From contig OY811971.1 of assembly GCA_963681505.1 (NCBI GenBank), forward strand, positions 23,105,128 to 23,169,127: a stretch of DNA of 64,000 nt. The letters are read 5' to 3'. Below, piece by piece: positions 1 through 64,000 of the stretch. Both the position numbers and the translations under genes were made by a program. Source of the DNA: Eunapius fragilis (Eukaryota > Porifera > Demospongiae > Spongillida > Spongillidae). Position 1 is the stretch's first letter. Each line of letters starts with the position of its first letter. The notes beneath the pieces were generated by a model. That model worked only from the letters and a program-made list of their open reading frames with translations. It searched no databases and was not told where the DNA came from.

Positions 1-1285
1 ACAATAACAGTATAATGTACTTATAGCGTACATCAAAGGCGTCATCTTCATTTGGTGATTAACCAACAGGACCAGTTCTCCATAAACGGAGGATGTGCGG
101 AGAGTGAAGTTGTTCAAAGATCACAGGTGGAGATAGTTGAGGCTCAAGCTGCCGTCGACGAGCTCCTTCGATCTAGACGCCTCGCTATTTATATGCCACG
201 TCCTTAATTCCTTTTCATCTTTCCCAGCACGTTAGTCACATACAGGAGGCTTGTGCGCAATAAGTTCTCATAGACCAGTGGGGGGACTACTAGGACGCCG
301 AGTCCGGGGGTAGGATACGTGGTCCGGGCGGACAATAGTTGGGGGGCCGGGGGGAGGGGATATCATACTGCTAAAGCCAGGCACCTAATATTCTTATCAT
401 GATCATGCACTGTTTGGACTTCGTTAGGTCATCACACAACATCTCATCGAGTTGGATTGTTTTATTGTTTATATAACTATATCCGTTGTCTTATTATATA
501 CAGCTTATGTGCCTATTGTTGTCCTCGCAGATACCACCCTCAAAGGGGACTTATTCATTGTCCAAAGCTAAGATGTAAATCTCATCATTGCACTGAGGGC
601 ATGTACGTCGCTGCACTGATGGCATGCATGCATCAGTCAGTTAGAACACTACCTCGGAGATGCAGGGTTAAGAAAAAACATCTAATTTAAAAGTAAAGAT
701 TTGGGGACACAGCTTCTTCATTTGGTTAGTTATGAATAAGTGACTAATGGTTGCGCCATGATATTGAATTGTTTTATGCACTGCAGCCCTAGCGAACGGC
801 GAATCGTACCAGCGGTTATCCAGTGTTATGGAAAGTATATATTATATATAAGGTACCACTAGCTTCTAAGCTTCCCTCCCTCCGCCCTCAACGAAATGAA
901 ATGGCTCGAGTGTTTAAATTGCGCCGGCAACTTCGAATGTCTCTGCGAATTTGTTTAAGGTTGTGGCTCTTTATGCTCGTTGTTGGCCACAGCCTTATTT
1001 TAGAACCGGAATATTTTGGTCAGGTACACATTTCCGCCGTGCACCATTGGGGAAAAGGGATTAGAAGACTATAAAGTTAAGCTTGCTGTAAGATGAATTC
1101 CAAGGCGTCTCTCGGCGTAGAGGTTTTTCATGCATTGTATATTGACCACAGCTTCGTTTTTGGAACCAAAATATTGATTGTGGTCAGGCACACGTTACCG
1201 CCATGCACCAGGATTGATGGTTTCACAATGTAATAGTTGACCAATCGTTTTTAACCGGAAGGCGTGGGATATATGCGCGTACTGT
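1..1285. other. Region without recognised gene
   Basis: No convincing coding exon is visible on either strand. A diverged tandem duplication is present: about 970-1050 and 1135-1212 share a 'tggccacagc / ttttggaacc / aatatt / gtcaggtacac / ccgccgtgcacca' pattern. The short ORFs here lack recognisable motifs and codon-like composition. Confidence 0.5.
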
Positions 1286-1291
1286 GGCTGC

Positions 1292-1299
1292 TATAAATA
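1292..1299 (+). promoter_or_regulatory. Possible TATA box of the thiaminase-like gene
   Basis: The octamer TATAAATA lies about 20-26 bases upstream of the ATG of the signal-peptide exon. If it is a true TATA box, transcription would start close to or at the ATG, so the 5' untranslated region would be very short. This is inferred from motif and position only. Confidence 0.35.
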
Positions 1300-1584
1300 T
1301 CTTTCACAGCAACTAACATGCGTCAACTGCTCCGTCTGCTGCTCTATTCCATCTCTATGGACTTGCTACCTGCTCTGATGTTGCTGGCTGCCGCGACAAC
1401 CCTTGCTGTCAGCAATCATGTGCAGGTACCTGCATGATAGAACTACATTCATGCATGTACATAGATATACCGCTGTTGGATACTGCATGACTTTTTAAAA
1501 AGATATACAACATTTCTCTGTGGCACATTTTAATTCTGTCCCTTGAATATCCTAACGCGGAAGAGTCTCAATCGCTTCAAGATT

Positions 1585-1885
1585 GGTATACACTTACACT
1601 TAGAAGAGCCTGACGCTGCTCGTTAATTTTTACTCTATATCTGTTGCGATGATAAAGCTGCTCAAAGCGCGCGCGCATTTTCCCGCTTGATTCCCGCCAT
1701 GATTTAGGCAAACCACGTCCCATCAAATTTATCGGTTGCAGATGTATATGTAATTGGCGCAAATCGATCGGAATAAATTATTAAGGTGCATGCACTTTGC
1801 ACAGCTATATCTTCGAAACGGGTAGAGTCAAAAATAACGAACAGGACAAATCAATAGCACCATGCTAGACTCTTCTACGGCTCTC
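1585..1885. mobile_element. Palindromic MITE, family A, copy 1
   Basis: The two ends are inverted copies of each other. The left side reads GTTAATTTTTACTC...ATAAAGCTGCTCAAAG and the right side reads CTTTGCACAGCTATATCTTC...AAAATAACGAAC. Related copies lie at 27541-27720 and 31608-31832, sharing 'agctatatctccgtaac', 'aacggaacaaatcaatagca' and a middle 'atttaggcactcacctcc'. No coding capacity is seen, as expected for a non-autonomous element. Confidence 0.6.
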
Positions 1886-2047
1886 CTGCAGAAGGATACA
1901 TATGGTTTTAACCCTGAACGACCAAATTAAGGGACAGAAATAACATGTATATAATATATAGGGAAATGGTACCTTAATGTCTATTGTCCGGCATGAGTCC
2001 ACCCGCCGGGTGGACAGCAAAAAACGTTTTTGTCGTTCGGACCTATA

Positions 2048-2315
2048 GTTGCATTTAACGGTACTGGCTTATAGAACAAGTCTTTTTAGGATCGGGCCGA
2101 GATAAGTAAGGCTTAAATCCTTTTGATACCAGTAAAACGAGATATAGCCGTGCTAGCGGGCCCACCCATTACGCTCCGTGCGGTACATCGTATGCGAGCT
2201 ACGGCCAAATGGATAGGTCCGCTAGCATGGCTCATTTTGTTATCAAGCCTTAATTACTTATCTCGGCCCGATCCTAAAAAGACTTGTTCTATAAGCCAGT
2301 ACCGTTAAATGCAAT
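2048..2315. repeat. Long inverted repeat (MITE-like)
   Basis: The left arm (2048-2115) and right arm (2245-2315) are almost exact reverse complements over about 68 bases. Both contain 'atcgggccgagataagtaa' or its complement. The 130-base loop holds no convincing ORF. It is probably a foldback element inside the intron of the thiaminase-like gene. Confidence 0.75.
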
Positions 2316-2326
2316 AACAAGTCATT

Positions 2327-2552
2327 AAAACATTCTCTATACGGGAAGGTTGGTGGGGAATCAAGGGCGATGGTGGTGTATAAAGCAAGGGAACAAGGCT
2401 ATCTTAGCAGGATGTTGTCATATTTAACTGTGTGTGCTAATAAAAAGGTCTATTTAATTTTTCCTTTTCAATCGGAAGGCCCGTTCCATTGCTTGTTACA
2501 TTACCATACCAGTAATCACCAACCTTCTCGCGATCGTGTAGAGAATGTTTTT
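2327..2552. mobile_element. Foldback MITE, family B ('aaaacattctcta'), diverged copy
   Basis: The terminal inverted repeats are 'aaaacattctctatacggga' and the complementary 'gtgtagagaatgttttt', each followed inward by a GGTTGGTGG / CCACCAACC block. The interior is diverged. Other copies are a near-perfect one at 42611-42896, a solo right end at 7843-7875 and a solo left end at 55688-55730. Confidence 0.65.
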
Positions 2553-2951
2553 ATTACTTGTTTCTTTATTTTATTTTACTCATGCTTCAGTACATTTTAA
2601 TTCATGCCATGAAAATCAAGGATGGAATAGTATCACAAAAGTATAATTACTGTGGTTAGAACGTTATCGTGCCCATAAAGCAGTAGTGATGATAGTGAGT
2701 TGGGCATACACGTATCATTTCGATCAGACAGTACATGCGATAGTGTCGGGTATACTATTGTGTACGGTCGTTTTGTCGATGGCCTAATTTAAATTACCTG
2801 CCAAATATTAATTAATATGGAGGCCGTTAACTGGCTTTCATTTCAAGCTGCGTAACGAATGATACAGTTGAGATTAGCGCACAGGCGTCATGCTTAAAAT
2901 GATATCTTGATTTTCGTCTTTAACGTTATCGCATATCACTGCCTCCATTCT

Positions 2952-2987
<36 letters not shown>

Positions 2988-3245
2988 CATTTCAAGCTGC
3001 AACGTACAATCGTCACGCTATGAATGATGCCTTCAATTCGCGCCGTGCGTTGATATGGTAACAATAGCTCGCGTATGGTGGGAATTTCCTGCTGCTGTGA
3101 ATGTATGAACGCGAAGTGTACGAAAAGAGTTTGGAAGCTAGTCCGCATTGTTTCGGACCTTTTTTTGTCCTCTATTCAGAATCCAGCGGACGTTGCAATT
3201 GTCCAGGTGCATTGTAATTGTGCTATATGCATTTAATTGCAAATG

Positions 3246-3525
3246 CATATTTATAAACAACACAAGTTGTTTGTTGACAGTCTGAGTGCTTTCTGAAAAT
3301 ACAAATACGATAGGAAAGAAAGTGTGCAGGAGGAAAATAGAACTAATGAAGAGAGCAAACTGCTGGTTCCAGACTGTTTTTCCTCATATTCATAAACAAC
3401 ACATACATGTCGCCACAATCAATAAGTTGTTTGTTTGACAGTCTGAGAACTTTCTGAAACTACAGACACGGTAGAAAAGAAATTGTGCAGTAGGAAAATG
3501 AAGAGAGCAAACAGGTTCCAGTCCG
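3246..3525. repeat. Imperfect tandem duplication of about 140 bp
   Basis: About 3246-3380 and 3390-3525 share 'ataaacaacaca', 'gttgtttgttgacagtctgag', 'actttctgaaa', 'gtgtgcag.aggaaaat' and 'gaagagagcaaac' in the same order. No coding role is visible. Confidence 0.65.
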
Positions 3526-3675
3526 TTTAGATTTTGCTGCATCAACACAAAAAAATAAACAGATCTCCAGGTATCAAAATGGGTCACCCAACAAAACAGT
3601 GTTGCAAGACAAGCACTAACTTTTAATGACTCAAACTGCACATACATAAATACGTACACATACAATAACATATAC

Positions 3676-3752
3676 ACCTGGAGCTTATGGTAGGTATTAG
3701 AACATTACTGTTTATGACAGTAATGTTCTAATACCTACCATAAGCTCCAGGT
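3676..3752. repeat. Near-perfect 77-bp palindrome
   Basis: Arms 3676-3711 and 3717-3752 are exact reverse complements ('acctggagcttatggtaggt' and onward) around a five-base loop. This would extrude a very stable hairpin. It may be a short foldback element or a pair of element ends joined head to head. Confidence 0.85.
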
Positions 3753-3897
3753 GACATTTCCCAGCATTTCTTATACAAAGACACATGAAGACTGCAGAAG
3801 ACTTACCTGGAATATGCAAAACACAAGGGTTCAATCGAGGCTATTGTAAGACAATGTCTTGTTGCAGTACCTTTGAGGCTCCAGCACAGGCCATTCT

Positions 3898-4215
3898 CAC
3901 TCACTTACCAAACCGACCTACTTAGAGGCAGAGTTCATTAACTCCACAGCTTCATTCACTAACCTCACCCATGGACCTTCATAGTTCAGAGTCCATTAAC
4001 CCCACAGCTTCTCACTTACTGACCACCCTCATAGCGCAGATTCCATTAAACCCACAACTTCTCACTCACTAACCACACCCATGGACCTTCATAATGGCAT
4101 TTTTTATTAACCCCACAACTTCTCACTCACTAACCACACCCATGGACTTTCATAGCGGCAGAATCCATTAACCCCTCAACTTTTCGGTCACTGACCACAC
4201 CCATGGACCCTCAGC
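3898..4215 (+). repeat. Tandem repeat, unit about 60 bp, 5-6 copies
   Basis: A unit of the form 'attaaccccacaacttctc / actcactaaccacaccca / tggaccttcatag' recurs with small substitutions and length changes. It is a minisatellite in the intron of the thiaminase-like gene. Confidence 0.8.
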
Positions 4216-4239
4216 TGTGGAGTACACTAAAAGCCCACG

Positions 4240-4310
4240 GAATGAGCGTTATTACGTGCGAGGTCATTAACGTACAGAATGACCTCGCACGTAATAATTA
4301 ACGCTCATTC
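4240..4310. repeat. Short foldback hairpin
   Basis: Arms 4240-4268 and 4278-4310 ('gaatgagcgtt', then 'attacgtgcgaggtcatt' against its complement) differ by a four-base insertion. It closely follows the tandem repeat. Confidence 0.75.
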
Positions 4311-7300
4311 TGGTCCATTCTTAAGGAATATCGCAGGCTGCGCGACTGTTCAATTGTACAGTTAGTTCAGTACGATCAGCAGGCTACCTTTTACTTCCAC
4401 ATCAGCGTGTCAAAAGCGGCCATTACATAATTGGCATCCTGCAATAACGTAATTAATAGCACTTGAACAATCATCTTACTTACTCCCATGATGGACGATT
4501 CTACATGCACTGTCTGGATGTATTCGTCCTCCTGCCGTCTCTAATAGGAACGGTAGTGGTTCTAGAGAAAGGAAACCAGCAATGAAAATTTTACTAAACA
4601 TCAACTACAATTACTGCCCGCTTGTTTTAGCACTACCGATACACCGGCCATGCACAGATCATATCTGGTTACCGGTAGACTACTATACACAAACCAAACA
4701 ATAGCAATCTGTTGTGGTAGGGACAATACAGTAGCACATACAAGGGCTATTCCCTAGTTTAGAGAATAGCACTTTCCTGTTGCGGATAGTCACAGTAGGA
4801 ATGGGTATACGAGCCTTTGTTTTGTTGGTCTTCTCACTAGTGATGAAAAAAAGAGCGTCAAATCGTGTCAATTAATGTATTTTTAGAAATGAATGTCATT
4901 ATTTCATCCGGTCCCCAAGGAGGTTACATTGTTCGCGGGTTTTTTTAATTGATGTCATTAATTTTATTCCTTGTTCAAATCAATTGCAGGTGCAAACGAC
5001 TGAAATACGCGTGCTAATTTATCCTTACATCCCTGATCTCAACCGAGATGGGTTGAAACAGTTGAGGAATTATATCAAAAAAGAATTCGAAGCACAATTC
5101 CCAAACGTAAAAGTTCAAGTCGATGGCGACCCTAACACGACTGATCCATACTTACTCGATAATCTGAAGGCATATCTTGGTACGGCCAGCGATGCGTATG
5201 ATTTGGTGGAGGTGAACACAATTATGTTAGGAGAAATGGTGAAAACAACCTAGTGCAGCCTAATCCAATTCCTGAACTCCCAGTTAACGTTGGTTCATTT
5301 CTACCTTTTGCGGTAGATGCAGTTACCTATGATGGACAGGTCTGTGGTATACCGACGTTGGTTTGTTCAAACTTCCTGGCACAAATGACCTCATCCAGTG
5401 GAAAAGGGGCAGATATTCTGACTGGTAATTTTCGAGGAAGTTGGACTCTTCCAGAGTATTTTCTGAGTGCGTACATTAGTAAGTACGGATCCTGCTCAAT
5501 GGACGATGCATGGAGTCCTCTCTAACCCTCCCGAGCAAAAAGATATTCTAAATACCTTGAAATAGTTCACGGACAAATGCAAACGAAGCAGTGGAATGAA
5601 TGAACCCTTGTACTGACAATACATACGACGATACCAATGCTATGATTAAAGATGTGATTGCCTCAAAGCAATCTCAATTTTTATCATATTCAGAAGTATA
5701 ATGGGACAGGTTCTGTACACAGACCCCGGAGTAGCTATCACGAAAATTACAGCCCCACCTCTAGGTGGTGCTGGATACCTGCCAATGTACACGGACGCCC
5801 TGGTGGCTAATAGAAACTCGTATAACACCAAGACAAATGGTATAAAAGATTTTATCCAATTTTACACATCCTTACGGTTTCGACATAAGTACGCTTTTTG
5901 CGGTGACATGAACTCCAATTGTATTCGTTACGTCCTTCCCGCCAACTCACAATTCTATTATCTTCCAACTGTACTAGTTAACCGCATCTACACCATGCTA
6001 CACAAAGTAATTACTACATCTGCCACACCTGGACCTAACCATGAATTCTAGCTACTACAAGAAAGATTATCTGGACGCAAGTGTTTCAAAGGAGTTAAAG
6101 TTTTAGAAGCGGCAACTTTTTACAGTACGGGGGGGGGGGGGGGGGGGGGGGGGCGTGGAGAAGGTTGGTCTCTATATTTTGTACATTGTGTGTATTGCAT
6201 AGAGAGTAATTATACTCATGTCAAGAATGTCCTGGACCAGGCTGTAGGATCAGATTCTCTTTATACCATAAGCACCAAGCACCAGTGACGACCTATAACA
6301 AAAGATGTTGTATATGATAGTGGTACAAGCACAATATACTTACCACCTTGCACCAGAGATGCCATATATTCGGCCCAGGAACTCATATTCCTTTTCTCTC
6401 GCTTGTTAATCTAGGATTTTATACTATTGATCCAAAATAGAGCTTAGAAGTTATTTACTCATGCTTACCTCCATATGTGGGGATGGCAGATCACTGCTGA
6501 TACTTATTCCGAAGACAATGAATAGGTCCGAAGCATATGAGGTACAACTGCAGATAGGTGCCTTACATCTTGTAGATGTGCAAAACTTTGCACAAATCCT
6601 GCATAACCTTGGCACAAATCCTGCATAACCTTGTTAAATGGTCTGCACGCATGTTCCTCAATTATGTGACTTGCGCAAGCGCCGGCTCACCTAAATCTAC
6701 GTGAGAGTCAATATTTTCCTTTGAACATGTTGTATAATGACACAGGAATGCAGATACATGTATGTAGGCAGAATCGCTGGGAAAACCGCAGGAAGCTGAA
6801 AAAGCGACCTTCCATGCACACCGATCTAACCGCTCGTTTTAAACGTAACTCAACTAAAACGTGCGCAGTAGGCAGGAACCAAAAACTGAAGTTGCGTGCT
6901 TGGGACAAGAAATCCATCTAGGACTGCCCCACAAGATGGTAAGTGCCAAACCTTGTACACAGCCACCCGATATCAGACATATCGAGCTTTTCGAAGCATA
7001 CTTGGTTGCTAGGCTGGTTGCTAAAAGGATGTAAACTAATAGCGTAAGTTTCCAACCGCAAACAGCCGTGACAGACGATGGTTGCAACGTTTGACGTGTC
7101 TGCTGCCGTAATCCAGAGGCCGGGTGTTGTGATTGCTGAACGGTGAAACAGTCTCATTGAGAACGTACGGTTCGTTGCTCATCGTGAATACGAACTTAAT
7201 CGCGTCATTACGACAATAGGTGAAAGCGAAACCGATAGTCCTGCAATGCAACATTGTACTGATATATCACAGCAAAAAAAAGGACCGCGAATCAATTTTT

Positions 7301-7842
7301 GATTTCATTAATGATTTTTAAATCATGCACTTGGAAAATCATCGCATGATTGAACAATACTATTACGCAGGTGTGCTAAATCACCTGTAAAATCAAAAAT
7401 TGATTTGACACGTTTTTTCCCTGTGGATAAACCAAGACAGCAGCTGCAGGAAGTATTTTCCGTTCCGTTCTGTGGGTGTATTGTGACCATGATATAAGTA
7501 TCTTGACATTTCGCCACATATATACTAGCAAGCTAAATTCCATCTTCAACCTTCGATCAATTTTTAAAGGCATTGATCATGTGATTCTATCGTGCGATCC
7601 TGGGTGTAGAATAGTTGTAACCTCAGCCTGGAACATGAAAATCAAATTCAATTTCATAGCCTTATAGGACGAAAAGAGAAACAAAGGTCCTAAAAAGGCT
7701 TCGCTCTCCCATGTTTCAGTAGAACAAGCGCCGGTGCTTCTTTTAAAGCGTTGGAGACGATAGAGATGCCATTGCGCGTACACCAGCAGCTGTTAGTTCC
7801 CGCGTTCCTTTCAATTACCAGTCAGAGCTTTATGCCCCTAAA

Positions 7843-7875
7843 TACCACCAACCTTCTCGTATAGAGAATGTTTTT
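7843..7875. mobile_element. Solo end of family-B MITE
   Basis: The sequence 'ccaccaaccttctcgtatag' followed by 'agaatgttttt' matches the right terminal repeat of the family-B element at 42611-42896. No matching left end was found nearby, so this is a truncated copy. Confidence 0.6.
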
Positions 7876-8949
7876 ATTACTTGTTTCCTATATACTTTTC
7901 TGGTGGATTTGGTATTGTAATTAGTTCTTGAAACTTATAAACCCAGGAGCAAGAACGTCAACCTTCCATTTTAGCGATATACTATGCATGCTCATAATTT
8001 ATGGATCCAACATTTTCCATGCTTTGCATGGGTGGTCGTTTTGTTGGGTAACGCGCTTGACACATGTGCTCGTTTGGCAGATCTGGCAGCATCTGCATGG
8101 ATCTTTCCACATTTAGATGCTCGAAAGGAATCAGAATTGTCCTTGCTAATTTGATAACGCTGGTTATGTTATACCGGTTGCATCATGAACATAGTGCATG
8201 ATAGCTGATGTAATGTGCTATTTGTAGATCAACACCAAATAAGGTACAACTAGCTTCAGCTAATTGCCCGATTGGTTAGGCGTCCAGAAGATAACCTGCG
8301 AACACGTCCTGAAGCGATTGGTACACTTGGCGTTCTTTACAAACGTTCCTGTCATGGTAATTAGACTTAAAGGGATGCAACAAAACTATATATGACTGCA
8401 TATCATGTTAACCAGCAATTGAAGCAATTGAAGTTATTAGAAGATGAAAGCTTTGCGGGTGGCTGAGTGATCAAATTTTAGATGCTGGTCAGAAACTATG
8501 CTGAAAGCATTGACTGCATGGGTATGGTCTTGACATATAGCATTGCTAGGAGTGATTTCATTCAGATCATGAATGCTGTAAATAGCCTATGGGTGACAGT
8601 TCTAACATTGGCTGCCAGCATGAAGAAATATTTTTCTATGGGTGGTCCAACTAGTTCGATAATAGCAAAGCATTATTTGCACTCCCAAAGACATTATCAA
8701 ACTACGTACATTGATGTGCAAATGCAGCAAGGTTGTGATGACTGTGAGTATCTAGGTTGCCATGTATCTTCAGATTCCCATCACAGAACCACATTCAACC
8801 ACATGGGCTTGTGTGGAGTGCAAAAGTCAGAATTAGTGTCATTTCGTTCCTTTAATTGTCACGATTTAATGTGCTTGATTCTATTCATATACTGGCCAAT
8901 TTATTATGTTCTCATGTTCAAAAATGCTTCTCATGTTTAAAATGCATTT

Positions 8950-9360
8950 ACCGAACAGAATATGGACCGAATATGGCAGTCAACTGTAGGACCAATTATG
9001 CTGCCATATTTGGTCCCGGACCAAATGTGGCTGCCATAATCGGTCCGCCGGACAATTTTTAGGCAGGATATTTTGTGCATGACAGGCTCGGACCAGACAA
9101 AATGGTCCAGGCCCGGAATAAAGAGTCCATCTATTGCCTGCATTCATTATGCTACGTGATTAGGGTTTTGTCGAAACGGGAAAGACCGTAAACTTATAAA
9201 ATCCACAAAGTATTTCAGTATCTTTAACATGGTCATGGTTCACAATAGAAATTAACAAACTTCAAAAGGCAAGGGTGATCGGACCACCTAGGCAATCAAA
9301 TATGGTCCGAACTATGGCAGTGCCGAATGGTCCGCCAGGGCCAAGTTTTGGCTGGACCAA
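8950..9360. repeat. Clustered 'ggtccg / cggacc' repeat upstream of the CARD-kinase gene
   Basis: Several short related segments ('atatggaccgaatatggcag', 'ccaaatgtggctgccataat', 'aatatggtccgaactatgg', 'ggtccgcc') occur in direct and inverted order just upstream of the start of the CARD-kinase-Death gene. It may be a decayed foldback element or part of the gene's 5' region. The function is unknown. Confidence 0.45.
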
Positions 9361-9510
9361 TTTCGCTTGACAATTCCCTGCGTGTAAATACTTTAATCAT
9401 CCGCGCGGCAGAGCTGGATGCCACGCCCTTAAAATAAAACGCACCAATTTTTGACACTGTTCGCCGGGCCTGCCCTTGAGTTATTCCTATAAATAAACCT
9501 ACTGGATGCG

Positions 9511-9886
9511 ATGAGTAACGAGCTAAAAGCGTTCGTCAGCCTTTACGATGTCTTGCAGAGCACCCTAACTCCTGAAGACGTAGCAGGCGGGTGCTTTGCA
9601 AGGAGCATCATATCGAGCGTCGACCTCGAAGAAGTACAAGCTCCTGGTTCGAGGCATAACAAGATGGCTGTCCTCTTGGGTGCGGTCCAAAGAGCCATTC
9701 AATTGGACCAAGCAGCTTTTTACACTTTCCTCGAACTGCTTTCTAAAGAAGCAAAATACACTGGTCTTGTTGCTCAGCTACGTAAGTACATGATTATTAA
9801 CTGACGCGTGTTAAACCATTTAATCCCCAACGTAGGAGGCAAAGTTCCTGGGAAGGCAACAACAGAAGCAGTCAGTGCACCAGGAG
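9511..9886 (+). CDS. CARD-like domain exons (exons 1-2 of the kinase gene)
   Basis: Exon 1 gives 90 residues beginning MSNELKAFVSLYDVLQSTL. The pattern of hydrophobic helices (LTPEDVAGGCFARSIIS..., MAVLLGAVQRAIQLD, FYTFLELLSKE..., YTGLVAQL) fits a six-helix Death-fold domain of CARD type. It ends at the CGTAAGT donor (GT at 9782). Exon 2 (9836-9886) is a short Gly/Ala/Thr linker (GKVPGKATTEAVSAPG) that ends in phase 1, matching the phase of the kinase exon at 14124. Taken alone it could be a separate small CARD gene. The matching phase and strand support the fusion. Confidence 0.68.
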
Positions 9887-12800
9887 GTAAATAAACCAGT
9901 CTCGCAGTAGTGCACTTCTCACGGGAGGGAAGTATTATATAAATATATAAATAGAAATAAAAAAATAAAAAATACCTCTTTTCTTCATAATCACTAACAT
10001 ATATCCCGTTTTTGTTGACTTAAAAAGCTAATATATCGCTGCTATTTTGGCGCCCTCACAGCATTTTGGCGCCCTGTTTTTGGACCACTGGGGAGGGGGG
10101 CGGGGGGGGGGCGGCAACCGGCCACACCGTCTCGCAGAATCCATATTCCTCACTGCATGAGTACTGATTTCTTGATGGGGAGGGCCGTGGTCTCTAGCGT
10201 CCCGTACACAAAAACCATTTGAAAGCTACGAAGCAATCGCTTCAAAGTCGCTTGTGCAACAGTGATGGAATCAGTCAGAGTGGGTTTAATGCCAAATCAC
10301 TCATTAAGTGCCATTGCCACTTTCGGTTATAGAACGAACCGGCACCGCAGTATCGACAGCATTCGCTAGCCAGTCCAGGCTGGGTGAAAATACAATACAA
10401 TACATCCAAAACGAGTATGCATCGTGTCCATGCCTTTAATTGGCCACTGTCTCTGAGCCCTTCTATAATATTATTCATATGTGTGAATAACGTTTCCCTC
10501 CCCTGCCACGCCCCTCACACGTCCACCCCTGCCCGCCCGCCAGTCTGCTGTCCTTTCTACACGAAAGGACAGCGGATAGCGTTCTTCCAGCAAACTGGCT
10601 AAGTTGGTGAAAGGAAACCGTGACGCTATAGTTGAGTACCCTGTTCTTCAGTGTTCGGAATTTTAACAATTCTATTGGTGCAGTTTTATTAGCAAAGATA
10701 GCTTTCAATAAAACATTGGTATCGAAACATGACACGTAATTCTTGATATCTATTTGTATCCCTCGTTCAGAAAAAAAAATCTAACTATTTCGTTAAATGG
10801 CTGTTTCAAATACAACTACCTGTCTTCTACCAATAGTATCCCAAGCTGAACGTAATAAGAGATATTTTTTCAAACGAACAAGATTGGTACTGCCTGAAAG
10901 AGCAATTAAATGAATTAAAATGATATGTGAAAGGTGTCATTTGCGACAAAGTTATAGCGATCCAAACATGGCATGGATTTTGCGGCAATGGTAATCCATG
11001 CGGTAGCGCATACAAAATCGTGACGGTTTTTGTTCTGTTCGCTATAGCAACCACAATCAATAATATAAAATCACACCAAATTTTTTTACAAGTCTTGCAC
11101 ACACATAAGAAGCATAGAATAGTCAATTTCATTAATGTACAAAAATATAGTCAACTAAGAATTCATAAGAGTCATTGAAACATAATCTCCATCTTCTTGA
11201 CTGCTTCCTCGTTTTCAATAAGAAGCAGTTACCTTGTACGCTTTACAATTTTTAGATAACTTTACTGCTACATTTTTACCTTGGTATAATATATTATCTT
11301 CGTTAATAAAACCATAAATGTTCAATGTTGAGTCCTCTGGATTGGCAAGAATTGCTTTTGTAATATTTATTTGGGATTCATCCATCTCTGGAAACTCTAT
11401 ACAAAATTCTGCATTGCTTTCTGCAACACTCTATATTTTCTTCTGTTCTTCGATAACTACTATCTTTTTTCCGGGTTCTTTCCAATAGCAGTTTATCTCC
11501 TTAGCAACATTTAGTTCATGGGTGTGAATAAGCTACTTCATCTTTTGAGCCTGTCCTATGCAAAATTTAATAATTTTTTCCTGCTCATTGTGAGGTTTTG
11601 AACAAAGCCATGGTAACGATTTATTTATTTTAGACTTAACCTTTCATCAACAAACCTAATTTTCACATTATGTGCATTTCTAAAATGATAATCAGCTAAT
11701 CCAAGAGTTTTCTCAGCAAACATATTATGTGTAGGGGCAGTGAGCGTTTCGATTGCCAAAGGTGTTGGAAAGTTGGATATATTACCCTCAATGTAATTAT
11801 ATATGTGTCGTTCAATTACTTCTATAATGCCAGTTATAAGTCGGAACAAAATTTCATTCAAGCTTGCTTTCTCCAGTGCATTCATTAAATTAAAATTACT
11901 TTGTAAACACTGCAGTATAACATCTGCATGTCTTTTTGTCCAAACCTATATCTGTACATGTTGTTAAGACAAGTAACGGGCAATCCTTTAATAAATTTAG
12001 GTACTGTAAACATGTCTTAATGTACGAAATAGTATCAAGGTTAGTGATGCCTGGATTTCCATACAGCTAAATTTTTTATTCGCTTCGTATTGATGTCTTT
12101 AAAGCATTAATATTCCCACATACTCCTTCATGAATAAAAGCCACCATTTTGGCAGTATTAAAAATGCTTTGCTGCACTAAGTTTGTATATATGTGCACTA
12201 CCAAACCATTTCTTATTACTCAAACCTGTAGTGCATTGTCTGCACTGATATCACCACTAAAACCTTCAATCAACTTCTTAAAATCTTCTGCAGTCTTCAT
12301 CCTAATTTGGAAAGATCACACCAATAAATCATTGCAGCATGGTAACATCTTAAAAGGGTTACATGTAGGGTTGTAAGCACACTGGAAAGTTGCACAAACA
12401 TGCGTTCGCGGCAACGTACAATATGATATCTGGGACGAGTCACAACCTGAGAAAATCTGGGGTATGCCTTGGGCATCGGCAAAAATTATGGTATTTTCAT
12501 AGTATGTAGATTTATAGCAAAACTGCGTTTACAAGTACTTCCTTTTACAGTACCTCGAAAATAATGGTAGTCTTCATTTAGAGTACATATTTTTTCTACG
12601 CGCCAGAAAATTTGGACAAAACGTTTCAAATAAACCAGAGCTGTATCATAGCATAGACAATGTATCGACATACCGATAAATCCAGAAACAGTCCACAACA
12701 GCGATCAAACGAACACAAAAATTGTATTATCTCTTTCCAATTAAAAACGCCTTCAGTTGAAAACGCATCGTCTCTATTACCATCCATTGTTAAACGATGC

Positions 12801-15800
12801 TTTTCTCACCTACCATGCAGTAGTAGCAAAATACTTTATCCAAGCTCTCTTCGTAATGTTAGAGAGAGATTGAAAGCCATTGCGCCTTTTGGCCTATACG
12901 CGGACCAGCCGGTGATAGCGCTAATCACACCTTTCAAGTGGTAAATTATCAGAACGTGGTCCCAATAACGTTTTTAAAGGCACTTCTCATCCTCATTTTG
13001 GAAGGTATAGTGTAATGGTTTTAACAATAGCCTTGCTTTGCACTGTAGACGCGTTGGAATTTTATATCATCGTTTTCTGAGCTCGCGCATGCTTGTTAAC
13101 CTGTTTTGAAAAACTGACGATCGATTCTCCAAACGTTAACTACATGTAAGCTTTCTCTGTAGAAAGTGTTTGCAAGGATGGTTTTTTGTAGTTTTTCTTA
13201 TCGCAGCAGCTATCGGATCATGAATGAGTTAGGAAACTTGAGTGGTAGTGTTGGTCTTAAGAGGGACTTTTTTGTTTTCCAACATGAGTTCTTGGTTTTC
13301 TAAAATCGTTACCGCAAAAAGAGATAATTTTCATGTGTGTCTTCGCGCCTTACACTCGTGTAGCACTCGCGAGCATTTATGTTGAACTCAGCGAATAAGA
13401 GACCAGGATTTAGAAAGAAGTAGGTTTGATATTTTGATTTCGTGGATTAGCCATATAGCAATTAGATGGATAGCTCGCACAAGCCGTAGGCTGATAGAAA
13501 GCGCCCCGCCCACTTTGAATGCCAGAAAGCTGTGTAGGTTATAATTAACTGCGCTTCTAAAGTATCATGGTTACACCGCACAGCAAAATTACTATTTCCA
13601 CTCTGCCAGCCATCTCTCATGCGATCAGCTGGAAAAAAAAAACCCTTTCAGATGGAGCACTGGACGCCAAAATGGCTAAATACTTGCGGGTTAGAGTGAG
13701 GGAAGTTAGTTAGCTTCGTGGTCGCTCCCCCATTCCGTGACGCCATTAACGAGCCAGTTGGTTTGCGGTTCCAGCATATATTAAAATGCTTGAACTCGTC
13801 TAAGGTACGAGTTCAGGCGTTATAAGCTTCCGGGAACAACAACCTACTTACGCATTATGACATCACAAGAAAGTAACATGCAATTGTACTGACTTGTACT
13901 GCATGCCTCCACCCCTTTTATTTAACACTGCCTCAGTATTAAATTACTGCGTACATATGCATGAGGGAGCTGAATGTACATGTAGTAAGTCAAAGCGGCA
14001 GAGGCAACAGCACGTCGACATACTTTGTCCACCACCTCCCTTAGCCCACATCGAATTTTCACGTTCCTACTTCCAATTCAAACTGCGTGCACGTGCATAG
14101 CATTTGTGTGTTTCTTATTCCAGACATACGTCATAGTGACATCATTTTTACTGAAAAGGACAGGATAGGAGACGGAGGCCAGGGAGCTGTGTATAAAGCA
14201 TTTTGGAATCCTAAGAATTTTAATGTTGCAATAAAAGTATTACTTGCAATTTCAAATGCTGGAAAAAGAGAGGTAAGCCATTTCACCGTGAACCTATATT
14301 GCAATTGCTGACAAACATTATTCTTAAATCAGATTGAAACACTGAGAACAGTGAGGCATAGAAACATTGTACAGTTATATGGTGTATATGAAAATACGGA
14401 AGGAAAGGTTTGCTTAGTATTAGGTGGGTAATAATGCACTCAGTTTGCAGAAATATAACATTAGTTGATTGGAAAATAAGAAATATTATGCATCACACTC
14501 CTTACTGCTGGTCAATTGTGTACAAAAGGCCCATACTGGATGTCTACATGCTCCATACTTAGAGTAATGTCTTCCTTCTCACGATACCATATGGGCTTTC
14601 CTCTTTGAATTTAGATCCGAACATGTACTAAATTTTTATAACCAGATATATTGTTGATGTCTCAAAAGCATTCAGGCCATTGTGCTGGAATTCTATGCTG
14701 AGAAAGATACACAAAAGGCCCATACGATATTTTACATCCTCAGCAGACATAGTGTTACAAAGCACATGTACTATGCATCTCAAAAAGGGATTTGCGTGAC
14801 AGGAAATGACATAACCACTACCGAATAGTTGGCAACTACCACTCCTAGCTGAGGCATTCAGTAAAGCCGACTAATAATTCAATTCATCTCGTTCAACATT
14901 ACACGCAAACAAAGACTGCATGGCTGTTATGCATGGGCATTGAGTTTATAACTAGAAAGCATACGGGACAACATAGCTTGAAAAACTCATAATTTTGAAA
15001 AACTCATAATTTTGCCAAAACAATTAATATACCTACAGCCACTGTATTGCAAATGCATTTTTTAAATGGACTGAATATTGCTGAGATTGCAGTTGAGTTC
15101 TACACACGTGCTGTAGCATCTTAGCGAGTTCTATTTCATTACACGAATGTAAATTTCCCACATTGGTACGAAGCAATCCGTTCAGTTTCAGCTTGGCCTT
15201 TGTAACATTTCCCCCCTCCTGTAATCATGCATTCAAAAGGTAAGTAGCAAAGTAAGTACACATCTTTATTCTCATCCAATGGTATAAATCCTACCGAAAT
15301 CATTGATAATGACATAGGAATATAATGTGTTATGTGGAGGGGATAAGATCAAAGCTCTAGAGCATGTATAAACTGCTACTGGTCGTTCTGGTTAATTTTT
15401 GGCATTAGCGTGTGTCGCCATTTCAGTTTTTTTTTATTATTAACACGCGGTCCATGAAATTTTGATACCAAAATCATCAAAAAGTATGCAACTGCCTCAA
15501 GTAAGCCATTTCCTTCCTTCTTCCATATTACTAAGAAAATCTGGATGTAAGGCTAGCTCTATGCGACCCCCAGGCATGATTTTAGCTTGTACAGGCCTGT
15601 GATTTTTAATTCTGTTTCCTGTGACAATTTTTGTGCATTATACATATGTAATATGCGCAGAATACTCCCTCTTGAACTTGCATGTTTAATAATAGCAATT
15701 TTCAGCGAACAGTATTACCATTCGATCGATGTATTGATCATAGTATAGCTCCCAAATCTCAGCGATTTGAAACAGCACGAGTCTGTATATACATGTAGAA

Positions 15801-18800
15801 GCAACACTTAGCCTGTAATATGTCCCTAAAGTTTTATCCTTGTCAAGGCGTAATAACCAAGTGTACAGCATACGCTAGTTACATCCGGTTGCTAACTGCT
15901 TGATGCATCGCGATAGTCAACACCTTTTCCGATTGAAAGTGTTCACTAGAAAATATGTATGTGCTCTACGATCTGTAAACTGTCAGGTATAAGAAAAAAG
16001 CTTTTTTATGACAAGAATAAGTGTCTGACTTAAAAGCGTAGCAAAAAAAATGACTCGAAGTATATCCGCAATGGTTAAAAAGTAACAGACAATCATCAAT
16101 CACTTGTCTGTTGTTGCTGAAAAATTAGTCACACACTGGAATGCATCTACCACCTGTGGGGAATTCTACGATCTATAAACTGTCAGGTGTAAGAAAAAAG
16201 CTTTTTTATGACAAGAATAAGTGTCTGACTTAAAAGCGTAGCAAAAAAAAGAGTACCGTTTGCGTCATTACCGCGAAAATGCTAGGATGTCCTCGTGTCT
16301 GCCCGCATCTGTATGGCGCGCTGATCACTTGTAAGGAAATTTGAAAACAGATACAGCACCAGCGATCAATGAGCTTTAAGAGCCCATGCATTATAGAAAT
16401 AAGGCGCGACCACAGTATGGTGCGCACTTTTTGGTATCAAAATTTCATGGACCCAGTGTTAACCAGAAGTTGGTGACACAGGTGCATGTTCTATTTATAC
16501 ATTAGATAAACGCAAATAATTGCATCAAGTACAACCCGAAGTATATCCGCAATGGTTAAAAGTAACAGACAATCATCAATCACTTCTCTGTTGTTGCTGA
16601 AAAATTAGTCACACACTGGAATGCATCTACCACCTGTGATGAATTCTAAGATATCAAAGAAGATATGTTCACCCATGAAAATTTAATTCAATATCTTCCA
16701 CTTCACCCATATCTTAAGTATGTATGGCATGCAGAAAAAGGATTTAGATATAGTATTTCAAACGAGAGTAATAAATGAGAAGCTATATATTTATAAATTA
16801 TCAGAAACGTCCAAAATTTCAAAAGACTGTTGTCATCAAGACATGCTGTTGTAAAATTTATATTAGGTTTCAAAAGACTGTTGTCATCAAGACATGCTGT
16901 TGTAGGTGAAAAAAATCAACACAAAACGTAGTTACTTGAAGAAGGTAGTTCAACTGCCACATGTTATTTGTCAGAACATAGACATTATAATTTTTAAATT
17001 GAATGGAACCAAATAATTAAGTTTTTTTTTTACATGTCTTCATATCGATCTTCTCATGCTACAAACTTAGAACTTGCCCAGACATCCTTGGATAAGCATT
17101 TGAAGCAGTGCGCTCCCAACCCTGTGACAAGTTTGGACTGGTCAATGCAGATAGGAGAAGGTATATTTGTAATATTCTTACCAGAGGAAATGAGGATTTA
17201 TGGAATTCTCTTTTATAGGTATGAAATACCTTCATTATGGTGCACCAGCTGCTATAGTACATGGAGATTTGAAGTCCTTAAATGGTATGTAATGGACAAA
17301 AAATAATAGCCATCACCAATTGTCATCACATGCGAACGTGTAGTTCTTGTTCATCCTGGTAATGTGCTTAAGGTTAGTGGAATTGTACATCTGCAATAAT
17401 ATTATAATGTATGGCATTCTTAAGATTACAGATTTTGGATGTGCAAAGTTTCAAATTGGTAACATGTCTACAGTGACTAGACACACTTTGCAATGGTGTG
17501 CACCTGAGGTTAATTTTTCATGTTTCTAAATTAATATTTTTAATCCTCGTATTTTGCTCCTCGTATTTTGCCATTTACAGCTATTTAAAAATGGGAAGCA
17601 TTCCATGGAGTCAGATGTTTATGCTTATGGTGTGTTATTGTGGGAAATAGCAACGCACGATGAACCATACAAAGGCCTGAGTGATATGCAAATTATGGGC
17701 AAAATCTTTCAGAATGAGGTATACGTATGCACAACTGAATTTAAACTGTTCTGACATTGCATCTGCTATGGATCTGAACAGCACCTAGAAATTCCATCGA
17801 AGTGTCATGAAGTGATCAAAAGGCTCATGCTACAATGCTGGGATGTGGATCCAAAGGTACTTAATCGTAGATTGTAAGAAGACGTGCGTTAATCATAGAT
17901 TGATCAAGATTTGATAACTCCAGTTATCAAACTTCAGCACTACTTTTTGAGCCTTCAGAACTAGATTTAATAATTACAATTGCACTAAAAGGTGCCTCCA
18001 TGATCGTAAGATTGTGTGATAAATAAGTAGTCATTAATTGTAATTACCTGATTGATGCATGCACATTCACAACGACCTTATAGTGGTTACCTCTTAGGTA
18101 AAATAATTTAATAACACACATCGTAAAATACAAAATAAAATAATAATTAAAAACGAGGCCAAATCAAAAATGTTCAGCGGACCTTTGCCTTTGTACAGGC
18201 CAAAGCTATAGATTGGTGTTGTGAAAGATGCAATTTTGTTAACAATTATCCGCAACGTAGTAATAACCGTACGGTTTTTTTAAAAATACGATTGACAGTA
18301 TAAACCATTTAAGGAATAAACACTTTAGAATAATATAATACGTTGACTACTCGAGGCCAGGCGCCAATAGGCTGTAAGGTGAGGAGAAAGAATATATGGG
18401 TCCCACAATACACTCTTGACGGACATCTGATTGCTTGGTGGAGACATGGAAGAATAGAGATACCACGAATGCTGATCACCTGGGAGATTGAAGCTTGTTA
18501 CTAAGAGAATCCATTAATGTGGCTAACTAATTGTGATTTACGTACTACATGTAATATGGAACTCAGGGTGCATTAAAATTAAAGCCATATGAAATATTAA
18601 AATAAACCAAGTGGAAAAATTTTCACCAAAACAATACCCAAAATTCTGACTTAATGCTATAAACATTTACACTAACACAAAAATGGCACATTTTTGCAGC
18701 AAAAATTTATATCAATGATGTATAGTCTCATATATACCCACATTAACTGTTCACAAGTTCTGGTCTAACCGTGTAACTCTCATTGATTGATTTATTGCCG

Positions 18801-21800
18801 CTGAGTGGTTGTATAATCTGTGACCTCAAATAATGCCAGCCAAGGCTCCGTACTGCGCTTGAAGAAGGAGGTCAAGAATGTTCATATTTAATTAAATAAA
18901 GTAGCTGGGGCATTGGGAGAACTAGTAACAGATGTAAAGTGTATGATCATTGCCAACAATATTAATTTCTGTCAAACTGGGTAGTACATCCTCAATGTTT
19001 AAGGTATCCATAGAAGTTATATTTAACTTAAAATCCATGTTGCTCATCTAACACTTGCGATTATGCAACTGCTGTAATGTGAGAGTGTAACTAAACCTAT
19101 ATATTTTATGCAGAAACGACCAACATTCAAAATCATTATGAATGAATTGGAATTTAAAGGTGAGTTTCAAAAGGAATTTAGCCATAACCAGATTGTGAAA
19201 TTATAGCAATATTATTATTTTTCTTACTTGAATCCATCTTCACACATATAGTGGTAAGTAAGAACCACATATTTGTCACTCAAAGCATGTTGAAAACATT
19301 TTAACTTCACTCTCTAGCAGCTTTATCACATTGGTACTTTAATACTTTTCTTATCAAACTACCTGGCAATGTGAATCAAAACCATTTCTACAAGCCTAAT
19401 ACTTTTTCCCACAAATATCTATTTAGTACAACTGTGCTTGTTATTGGCCAGTTATAATTAAATGTCTGATCTCTTCGCCCCCTCTCTCTCTCCCACTCCC
19501 TCTTCCCTTTCTCCCTCCCTGTCTTACTCTCTTGCTCTCACTTGCATCTCCACGCACACCACCAAGTTGTGTATTATGAGCGTGATTTAGTAACGGCTTT
19601 GAATGTAATACTGCTTTGAATCTAATACTGTTACGGTACTGTAAACGACTATTGCTTAGCCACACCACATTTTCTTAGCTCCAGTACTTGCTGTTATGCT
19701 CATATCATGTGACATTCAAAACAAATGCTACAGAATTACATTCTTGAGGGAATTGGTATTGAGCTATTGTACAATAATTTATTCTTTTTCTTTTGTGGAG
19801 GCAAAAGTATTTTTCATGTGCCTAAAGTTTATATTCAGTATGCAGACTGATAGACATTCATATCCTTTTGATCCTATCAGATACTTGGCCAAGTCCTACT
19901 CCAACTCCTTTAGGTAAGAATATTATAATGCCAAAAATACTGGCCAACACAGTGAAGGTGCATAAATAGTAACAAACAAACTTCTTATAGACTGCTAACG
20001 AGCATGTACTACTAATTAAGATAATGTTACTAGTGGAAAGCATGAACCATGTCCTCACTAAAGCTTACTGTTAAATCAGAAATATGTTCTTTCATCATGT
20101 CCGGTGCATTTTATTATTAATTCAAAAGCTATCAACCTATACTAAATGAATTTCAACAATCCCAATGTCAGGTGACAGATTCCTGTTTACACTGCAACAC
20201 CAAATGTGTGCCCCAGTTGTAAGCCAATTGACAGATAGCACTTTCACCTTTCATATGACTACATTGTGTGTGCTACAAGAATAGGGGCACCAAGGATGGA
20301 AAGGTGTGGCTCAAGAGAGACATTCATCCCTGATGGGAACATGTCGATGTCATTTTGGCTGAAAGCTCAAATTTGGATACGTTAATGTACAAGTAGGGGA
20401 CTAAGCATTTTAATGAAAATAAAGAAGGGGTTATCGCTGATTTAATACATTAACGGAGTGGACGGGGTTGAAATGATTTCTTCACAACTATCAATGTGGT
20501 CTGGACGGACTGAGAGGGAGGGGGATTAACTCCCCCTCCACCCCCATCCACTATGGCCTCGATAGATCATAGCCAGGCCTTGTATGAATAGTCTAGACTA
20601 TCCCAACATGCTATTGGAGCCTAGCACCAAAATTTAGAAATTTGTAATAGCCACAGCATTGATGATTTTGAACCTTCGGAATCCGTTGTACAGCTGATAA
20701 ATAGAACAGGTGATGAACTCATCAACTTGCTATTGTTGAAGATAGATTTGTACTGTACAATGTACCAAACATCTTTCGAAAGTAAGTCTCTCATTCCAAT
20801 GCAAGATTACAGGCCCAGGGAATCACCTTGCTGAACTCTTGATTATCATGATAGATGGCCCACAGGGCCATAGCACCAAGACCCACATTACAAAGGAATT
20901 TGAAAGCATTGCACACATCCACATTCCCCACAGAATCCAAGTGTTCCCACATGTATGTTCTTAGGCCATAAATTAAATTCTCATTGATCAGTTTCCAAGG
21001 GACTGGCAACTCCAAACAGAAGAGGTTGGAAGAACCCAGTGGCCCTGCGTTTAGTAGCTCAAGCACACCTTTCCCTGTCAGCCTCTGGACTTCTTCAACC
21101 ATATGTAATTTCTTCAGCCACTAGACACTATAATAACAGGGGGGGAAGGGGTTGGTAGCTATGCATTTTAAAAGTCATATGGTTGGGGATGAGATGATGA
21201 GATAGTAGGCTGCTGGTGGTATAGACCTAAGATGGTAATATCACATTCTGAAGCAGTACCACACGCCGCTGCTACTTTGTTGTATGTTGTAAATTGCTTG
21301 CCATATTGTCCACTACTCCATACCTCATTGCTCTCATTCCTGTGCATTTGAATGAACTCTACTATTGCAGACAATAGTACAAATGGTAGACCAAAACATA
21401 AGGATACATATTTGCATGTATTAAATGTCTCTAAAAAGACATAGATGTATTAATTATACTCTCCAAGGGGAGGGGATAACTGAGCCTGCATGTTGTAGAT
21501 GCTTTATTGAATTTGCATCATCCATTAGGTGCTCAATCATATGGTCAGGCGGCATCCTCAAGTACACCGCGATATGGTAAGGGTTTAGATTACTTGTTAA
21601 TAGAGAAAGTTTGATATGCAAATGAATTGATATATGAGTAATCCTCTATTTGTTTAGTTCCCTTGACATCTAACGATTTAAATGAAGTGAATACAAGATT
21701 ACAAGCTGTTACAAACTGGCATTACTTGGGTGAGAATTTATTTGTACCTGACTATATTCTGACAAGTATTGAGAGTAACACGACATTGGAAGATTACAGC

Positions 21801-21932
21801 CAACGCAGAAATGCTATGTTGAAGTGGTGGCTGGACAATGATCATGAAGCATCTTGGAATAAACTGGCACAATCACTAGGGGGCAGTTATGTACGCCTTG
21901 GACAGGCAATTCTTTCAGAAAAATGCAAGTAG
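9511..21932 (+). CDS. CARD-kinase-Death protein, RIPK-like, 14 exons
   Basis: Exons that join in frame: 9511-9781, 9836-9886, 14124-14272, 14333-14423, 17071-17160, 17219-17284, 17344-17372, 17425-17508, 17581-17718, 17782-17856, 19114-19159, 19881-19913, 21529-21576 and 21658-21932. All have GT/AG ends and agreeing phases, giving 1446 nt or 481 residues plus TAG. Residues about 1-90 look like a CARD. Residues about 115-365 form a kinase: G-loop IGDGGQGAVY at 122-131, VAIK lysine 145, a likely alpha-C Glu157, HGDLKSLN with Asp234, DFG 252-254, APE 275-277, SDVYAYGVLLWE, and CW.VDPKKRPTF. After a Ser/Pro/Thr linker, residues about 405-480 form a Death domain (VPDYILTSIE...MLKWWLDND). RIPK1 has kinase+Death and RIPK2 has kinase+CARD; this protein would carry both adaptors. 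HGD instead of HRD is the non-RD form seen in immune kinases. The ATG at 9511 was chosen because it opens the CARD frame. Extra exons in the 4.2-kb intron 2 are possible. Confidence 0.82.
11200..12960 (-). pseudogene. Degenerate coding relic in intron 2 of the kinase gene
   Basis: On the minus strand, fragments in several frames read like one old protein. They include a helix-rich segment near 12320 (MKTAEDFKKLIEGFSGD), then ISYIKTCLQYLNLLKDCPLL, and the longest open piece (11625-11885) with LTAPTHNMFAEKTLGLADYH. Stops and frameshifts are frequent. I associate the APTHNMF-EKTLG type of motif with repeat-borne or expanded gene families in cnidarians and sponges, but I cannot name the family with certainty. 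It is probably a decayed transposon or retrocopy. Confidence 0.4.
14124..19159 (+). CDS. TKL/RIPK-like kinase domain exons (exons 3-11)
   Basis: Nine exons encode a full kinase domain. Positions of key motifs: glycine loop about 14169-14198, VAIK at about 14226-14237, HGDLKS in exon 17219-17284, NVLVHPGNVLK across the exon starting 17344, DFG at about 17431-17439, APE at the end of exon 17425-17508, and the alpha-F Asp (SDVYAYG) in exon 17581-17718. The activation loop between DFG and APE is short and has Ser/Thr (NMSTVTRHT). Introns are mostly 50-80 bases, except intron 4 (14424-17070) and intron 10 (17857-19113), which are repeat-rich. Confidence 0.88.
15380..16650. repeat. Nested duplications in kinase-gene intron 4
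   Basis: Segment A (15966-16048) recurs at 16166-16250 ('ctgtcaggtataagaaaaaa', 'gcttttttatgacaagaata'). Segment B (16052-16170) recurs at 16534-16650 ('gaagtatatccgcaatggtt', 'gaatgcatctaccacctgtg'). An inverted pair ('ccatgaaattttgataccaa' at about 15452 and its complement at about 16432) brackets them. It looks like a foldback element with internal duplication. Confidence 0.65.
16817..16905 (+). repeat. Tandem duplication of about 50 bp
   Basis: The run 'tttcaaaagactgttgtcat' plus 'caagacatgctgttgta' occurs twice, at 16817-16855 and 16867-16905, in kinase-gene intron 4. It is a recent local duplication. Confidence 0.85.
20791..21102 (-). CDS. Unidentified 103-codon ORF inside intron 12 of the kinase gene
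   Basis: An open frame of normal amino-acid composition (it contains KGVLELLNAGPLG, LELPVPWKLINENLIYG, WEHLDSVGNVDVCNAFKFL) lies antisense within the intron 19914-21528. It has Trp, Cys and charged residues in a balanced mix, unlike the low-complexity shadows nearby. I recognise no domain. It may be an exon of an antisense gene, a gene fragment or a repeat-encoded piece. Confidence 0.35.
   Translation of the reverse strand: MVEEVQRLTGKGVLELLNAGPLGSSNLFCLELPVPWKLINENLIYGLRTYMWEHLDSVGNVDVCNAFKFLCNVGLGAMALWAIYHDNQEFSKVIPWACNLALE
21529..21932 (+). CDS. Death-domain exons (exons 13-14) of the kinase gene
   Basis: Exon 13 (21529-21576) is a Ser/Gln/Gly/Ala linker (GAQSYGQAASSSTPRY). Exon 14 (21658-21932) opens with VPLTSNDLNEVNTRLQAV and holds the Death-domain pattern: W..LGE.L.VPDYILTSIE, then LEDYSQRRNAMLKWWLDND, then ASWNKLAQSLGGSYVRLGQAI, ending at TAG. 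Death domains form homotypic complexes in apoptosis and NF-kappaB signalling. The polyadenylation signals AATAAA at 22183 and 22205 fit a 3' end shortly downstream. Confidence 0.85.
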
Positions 21933-22182
21933 AAATGTAACCTAGTTTCTGCTCATTGACATTTATATTGTAACTGATAGAATACAAGCTGTAGCAATTT
22001 TGATCCCCTTTGTAAAACTATCTAAGCTTTCTTGGTATATTCCTTTGTATATAATGCACTTCTTGATCCTTGCAGCAAATAACCAGAACTATGTACATTG
22101 CATTGAGCTGTAAACAGTTACATTTGATGAATTCAAAGGACATTAGCATTGAAGACAACCTTATTAAAATGATTGTGGCATA

Positions 22183-22210
22183 AATAAATGTTGCATTTGC
22201 AAAGAATAAA
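22183..22210 (+). terminator. Polyadenylation signals of the kinase gene
   Basis: Two AATAAA hexamers (22183-22188 and 22205-22210) lie about 250-280 bases after the stop codon of the CARD-kinase-Death gene and before the convergent SLC41-like exons. Confidence 0.55.
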
Positions 22211-22387
22211 ATCCAGGTTCCCCAGGCCATAATAATCTTTCAATCGAGATAAATAAGAATGAACAATTCAACAATGCCAAACTAAATTATTTGCATCCAT
22301 CATTCAATCACACACATGCCATTTCTGGCTTCGTGACACCACCCCACCCCCCCCCCCTCCCCGCCCTGCCCCTAGTGGATCCGCTAC

Positions 22388-23144
22388 GGGACCAGAAGCA
22401 CAAGAAGCACTGAGGTCTTGGAGTCTTGGCCTGGCCAATAGGGCACACATGTACACATGAGGGCACACAGGAAGTTCCCACATAGAAGAATAGGAGCACA
22501 TACCCACAGCCAATGCAAACACATGCACAAGCACACTATTAAAATCCTAATTGGAGCACACCCACAGATGTCAATAACTCTAAACAGCACTACAAATGTA
22601 CAGTGTGGATAGACATTTTTTTTACCTTAGATGTTCAGCTTGGTCAAGCCTATATGTTGCAACCCAATCATTTGGTCTACCGGGCACCCCCTCGCAACAA
22701 GCCCTACCCCCTTACTTCCGAACAGTCCCTGTGCCACCAAGGACTGAAGCCCTAGTGTGACAAGGTCACCCAAGCTGGTTGCAATGGGTGTGGCCACATT
22801 GTCAGGGTTGACCCTGAGGAGCTGGGAGGTGAGTATGATGAGGATCATGAGAGTACCCAGGAGGGCACTGGCCACAGAGGCACTACAGAGGGAGGAGGAG
22901 GCCAGGAGGAGGATGTGGGAGGGGCTAAAGTCTTGTTCCACCACCAGAGCTATGAGCGTGGCCAGTAGAGCCACCACCATGGCCTGGGCCTAAGGGATGG
23001 GATGGGGAGGAGGATGATGTGAAAGAATACACACCTGTGGATTAATAATTACCCATCCCCTTCCCTCCCCTCTCGTAACCTCCTCCCTCACCTGAATAAG
23101 GACCAGGTTGCCCCATGTACACTTCCACCATGAGCTCCATGTGT
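22388..23144 (-). pseudogene. SLC41/MgtE-type magnesium transporter, incomplete gene
   Basis: Read on the minus strand, exon A (23144-23092) ends WGNLVLIQ in phase 0. Exon B (22989-22716) continues AQAMVVALLATLIALVVEQ, then ILLLASSSLCSASVASALLG, then the signature NPDNVATPIATSLGDLVTL. This matches the first membrane repeat of SLC41 Mg2+ carriers and bacterial MgtE, whose NPD...A.....GD motif lines the ion path. Exon C (22430-22388) reads QDSKTSVLLVLLVP, like the start of a later transmembrane helix of the second repeat. B and C join in phase but would skip about 130 residues normally found between them, and no exons for the N-terminus or the rest of the second repeat were found. It is probably a gene remnant, or a gene interrupted by misassembly in this repeat-rich area. 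Confidence 0.6.
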
Positions 23145-23164
23145 CTAGGGCTCCAGTGTTGGCC

Positions 23165-23540
23165 TAGCTGGGTTATCACCAAGACTCACTACTGATCTCC
23201 TCCCACACATGTACTCTAACAATACAGCAGTAGACAGAAGTACCACTTCACATGACTATCATAGCACAGTGGTAGCTATCAAAAGTGGGTGGGGACCCTT
23301 CTGAGGTGCTACATGTATATGAACTGGAAATCCTGTGATGGTGTTGTCAAGGTGATGAAGAGACCCTTGGTCTTCTGCATGGTGGCCACAAAGCCAAAAG
23401 TCACTACTCATCTCCTCATGCACACATGCTCTCCAACAGTACAGAAGTATCACTTCACATACAAACCATAGCAAACAACAGTGGTACCTATCGATGTGGT
23501 CTGGGATCACATGAACTAGAAGTCCTGTGAGGGTGTTACC
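23165..23540 (+). repeat. Imperfect tandem duplication, unit about 215 bp
   Basis: The segment beginning about 23165 ('tcactactgatctcctccca ... cacttcacatgac ... gtggtagctatc ... tgaactggaaatcctgtga') is repeated from about 23395 with substitutions ('tcactactcatctcctcatg ... gaactagaagtcctgtgag'). No intact exon is seen in either unit. Confidence 0.6.
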
Positions 23541-23694
23541 TCATCCCCATGCCTTCACATACCTCTACCCCATACCTTCATATACCTCCACCCCATGCCT
23601 TTGCATACCTCCTCTCCATCACTTCACATACCTCCTCCCCTTCAGATAACCTCCAAATAATTACCACGATGCTCGTAAGGCCCACCCCTCCCTC

Positions 23695-24050
23695 CCCCAA
23701 CCTCTGCACCTAAGTGTCACCTTTGTGGACCATGACAATGTGACCACATTACTGAGACTAGAGCAGGTGTGTGTGTGTGTGCGTGTGTACATGTATGTCA
23801 GTGCACACATATATCTGTTCAGTAGAATCATTTATATCATTGCAATGACTATATGTTGGCTGTGTTGGTACAGTGGGTGGAGCTCTGAAAGAGCACATGT
23901 GCCACATCGGACCACACTAATGGGGTTGTGGCCTCACCATACTAAAGGGGTGGGGCCTCACCATACTAAAGGGGGTGTGGCCTCTCTTGTTGTACTAACT
24001 TGGCCAACACGAGTATGTCATTTGATTGTATGGTGTTCCACTTTCAATAG
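23695..24050 (+). repeat. Segmental duplication, copy 1
   Basis: About 23695-24050 matches about 26165-26550: 'ccatgacaatgtgaccacat', a (TG)n tract, 'ctgttcagtagaatcattta', 'tatgttggctgtgttggtac', then a run of 'actaaaggggtgtggcctca' units. The copies differ mainly in the length of the TG tract (short here). Confidence 0.8.
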
Positions 24051-24319
24051 AAGATGATCTTCCCTATTAATAATGTTTAGCTTAAGGAAAAATAATTTCA
24101 GTATTGCCGTTTCTCAGAGATAACTACTTTCACTGTCTGTATAATGTAACTGGAATACCAAACATTTCTTATGCTTGCTCTCTGTACTGAGAAAAAATGT
24201 AAGTCTTTATATCACAACACCTTTATTATTTGAGAGGGCATTTTTGGGCACAATGTATCCCACATGTGCCCCACACCCACTCATAATAAATGTCAAAAGG
24301 GTAGTAGGTATTATGAAGC

Positions 24320-24390
24320 ATAGTAGTAATGGGGAAGAGGAGGTAGGGGGGTAGGGGGAGGGGGTAGGGGGAGGGGGTAGGGGGGTGGAT
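24320..24390 (+). repeat. G-rich tract with G-quadruplex potential
   Basis: Repeated 'gtagggggagggg' units give many runs of four or more G. By pattern this could form a G-quadruplex. It lies a few hundred bases from the much longer G-rich minisatellite. Confidence 0.55.
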
Positions 24391-24892
24391 ACAACTGTAT
24401 ATATTGCAACCCCAAGCACTGTGCACTTGTGTGGGCAGTGCTATTGTGTCCCCAGCTACATGTAAGTCTTAACACACCTTTGACCACTGGGTTGCAGGTA
24501 TCAGTATGCACAATTGTTCTCTATACTGCTCTGTGTGTCACTAAGGAGTCAAACAACTAATTATATAATCTTGAAACTCTTCACCCTCCTATGATGTCGT
24601 CCTTAGTGATGTCAGTACAACTAGTATTACAAAGCAGCCATAGTTTGATATGTTTTGGTGACTACATTGAGCTCTGCACGTTAGGTATTGATGTATGTTT
24701 GCTGAGGTAAACTGTTTTTATACATTATGTGTGCATATTTGTGTGTATTAACATCCTATGGTGTATGTTTGTGAAATACACATACATATGCACATGTACA
24801 TGTCACTGTTGTGTGGGGGAGCATGTACATGTATGCATGTGTAGAGCTGCATATCACCATCACCAGTGTCACCATTTGTGCACGTGAGATGC

Positions 24893-25512
24893 AAGGGTGG
24901 GGAGGTGAGGTGGGTGGATGGGGAGGTGAGGTGGGAGAGTGGGGAGGTGAGGTGGGAGGGTGGGGAGGGGAGGTGGGAGGGTGAGGAGGTGAGGTGGGAA
25001 GGTGAGGTGAGAGGGGGTGGGAGGTGAGGCAGTGGGGAGGTGAGAAGGTCGGAATGTGAGGTGGGTGGGTGGGGAGGTGAGGTGGGAGGGTGGGGAGGTG
25101 AGATGGGAGGTGGGAGAGTGGGGAGGTGAGGTGGGAGGGTGAGGACATGTGAGGTGAGAGGGGTGGGAGGCGAGGTGGTGGGGAGGTGAGAAGGTAGGAA
25201 AGTGAGGTGGGTGGGTGGGGAGATGAGGTGGGAGGGTGGAGAGGTGAGATGGGAAGATGGGGAGGGGAGGTGGGAGGGTGGGGAGGTGGGGGGTGGAGAG
25301 GTGAGGTGGGGGGAGGTGCGATGGGGGGAGGTGAGGTGGGAGGTGGGGAGGTGTGGTGGGAGGGTGAGGAGGTAAGGTGGGAAGGTGAGGTGAGAGGGGG
25401 TGGGAGGTGAGGTGGTGGGGAGGTGAGAAGGTGGGAAAGTGAGGTGGGTGGGTGGGGAGATGAGGTGGGAGGGTGGAGAGGTGAGATAGGAGGGTGGGGA
25501 GGTGAGATGGAG
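24893..25512 (+). repeat. 21-bp minisatellite block 1 (G-rich on plus)
   Basis: The unit 'gaggtgggagggtggggaggt' and close variants repeat for about 620 bases. Its reverse complement builds blocks at 29120-29930, 30715-30870 and 34398-34553. The long Pro/Ser/His-rich and Gly/Trp/Glu-rich ORFs over these blocks are products of the repeat and not genes. Confidence 0.9.
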
Positions 25513-25608
25513 GTTGAAGATGTAATCCCCACCGTCCTGCTAGGAGGTAGGTCTGAAATTGGAGTATAAAAATTGATATAAGATGTTCATATTGGCAACA
25601 GCCAATAT

Positions 25609-25809
<201 letters not shown>

Positions 25810-26164
25810 TTTAGATTTTCCCTTTTATGGCAATCCTGATGTCTGCCATACTTAAACTTAACTGACCAATCAGAAAACATTTACTTACCACATTGCTACA
25901 AGCTGGTTACCTGTCACCATCTGTTGTGTCCAACATCCTGCTCTTATTTAACTCCCACACACCAATAAGTATGTTACCATGCATGTGGCTTGGCTGTTGT
26001 AGCTGTAGGTGTAAAACCAGTGTGGACCTGTCCTCTTGGATATGCCTCACCTCCATACCCTCCCACCTCACAGAGAAGGTCATGTCCTTTCTACTGCCTC
26101 CTATCCTGGGACACATGACTTCCCCTATAGACCCACCCGTGAGGCCCTCCCCTCCCTCCCCTTC

Positions 26165-26235
26165 CTTCCCCAACCTCTTCACCTAAGGGTTACTTTTGTA
26201 GGCCATGACAATGTGACCACATCATTGAGACTAGA

Positions 26236-26292
<57 letters not shown>

Positions 26293-26550
26293 ATGTATGT
26301 TTGTGCACAAATATATCTGTTCAGTAGAATCATTTATATTATTGCAATGTCTATATGTTGGCTGTGTTGGTACAGTGGGCGGAGCTCTGAAACAATGCAT
26401 GTGCCACATGTGACCATTCTAAAGGGTGTGGCCTCACCACACTAAAGGGGTGTGGCCTCACCATACTAAAGGGGTGTGGCCTCTATTGTTGTACTAACTT
26501 GGTCAACCATTTGAGCGTATGACATGAAAGTGTTACACTTTCAATAGAAG
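26165..26550 (+). repeat. Segmental duplication, copy 2
   Basis: Second copy of the 23695-24050 segment, with a longer TG tract (26240-26290). Both copies lie on the same strand about 2.5 kb apart, flanking the 21-bp minisatellite and the (TG)98 run. Confidence 0.8.
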
Positions 26551-26762
26551 GTGGTCTCCACTATTATTATTATTGAAAAAGATACAACACACTAATATCC
26601 AACAACAATAAACTAGATACACTAAATAATAACACAAAACTTATAATTAAGCAGAAAGTTTGTACACAATAATTTATCTGATATGGTTACATATCAATAA
26701 ACTTTAAGATGGGAGCCACCTGGAAAGGATTGCTGTTGCATTATTATTATTAACGAAGAAAC

Positions 26763-27540
26763 TCCACATCGGAATATCGGTATGATTATCATCAAAGGAG
26801 TGGCAGACTATGGGGATGATATTTAAAAAAAAAGTGGCAGTTTACTGCAGCAAAAGCTGCTGTATTTTATGCTAAGTATCAACTGGAAAAACTGGGAGGT
26901 AATGAAGATGAATTGAAATGAATGGTGAGTATCTCCAAGCTATTATCATATTTGCATATCTTATCTAAAGTATGCTGATTTACATTTACCCTTTCCATTC
27001 AGGGACATCAAGAACAAACTGATTCAATATTTACTACATAACATAATACTTAGCTGCTAGCTTAGATACGTGTGACATAACTATGATACGTAAGACATAA
27101 CTATGAGATTTTCAAGTTGTCATTAATTGACAAAGAAAGTTATCATGAACATGAGATATTTTTAGAAGATGTTTGCATGGGTTAGGTATGATGCGGGAAT
27201 ATGTTATGCTAAGTATCAACTGGAACAACTGCGAGGAGATGGAGATGAATTGAAATGAGTGGTGAGTGGCTCCAAGATATTTGCATTTCTTATCTAACGG
27301 CTGATTTACTTTAACCTTTCTACTCAGGGACATCAAGGAACAAGTATTTACAACATGTACATTGAGGCTCTGTAATAGAGTAGGAACTGATAGGTGTACT
27401 GTATAGCAAAAAAAAATGATGTAGATTTAGTAAGTTCTACGTTATAATTGACTAAGAACGTTGTCATGAACATGATATATTTCTAGAAAATGTTGTTATA
27501 TATGATGTCGGGATATTGTCTGGCAGCGTATATATTCAAT
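26763..27540 (+). mobile_element. Family C repeat, internally deleted copy
   Basis: It starts 'gattatcatcaaaggagtgg / cagactatgg' and shares 'ctaagtatcaactgg', 'gggacatcaagaacaa', 'ttgacaaagaaagttatcatgaacatgagat' and 'gtttgcatgggttaggta' with 53420-55262. It lacks the reverse-transcriptase-type ORF present there and contains a local duplication ('ctaagtatcaactgg' at 26876 and 27212). It is a non-autonomous derivative. Confidence 0.65.
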
Positions 27541-27720
27541 CCTGTACCTATTGATTTGTCCTGTTCGTTAATTTTACTTTATCCGTTACGGAGATATAGC
27601 TCTGCAAAGTGCGCGCACGGTTTCCCGCTCGTTTCGCGCCAATGATTTATGCACTCACCTCCCATACATTGAATGTCTAATTCACAAGCGTGAATCAATC
27701 GAGTGGGAAACCTCAAGGGG
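27541..27720. mobile_element. Palindromic MITE, family A, copy 2 (partial)
   Basis: Shares 'attgatttgtcctgttcgtt', 'ttacggagatatagct', 'gcaaagtgcgcgcacgg' and 'atttatgcactcacctccca' with copies at 1585-1885 and 31608-31832. It abuts the end of the family C repeat. Confidence 0.6.
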
Positions 27721-27760
27721 CGGATCCAGGATTTCGAAGCGGTGGGGGAAGGGGGGGAGG
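27716..27760 (+). repeat. 'gtggcggatccag' repeat end (family D)
   Basis: 'aaggggcggatccaggattt' followed by a G-rich stretch matches the termini of family D elements, whose best copy is the palindrome at 62130-62238. Related ends occur at 36712, 60310 and 60563. Confidence 0.45.
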
Positions 27761-27899
27761 GGTGGGTGCAAAATGCATAGATAGCAGATAGGTGATGACG
27801 ATCTCGAGCGACGGATAAATACGGCACATTTTTAACAACATCATCCGTTCCCTCGCACTTCCATATCATGCATGCACAGCCCATAAACGATTGCAACGA

Positions 27900-29060
27900 A
27901 GCTAGCTATGCCTATGGTACAAATTGTATGCTGCATTATTAAAAGAATCATAATTGGCGAGTGCGGGGATTGGTACATGTACATGTACTACTCTCATAGC
28001 AGTACCTACATGATATACAGCTGCCTGATCTTTTAAAAAGTGGGCGGGGATCCCTGTAACTGTAAGGTGATGGAGTTGTCATGGTGATAAAGAGATCCTG
28101 TGCACGTTGGCCACAAATTAAACCACGTATGTCTGTCACAGTGAAGTCAGTTATAGTAGTGAGATTATGATCAAAGACTGCAGGTCCACAAGAAAAGGTG
28201 AACCATCATCGTTGGCTGTTCTCTGCATGTTGTTGATATTAAAGTTGCAGGCGATTAGACAGATCACGTGCTGAAACTGCCAGCTGCATTTAGTGTAAAT
28301 GGCACCGCCTACAATGACATCAGCAATATTGATTTTCTATTGCCGTTTCTATGGCTTCCCTAAAGCAACCTTATACGCATGTGCTCGGGCAGCTTGCCAA
28401 TGGAGATGGGTAGACCGGTTACGATCGCGAATTAACGGACAAGTAATTGTGTCCGGAATCGCCTGGGGCACTAGTGCAGGCCGACAGATTTAATGATACA
28501 TGTAACTTCCAGTACTACCGCATAGCTGGAACGGACTAAGGTATGTGTGATATGACCGGGTCACAGGGCTATGACTAGGATACTTGCCTCAATTAACTTT
28601 GCACAATAGAGCTTGAGGACACGATCCCTGCTATTTCATGTATCATAAATGTGCCCACATACTTAAGATGGAGGCCTTGACATGGTGCCTTCACTGCCTT
28701 GTACACCTCACACCTCAATGGCCTCTGTTCATATTCCAGAAATGCAGGGACATATTCTAATGCAGTTGTCATGGCTAGACCATGTAACCCACTGCATCAA
28801 TACACCAACAGACCTGGACAGCTACAAGTGTGGACCTCTCCCCTTGGATATGCCAACTGCTGACTGATCCATGTGTTGCTAAGCAATAACAGATATCTTC
28901 GCTAAGGGCCATGTCTCCATTCCATTCCAGGCCATGGATGATCATAAAGTGCTGTTTAATAAGTGAGTGTTCACATCTGCTCAGGCACACACATATATAC
29001 ATACTTTTTTTTTTCATATACATGTACTTGTTCAGTTAAATTATAACTTTTATTTCAAAT
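27900..29060. other. Region with diverged duplicated segments, no firm gene
   Basis: About 28020-28120 resembles about 23285-23400 ('gtcatggtgataaagagatc' against 'gtcaaggtgatgaagagacc'). About 28815-28860 resembles about 26005-26045 ('agtgtggacct.t.c.cttggatatgcc'). On the minus strand these contain short SLC41-like hints (LVAVQ), too weak to call exons. Otherwise nothing recognisable. Confidence 0.35.
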
Positions 29061-29119
29061 AAGTGCATAATTTGATTATTCACAAAATTAATGTGGCATA
29101 TCTCAAAACATGGCTTCCC

Positions 29120-29930
29120 AATCGCCCACCTCACCCTCTCACCTACCCAACCACCCATCTCTCACCTCCCACCTCCCCACTCCCACCTCTTCTTCCCACC
29201 CTCCCACTTCAACTCCCACACTCCCACCTCACCTCCCCACCCTCCCACCTCACCTCCCCAAGCTCCCACCTCACCTCCGGCTCCCCACCCTCCCACCTCA
29301 CCTCCCCACCCTCCCACCTCCCCACCCTCCCACCTCCCCTCCCCATGCTCCCACCTCCCCTCCCCACCCTCCCACCTCCCCTCCCCACCCTCCCACCTCA
29401 CCTCCCCACCCTCCCATCTCACCTCCCCCCTCCTACCTCACCTCCCCACCCTCCCACCTCACCTCCTCACCCTCTCACCTCCCCACCCTCTCACCTCCCC
29501 TCCCACCTCACCTCCCCACCCTCCCACCTCACCTCCCCACCCTCCCGCCTCACCTCCCCACCCTCCCACCTCACCTCCCCACCCTCCCACCTCCCCTCCC
29601 CATGCTCCCACCTCACCTCCCCACCCTCTCACCTCCCCACCCTCTCACCTCCCCTCCCACCTCACCTCCCCACCCTCCCACCTCACCTCCTCACCCTCCC
29701 ACCTCACCTCCCCACCCTCCCACCTCCCCTCCACACCCTCCCACCTCACCTCCCCACTCTCCCACCTCACCTCCCCACCCTCCCACCTCACCTCCCCACC
29801 TTCCTACCTCACCTCCCCACCCTCCTACCTCACCTCCCCACCCTCCCACCTCACCTCCCCACCTTCCTACCTCACCTCCCCACCCTCCCACCTCACCTCT
29901 CCACCCTCCCACCTTACCTCCTAACCCTTG
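29120..29930 (-). repeat. 21-bp minisatellite block 2 (C-rich on plus)
   Basis: About 38 copies of 'cacctccccaccctcccacct' variants, the reverse complement of the unit in block 1. It starts and ends abruptly within unrelated sequence. Confidence 0.92.
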
Positions 29931-29939
29931 TCCATGCCT

Positions 29940-31600
29940 TGTGTTGTGTTGTCGACTTTCAGCTTTCCTCTGTGTGTGCTTGTTCCCCCTGTTCCGTTGT
30001 GTGTGATTGGTCATATGCATATGGTCGGGCGTCTAGTCGTTTTCCATGGTGTTAGCTCTGGGGGAGCGTTCCCCTATCCTAATCCTAACCTTAATCCATA
30101 TGGGGAAACCCCAGGGTACAGACCCAGCTCCGTCATTTTCCTTGACCGGGTGAGACTATACACAGGCTTAAAGCCGTGTCAAACAGTATGCTTTGCCAAG
30201 TCGCCCCTCCGTTTGGAATATAGTTAGTCACCACACACGATAAGTGTAAGCGCATTACTCACTCACATTTGACGTTGGTTCAACTTTTGATAACTCGTTC
30301 ATCTGTTGGGCACCATTGTACTTGTTCTAATCCCTTGCCTTGACCTAAACCTAACCTAACCTAAGTCCGAATGGCTGCCGTATTTGAAGGTCCCGTTTGG
30401 TGTTAGCTCAGCTCGGGAGCCTCAAGTTTGACTCACGTCCCCAGACCTAAGATGGAGGTGTTTGTTACAGGCTCTTTGGTAACTCATGTTTTCCTGAATA
30501 ATGCAAAAGTTTCTAAGTCATGATGCATATATCATCCCTGGTATCTGTGCAGTGTTTCCCCTATATACTGTAGGAGAGGGTTCTCTTCGATGACTAAAAC
30601 AATGGTGCAATACTGATGAGATGGGCCAGTATAAAGATAACCATTGAAATGCGTCTATTGCTTGGCAATTTTCCATTTGTGGCCTTATTGCAAGTGAAGT
30701 GGTGAAACCTCCCCATCTTCCACCTCTCCTTCCACCTCACCTCATGACCCTCCACCTCATCTCCCCACCCTCCCATCACACCTCACCACCCACCCTCCCA
30801 CTTCACCTCCCACCCTCCCACCTCCCCACCCTCCCACCTCACCTCCCCACCCTCACACATCACCTCCAGTACCAGTGATGTAAACTATGTCCACCTCCTG
30901 AGAATCCTTGTGGTTTGATAAGATCTGTCCAGAAAAAAAATGGCTGAGCAAGTGTAACAGTGTGATTGTGGCAAAGATTACCTATTTAATGCCCACCATC
31001 CTGCTAGGCACTTACATTGATGTTAATAAGGTCCATTAAGTAATGCATTCAATATGGTTTGGATATGGACCAAATAATGTACATGCATTTAATTTGTTAT
31101 GCACTTGTGATGTGCATGTGCTTGCATTGAATTTGGATATGAATACAAATACAATTTAATGTCAGCTATTCCTATTGTACACCATAATAATTATAAGAGC
31201 AACAGTTCCAATTCAAATATATGTGTCATTTACTCGGAAGGGGGAGTATACATGTAAACGTTCAGGTGTTGCTCCTGTTACTTTCTTTTTCTCTTTCGCT
31301 TGCTTTTTTCCAGTAGCATCATCTGGTGACATTTTGTTGCACCTTCTTCTATTGGTGCTGCCTTTTCTGAAACTTGCTGTTTACAACCCTTCAGAGCCTG
31401 CAGCATTTGTTTTCCGAAATGGTACGCTCTTTTCAATTTATTTCCACATAAACTCACAGCAGCAGCTGTTCTACTTCAAACTAATTTTCCAAAATCAATT
31501 CACAAGTTATGTCTGCATTTTTATCTTTCTTTTTAAAAATGAAATCAATACATGGTTGAGACATATGTACCCACTCTGTGTGAACAGGAAGGTGCACCTT
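29940..31600. other. Region without recognised gene, with minisatellite block 3
   Basis: At 30715-30870 there are about seven more 21-bp C-rich units. Two paralogous bits ('ggtgttagctc...' at about 30047 and 30400) suggest another local duplication. A single inverted copy of the 33.1-kb tandem unit lies at about 30980-31012 ('cctatttaatgcccaccatc'). The 202-codon ORF at 31175-31783 runs into a MITE and has no motif, so I do not call it a gene. Confidence 0.45.
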
Positions 31601-31607
31601 TTCCCCC

Positions 31608-31832
31608 AAGGCCTTTACGGAGATATACATGTAGCTGTGCAAAATGCATGCATGGTTCCCTGCTCCATTTGCGCCTATGATTTAGGCACTCACCTCCATA
31701 ACATTGAATGTCTAGCTCACTGGTGCGAATCGAGCTGGAATCCATGCATGCCCTTTGCACAGCTATATCTCCGTAACAGATGAATTAATGAACGGAACAA
31801 ATCAATAGCAATAGGACCCTTCTACGTATATA
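31608..31832. mobile_element. Palindromic MITE, family A, copy 3
   Basis: Left 'tacggagatatacatgtagc' and 'gtgcaaaatgcatgcatgg' mirror right 'ccatgcatgccctttgcaca' and 'gctatatctccgtaac'. The middle has 'atttaggcactcacctccat'. It is the most clearly palindromic of the three copies. Confidence 0.7.
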
Positions 31833-31899
31833 CCGAATTTGGATGGTCCTACCTGAAGATGTGTTTGAACCATATGGAGGAAGTATCAGACTTTTAACG

Positions 31900-33060
31900 T
31901 CGGTCCTCTGCATGAGTAAGACACCAAAATGATTTTCGCATGTAGTAAGGGTGGGGTATGTTGAGTTTAAAATAGGAACCCGGTAGCGTTAATATTTCAG
32001 AAGATATTTCGATTTAATGCATTTAAATCTACAAGACCCATTTTCCCATAAAATGTTCCATAATTGTATTTATGCAGAGACCTGAAGATGTTGAAGTGGC
32101 AAATAGCATATAGGGCCGTTCATATATTATGGCCCCCACCCCCCCCACCCCCCTTCATCACACATTACCCCATGCTTATGTCTGCTTAATGTATACATCG
32201 TCACACTGGCTAATACCCCCCCCCCCCCCCCCCCCTCAGCGTGACGTAATTTATGAATGGCCCCTAATGCTTACGTAGACCGCCATTTCATAAGCATGTA
32301 TCTCTGTCTTTAGTACCCGTTGCCATGGTTCCATTCAACCTCCTGCAGAGTGCCCAGTGATGTCCACAATGCCTCCATCCCAATAGTGAGGACAGTAGCC
32401 TGAAATTCATCTTGTGCAAGCATTTAATGGGACCAGAGAGGAAGTCTAAGGCCAAGATAGGGGACTTGTAGTGCGCTGAGCAAGGTAATGGTGCATCAGT
32501 GTTTGTCTAGGGTGAGGGGTGAGGAATCCTATACTCAATTGACTGCATAAGGATACCAGGACTTGATGTGAGGTGGATAGTACTGTATGGGTGTGTCTGT
32601 GTACATGTATGCATGTATGTATGTGTAAGCTTTTGGTGTGCATTTAGAGGGTTGCTATACAAGGTCATCATCACCTTGTATAGTATAGTATACATGGCCA
32701 CATATTTGATCAAGATTGTACCATAATGCTAAGTAACTATGTACCCCATCACCACCTTAGATTCTGTGCACTCAGTGATAGCTTCACCAAAGGTATGGGG
32801 ACAAGCTTGTTTGTTCCAATATGTCTACCCCTTGAATATACTTGTGGCATAAGAGCTGTCATTGCTCAGAATGAATGTTGAACACTATAAGGTTGTCATC
32901 TAACCACAAAGTTGTTTGTTCCAGTTGTCCACCCCTGAACATTCTAGTGGTTTGACATGTGATGTGAGGGCCACATGTGTCAGCTGACCATTATGAGCTG
33001 ACTACATGTACTTCTACCCAAGAAAGGTTCACAGAGGTTTTCTTCATACAAATTAGCTTA
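31900..33060. other. Region without recognised gene
   Basis: Contains poly-C tracts (32136-32152 and 32217-32235) and TG-rich short repeats near 32590. No exon with recognisable motifs was found on either strand. Confidence 0.4.
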
Positions 33061-33080
33061 CATATTCCGATTCCTGCCCT

Positions 33081-33310
33081 GCCACCTAACAGGATAGTGG
33101 GCATTAAATAGGTTTTCTTTGTCCTGCCCAGGATAGTGGGCATTAAATAGGTATTCTTTGTCCTGCCCTGCCACCTAACAGGATAGTGAGCATTAAATAG
33201 GTATTCTTTGTCCTGCCCTGCCACCTAACAGGATAGTGGGCATTAAATAGGTATTCTTTGTCCTGCCCTGCCACCTAACAGGATAGTGGGCATTAAATAG
33301 GTATTCTTTG
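33081..33310 (+). repeat. 50-bp tandem repeat, about five copies
   Basis: The unit 'cctaacaggatagtgggcat' followed by 'taaataggtattctttgtcc' and 'tgccctgcca' repeats almost exactly, one copy being about 16 bases short. Related single copies lie in inverse orientation at about 25525-25550 and 30980-31012. Confidence 0.9.
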
Positions 33311-33319
33311 CCACTTTCA

Positions 33320-34390
33320 CACCATTACAGTGTTATACCAAAGCTTTATAACACTCAACAAGCCAATATGAATATGCAGATATTAGTTGGCTGCAGACCA
33401 CCATCCTATTTGATCTATTGATTGGTCAAATAATTTTAACTATTAATCCAATTTGCCAATGTTTGGATTATATTTGTTATCCAAGACATTGAATGACTTC
33501 TGTAAGTGCACTGCTTAGATTGGACACTTAATTATGAATATGCATTGTGTGATTGATAATACTGCATAGTATCCTAACAGCTCTATAGTGCTATTTGCAT
33601 TGACCATGCAATTAATTATCATCCCAGTCAACCTCTAATTATTTTTAGGTGGATTATTTTCAACATGCCATTGGTGTGAAGTGATAAATGTGTCACATCT
33701 TTTATTCTGAATTAACACACAGTGCTCCATTCAAGACAACAAAGAAGAAAATATGCACAAAAAATATGCACAAAACAAAGTTCTTCAAACAACTTGAATA
33801 AACTTGTCTTGCCAAACCAGTTATTTCAGTACTGGCTTGATCAAATCGAGGAAATTCGCAGCTTCATCAGTTTCATATCAACATCTATGAAAACTAATAG
33901 TTGGCTTAGTCCCAATGTTTATTTCTCTATGATCCAGCTGCGAAATTTATCTATGACCATAGATATAGTATAATATCTATGCTATGACCAAGCTGGTACT
34001 GTGTATCCAAGGGAACAGGTCCACACTGCCAGGTTGTAAATTCATATGTCTATGAATTAATACATATACTAAAGCTACCTTACCATAGATAATTAATAGA
34101 TCAGTATAAATGACACTTCACTCTATAATCTGTTATACTACCTTGGTTAGTTTTATCACAGCACAAAGCAGTTCTTACTGCCTTCTGCCTGGTCTTACAA
34201 GACACAGGTGCATGGTACATACCCTGTGGTAAAGAGGGACATAACATGGAGGCTTGTGGTAAAGATGTTGCTGTGTAAACGTTTTTGGATTGGTCACTTT
34301 GGGAGTTGGTTTAGAACCATATCAACCATCCATTTTGCCATAAAAGGGAAAGTCTAAATCACAAACATATCATACCTGTAGATTTTTGTG
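33320..34390. other. AT-rich region without recognised gene
   Basis: Long stretch of AT-rich sequence with only short open frames. It may contain upstream exons of the Death-domain gene at 34687, but none could be supported. Confidence 0.4.
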
Positions 34391-34397
34391 TGTAATG

Positions 34398-34553
34398 CAC
34401 CCTCCCCACCTCACCTTCCCACCCTCCCTCCTTACCTTCCCACCCTCTCACCTCACCTTCCCACCCTCCCACTTCACCTCCCCACCCTCCCACCTCACCT
34501 CCCCACCCTCCCACCTCACCTCCCCACCCTCCCACCTCAGCTCCCCACAACCA
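34398..34553 (-). repeat. 21-bp minisatellite block 4
   Basis: About seven copies of the C-rich 21-bp unit, directly upstream of the Death-domain exon. The repeat frame reads through into that exon, making a misleading 202-codon ORF. Confidence 0.85.
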
Positions 34554-34686
34554 CAGCCTACACATCTTAAGCTTGTATCACCACATTCATCTCCCCAGTC
34601 TACTGGACTTCTTGGTAGGATCAGCCCCACCTTCCCTGTTATGGCCACTTTTTCACCATCTTCCTCCACCATTTCCACATCTGCAG

Positions 34687-34994
34687 GTCCACCTTCCCTC
34701 CCCCTGTTGTTGGATTTCCCTGCTCGTGGTGCCTCCATCAACATCATTCAGAAGATAGGTACCAACTACTACAACTTTGGTACACTCCTCCTAAATGATA
34801 ACACTGGGGAAGTGGTGAAAGCAATTAGACAAGAATACTTAGCAAATGCTGAAAACATCACCTACCAAATATGTGCGAAGTGGATTGATGGGAAAAGCAC
34901 TGTTCCAGTTACATGGAGTTCACTGGTGCAGGTTCTCAGAAGTTGCCAACTCCGTGTATTAGCAGACCAGATAGAAGCTGTAACAGCTAGTTGA
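34687..34994 (+). CDS. Death-domain protein, terminal exon
   Basis: The exon follows an ACATCTGCAG acceptor in phase 1 and ends at TGA (34992-34994). After a Pro/Leu-rich linker it encodes a Death domain: INIIQKIGTNYYNFGTLLL, then NDNTGEVVKAIRQEYLANAE, NITYQICAKWIDGKS, TWSSLVQVLRSCQLRVLADQ. The pattern (conserved Trp in the fourth helix, LVQVLR..Q...LA..I at the end) is clear. The domain sits at the extreme C-terminus, as in the kinase gene, and the phase-1 acceptor is the same type. A tiny upstream exon (about 34602-34617) is possible. The rest of the gene was not found upstream, where minisatellites dominate. It is a likely signalling adaptor of unknown partner. Confidence 0.78.
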
Positions 34995-34999
34995 CATTG

Positions 35000-35580
35000 T
35001 GGAAGGTTAGTCAATTTGTTAAGGTATTCAAACCTGCATAAGTATATTTATCATGCCAAGCCTAATTAAAGCAGGTGCAAGGTGTTGTTTTATTAACTGC
35101 TCAACTAAGTGTATTGATTAATTAAAATTGTGTGCAAAGTTATATTCATGGGCAGGTATACACTGTACCTAAGGTGCCATAGAAGTCACATTTTTCTATC
35201 AGCATTGATTTTTGATTGAGGACCTGAACTGTCACATCATCACAGTCAGTCATTTAAATAATAATTCCATTGGACATTGGCATAAAATGAGTGATCAGCT
35301 GAAATGACCCACCTTGGCAATAGACCTTCCCAACAAGTTCAATGGTCAACTGTAATTAATAGATGTACATGTCATATTAGTTTCATGCTAGAAATTCATG
35401 TATGTGTACTATGGGAGTGAAGGGTAATTACATGTTGTGTAGTACCCAAGTTTGGTGCTATGCTTTAGATTTTAGTGCAATTACTCATATTTGTATGACC
35501 TAATATGAATGTTAGTTTGGCTCAAAACTTGAATGCTTTACATAGTACAATAAGCTATTTCTGGGGTTTAACAGCAAGAT
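35000..35580. other. Intergenic AT-rich sequence
   Basis: Downstream of the Death-domain exon. No exon is supported on either strand. Confidence 0.4.
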
Positions 35581-35589
35581 GCATGGCAT

Positions 35590-36300
35590 TTAAAAAATCT
35601 GATTTACATTTACCCTTTCCATTCAGGGACATCAAGAACAAGCTGATTCAATATTAATATGAAGGAATAAAATGCATAGCTGCTAGCTTAGATACGTTTG
35701 CTGTATAGTAAGACATAACTATGTGAGATATTTGAGTAGTTTTGCTATTAATTGACAAAGAAAGTTATCATGAACATGAGATATTTTTAGATGGACGTTG
35801 CATGGGTTAGGTACGATGTGGGAATATTAATTGATTGGCTACGTATTTGAAGACGTGATTAGCTTACAAGAATCAGCCATCATATTTGATCATCAATGGC
35901 ATAAGTGCAGAGAGGAGGCAGGTGGTATGCAGGCCAAGAAGACATGTAGTTATGCAAGATATTTCCTTCCTAACTCTGACCTAAGCTCAGATAGCGTGCC
36001 TGCAGCAGCTTCCTCTCTGAACATAGGTTAGCTGGAATAAGATGAGGTTTAGGAAGGTCCGAAAGATTATTTAAAATATTGTCTCCATCACGGGTGTTAA
36101 GTAGGATCCATTGGATTGCATGAAAAAGAAGTCCTATGCCAAAGTTTTTGAAATTGCCTATCAACGTTGTTAACGATTTGTAACTTATGGAATTCATGGT
36201 GACGAATTTGTTGTCTGGAATAAGGTACGTTGTGTTGGTTCAAAAGCTTATTTTAATTGGCTATTCAAACGATTGTGAATAGTAGTACTGCAACATGATT
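35590..36300 (+). mobile_element. Family C repeat, 3' part, cut by the assembly gap
   Basis: Shares 'gatttacatttaccctttcc', 'gggacatcaagaacaa', 'gttatcatgaacatgagata', 'ctcagatagcgtgcctgc' and 'gaatagtagtactgcaacat' with 54590-55262. Its right end runs into the N gap at 36301. Confidence 0.65.
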
Positions 36301-36500
36301 NNNNNNNNNNNNNNNNNNNNNNNNNNNNNNNNNNNNNNNNNNNNNNNNNNNNNNNNNNNNNNNNNNNNNNNNNNNNNNNNNNNNNNNNNNNNNNNNNNNN
36401 NNNNNNNNNNNNNNNNNNNNNNNNNNNNNNNNNNNNNNNNNNNNNNNNNNNNNNNNNNNNNNNNNNNNNNNNNNNNNNNNNNNNNNNNNNNNNNNNNNNN
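36301..36500. other. Assembly gap (200 N)
   Basis: Exactly 200 unknown bases. Open frames translated through it carry no information. Confidence 1.
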
Positions 36501-37250
36501 CCTTTGCCAGCATACTTACATGATAATCGAGTTATATCAATTTTTGGATTAAAAAAAAAACCTGTACACATGTTCGTGTATACGAAAAGTAGTTAATGTT
36601 GCCAGCCCGTCTAATCTATGATTTCATAAGCTTCCACGCTTCGCGCGGGAGGGGGCACATCCCCCTCCCGCACCCACCCCCTGTAGTGACCCCCCCCCCC
36701 CCCCCCCTTCGAAAATTCCTGCATCCGCCCCTGCACTCGCACGTGTGTGTTACATACTGTTGCTTCTGGTTGCGAAGCTCCATCATTAAATGGCCATAGG
36801 TTCCAATGTAAGATCAAAGTGGGACAAATTTGCGATCATGCAATATCTACTCCCACAATGTGCGTGTAATGGCTACAGTATAAGCTCATGAAAATTCCAC
36901 GGCGTATCACTACAGTTTGTTAATGACTCAAAGCCGTGAGCCAAACATTTCTCTAGCTATAGCTTTCAGACAATCTTATTTGAAGTGCCTAACTATTGCT
37001 ATTCCTACACCTGTATTCCCCCCCCCCCCCCCCCCTCCCAGCCAATAGACATGTCGTATTATACCCCCCTCCCCCCCCCCCCCCCCCCCCCCCCCCCACC
37101 TCCACCTTCCTTCTTACACGTAAGATAACTGAAATACTTCTACCAGTTCACAACAGAACGTATTCTTAAAAATCACGCATAATTCCTGGCCGGTAACACT
37201 GACAGTGTATATAAGTACATGTGTTCGGCACCTGTGGCTACATAAAGAGG
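36501..37250. other. Repeat-rich sequence left of the CACTA-like element
   Basis: Contains a family D end ('aaaattcctgcatccgcccc' at about 36712), poly-C runs (36689-36707, 37019-37035 and about 37067-37097) and a stretch 'tgtgttcggcacctgtggct / acat' (37220-37243) whose reverse complement recurs at 45893-45917 beyond the right end of the element. No gene is seen. Confidence 0.5.
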
Positions 37251-37292
37251 GTGCCTAGAAAAAATTCTTGTCACGTACTGTCAAGTCTTAAC
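37251..37292 (+). repeat. Left terminal inverted repeat of the CACTA-like element
   Basis: Begins GTGCCTAGAAAAAATTCTTG and continues through ACGTACTGTCAAGTCTTAAC. Pairs with 44581-44622 in reverse complement. The core of 17 bases is identical and the last three outer bases differ. Confidence 0.82.
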
Positions 37293-37379
37293 GTGTTCTT
37301 GTAAGATCTTGTCAAGATTTTGCGCATCTTGCCAAGACTTTATTAATCCTGCCAAGGTTACGTGTGTATGAATTTGATG

Positions 37380-37720
37380 TACGTACATGTACGCGTCATT
37401 TTAAAGGCCTGCATAAAGCATGCCGACTTGTTGTCGAATAAATATGGGTAAAAGTTCCGTATTAGTTTACTGATGGTTTACAGAACTTCTACCTCTAAAT
37501 CTATTCATTTCAGTTGCATGCAACAAGTCGGCTGGAGTCTCCCCGTGATAACCGGCCTGGCCGGCTGCCGACTTGTTGCATGCAACTCGAATAAATATGG
37601 CTAAAAGTTCACTAAACCATGCATCAGAATTATGACAAGTCGGCAGGAAATCGCCGCATGCATATTGCATGTATGCCGGCGCGGCCTTGAGGCGTGCATG
37701 AGGGCGGGGCAATTTAATCA
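37380..37720. repeat. Duplicated 'gccgacttgttg' segments near the left end
   Basis: The string 'gccgacttgttg' with 'gaataaatatgg.taaaagttc' occurs at about 37421-37460 and 37566-37610, and its complement ('caacaagtcggc') at about 37519. It looks like a small foldback insertion inside the CACTA-like element's left arm. Confidence 0.55.
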
Positions 37721-38022
37721 CTCACCTCTGTACAGTTATTCCATGTTCCCTCCATGAAATTCATGCGTGACGTCAAAGGCAAAAGGTCCATTGATTGTGC
37801 AGTAACCTGCATTCGGAGATTTTACTTGTGTTAAATCAGCAGGATGATGATCGACATGCAATTAACCATCCAAAAACTGAAACGTCACACATAGTCATGC
37901 ACATGATGAAGAATACACAGAAACCTTCTAGAATCTAGTTATGATCAAACTTATTGGGCTGTCTGATGACATACAATTCGTTGCTATGACCTTTAACTAA
38001 TACAGCCTTTGATACTATTTGA

Positions 38023-39243
38023 TCATACTAATGAACTCGCTGCACAGTCTCTAACTTTTACAATAAGATTTAGCTTGGTTAAAAGATCTATTTCTTTGTA
38101 TAGTTGTAGATTGTCTCTGCAACAAGGACCTGCATCTTTATACCATGAGTTGCTGTGCAAAGCAAATGGCTTTAACACTGCTTTGGGTGATGTTGAAGAG
38201 AGGACAAAAAATTGGATGCAACCAAACTGAAGTTTGTTGTCACCTGTACTGTATGCACAAACAGAACTGTTCCGCTTTCCCTTAGCTGATTTCTTTGCTG
38301 AACAATAGATCATGCCATCCTTCAGGAACTTAGAGAACTTCAAAATGTTGCCATTTTCAAAATTTATGACTTCTCTCTCATCGTTAGTCACTGAGCTGGA
38401 TGCAGGACCAATAAAATACGCATGTTCTTCTACACACACCATTTGAGTGCGTAGATGCAAATGATGGCAATTCCTGTCTAAATACTGCAATGTGGCATAA
38501 TTTTCATGATGTTTTAAATGCTTATGCACCAATTTCAATGTTAGTCCAACATCTGTGTTGAAGATCAACTGGTCAACTATGTTTCCTCTACCGTGGTAGA
38601 GATGCTTCAGCTGTCCATTCTTGCTTTCCGTACAAAATGCTGAGTATGCCCATAGTGGGCCCAGCTGTCTCACATACATTGCTAGGTGATACAGTGAGTG
38701 AACATTGGACGTGCATGATGATTCACCATACAGTTCAGGCATCATAACATATAACTCATTCAGCATGAGTTCTGCTGCATCAATATGAGGTAATGCTATC
38801 TTCTCTTGCAAAAGTATATGCATAGCACATACTAATAGTGCAAAATGATGTAAGTATAGAGGAGGAAGAAAACCATGTAGAAGAGGAAGAGAGTATAAAA
38901 GTAGCCAGTTTCTTAGTTCAGATGCTTTCCAATGCTTGTGTGATGTAATGCTTCTTGGAGAACGACTAACTTCATGTGGTGGACGTTGCTTAATAAGGAC
39001 TGCATCGATATCTGACACTTTACGTCCAAGATAATAGGCTTTTCCATGATTCTTACTGTCAAACCAGAAGTTGAGTATCATTCTTGTGACCCCCTCCACA
39101 ACTGAATGCATGTATTCAGATGGAATTGAGTATACAAGATTGAGAGATGATGATAAGGGAGATACTCCATTCACTCCATTAACTGCTTTTCCTGTTGTTA
39201 ATGCTTTTTCCCCATCTTCAATCACCTTATCGTGTGTTCTCAT
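38023..39243 (-). CDS. 406-codon open part of the tnp2 transposase
   Basis: This is the longest open frame of the window with normal composition. It starts at an internal Met (MRTHDKVIEDGEKALTTGKA) and covers the C-terminal half of the transposase: EYMHSVVEGVTRMIL, FWFDSKNHGKAYYLGRKVSD, SRSPRSI, KHWKASELRNWLLLYSLPLL, ELYGES, NVHSLYHLAMYVRQLGPLWA, NGQLKHLYHGRGNI. These match the conserved late region of EnSpm/CACTA transposases. It is not a complete gene by itself. Confidence 0.8.
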   Translation of the reverse strand: MRTHDKVIEDGEKALTTGKAVNGVNGVSPLSSSLNLVYSIPSEYMHSVVEGVTRMILNFWFDSKNHGKAYYLGRKVSDIDAVLIKQRPPHEVSRSPRSITSHKHWKASELRNWLLLYSLPLLHGFLPPLYLHHFALLVCAMHILLQEKIALPHIDAAELMLNELYVMMPELYGESSCTSNVHSLYHLAMYVRQLGPLWAYSAFCTESKNGQLKHLYHGRGNIVDQLIFNTDVGLTLKLVHKHLKHHENYATLQYLDRNCHHLHLRTQMVCVEEHAYFIGPASSSVTNDEREVINFENGNILKFSKFLKDGMIYCSAKKSAKGKRNSSVCAYSTGDNKLQFGCIQFFVLSSTSPKAVLKPFALHSNSWYKDAGPCCRDNLQLYKEIDLLTKLNLIVKVRDCAASSLV

Positions 39244-40299
39244 TGAATACTTGTTTGGTAGGTATACACTAGCACCATTAGAAAGCCTCTTTCCAGGGTG
39301 CAGACAAGCAGAGCACCCGCATTCACCATTTTAGTGTTTTTCACATAACACACTGCATTTAGCAGGGGCATTGAAAACTCCAACCACATGTTTTGCAGCA
39401 GCCAGATGATGACTGTACAGTTATTCCATGTTCCCTCCATGTTTCTGTATACTGTACCACAGGTTTTAAGAGGATTTACATATCTGGTTTAGAGGGCCCT
39501 TGCCACAAACCGCACAAAATTATATTTTCTCCTTTAAATCGAATTTGTGGAGGAAGATTGTGTATTATTAAGTACACAGGCCAAAGGGTAGATTTTGTAG
39601 ATTTAAATATTGGAATACCATCCGTTGAATGCCGAGAGCAAGAAACCTAATTGATTGAAGATAAACATCTTTTCTTAGTGCTTCACCACTCCAGATGTCA
39701 TCCACAATATTGCTATCTTTATGTGGTTCATCTGCTTCTAGTTTATCCCAATGATCTGCATCCATGCATGAATATACAATTAATTTATATTTACATAAAT
39801 AATGATGTTCAGTTGTGTATTGCTTACATTTGTCTGTATTTTACAGGTGAGAGCTAGCATTATATAGCTTTTTTATTTTAAAAATGCAATTATACAACTA
39901 AACTTACTTGAAGTTATTGTTTGCAGTGACTGCTCAATTTGAATATGAATCAAATTGCCTATCAGGGATGAAGAATGACAATTTGGGCAGTTAACATTCC
40001 TTGATGTACCATGGCAAGGAGTTGAGCACTGACTGCAGACCTTTGATTATGTGTAAGGAACAGAATAGGCCTTAAAAAACTTTTCAGGATAAATAGTGTC
40101 TTCGGGAGCTTGCTTGATTGTGGACATATAAAATGGAGTAATACTAACAATTCTTGGATGGTTTATCTGATAATTTTGCCCTAATTGCATATTGCATAAC
40201 ACTGCAGTAAGCTCCACACACAGTTACTTTGGCTCCTTCATACAATGACTGAATTCATGACTGTGACATTTTTTCTGTACTCCATTCCATGTTAATGGA

Positions 40300-40660
40300 A
40301 TCTTCCTCATTTCACCACCACCTCCAATACCACCACCAGCAATTCCATCATCTCCAATATCATCATCATCTTCATCATCATCACCATCATCACCCCCACT
40401 ATCCTCATCATCACTAAAACCAACACCACTACCTGCACCATCAAGATCATCTTCACCTTCATGTTCAGCACCACCACCACTGTCACGATCATCATCACTA
40501 CCATGAACACCACTACCATGAACACCACTAATGTCATCACCTTCACATTCAGCATCACCACCACTGTCACCATCATCACCACCACCAACACCACTACCTC
40601 CACCACTACATTCTTCTCCAATTTTAGCACCACAATGAACATCATATCATTACAACTATT
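40300..40660 (-). repeat. (GGTGAT)-rich trinucleotide-type repeat coding an acidic Gly/Asp tract
   Basis: CAC/CAT-rich triplets on plus. On minus, in the transposase frame, they give runs of Gly, Asp, Glu and Ser (SGGGSGVGGGDDGDSGGDAE). It probably expanded by slippage within exon 3 of the transposase gene. Confidence 0.6.
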
Positions 40661-41315
40661 ATCATCATCAGCTATTGCAAATGATGTAATAATAACGAAT
40701 AACTGTTATGAAAACTCTCAATAACTCACCCAAAGGTTTGTCTAAAGAAGATTCACCCATGTCATCATCAGAAACAAACTTCTCAGCAACTGTATAAGTA
40801 CATGATTGCATGCATATAAAGATTGCATGGTCAGTATTATTATTTAATATGCAGCGCTGCGCGCATGAGAGACTATATAATAACTTAGTTCCTTTATGAG
40901 CACTTCAAATATTTAGAGGTTCGCTCAGGCTATGTATGTGAGGGTATGCCTTTATGTAGCATCGGGGAATGCAATATATACATGCACGTATACATTTTGA
41001 TCTCCTTTTAACATAGCCCGAGAAGAGATATTACGGAACTATTGCTACATTAATATTCTTACTCATGTACGGCTGGGTTGAAGCCAAAAACATGACGACC
41101 GAACGTGTAACCACAGGCATGCATACATATACATTTATAATCATATATGCGTGCACGCGTCAGTCACCTATCAAGGGATGTGTAGCTTTTCTTGAATACT
41201 TCTGTGAGTTCTTCCGATGTCTCCAAGAAGTTGTTCTCGGAACAGTAGTCAAAGAGTCTTTAAGATACTTGCGATACTTTCCACGCGATTTCACCACCGT
41301 TGCAATTGTTTCCAT

Positions 41316-41417
41316 TTTGCAGTGTGAATAAATATGTTCAATTTGCCGTATATAAAACAATACAGTTTTAAGTATCGATCAGCACGAGGCGATCACTTAC
41401 AGCTACAGGTTCAAGAT
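41316..41417. promoter_or_regulatory. Shared divergent promoter region between tnp2 and BEN genes
   Basis: Only about 100 bases separate the minus-strand start (41315) from the plus-strand start (41418). The region holds AT-rich 'gccgtatataaaacaataca' with a TATATAAA string (about 41350). It is inferred to be a bidirectional promoter inside the element. Confidence 0.45.
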
Positions 41418-44312
41418 ATGTCTGGAGATGGTAATAAGAGGAAAAGAAAGACTACACCCAAAATGGCTGAGTCAGAATGTGAAGAAGTGTTACTTGACCA
41501 AAACAGTAAGGCGCGCACCATATGCATGCAATATATTAACGCGCGTAGCTATATTAATTGACACGTACATGGAGTGAGAATTGTGGCCGGACCAGTGCGC
41601 AAGATCGGAGCGTATGTAGCTACTTGGGGTATATTATGCAAAGGACGAGCGTCAATTTTTATTGCGGTAGGCCTATGCTAGTATATGTTATTCAAAGACA
41701 TAGTGATTGTTACCACGTGTATGTAGAGAGAACCCAGTCATGTACAGGCATACAGCTAACTGGACATGAACTGGATAGAAATGACGGGGAAAAATAGAAA
41801 TATCGGTTTTGGCGCCAAAACACGTAGCTTGGTCGCGAGGTGTTATTGACCGCAACGACTAATAAATGTATACACTGCGCGTAGCAAAAATAATTAATTA
41901 ATTCATATACTATATATAGAAAGAATTGTTCTGAAATGTTCGCAAACGGGAGAGACTTTGTTTGCACAAGTCAAAGATGTGACCCAGGAAAACATGAAGC
42001 CTATTTCTAATCTGACAAAGGGGGCGGAGCTTCTCTATCGGAAGTTTCGTTAGAAACTTCCATATAGGATTTGACCCCGACTATGAATGTCATTAAAAAA
42101 ACGCGACCCGTCTGTAACAACACTCCCGACGATCGGATCGTGTAGCTTGTTTTAGCAATCGATCTAGAAGTCAAAAATGAGTAGTTTCGTTTTTGTTTCA
42201 TGTCGCTGAACCGCGTGGTTGTTGAGAACAAGAGTGTACTGCCCGTCCTCGTACCCAGTCTCGGAACAAGGGGCGGGTCGTCTTCTTCTCCTCCTTCTTG
42301 CCCACGCATAACTCAGGACAGGAACATTTCTAAGCGATGAAAATTTCACCAATAGCTTCAGAATCGGCTGGAGGACTCGCTTTTATATAATATAATACTT
42401 TGATAAACAATCGACTATCAGCCTCCTATGTCTTGTTAGTCTCGTACCCAGACCGTCTATGACGTAAGCGATTATCGCTGTAAACACTACGTCCATACGT
42501 ATGGACGTAGTGATTACACTGTTTACAGCGATAATCGCTTACGTCATAGACGGTCTGGGTACGAGACTAATGTCTTGTATAATTAAATGGGTATGAAAAA
42601 AATAAAGAAAACAAGTAAATAAAAACATTCTCTACGAGAAAGTTGGTGGGATATAGGATTTGATTATGACATTGGTGGTGTAAAAAGCAAGGAAACAAGG
42701 TCTTATCAGAAGGGAAAATGTCATAGTCCTATATTTAGCACACAAACAACACATGCCCTAGAAATGTGCTAAATATAGGACTATGACATTTTCCCTTCTG
42801 ATAAGACCTTGTTTCCTTGCTTTTTACACCACCAATGTCATAATCAAATCCTATATCCCACCAACTTTCTCGTAGAGAATGTTTTTATTTACTTGTGAAT
42901 TTAAAGGGAGAGCATACCCTGTCCAATTTGTTTCTTACAAAGGTATCTATAATAACTATACGTAAATGAATACTCTATTCCTTTACAGAGGAGATCCCTA
43001 TGACATCCAAGCACAAAGTAGGAATCACATGCTGTATTATTCATCAAGTTTAACATAAACGTTTAGAAATCAAAGCAAGCCACCAAGATTCCCTCAACAG
43101 CTCCAGTATTGCAGCATGGATCAGAATGAAATATTACAACCATATGTGTACCTCCAAAATAGGTTGATACCACAACAAGCAGCAAAAGGCACATTGATCA
43201 AGACAAACCAAAGGTTTGTTTCTTGTATGAATTAACTGTCAATGTGATAGGCATACATATGTCATTCAATGCTGTGCAGGATTCATTCTTGCTTGACGAT
43301 GAAGTAATGAGGAGGGATATAATGATGAAAGCAGCATCAGGTATGTATCTAGAGAAAGTAAATAATGCAGAGTAAAAATTTATCAGTTTCAATCTAATAC
43401 AACAACACATCAGCTGGCAGTGGAGGTGAAATGGTGTGTAAAAATTACTATATTGTATAGCATGCTATTAACTGAACCATATTTTATGCTAATTCAGAAT
43501 GAAACCAGTCCAGAAAGCATACTGACAGTATTTCAATTGAAAATATGCTATTATGTATTAGTTATTTATAGAATGTGGTGTCAAAGGCTATTGAAAAGCT
43601 CGATGGAATGGCTGCTGTACAAGCTGAAATATGTGACAAGATGGAGGAGATTTTGAACCTGTTAAAGTCCACACCAACATTGCATCCTGCGGCAGAAAGC
43701 TTTCCCATTGCAGGTACATGTAATAGAGTATGACACAATGTACTATGTCTTACACAACCTCAATCCCCAGCAACTAACCTCTTACAGTCCATACCAACAT
43801 TGCCTCTTGCAGCAGAAAACATTCCCATCACAGGTACCATAGAGTACGATACAATGTATATTCCTTTTGAAATGCCTTTAATTTATACAGAATCTCAAAC
43901 CCAAGCAACTAACCTACCTGCAACCACAGGAAGCAACGAGGTTATAGTGAGTTGTAATGGAAAAAACCTTTTTACCCATGCATAAATGTGGCCTGCGATC
44001 ACATGCAGGTGAATGGAACAAATGTGATGCTAATTCCTTCAAAGAATCCATACACATTTGGATTCAGTTTGTTAGATATGTTTTTTTCAAAAGAAGAACT
44101 TGCTGTGTGCCTACTATTCCACAGCAGCAAAAGTGACAGGGTTACCCTTGACCAAGCCAAGGTTTCTAAGATCATTGGTTAGATTGAATTGCTTCTTGAA
44201 ATGTATTTATTAGGATTTTATTCCAGAGATTATGAATAAGCGGTACCGACCTGAACAATGGGACATGAAGACATTCGTAACAAAAGCCAACCAGAAATGC
44301 AGGGACTCTTAG
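41418..44312 (+). CDS. BEN-domain protein encoded within the CACTA-like element
   Basis: Exon 1 (41418-41505) starts MSGDGNKRKRKTTPKMAES with a basic nuclear signal. Exon 2 starts at 41920 in agreeing phase (RIVLKCSQTGETLFAQVKD, QENMKPISNLTKGAELLYRK) and its 3' border is unclear because of insertions. Later exons: a short one near 42989-43017, 43116-about 43163, 43280-43340, 43414-43433, 43572-43713 (coiled coil: SKAIEKLDGMAAVQAEICDK), 43771-43833, 43891-43946, 44009-44177 and 44227-44312. From 43280 on, all phases fit. The last two exons give a BEN domain: LLDMFFSKEELAVCLLFHSS, VTLDQAKVSKIIEIMNKRY, WDMKTFVTKANQKCRDS, then TAG. BEN domains bind DNA and recruit chromatin factors. The order basic tail, coiled coil, C-terminal BEN is common. 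The mapped exons are open, unlike the neighbouring transposase. Middle exon borders are less certain. Confidence 0.78.
42010..42340. other. Insertion-like sequence after BEN exon 2
   Basis: Contains a small palindrome ('ggaagtttcgttagaaactt', 42040-42061) and an open minus frame of 100 codons without known motif. It follows directly after the conserved part of exon 2, so it may be an insertion that displaced the original donor site. Confidence 0.35.
42437..42569. mobile_element. 133-bp MITE with 9-bp target duplication
   Basis: A near-perfect palindrome with ends TAGTCTCGTACCCAGACCG. It is flanked on both sides by the identical nonamer ATGTCTTGT (42428-42436 and 42570-42578). A duplication of 8-9 bases fits hAT- or Mutator-type transposition. 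It lies in a BEN-gene intron inside the CACTA-like element. Confidence 0.88.
42611..42896. mobile_element. Foldback MITE, family B, near-perfect palindrome
   Basis: Arms 42611-42742 and 42770-42896 are almost exact reverse complements, beginning ACAAGTAAATAAAAACATTC. The loop of about 27 bases reads 'cacaaacaacacatgcccta'. This is the youngest-looking copy of the family (others at 2327, 7843 and 55688) and is nested in the BEN gene. Confidence 0.88.
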
Positions 44313-44364
44313 CCTTGGTGTTTTACAATATTAAATCTGTGCCAATTAATTCATTATTAATGCC

Positions 44365-44622
44365 TTGCTAAGTCTTAACATGATCTGCATGGATCTGGGG
44401 TAGTCTTGATAAGTCTTTGTTTCAAATTCAGGTCAAGTCTTGATAAGACTTGATAAGACATGATAATCTTTGCTAAGTCTTGCTAAGTCTTGCCAAGTCA
44501 TGCTTGGTAAGTCTTGATAAGACTTGGCAAAACTAGAGTAAGTCTTGTGAGGTGAAGCTTGGTAAATCTTGACAAGTCATGATAAGACTTGACAAAACGT
44601 TCCAAGAATTTTTTCTAGGGTG
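44365..44622 (-). repeat. Right subterminal repeats and terminal inverted repeat of the CACTA-like element
   Basis: More than ten copies of AAGTCTTG, GATAAGACTTG and close variants in both orientations lead up to the terminus at 44622. In plant CACTA elements such subterminal repeats are bound by the TnpA protein. Here the candidate binder is the BEN protein. Confidence 0.8.
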
Positions 44623-45483
44623 ATGACCAATTGGATATTGGACCTAGAGATCCCTCAGTCCCCTGGAGTTATCCTAGTGCCCAGGCCTCCAAGGAGTGGT
44701 CCCTGGAATGGGATGGTTCCCTGTCTCATGCAAGTGGCCCTGTGGGACTCCAAGTACTCAGTAGTGCATTATTTAGAACGAATACTCACCTATGCTGACT
44801 GCTGACTCATACATACATCCATGCATTAAGCCAACATGTCACCTCTCCTTCTCCAATAGAAATGTAGAAACCAAAGGGAGTGTTGTGTTAACAGTTTAGG
44901 TAGTACCATAGGAATGTGCAAGGTGGTATTAAGCACAGCCCTTTACACACAACTTCCCCAAATCCAAGTCCATATGAGTACATATGGGTCGCATGTGTGT
45001 GTGCATATGGTGTATGGTGAGCATGTGTGTGCATGTGTGTGTGCATCTGTGTGCATGGTGTAGCAGCAAGCATGTGTGTGCATGTGTGCGTATGGGTGTG
45101 CATGTATTGGCATGTAGAGATCTTCTGGGACGTAATTATTGTGAACAAGAAACAAGCAACATTTAAATAAATTAACAAATGGGTGGGTGTGTGTGACATA
45201 TGTGTAGTAATGGAACTTAAATATCAAACCAACCAAACTGTATGAGAATGAGTACACACTGGAATCACACACATGCATATGGACATATGTACACATGGTA
45301 ATTAACATATATCTATGCATGTGCACCACACATCACTTCTAGTTTCATTGAAGAGTTCTGTACAGTTTAACGTTTTTGACGTTATCGTGGTATACAGTAA
45401 ACAGCCAATCAGATCAGCATGTAGGTCAGCTGTTATTAAGTCCACCCCTTTAGATGCCAAACCAACCAATCACAGTCTCTATC

Positions 45484-45700
<217 letters not shown>

Positions 45701-45931
45701 CTGAACCCACCCACACAAGTATGTGTGTGCAAGTTATATAGATAATAATAAAATGATACCCTGGCCTGACGGCAAAGCACACACATATGGTACTAGGATA
45801 CCATTGTAATGTGTGCCCCAACAGGCCAGTATGATGTCATGCATATGACACATGCTGATGTGCATTAACAAGAAAACCTTAGAAATATGTAGCCACAGGT
45901 GCCGAACACATGGATGTATATAGATACCATT

Positions 45932-46145
45932 AGTCAGTAACTTCAAGGCTATTTAGTTTGATTGGCACACTGTACGGAGGTATAAGGATACTTATGTGGC
46001 ATCATAAGGGTTAACTAATGAACAGCAGTAATGTGACCCCATTTGGCCCCTCCCCTCTTCCCATGTAGAACTGTGTACACGTGACCTATCAGTTCCAATT
46101 TCCTCTGTGAGAAATGCCTCAAGAATTGGATCCACCGCTAGATGT
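45932..46145 (+). repeat. Direct repeat, copy 1 (about 215 bp)
   Basis: Shares 'agtcagtaacttcaaggcta', 'gtttgattggcacact', 'taaacagcagtaatg'-type strings and 'ttggcccctcccctcttccc' with 47124-47365. It lies in the spacer of the large inverted repeat, while the second copy lies just outside it. Confidence 0.8.
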
Positions 46146-46332
46146 GGGTGCCCCATGTAGGTCTTTTGGTATTCAGTATATGGATACATAGGCATTTTGA
46201 ACCTAATACAGGGTATACATAATGTACTCCACATTTCTCGCTTACATGCTCCAACTAAACATGTCACCTCTCCGCGCACCTCTAATAACCCAAAAGCATT
46301 TCTCATCGAGGACCTTGGACCTGATGGATCAC

Positions 46333-46582
<250 letters not shown>

Positions 46583-47123
46583 GATAGAGACTGGTAAATG
46601 TAAGTGATTGGTTGGGTTGGCATCTCGCCACTACATGCACAACATAAATAGGGCGGGGGTGGTCGACCGCTACCGTTTAAGTTTAGGCAGTAATGTTGGT
46701 TAATTGGATTGCAACAAAAGCCACGCCTGATTTCTCCTGCATTAAAATAAGGCCTTTGCTTTTTTTATTTTATTTTTTGCAAGTATATAGAGCATTAACA
46801 TTAACAAGGATCTGCTGTACCGTGTAAGTTTAGTATGGTACTACCTAAACTGTTTATACAGTTCACTCCCTTTGGTTTGCACATTTCTATTGGAGGAGGA
46901 GAGGTGACATGTTGGCTTAATGCATGGATGTATGTATGAGTCAGCAGTCAGCATAGGTGTGAGTATTCGTTCTAAATAATGCACAACTGAGTACTTGGAG
47001 TCCCACAGGGCCACTTGCATGAGACATGGGAACCATCCCATTCCAGGGACCACTCCTTGGAGGCCTGGGCACTAGGATAATTCCGGGGGACTAAGGGATC
47101 TCTAGGTCCAATTGATCATCACT

Positions 47124-47365
47124 AGTCAGCAACTTCAAGGCTACTTACAGTTTGATTGGCACACTATACAGAGCTATATGGATACTCATGTGGCATCCAA
47201 AGGGTTAACTACTAAACAGCAGTAATGCAACCCCTTTTTGGCCCCTCCCCTCTTCCCATGCAGGCCTGTGTATGTATGTATATGTGACCTATTTGGCCCC
47301 TCCCCTCTTCCTCTGTGAGAATTGCCTTTGCTTTGCTTCAAGAATTAGGTACACCAATAGATGTA
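47124..47365 (+). repeat. Direct repeat, copy 2
   Basis: Second copy of the 45932-46145 segment, with an added internal repeat of 'tttggcccctcccctcttcc'. It directly follows the right outer arm of the inverted repeat. Confidence 0.8.
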
Positions 47366-49620
47366 ATCTGTAAAACCTCTATTATTGTAGAAATAACTTT
47401 CGGTGCATCACTCACGTTTATATCAGCCCTCAATACTAGTATTATCACTGTCCATGCAGACCAAAGTTGTGACTTATTTAGCTAGGGCCTGGTACATCCA
47501 TGAGGGATAGAACATAAATCGCTAAGGGTTACTGTGCAATAAAACATATGTCATGTCATGCTCATTAACATGTGAACTCACCCATACATAGGCATTGCTC
47601 AGTTTAGGTCCTAAACCATATTAAAGTTTAGTACCTAAACCATGGTTTAGTACCTAAACACTTGTCATGTTTGGCGCGTACTACTAAAATTTTCATAATC
47701 CGGACTCAGAAATTTCGAGGTGTTGTTGAGACAGTGTTCTACTGTGCATAGTGCATGGGACTAAAACATCCCCAAGCTTATTCCGACATACACATGTAGA
47801 AGAGTCATTTTTTAATTATGGATTCATTATAGCACAACTCCACTCACACTGCTTCCCTTAGAATACCCCACTCCAACCCTCTCCCTTAGCCCACCTCCAC
47901 TCCCACCACCTTCCTTAGCACACCTCCACTCCCACCACCTCCCTTAGCACACCTGCACTCCCACCACATCCCTTAGCACACCTCCACTCCCACCACCTCC
48001 CTTTTTTTCCCACCGATGGTACGTCAACTTTGTGAATCGAGAATGCTGGAGATGTGTATACGTGGGTAGGGCGATAATATTTAAACACCTGGCTTTGATA
48101 ACTCTAAACGCCCAGTTTATATGCGTACCCGCCTTTTGCAGGCTAGCTTATAGGTATAGGTTAAAATTTGAGTTAGCAAGGCCAGGTGTTAAATGTTATC
48201 GACGTAGTACCCAATCAATACATTTTATTTATAGCAGCCTAATTACATTTCAAATCATTGTTGAATGTTTGCATATCAAGTTCGTTATCCTTAAAGATTT
48301 AATCCATTGGATTTTTTAAGGTGCTTTTACTGATCGGTTAATGTTTCATGTGTGGATACATGTATAGCGGACGCCATTTTGTCATTTTGGGATAAGAACT
48401 TGAAAAACAATATTGTGCAGTGATGTGCAACGTAACTATGCTGCTATTTATTCAAAATGATATTGTTTTACCATGGGCCAACCTTTTGGGGTCATTGGGT
48501 AAACGTGACTTGATTAGTCTGACCGTAAATTGAGTGATAGTTACGTTGGTCGCGTTGCTGTTTTAAATTTTATAATGGCACGAAGGAGGCCACCATCTGT
48601 GCTCGCGGAATGTTCTGTGGGTGAATATTCACAGTGCAGACGGAATGTACAGTACAATTGCTGTTTGGTTAGGGGGGGGGGGGGGGGGGCTGAACCCCCT
48701 CCCCCCACTTCTCCATTTCCGCCGCCTCATACAGTACCTGCTCGGTCATTGAGAAATTTCGCAGCTCGATCATAGAGAAAATAAAGCGTATACATTGGGA
48801 CTAAGGCAACATGGAAGGCAAGTCATACTGTATAGTAATGGAGATGCATAGATACTACTCTTAATAAGTGTATGTCGACTGAAGTCATCTGGCTGCATGC
48901 AGGGGCGTTATATTAGCACACTTACTACATTCGCAAAGCTAGGCAGCGACAGTGTCAACAACAAATAAACATGTCTGCTTTCCAAAAGCTGAGACTTTTA
49001 TAACAAACGTGTCAGCCAATAGAGTTTCCTGTGAATTAGAAACAACTGCGCCACCGCCTCGCCTAGTAGCGCGCGTACGTGTTTATGAGCTTTCGATTGT
49101 GCAACGCCTACATGTAAGCATCTATATAGTATCTCTACCACTGTGGCAAGTATACTAAAGACTGCGAATCCCGTTTTCGACTCCCCGTCATTATTGATCC
49201 TAGGTTTGATGATACTTTTACCTGCGTCCGACTTGGGCGCATTACTGTGCCCGTAATTAGCGCTTGCGCTGATCGACCTTGAGCGCGTACTAGCGTGCAC
49301 CGTGAATAATCACGGGCTGATTATTATATAATTATATGCACGCTCAAAGAACAGTTTTTTGAAGAAAAAAATAGCAACAGTGGTTTGATTACCACATATT
49401 ATCTCTGTGAATCGTTCGGCAATATTCATCATTGTTCCTAATTGTCTCCGATATGAACCTTTTAACGTGCTCGTGCATGATGTCTACGTTGACTTAGGCC
49501 TTTGGGCAACATATAATTGCCGTGTCCAAACACGGGCAATTGTAAAATAATCAATGCTGCATTGTAATCTATACCACCTGTTCTAACTTCTAACATATGG
49601 TTACTATACGCAACGTCTAT
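47366..49620. other. Region without recognised gene
   Basis: Contains a 29-bp tandem repeat (47870-48002, 'cttagcacacctccactccc'), an inverted pair (48079-48099 and 48182-48205, 'aacacctggctttgataact' and its diverged complement) and a run of 17 G (about 48673-48689). Upstream exons of the Death-domain gene at 50.2 kb could lie here but none was supported. Confidence 0.4.
47870..48002 (+). repeat. 29-bp tandem repeat
   Basis: About five copies of 'cttagcacacctccactccc' plus 'accacctcc' with minor changes. Confidence 0.8.
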
Positions 49621-49628
49621 AAAGCTTA

Positions 49629-49838
49629 GTTCACAAATTGACGCAAGATCCCGCGACGCGACGCGACGTCGCAGGAATAGGAAAAAATATATTCTATTCC
49701 TGCGACGCGATGCGACGTCACAGCGATAAACCACACTTAAACCACTGGTACGTTATTAAAAGTGACGGCCGAGCCCAGTGCAGAGCTTTTTTTCATTCAT
49801 CGCGACGCATCGCGGGCTCTTGCGTCATATTGTGAACC
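49629..49838. mobile_element. CG-rich foldback MITE
   Basis: The ends 'ttcacaaattgacgcaagat' (left) and 'gcgtcatattgtgaacca' (right) are imperfect reverse complements, with an inner perfect hairpin around 'cgacgtcgcaggaatag' and 'ctattcctgcgacgcgatg' (49663-49712). High CpG content contrasts with the AT-rich surroundings. Confidence 0.75.
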
Positions 49839-50201
49839 ATGCCCGCGCAATACAAAGGAATTATTATTGTCAGATAGTAACTACATGTTCTCGGCCTGTA
49901 CGATGAGACTTGAGAGTGAACGACAATTATAGCGTTGCTTTTATTGTTACTACCATTATTACCTCTTATACAGGTTTATGATTTGTGGCACGAAGCATGG
50001 TCGCTAAGTACGCGCTGCTATGTACTTTTGTGTGGAAGGTGGTCGTCCCTATTTGTTGCTATAGGTACGTACGTACGTTGAAAATTATAGTTGCATGCTG
50101 CAAAGTCGGAAGGAAACAACGTGTGCTGAGACACTAGCAAAAAACATTGGTAGGTGTATACATGTTTTTTCCCTTTCACCTTATATTTTTCTTACCTGCA
50201 G

Positions 50202-53042
50202 GTTTTATATTAGGTTCTGTGGCCATTCAAATGCCGCCATGCCCTGTCATAGGTACGTTTGAATACAATACACAGCTTCTTAATTAACAATACACACAAA
50301 TTTTGATTTCTTTACCGGATATTGCATCTACCAAACAAATGGTTAGATCAAGACTTCAGAGCATGAACTTATCTCCTTTTTGCAAATGCTACACATTTTA
50401 GTACTTTGCAGTATATTAGTGCATATAGAGATATGCCATTTCTTTTCAAGTTCTATTTTTTCAACAATAGCAATAACATTAAACATAATGCCACTGATGT
50501 AGTAATAATATGTTGGCAATGCATAATGTTTGATGTCTGGAATGCATTCAAAACCAGCAAGCTAATTTCTAGCATCTGGTTGAAGCAGGGAATGATGTGA
50601 TCAGTATAGAATGGTGCTAAGTAATGCAGCAGATTCAATTATCCATGTCATTGATACTTGACAGGTTTAGATGACAGAGCTACCCTCAACGTCATCATTG
50701 ATATACCCTCTACTGAATGGCATAGTATAGGTCTTGATTTGGGGCTATCAGAGAATGATTTGAGCATAATAGAAAAGAATAGAAGAAGCGGCACAAATGC
50801 CATGAAGAGAGACATGCTTGGATTATGGCTGCACCAAGACACAACTTCTACATACAGAAAACTTGCTAACTCTATGTTACGTGTAGGCGGCTTAAACAAC
50901 GATGTAGAAGACCTGTTGAAATGTATTAGTTAGTTATATTTATGTCAACATGACGGGCACATCAATGTTATTAACCTGCACTCTTTTCACTGATTTTTCA
51001 GGACACACTTTGGATGATCTTTCTGACCAACCAGGTATACTTTTCCAGTGGGCAAAATAACATTTGTAATATGCATAATTCCAATTCTACGTACAATGCC
51101 GACTGATATACCTGGTTGGTTTTACATTACCTTCTGCTTTGTAAATCCATGGAGAAAGGGAAATTGGGTGATATATAACAGTGTCTGCCAAATTGGAATG
51201 GGTGTGAGTGATACCTTTAGAAGTACTTCCAATCAAACAGAAAACCAACAATGCTATCAATCTATATAGGGGTATCCAAGCTGAAAGTCTAAACACAAAA
51301 TGTTATACTGTATTAAATTTCACTGCATGCAGCTCAGTTGTTTTCTCTTAGTGGAGTAAACAATCAAAAAGTCTCTACATTGCAAGAGCTCACAAGAGCC
51401 CTTCTTTATGTTATTGTCTATTTGCGCCCGTGTGCACAGGTGTGCATACTGTACGTACAGTGTGTACAGGTGTGCACACTTTATTTACACCTTCATATCT
51501 TTAACAGTTGCTGGATTCCTGTAGCAGATTTTACATCATTTTAAAGATGGGTCTTTGCAGAATGTGGGGAAATATAGAACATAAAAAACTGCACTTAAAA
51601 CTCATAGTTTTTTTGGCCAGAAAAGCAATCAAAAATTCGTACGCACGTGACATTTAAAAACAAATATGGAGGTACTGTGAGTCTGTAGTTCAACGAGAGA
51701 GGCCAGAGTTCTTAGGACCCGCCCAGTGTCCACTTGCGCTTGGTTACCAAATGGCGTGTTAACGAAATCAATTAGCCCACTGTTGGTGCTAACAACGCAG
51801 CTCTGACTCACGAACGCGGGGCGACAGTCAGCTAGGGGCTGCAAACAGATTTAAAAAAACTCTAGGACGTGGCAGGGCAGTCAGTTAAAGGAACTGCAAA
51901 CAGGTTCACAAGCTGTGGGGACTGCAAGCAGATTAAAATACTAGAGGACTTGGCAGGGCATAAAGTAGTGTAGTGCACATTGGTTCACAAGCTGTAGAAC
52001 GTGGCAGGGCAGTCAGCCAGGGACTGCAAACAGGTATACAAGCTATAGAACATGGCAGGCCATAAATAGGAGCCATTGAGAGGACAGAGCAAGCAGTTCT
52101 TTCTGTCTTGTACATGTGTATGTGGGTAAGTATTTGCTGTTTGATGACAACGAAAGGCCAGCTAGCTCATTCAGTGTTTCAATGGTGGAATACTGCATCT
52201 TCAAGGGCTATCTTATGTACATGTTATGCCATTCAATGCTTGAGCAAATAGTAACAATTAAGGTCTGTAACCATGCTGCCATGTGCAGTATTAAAGTGTG
52301 CACAAGTGTACACACTGTATTTTCAAACTCAACAGAAAAAATAAAAAAGAACTGATTAAATTGATTTCATATACAAGTAATAGAACGTACTGTCCTCTAT
52401 CAGGAACATATTTCAAGTACACAAAATGCATTATGGGTGTGGTGCATTTTACAGTGTGCACACCTGTACACAATTTAAAAAGCCAGGCCCGAGACACTGC
52501 TAGTGAAATACATGGAATTTCCTTACATTGCATTGGAATAGTAAAACTTATGTATGAACTTACTACCCACTTTCATTTGCAGTCCACTAACTTTGACATG
52601 TGCCTTTTAGTGACAAAATTTTTGTAATAAAGCAGTAACTGAAGCTGCTCAATTATCATAGATTAAGCAGTATATTTCAGGACCAGAATTCTACTACACA
52701 TCAGTGCATCACTGGGGAATAATATACATCAATTTTACAGCCACTGAGTTTAATGTGGGGTAATAATGATTCGAATTGTAAATAAGGTAAAGCATGCACG
52801 CGTGTGCACACTTTCCGAAGCAAATAGACATTATTCTTCAATTAATAACTCATGCTATCTATTCTTCAGATGGTGAACATGATGGTGCACATACTAGTAT
52901 TGTGCAACAAGGTAAGAGCCAATCATTTGTGTGTTTTGTATGCTTATATATAATAATTGGGGACTGGGTCTGCACATCGCTATATTTATATGGGACAGGT
53001 CCAGCAAAATCACCCTTCTGGGTAGTTTTTCAAGTTTTCTAA
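50202..53042 (+). CDS. Death-domain protein, partial multi-exon gene
   Basis: Exons that agree in phase 1: 50202-50252 (hydrophobic, FILGSVAIQMPPCPVI), 50665-50928 (Death domain), 51002-51034 (HTLDDLSDQP), 52870-52911 (DGEHDGAHTSIVQQ) and perhaps 52999-53042, ending in TAA. The Death-domain exon reads NVIIDIPSTEWHSIGLDLGL, SENDLSIIEKNRR, MKRDMLGLWLHQD, TYRKLANSMLRVGGL. The Trp, the leucine pattern and the LGLS..DL.IIE motif are typical. If the GTTAGT donor at 50929 is not used, translation ends at TAG just after the domain (50931-50933). The 5' end was not found. The last exon overlaps a foldback repeat (52988-53235), so it may be an exonised repeat or wrong. Role: probable adaptor in Death-domain signalling, like the other two loci in this window. 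Confidence 0.68.
51805..52065 (+). repeat. Tandem repeat of about 50 bp in a Death-gene intron
   Basis: About four to five copies of 'acgtggcagggcagtcagcc' plus 'gggactgcaaacaggttcac' and 'aagctgtaga', with length variation. Confidence 0.75.
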
Positions 53043-53235
53043 TTCTTTGGTTTTCCGTGAACTCCAAAGAGCTTCTATCAAATGGTCCTAAAATGGACTA
53101 TCCATCATAAGTTTATTACCATTGAATCTATAACTAGCCATACATTTCAATGCGAGCGTTGCTTTTCTTTTGCTTGTTCTGGAAATTTTTTAAAAAGTAT
53201 CACAAGGGTGATTTTGCTCGACACTGTTCCATATA
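52988..53235. mobile_element. Foldback MITE overlapping the last Death-gene exon
   Basis: Left end 'atatgggacaggtccagcaa' plus 'aatcaccctt' mirrors right end 'aagggtgattttgctcgaca' plus 'ctgttccata'. The splice acceptor proposed for the last exon of the Death-domain gene (52998) lies within the left end. Confidence 0.65.
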
Positions 53236-53419
53236 AAAGTTATTCAAATGACTCACGTTTCAATCGCTATAACTTCGGAACGGTAAACGCTATCAACTTC
53301 CAATGTTTAACACTTCATACTACACCATTTGCATACGATATAATAGATTTTGGGGTGTTGCATTAGATTCGTGCCAGTGATGTGACGTCCGATACCCTTT
53401 GGGGTTCACACTGGCCATA

Positions 53420-55262
53420 TCTTTTGGCATGATTATCATCAAAGGAGTGGCAGACTATGGTGATGGTACAAAATAAAGTATGGCAGTTTACTGCTGCAAA
53501 AGCTATACACGCATTACGGAAAATTAGACATTCATCACCATTAGTACAACAACAAACACAATGATAACAACATAATTACCAAGTACAATAACCATAGAAA
53601 TAGATACAGTCTATGAAGAGACTCTGCCCTCATGCACTGCTAGGGTCAGATCACAATAGATTGGGTGGTGGTAGGAAGACCTGCTTCCTCGTAGGCACAT
53701 GATAGCACTGCGCATTATGGCAAAAGACAGACGACATCTCAGCCAGCCCATAATGAGGAAATATGCTTTGTCTTGTTTTTCAGATAGTAGGTCAGCTAAC
53801 CGTTTGTAAAAAGTGGTGGCTTCTCTCCCCATTGCACCCGAAGTGGAAAAAACTAGGGGTGTGAAAACACCATGTTCAACATCTCGAATGCGTTGTCCAT
53901 ATTCTCTTTTCTTGGTTTGTTCATGGGTACGAAAAAGAGCGGAAAGAGATTTTGAAACGTAGCTAGGTGCATTAGGGTGAAAAACCCTTACATCAAAATA
54001 TTCATCTTGGCTATTGGACCAAAATCCTCTAGCTCTGATATCTGCCCTGGCCTCAGCATCTGTGTTGGCTGTGAGGTAAGAAAAGGTTTCTCCATTAAGA
54101 GGTTGTAGTTGTGGCTCTGTTGCAACATTATAACAAACTTTCGTCAGCAATGAGGCTGTAAGATCTCTAATGTCATTGTGCCTGACAGTTAGGAAACCAC
54201 CAAGATGGCAAGTCATGGCATGGTCAACAGAGAACTGTTTTCCACAACTGCAATGTTGAGGGACATTAGTAAGCGTCCAGTCGTATCTCAGACATAAAGC
54301 ATCACGAAACTCTCCTTTATTCAGATGGAAGCCATGATCTGCAATGGGAAGTACAGATAACCAAGAGGACGAACCTTTTTTGCAGGCCTGATCAAAGCAG
54401 CGTTGCAACGACGGAGATAGTAGCTTGTATATGCCTTCTGCTTTTTGTTGGAGGAATTTATGATGCTGTCTGTTATGCTAAGTATCAACTGGAACAACTG
54501 GGTGGCAATGAAGATCAATTGAAATGAATGGTGAGTATAGTCAAGCTATTATCACATTTGCATATCTCATCTAAACGTATGATGCTGATTTACATTTACC
54601 CTTTCTATTCAGGGACATCAAGAACAAACTGATTCAATATTTACTACATCGATATGAAGGCATATAATACGTAGCTCCTATAGCTTAGATACGTGTGCTG
54701 TAGAGTAAGACATAACTATGTGAGATATTTAAGTGTTTCGTCATTAATTGACTAAGAAAGTTGTCATGAACATGAGATATATTTAGAAGATGTTTGCATG
54801 GGTTAGGTATGATGTGGGGATATTGATTAATTGGCTACGTAGGTGACAACGTATTTGAACGGTGATTAGCTTACATGGAGCAGCCACCATATTTGATCAT
54901 CAATGACAGCAGTGTAGTGAGGAGGCAGGTGATATGCAGGCCAAGAAGCGGTTATGCCCTTCCTAACTCTGACCTAAGTTCAGATAGCGTGCCTGCGGCA
55001 GCTTCCTCTCTGAACTTAGGTTACCTGGGATTAAGAAGGCCCGAATGGTTAGTAAATATTGCCACCATCGTGGGTGTTAAGTAGGATACATTGGATTGCG
55101 TGACAAGAAGTCCTATGCCAAAGTTTTTAAAATTGCCTATCAACGTTGTTAACGATTTTGAACTTATGGAATTCATAGTGATGAACTTATTGTCTGGAAT
55201 ATCAAAAGCTTATTTTGTTTTGACTATTAATTCAAATGATGAATAGTAGTATTGCTACATGA
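53420..55262. mobile_element. Family C repeat, longest copy, with reverse-transcriptase-type ORF
   Basis: Begins 'gattatcatcaaaggagtgg' and ends 'gaatagtagtattgctacat'. It contains the ORF at 53611-54408 on minus. Shorter copies at 26763-27540 and 35590-36300 lack this ORF. No terminal inverted repeats were identified. The shared right part ('aggacatcaagaacaa' to the end) is about 680 bases. Confidence 0.65.
53611..54408 (-). CDS. C-terminal part of a retrotransposon polyprotein (reverse-transcriptase-associated)
   Basis: 265 codons: WLSVLPIADHGFHLNKGEFR, DALCLRYDWTLTNVPQHCSC, GKQFSVDHAMTCHLGGFLTV RHNDIRD, EPQLQPLNG, DIRARGFW, YFDVRVFHPNAPSYVSKSLS, VEHGVFTPLVFSTSGAMGRE, LRCRLSFAIMRSAIMCLRGS. 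The C.CGK...H...C...R motif and the later FDVRVF...P and FTPLVFST.G motifs are widespread in invertebrate proteins that begin with a reverse transcriptase. No RT domain was found upstream on the minus strand, so this is a 5'-truncated copy. It is fully open, which suggests recent insertion. Confidence 0.72.
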   Translation of the reverse strand: MQRCFDQACKKGSSSWLSVLPIADHGFHLNKGEFRDALCLRYDWTLTNVPQHCSCGKQFSVDHAMTCHLGGFLTVRHNDIRDLTASLLTKVCYNVATEPQLQPLNGETFSYLTANTDAEARADIRARGFWSNSQDEYFDVRVFHPNAPSYVSKSLSALFRTHEQTKKREYGQRIRDVEHGVFTPLVFSTSGAMGREATTFYKRLADLLSEKQDKAYFLIMGWLRCRLSFAIMRSAIMCLRGSRSSYHHPIYCDLTLAVHEGRVSS

Positions 55263-55549
55263 TTACAAAATCCTTAGTACTCCCACCCCCCACTCAGTCA
55301 TCACGCATGATTCTCCCTCCTCTTCTGTTCAAATTCTATTAACATTGTCGTATTTGAACAGATGAAAAAATTGCAGAGCATACGTACAACACTACATCCG
55401 AACTCTGATATAAGAGGGGCTCCCTAAACTGAGCATGTTGAGCCTGAAAATATTTCTGCCAATTTCACTCACACATGCATGTGTGTTACATACTGTTGCT
55501 TCTAGTTGCTAAGTTCTATAAATGTCCATAGCAATAGAATACTTGTATG

Positions 55550-55606
55550 ATTAGTGATTTGTGACTTAAGTCATAAGTCACAAACGCACGGTCAATCTAT
55601 GATTAA
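55550..55606 (+). repeat. Direct repeat flanking the piggyBac-like element, left
   Basis: 'attagtgatttgtgacttaa' through 'cacaaacgcacggtcaatct' and 'atgattaa' recurs at 58235-58284. The copy here has a seven-base insertion ('tcataag'). Both contain TTAA. Confidence 0.65.
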
Positions 55607-55687
55607 GGCATGCAGTTCTTTCAAATGAAATGCAGATGATAAGCACAAAATTAGCAGATACAAATGAAAGTTAGAAGTTTACAAAAG

Positions 55688-55730
55688 AAAAACATTCTCT
55701 AACGAGAAAATTGGTGGGATATAGGAATTG
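55688..55730. mobile_element. Solo left end of family-B MITE
   Basis: 'aaaacattctctaacgagaa' followed by 'aattggtgggatatagg' matches the left end of the element at 42611-42896. No right end is nearby. Confidence 0.6.
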
Positions 55731-55869
55731 GAGCAATTCTTGGTACGCGAGTTGTACGCTGGTTTTTTAATGATATTCACGACCCGGAGGAACTACTATC
55801 GTAGTTCCTGATTCATGTGGCCTTTCAAACTTAGCTACCTTCATGTGGTGGATTGCTTCAACTGATAAG

Positions 55870-55975
55870 TACTGCTTTTCTTTCATGACGCTTGCAACTT
55901 TTTCCTTTCATGACGCTTGCAACCTTTTCCTTTCATGTCGCTTGCAACTTTTTCCTTTCATGACGTTTGTACTTT
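55870..55975 (+). repeat. 29-bp tandem repeat in the piggyBac-like element
   Basis: Four copies of 'ctttcatgacgcttgcaact' plus 'ttttc' with small changes, near the left end. Confidence 0.8.
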
Positions 55976-56280
55976 ATGAATAGGATAGGGGTTGCAATGC
56001 ACTTTCAACCGCACAGGACAGTTTCTGTTTAATATTTACGTACATATAAACCCAAACGCGTACGCTGCCGTCGTTAGTTTTGCGCATCTCCTACTATAAT
56101 GCCATTTTCGATTGGTAATCGTGTATCGTGTAGTGCGATCAAGGTTCTGGGGGAAAAGCCAGCAAAGCAAAGGTTTGGAAGGCTGTCTGCAACAAAAGAA
56201 CTGGATGGGGTGGTCGAAGAAGTCCAAGGGATTGGGAGAAAAGTGAAATACTTAGTACGTTTAGTGAGGTAGGGGTTTCA

Positions 56281-58093
56281 TTGGCCTTATCAGCATGCAG
56301 CCTGAAATGTCAAGTCGTTGATGCAAGCAGCAGTGGTAGCACAAGCGCACACTCTCCACCCACCATTTCAGATGAAGCAGCGTCTCAAGCAGTGGGTCTT
56401 ACAGAACAGCATGAGCAAGAAGTAAATGATTCTGACAACAGTTTACTTTGCCATGGAGTAGAATGGAAGGTTGTTGATGGAGTTCTTGAAGACTGGAGAT
56501 GCATGCCAAGATTTGGAGCACACATCTTGTGGGTAAATTATGTGAATGAGATGCGTAGGACACCATTCGATTATTGGATGCTGTCATTTCCATCCCATAT
56601 GCTGACAGATATCAGCAATTGGACTTCAGACCGCTTGCCTGAAGGATGTGAGAAGGTCAATGAAGGGGAGATATTGGCAGTGTTCGGTGCCCTGTATTCT
56701 TTGACAAGGACCTCAGAAGGTAGACGAGATTTGTGGTCCACTGAGGATGGTCTTTCTCCTGCTCCTCGTTTTGGGGAGCGATATGGCCTGTCACAAAATC
56801 GCTTTGAAAATTTACTTAGATGCTTACCATTCTGCCCTGAAGATGAGCTAGAATAGCAGTGATAAATGGTCATAACTTCGCCGCTTGATCGAATGCTTCA
56901 ATCAGCGAAAAGTAGAGAAGTTCTATCCTGGGTGGCAGTTGTGCGTAGATGAGTCTGTGTCGTCATGGAGAGGAAAAGATGATGATTTTTGTTCGGATGG
57001 AATGCCCCATGTGACATGAATAGACAGGAAGCCAAACGGAGTGCATGGGATGTGAGCTGAAGAATAGTGCAGGATGCTGACACAAAGATCATTCTATAGC
57101 TTGAGACTTTCAGGAAGGTGCTGAGGTTATGAACACTAAGGAATACATGTCTGAATACAAGCTTGCAGGCACTGCCCTGCTCCTTAGGCTTACCAAGCCA
57201 TGGCATGGCTCTGGGAGAGCTATAAGTGCAGATTCTGCCTTCACTAGTGTCACCACAGCTGTTGCTTGTAGAAAGAATGGTATGCACTTCACAGGATTAG
57301 TAAAGACAGCAACTCGAATGTTTCCTAAGCTGTATCTTGATGAGGTGGAATTCAAAGAACTAGGTGATGATGTCACACTAACATCCAGTGTAGAAGGCCA
57401 TAACATCATCGCCCATGCATGTGGGGAAAGTGTTTTGTGTCCACACATTCTACAATTCTCCCTGGTAAGCCATCCAACAAGCGCAGATGAAGAGAGATGC
57501 TTGATGAAGATGGGGAGGAGGTAGGACAGACGGAAGTATTTAACAAAACTGTCAAGTGAAAGAAGATTGTTGAATCCTATTTTGATGCAGCATCAATTAT
57601 AGACATCAACAATCACATGCGTCAAGGAGGCCTGGCACTGGAAACAGCATGGCGAACCCAGTCTTGGACAAACCGTGTTGTGGCAACAGTTCTTGGGATT
57701 GTGGAAACTGATGCATACCTCTTGTACAAGAAGTTCCACCCAGGAAGCAGTATGCTGAGCCACTCCGACTTCACTGAAGCTGTTACCAAAGCAGTTAAGC
57801 ATAGGCACATGCAGATAAGCATAGGCACACAGGCTAGCCATCGTAAAAGGCTTGAAAGTGAAAATGAGCATTTGCTACATAATTTTGTACCACTAAAGTC
57901 TCTTCCATTATACAACAAGAATTCTGAACTGTGCACTGCTACTTATGCAAGCAGACTATGCAGTGTATGTAGGAGCCCCTGGAAGAACTGTTGTAGTGTT
58001 TGCTCAGATGCATCAAATGGAAAAATCGTGGCTCTATGTGGACTGCGATCAAAGCAAGGAAGCAATTGTCTAGTAAAGCATATTGCATTGTAA
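56281..58093 (+). pseudogene. piggyBac-derived transposase (PGBD-like), with frameshifts
   Basis: The first block (56281-56856) includes VLEDWRCMPRFGAHILWVNY, ILAVFGALYSLTRTSEGRRD, then PRFGERYGLSQNRFENLLRC, the N-terminal pattern of piggyBac transposases. The second block, in a new frame near 56895-57010, has RPLIECFNQRKVEKFYPG and CVDESVSSWRGKD with the first catalytic Asp, followed by stops. The third block (57129-57524) has GRAISADSAFTSVTTAV with the second catalytic Asp. The fourth (57617-58093) has SWTNRVVATVLGIVETDAYL, then a C-terminal Cys-rich segment (CSVCRSPWKNCC) like the piggyBac zinc ribbon. Several frameshifts and stops make it inactive. The order of blocks is complete. Confidence 0.82.
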
Positions 58094-58234
58094 ATATAGT
58101 GCCTTGCATACACATTCAGCTGCTCATATTCTACATGTACATGCATATATTCACTGATTTTGTAGCTGTACCTATCAGTTTACACAATCCACCACATGAA
58201 GGTAGCTAAGTTTTGAAAGGCCACATGAATATAA

Positions 58235-58284
58235 TTAGTGATTTTTGACTTAAGCCACAAACGCACGGTCAATCTATGATTAAA
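58235..58284 (+). repeat. Direct repeat flanking the piggyBac-like element, right
   Basis: Partner of 55550-55606. It lies six bases outside the right inverted repeat of the element. Confidence 0.65.
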
Positions 58285-58900
58285 TATAGATATATACACT
58301 TATACATAACAAACACTAAAACATCAGTAAAAAGAGAGAGGAGGTTGGAGGCTGAGTTTCCAATGCAGCAAGATTGAAGCAGCGTTTCATCTCTGATTGG
58401 CAATAGAATACAGAAGGTATGCTTTTGACACCTGTGGTATTCACATAGCAAAGGAGTACATACATGTAATAGTCTGCCAAGAAAAAAACAGATTTAAATC
58501 TTAAATTTATAACCAACATGTAAGCATACTACATTTAACAATGTACAATCTCAAACAAGTAACAATCTGAAACAAGGTTGTCATTGGATGTTTCAAGCAT
58601 GAAACAGTGTCTACAAACTTTTTTTGACAAGCTATTTACAACCTTATTACAACTTCAGTACAAGCTTGTTAGAACCTTGTTACAACCACAGTACAAACTT
58701 GTTAACAAGGTTATCAATAGCATATCACCAGCTGGTCATTTTTACTTGGGTATGCCAACTATCAGACTACACTTGATACAATGAATGTTCTTAAATGGTG
58801 TCAGTTTTTTATTATTAGCATGGCAAACCTTGCTATCAATGGCCACTACTTTCAGTAGCCAAGTAAGGTCACACATTTGCACCAGGAATAGTGTCTACCA
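58285..58900. other. AT-rich region without recognised gene
   Basis: Several 'gttacaacctt / cagtacaagcttgtt' strings near 58600-58710 form a short imperfect repeat. No exon is supported. Confidence 0.4.
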
Positions 58901-58902
58901 TA

Positions 58903-59620
58903 TGGATGCCTTCTTCTTTAATATCATTATGAAGTTATTGCAGAACTATAATGTAAAAAAAAAAACAAGTGGTTGAGCTTACTGTGTGGGAATCAATAGA
59001 GTTGCTGTATACATCTCCCTAATGAGGTGGCCCACATGAAGTTACTAGCTAAGCCTGCCTGCTGTACAATTGACACAGAGACTTTGGGCTATGGATACAT
59101 TGCCCTGGTGGCTGTCGCATGTAGTGGCTTCTTCACCCCAGCACCTTTGTAGGTTTCTACAGCTGAACAGTTCTGCTGCTGACATACTATGGCAGCACAT
59201 CCTACCACATCATTTTGATATCTCACACATTATCTCACACAATATTTACCCGTATTGAGAGGACATACAGGACAGAAATAAGATATTTTCTTACATCTTA
59301 TTTCTGTCCTTTATGTCCTCTCCAAACAAAGGGAATTACACCTGGGGATTCAAATCTTAAATGTCCATCTGAAGAAGTTCTACATTGCTTCAAACTAAGC
59401 GTCCAGATTTCTTTAAAAATCACTATGTCAAAGTCACTATGTCAGTTATACTTCAGGCAGGTTTCTAGTAATTTCATGTGGGCCAACTCATTAGGGAGAT
59501 GTAGCAACTCTATTAAATTCCACACAGGGAGGGCACAGTAAGCTCAACTGATTTTTTTTTTTACATATAGTTCTGTGACAACTTCATAATAACAAGGCAT
59601 CCATACATGTGGCTGATGGA
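58903..59620. mobile_element. Palindromic MITE of about 715 bp
   Basis: Left arm (58903-59060: 'aacttcataatg'-type string, 'gagcttactgtgtggg', 'gagttgctgtatacatctcc', 'ctaatgaggtggcccacatg') mirrors the right arm (59472-59620). A second palindrome lies in its centre (59260-59320, 'acaggacagaaataagat' and complement). No coding capacity is recognised. Confidence 0.78.
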
Positions 59621-59639
59621 GTTTTCTGGTAGTTAAAGG

Positions 59640-60300
59640 AAGGGGTGTGGCAGATTGAGCAAGGTGCGGCAGTGCAGTGCTAATTTTCTTTATTGCATTA
59701 CCAGAAATTTCGGACGCTCATTACGTATTCCTGACGCGTCAATGCAAACGTCCGTTAATTTTCCGCGCACGCGTCCATTGACATGTATGGAACAAAGTGC
59801 ATTTCTGTTCAGTATAAATCAGGAATCGACAGAAAAAAGGAAAGCGGTCAAAAATATAGTTAAGAACATCTTTCACTATGCGTTATTGATGAAACAAAAA
59901 AATTCAGGGTCTATCTGTAGGTTCCATGGCCCTAAAACAACACGTCCATAGACACATGTAGAAATTGTGTAAAAATTTGGGTTTTGTCAAGATGTTTGTG
60001 CATTTTTCTCAGGATCTGTGATAGTTGCAGTAAGAATCGGTGATTAACATGTTAGCCAGATCATCGAGGAAGGGGCCAGATACCATAAAACACTCTTTCC
60101 CCTACTTTTCTAGGTTCCAGAGTCACTTCAGTGGTGTTAGGTACTGAATGTCCCCATTATTAATCCTTCCACTTGTATGACGTAATGGACGTTTTTATAC
60201 GGGCTCGGCCACTGTGTGACTCACTCAGGTATGTTACATCTGAGGTGCTTATAGGCGTTCTACATGTGCGTAACAACCATAGCTTGACCCACATACGTAG
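59640..60300. other. Region without recognised gene
   Basis: A short inverted pair ('acgcgtcaatgcaaacg' and 'cgcacgcgtccattgacatg', 59734-59785) is present. The 98-codon open frame here has no known motif. Confidence 0.35.
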
Positions 60301-60309
60301 TATATATAC

Positions 60310-60990
60310 AGTGGCGTATCCAGAATTTCAGCGAGGGGGTGCTTAAGGTCAGGAATACTGGGGGGGGGGGGGAAGGGGAGGGCCCGCTTCTGGTCCGATA
60401 TGAAAAGTGAGTGTGTGTGTGTGTGTGGGAGGGGGGGGGGATGCAGTCCGCTTCAAGTCCGATACGAAAAGTGGAGGCCTTTGGCACACGTCGTTATATT
60501 TAATAACTAACGGTCACAATTTTGACCGAGGGGGGTGCTCAAAAGCACCTGGAGCACCCTCTCCAGGGGCGGATACAGAAATTTCCAAAAGGGAGGTTTA
60601 GACCCGCGATACAGTGGTGTAGAGAGAGGGGGGGGGACATATGTCCCCGGGCGCAGGGTTGAGGGGGCGTCGAAGTAGACGAGAGATAATTAATTATCGC
60701 GTCAACGAGAACTCACGAACGCATCGGCAGATACAGGGGGCAGTTGTAAACGCGTTCATATAATATAAGGCTCCTCCCCTTCCCTCTTTTCCGCTATGTA
60801 CCCCCCCCCCCCCCCCCCATCGGGCCAGAAGCCGACAGCCCCCCCCACCCCCCCGGGCGCTCAACACTCACACTATGTCACTGCCGCGATACGAAAAGCG
60901 GGGGTGGGGTGGTGGGGGTGGTGGTGCTGTCCGCTTCAGGCCCGATACGAAAAGCGGGGGGGGGGGGGGGGGGGGGGGGTGCCGTACGCT
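60310..60990 (+). repeat. 'cttcaggcccgatacgaaaagcgggg' repeat cluster with poly-G/C
   Basis: The motif 'cgcttcaggcccgatacgaa' with 'aagcgggg' or close variants recurs at about 60386, 60450, 60885 and 60930, each followed by a G run. The inverse form builds 63845-63995. Family D ends ('cagtggcgtatccag' at 60310 and 'ggggcggatacag' at 60563) are interleaved. Confidence 0.65.
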
Positions 60991-61139
60991 TCAGACTGGA
61001 CTCAATAATATCTTGTATATTTACCAGACCCCGCCAAACTAAGAACTAAACAACATTTGAAATAGCCTACAACCAGCCTGCCTATACAACTGTATAGGCC
61101 TAACAGTGTGTAATTGTCTAGTTGTTGGATGAGTTTCCA

Positions 61140-61406
61140 TCACAATAGTGTTGGTGCCATATGTATGTGTGTGCTTGTGTGCATGCATGTGTATGCTTGT
61201 GTGCATGTGTGTGCAAGTGTATATGCATGTGAATGCGTGTGTGTGTGTGTGTGCATGTGGATATTGTACTTGTGTGTTCATTTGGGTCACTTCATTCATA
61301 CACTCACATAGGTCTCAGTAGTCTAGTATTTGGGCAAGCTGGACTGACAATAGATTGGAACTGGACCTCTCAAGCTAGAGGTGTTTGTTCATGTACATGT
61401 ACGTTG

Positions 61407-61462
<56 letters not shown>

Positions 61463-61867
61463 TATATGTCTGGAGTATGTATTTGTGCATTTCTGTGTTT
61501 TTATAACATTTCTGCATGTTATAAGTGGGGCTCAATATAGCCCAAGTATCAACTAGCTGGACCTCTCAAGCAAGGGGAGCTAGATCATACACAAGGGGAG
61601 CTAGCTAGATCATACGCATTGTGTGTGGGTGTGCATATGTCTGTTGAGAATATATCATATATGTCTGTTGAGAATATGTGCATGTGTTTGTGTGCATTAG
61701 ATGTGTGTGCATTGTGCATGTTATCGCTCTTCTGCTAATGGGCTGCTTTTGTACTGTTAGGTGAGCAGCAGCTGGCTTCATGTGTGTTAGTTAATTATTT
61801 GCTCATGCATATAAACACATGCACACATGTATATCACTATACATATCACACATGCACACATATACAC

Positions 61868-61925
<58 letters not shown>

Positions 61926-61930
61926 ATGTT
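61140..61930 (+). repeat. TG/AC-rich region
   Basis: Long stretches of TG and 'tgtgtgcatgtg' type repeats, including (TG)n 61411-61460 and (AC)n 61868-61922. No gene is seen. Confidence 0.8.
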
Positions 61931-62129
61931 TGCTATGACCAAACGCAAAGTCTCCCATTTAACACCATGGAATGTATGTTAGTTGGTTCAATACATACAA
62001 CACACCAGTTGTTGCATGTGCTGGACTTATACGTACTGGATTGCCTTTTGAAAGTGGCACTGCCCAGGCCACTACGATCCAGAAACCTACTTCAAATGAC
62101 ACCAAGTGCTCAGATCTTGGGTGGGTGTG

Positions 62130-62238
62130 CAGTGGCGGATCGAGCATATTTTAGGCTCATTAAAACCGGGCAATTATGGGCCCGTGCCCATAATTGCCCG
62201 GTTTTAATGAGCCTAAAATATGCCTGGATCCACCACTG
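62130..62238. mobile_element. 109-bp palindromic MITE, family D
   Basis: Ends CAGTGGCGGATC and GGATCCACCACTG, with arms through 'cataattgcccggttttaat' and its complement. It is flanked by GGTGTG on both sides (62124-62129 and 62239-62244), a probable target duplication of six bases. Confidence 0.82.
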
Positions 62239-62699
62239 GGTGTGTCTCACTAGTTCCCGAGTCCTATATACAGTACAGAGGCATTATGTATTTGCAACTT
62301 CCACCACATGTTGTATGAACAGGACTGGTGTATTGGATTGCTGTGATGTATGTAGTGGACTGGTATGTTGTATGATGGAGGAGGGAAGGGGGTGTGGCAT
62401 TGCCCCTGCACATTTATTAAAGAGGGAGGGTGTTGGTGGGAAGTACTACACACCTGTGCACCATCCTCAGATTTTTACATTTGAAGTTCTGAAGCCATGG
62501 GTAAATATGAAGTCATGTGTGTGAATAGCTCAGCATATCCAGTGGCCAAATCTATTGAGATAGGGTAGAAATAATTTCACTGCCATTATCAAGGCTCCAT
62601 CCAGTGAGACCATTTACATGTAAATACAAACACAAACACACACACACAGAGGATGTTTGATATCACCAAATGCAAAGTCTGCTATTTAAGTCCATGGAG

Positions 62700-62850
62700 T
62701 TTATGTGAGGTGGTCCAGTACATACTACACACACCGGTCCAGTACATACATCACACCAGTCCAGTACATACATCACACCAGTCCAGTACATACATCACAC
62801 CAGTCCAGTACATACATCACACCAGTCCAGTACATTCAATACATCAGCCC
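62700..62850 (+). repeat. 22-bp tandem repeat
   Basis: About six copies of 'cagtccagtacatacatcac' plus 'ac' with slight variation, from about 62738 to 62850. Confidence 0.85.
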
Positions 62851-63128
62851 AGTACAACACCGGCACCAGTCCTGTACATTATTAGTGCTAGAAGTTCAAT
62901 GTTCTGTGCAATGCACTGTTCCCACTGTTCTAATAAAAGCGCATCAATGTCCTCCAGTGAAACTGAATGGAAGTGATGCAAGGAAGGACCTACAGCCTTG
63001 TAGTCCTCTTCTGAGTCTCCATCAAAGAACTCAACTCCGTCATCAGTGGTCTTCCACCACACACCAGGTCCACAAATAAGGTAATCACTAATCCTCTCGA
63101 TGTGTGCTTGGTACGATGCAGATTTCAT
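62844..63128 (-). CDS. Unidentified 94-codon ORF
   Basis: Open frame starting MKSASYQAHIERISDYLI with balanced composition and an acidic middle (FFDGDSEEDY), followed by EDIDALLLEQWEQCIAQNIE. Upstream is a plausible short leader with no in-frame extension. The last 12 residues overlap the end of the 22-bp tandem repeat. I recognise no domain. It may be a real small exon or gene. Confidence 0.35.
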   Translation of the reverse strand: MKSASYQAHIERISDYLICGPGVWWKTTDDGVEFFDGDSEEDYKAVGPSLHHFHSVSLEDIDALLLEQWEQCIAQNIELLALIMYRTGAGVVLG

Positions 63129-63469
63129 AATCTCCCTTGTAAAGTGGGTGTTTGAGATTTTTCCTGTAACTTTTCCAAACTTTTCTACCTCACAACTTTT
63201 GCTCTGCTACCGTGTCCTCATGTTTAGAATGTTGCTCATAATGCAGGCGTTTGATGGCATTGGTGATAATGTTCTCTGTGTTTTGATTTCATGTTGAATT
63301 GCTGATTTGTTTGACTTGACTGAACATTCTCTCCTGAATCTCCGTGTTTAAGGATCTTAGACAAATGATTCGGTACAGCAGTGGTGAGTGGGTTGTTAAT
63401 GCATGAAAGTAGTGGCCAAACTTTTTTCTTCTAGTCATTTGGTTTGGTGGTTTGGTGCCACAAATAACT

Positions 63470-63783
63470 TAGCACACAAACACCCCTCACCACACGCACC
63501 CTACACACCCCACACTCCCCTCTACACGCACCCCTCCACACACCCTACACTCCCATCCACACACACCCCTTCGCACACCCACCTACACAACTCCCCTCTC
63601 CACACACACCTTACACTCCATACCTACACTCACCTCTCCACACACCCCCTACACTCCCATCCACACACACCCTACACTCCCATCCACACACCCCCTACAC
63701 TCCCATCCACACACCCTACACTCCCATCCACACACACCCTACACTCCATACCCCTACACACCTCTCCACACACACCCTCACAG

Positions 63784-63818
<35 letters not shown>

Positions 63819-64000
63819 GGACAGCATCCCCCCCCCCCCCCCCCCCCCCCTTGCTTTTCATATCGGGCTTGAAGTGGACAGCACCCCCTCCCCCCGCTTT
63901 TTGTATCGGGCCTGAAGCGGGCAGCAACCCCCCCCCCCCCCCGCTTTTCATGTCGGGTCTAAAGCGGACAGCACCCCCCCCCCCCCCCCCCCCCCACACC
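63470..64000 (+). repeat. 'cacaccctacactcccatcc' tandem repeat and poly-C blocks
   Basis: An irregular 20-26-bp repeat ('ctacactcccatccacacac') runs to about 63780, followed by (CA)n and then poly-C blocks separated by 'cgcttttcatatcgggcttg' plus 'aagtggacagcac' units, the inverse of those at 60310-60990. The window ends inside a C run. Confidence 0.8.

Follow-up and report, generated by a model that had tools for sequence, protein, structure and literature searches.

Plant CACTA transposons have CACTA ends, 3-bp duplications and subterminal repeat arrays. The plant En/Spm element encodes a tnp2 transposase (TnpD) together with a second, DNA-binding protein, TnpA, which is not known to be a BEN protein; the element described here pairs tnp2 with a BEN gene. 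According to PMC1636069, which also gives the CACTA end of the plant elements, Spm requires both TNPA and TNPD, with TNPD stabilizing DNA-bound TNPA, and forms one alternatively spliced transcription unit, whereas the two genes here are divergent.

Animal elements of the TRC class have CCC ends and 2-bp duplications, according to excerpts of PMC1636069 and PMC4298943. SmTRC1 and the other animal TRC elements covered in the first of these excerpts share with our element the Transposase_21 domain and termini that start with CCC (a Tribolium end begins CCCTAGTAGC...); SmTRC1 also resembles it in having 2-bp direct repeats, in 7 of 14 copies, and additional small proteins. These proteins, PrA and PrB of S. 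mansoni, are described in the same excerpts as lacking detectable relatives and as products of alternatively spliced transcripts, whereas the second protein here is a BEN protein with a separate, divergent gene. Spongebob (EnSpm-4N1_HM), from Hydra and insects, is likewise of the TRC class, with CCC ends and a 2-bp duplication; the excerpted account mentions no second gene, and the transposase could not be determined there (PMC4298943). The TET/JBP-carrying CMCT transposons of fungi (PMC12730594) also have C(2)C and H(3-4)H motifs and an added chromatin-related gene, but that cargo encodes a dioxygenase which has moved from one transposon lineage to another, while BEN here occurs in one sampled tnp2 clade. 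The BEN fold itself is shared with BANP, NACC1, BEND6 and Insv, several of which have been solved on DNA; these are host chromatin and transcription factors, whereas the BEN protein here appears to be a transposon protein. A survey of BEN domains by structure was reportedly made in 2023. In the literature searched, with its thin coverage of subscription journals, we found nothing similar to a BEN partner of a CACTA/EnSpm element, and mentions of a BEN domain alongside CACTA were unrelated.

We consider it likely that the feature at 37251-44622 of the window (the whole 64,000-nucleotide stretch of Eunapius fragilis DNA that was analysed) is a decayed two-gene CACTA/EnSpm transposon of the animal TRC branch, whose BEN protein is its own second protein, the counterpart of plant TnpA, and binds its ends. 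The feature is a real 7.4-kb element: its ends are inverted, repeat arrays lie within them, and tnp2 and the BEN gene occupy the minus and the plus strand, respectively. The matching inverted ends claimed by the first-pass annotation are borne out: 37254-37295 and 44578-44619 are complementary at 86% over 42 nt, and perfectly so in the outer 17 nt, which form the left terminal inverted repeat CCTAGAAAAAATTCTTG (37254..37270, plus strand) and the right one (44603..44619, minus strand). At the right end one base more gives CCCTAG in minus-strand reading, fitting a CCC start, while the left end reads G-CCTAG. Both flanks are GTG (37251..37253 and 44620..44622), and the left one may be a target-site duplication, or TG next to a terminus that has lost a C, a reading that rests on the CCC termini and 2-bp duplications of relatives; by those sequences the terminus proper is CCC and the duplication 2 bp long. 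The window copy is decayed. Its left 205 bp matched only itself in the genome search, which does not show that it is rare; of the relatives found, L040 on C6 is the closest.

Relatives place the element more precisely. Copies of families A and B start with CCCTAG and L043 with CCCAAGG, and equal 2-bp flanks occur in 8 of 10 testable copies (seven of nine in family B, compared by eye, plus L043 with AC/AC), where 1 in 16 would be expected per copy; the unequal flanks are those of the family B copies at C1:17355116 and C23, and the ambiguous GTG/GTG of the window was left out of this count. With these CCC starts and equal 2-bp flanks, the element belongs to the animal TRC branch of CACTA rather than to the plant type, and the CACTA ends and 3-bp duplication of classical plant elements were not found in these copies. 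The description of the element as CACTA-like holds at the level of CACTA/EnSpm, in its animal branch, with CCTAG/CCCTAG in place of CACTA ends and in a decayed copy.

Subterminal arrays, usual in CACTA elements, are present here. The left array (37267..37370) consists of CTTG/CAAG and AAG[AT]CTT units, and the right array (44370..44602) of AAG[AT]CTT units with a 10-bp period; this palindromic motif has two copies in the left 260 bp, ten in the right 260 bp and none in the interior. In periodicity only the right side stands out, with a self-match of 0.564 against an internal maximum of 0.336 (131 windows), while the left end, at 0.304, shows no excess over that maximum, so that the claim of subterminal repeats at both ends holds for motif counts and, in periodicity, for the right end. 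In L064 both ends exceed the interior (0.452 and 0.500 against a maximum of 0.356 over 98 windows), where the motif is rare (0.10 per 260 bp). L043 has another motif: its ends hold 15 and 24 copies of CATG, compared with 2.3 per 260 bp in its interior. The window and L064 elements show no such enrichment of CATG at their ends. The end arrays thus differ by family, with AAG[AT]CTT in two and CATG in a third.

The transposase gene occupies 37938..41315 on the minus strand, with its ATG at 41315, a first exon running to about 41161 and coding sequence ending near 37938. An acidic stretch (about 40646-40224) and an N-terminal domain spread over three frames (about 40308-39900) precede the catalytic core, which is of the RAG1/Transib type with a BAH-like tail (39786-37938), a structure assigned by homology to P0004. 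Decay is visible within 39331-39400, where there is a stop and an Asn at the position of the relatives' second catalytic Asp. On its own, the open part at 38023-39330 gives no significant Pfam match, Transposase_21 included; the annotation of a tnp2-type transposase on the minus strand is sustained by its 54% identity to L042, which matches Transposase_21 at 63.0 bits against a cut-off of 28.6. In an alignment of 49 relatives D41, D128, C147, H352, H356 and E376 are invariant and C150 is present in 47, which yields a D, D, E triad whose last two residues enclose C(2)C and H(3-4)H; the motif rule comes from PMC12730594, and its assignment to tnp2 positions is ours.

The two start codons are separated by a 102-bp spacer (41316..41417), presumed to be a divergent promoter; start codons about 90-100 bp apart are seen only in the window, L042 (about 90 bp) and L064. 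The BEN gene (41418..44312, plus strand, ATG at 41418) has eleven exons with borders drawn by eye: 41418-41505, 41920-42048, 42989-43017, 43080-43213, 43280-43340, 43414-43433, 43572-43713, 43788-43833, 43891-43946, 44009-44177 and 44227-44312. Joined at these borders, its middle exons give no single open frame, and an intron contains two perfect palindromes with 51-nt and 132-nt arms (42436..42896), probably later nested insertions. The BEN domain is encoded by the last two exons (44009..44312). Unspliced, the window exon is weak in Pfam (E 0.038); once spliced, the domain reaches 24.3 bits against the PF10523 cut-off of 23.2, as does that of L064 (24.5 bits), while the two-domain relative P0002 stays below it (19.4 bits). 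The predicted fold of one BEN relative has BEN domains in all 15 of its best structure rows, namely those of BANP, NACC1, BEND6 and Insv in the PDB; a PDB sequence search found BANP alone, at E 0.7-1.1, too weak by itself. The BEN identity of the window gene therefore holds on the spliced Pfam scores and the relative's predicted fold, and the claim of a multi-exon BEN gene about 100 bases from tnp2 proved accurate. The protein starts with a basic stretch, continues with a small 'GKxYPVxF' domain and a variable linker, and ends with the BEN domain.

One could suppose that an ordinary BEN gene happens to lie near an unrelated tnp2 fossil, and the decay of the window copy and the solitary self-match of its left end, for what that is worth as a sign of rarity, lean that way. 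Pairing across the genome argues otherwise. A BEN query gave 63 exon matches, grouped into 41 loci, and these were compared with a Transposase_21 list in which 150 of 305 candidates were scored. Ten of the 41 loci have a divergent Transposase_21 match on the opposite strand 2.4-4.2 kb away, and one further locus has a non-divergent match at a distance of 6.4 kb; the number of BEN loci with tnp2 of any orientation within 12 kb that chance would give is 0.67. The window pair is not among the ten because its tnp2 is absent from the list. Six pairs were read as sequence (L040, L042, L064, L043, L066 and L067), and in each the genes point apart on opposite strands. The other 31 loci are without a divergent match in this list, and seven of them are short copies that have lost tnp2. 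Seven extra loci from a second BEN query, compared by eye, were likewise unpaired in the list; over the whole genome PF10523 gives three matches, none divergent with tnp2, one of which (C11) has a same-strand tnp2 8.6 kb away.

The ends point in the same direction as the pairing. A CCC-type terminus lies downstream of BEN, within about 1 kb, in 22 of the 29 loci with downstream sequence, which indicates that these are not ordinary host genes; on the upstream side the pattern occurs in 4 of 15 loci, none backed by arrays. The seven loci with no downstream terminus are L016, L030, L032, L036, L037, L039 and L067; a match at L037 was rejected for having no arrays behind it. Given the pairing and these termini, together with the clade and co-divergence results below, chance neighbourhood is extremely improbable.

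Family B shows how copies lose parts. Two copies with both ends measure 5.7 kb (C6, which is L064, and C13), two measure 4.7 kb (L042, without the middle BEN exons, and C23, with a fragmented tnp2), and in seven of 2.7-3.1 kb BEN is kept while tnp2 is reduced to its last 33-47 codons. Several related copies keep tnp2 and BEN together, and BEN is for this reason the apparent missing second protein of these elements. The first-pass annotation had proposed this role, which the ten divergent pairs, six of them read, support; it had looked for dispersed copies in which the two genes are always together, and they are together in the ten pairs but not always, some copies being incomplete. It had also named two observations that would speak against the proposal. 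Copies lacking BEN exist in a weak sense, as the truncated L065 and as short end-only matches without BEN elsewhere in the genome; L065, which stops in a BEN intron and lacks the start region and the right end, was set aside as a tnp2 copy without BEN. BEN without the element is countered by the 22 loci with a terminus and is left standing by the seven with none, and the seven short copies keep BEN with little tnp2.

Shared descent was addressed with a tree of 34 sampled tnp2 rows, in which the eight BEN-labelled rows, truncated L065 with its missing right half included, form one side of a 100/100 branch. Clade sampling covered 20 short tnp2 stretches and 8 loci from the Transposase_21 list; L076 and L079 (<80 residues), two of 28 rows, were dropped, and a BEN locus lies 6.4 kb from L084, in a non-divergent arrangement and past the end of the element to which that BEN belongs. 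Because rows were labelled BEN by neighbourhood and the others taken from the Pfam list, the tree tests for clustering within the sample and is not a census; among the tnp2 clades sampled, BEN is found with one. In six elements from this genome the identities of tnp2 and of BEN are correlated (r 0.95, a value that only the true order of 720 reaches), and adding three presumed foreign pairs gives r 0.83 (1 of 5000).

CACTA elements pick up host genes, and BEN could derive from a piece of a host gene that an ancestral element acquired on a single occasion and that now travels along as a passenger with no function. Near-identical family B copies fit this: in seven copies compared with L064 the BEN exons differ by 9 synonymous and 38 non-synonymous codons, with no stops and an indel in one copy, differences common to several copies being counted each time. 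No constraint on BEN is seen among these copies, which is expected if BEN acts in trans and speaks against a benefit in cis. Between families the picture differs. The tnp2 proteins of BEN-bearing families are only 38-47% identical, yet BEN is present throughout, and its position and orientation are constant across the window and the six other copies read; for one BEN exon (55-56 codons) dN is 0.24-0.35 while dS is 1.9-2.7 or saturated, tnp2 being much alike, and BEN co-diverges with tnp2. Because BEN spans diverged families, with dN far below dS, co-divergence and a constant place, long retention of a passenger is improbable, and we give this explanation little weight. Selection keeping BEN in the BEN-only derivatives was also considered and is unsupported: relative to L064, five short copies show 4 synonymous and 30 non-synonymous codon differences, many of which these copies have in common, with one C3 exon omitted for an indel.

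The tnp2 gene is read leftwards and the BEN gene rightwards from the common spacer. We propose that the BEN protein, probably as an oligomer, would bind the repeat arrays inside both ends, marking them or bringing them together for the transposase. Each BEN protein may read its own element's array. According to PMC11472053 the BEN domains of human NACC1 and NACC2 favour CATG, and BANP must oligomerize to select unmethylated sites. BEN may also control the common promoter or counter silencing. The arrays need not be BEN sites, such repeats being usual in CACTA.

Promoter control could instead be the main task of BEN: bound to the element, it would repress or de-silence the common promoter, as TnpA does for Spm and VANC for VANDAL elements, with no part in cut-and-paste. 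The head-to-head genes suit such a regulator, as does the BAH-like tail of the transposase, BAH being a chromatin module too. BANP selects unmethylated CpG motifs (PMC11472053), and TNPA reactivates the methylated Spm promoter (PMC1636069). The presence of arrays at both ends, with AAG[AT]CTT absent from the interior of the window element and rare in that of L064, speaks against it, and we regard a purely regulatory role as rather unlikely; it and the binding of the ends by a second transposition protein are not mutually exclusive.

If BEN is indeed the element's second protein, a domain familiar from factors of chromatin and transcription would belong to the machinery of a mobile element itself, with a bearing on where animal BEN regulators originated. 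For the second proteins known from the animal branch, no relatives could be recognized where these were sought (PMC1636069), and a conserved BEN partner would give this role an identity, a structure and a directly testable DNA target. More tentatively, and with less than even confidence, we suggest that the animal CACTA branch combines a BAH-tailed, RAG1-like transposase with a BEN partner whose specificity changes with its own arrays, that BEN is the animal answer to TnpA, and that some host BEN factors might descend from transposon proteins.

Beyond this genome, scans of prokaryote genome contigs and of viral contigs with the tnp2 alignment gave 3 and 13 pattern matches, respectively, none of them confirmed. 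Protein searches found 330 matches for tnp2, with Halichondria panicea among the matches listed (best 120 of 330), and 61 for BEN, Ephydatia muelleri included; the latter supplies the closest named BEN matches, at 97% over 24% of the query, which points to a freshwater sponge as the probable source of the window. When the lengths of the longest contigs were compared (120 for tnp2, 59 for BEN), 4 coincided where 0.41 were expected. For lengths 6513, 6913 and 30567 the source agrees too, with a summed local chance of about 0.01, and these three foreign contigs probably hold both tnp2 and BEN, as judged solely from their coinciding lengths; the coincidence at 2770 was not counted as a pair, its sources being different. 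The published gene model P0003 includes BEN exons of such an element, a warning to annotators that transposon BEN exons can sit in gene models.

Seven copies of family B, a group of related elements in the same genome (G000), measure only 2.7-3.1 kb and retain the BEN gene while tnp2 is almost entirely gone (C3:12613634-12616688, C8:5791561-5794258, C2:6996021-6999084, C1:19531437-19534500, C1:23382308-23385286, C5:3958719-3961778 and C8:425140-428196). These short copies are a non-autonomous derivative that has spread together with its own BEN gene. Elsewhere in the genome, 133 kb of a single contig (G000:C20:4700104-4832931) holds six BEN loci, all on the same strand, and no tnp2 lies near any of the six among the Transposase_21 matches listed, for which 150 of 305 candidates were scored; this cluster perhaps consists of BEN-only elements that were duplicated locally.

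Two perfect palindromes, with arms of 51 nt and 132 nt, lie within an intron of the BEN gene in the window element (42436-42570 and 42611-42896) and have the look of young fold-back insertions. Close to the left side of the element there is a run of 200 Ns (36301-36500), and long tracts of C come after it, around 37018-37098.

Downstream of the BEN gene in L067, a relative with a divergent tnp2-BEN pair, there is a PIF1-like helicase ORF (L067:5986-6999; 74.6 bits), which shares its reading frame with the final BEN exon, a stop lying in between, and which may represent a neighboring Helitron-type element or additional cargo. In Ephydatia muelleri, the gene model Em0011g523a (P0003) fuses a DEAD-type helicase to N-terminal exons resembling those of the window BEN protein; this is probably an annotation that took in part of a transposon.
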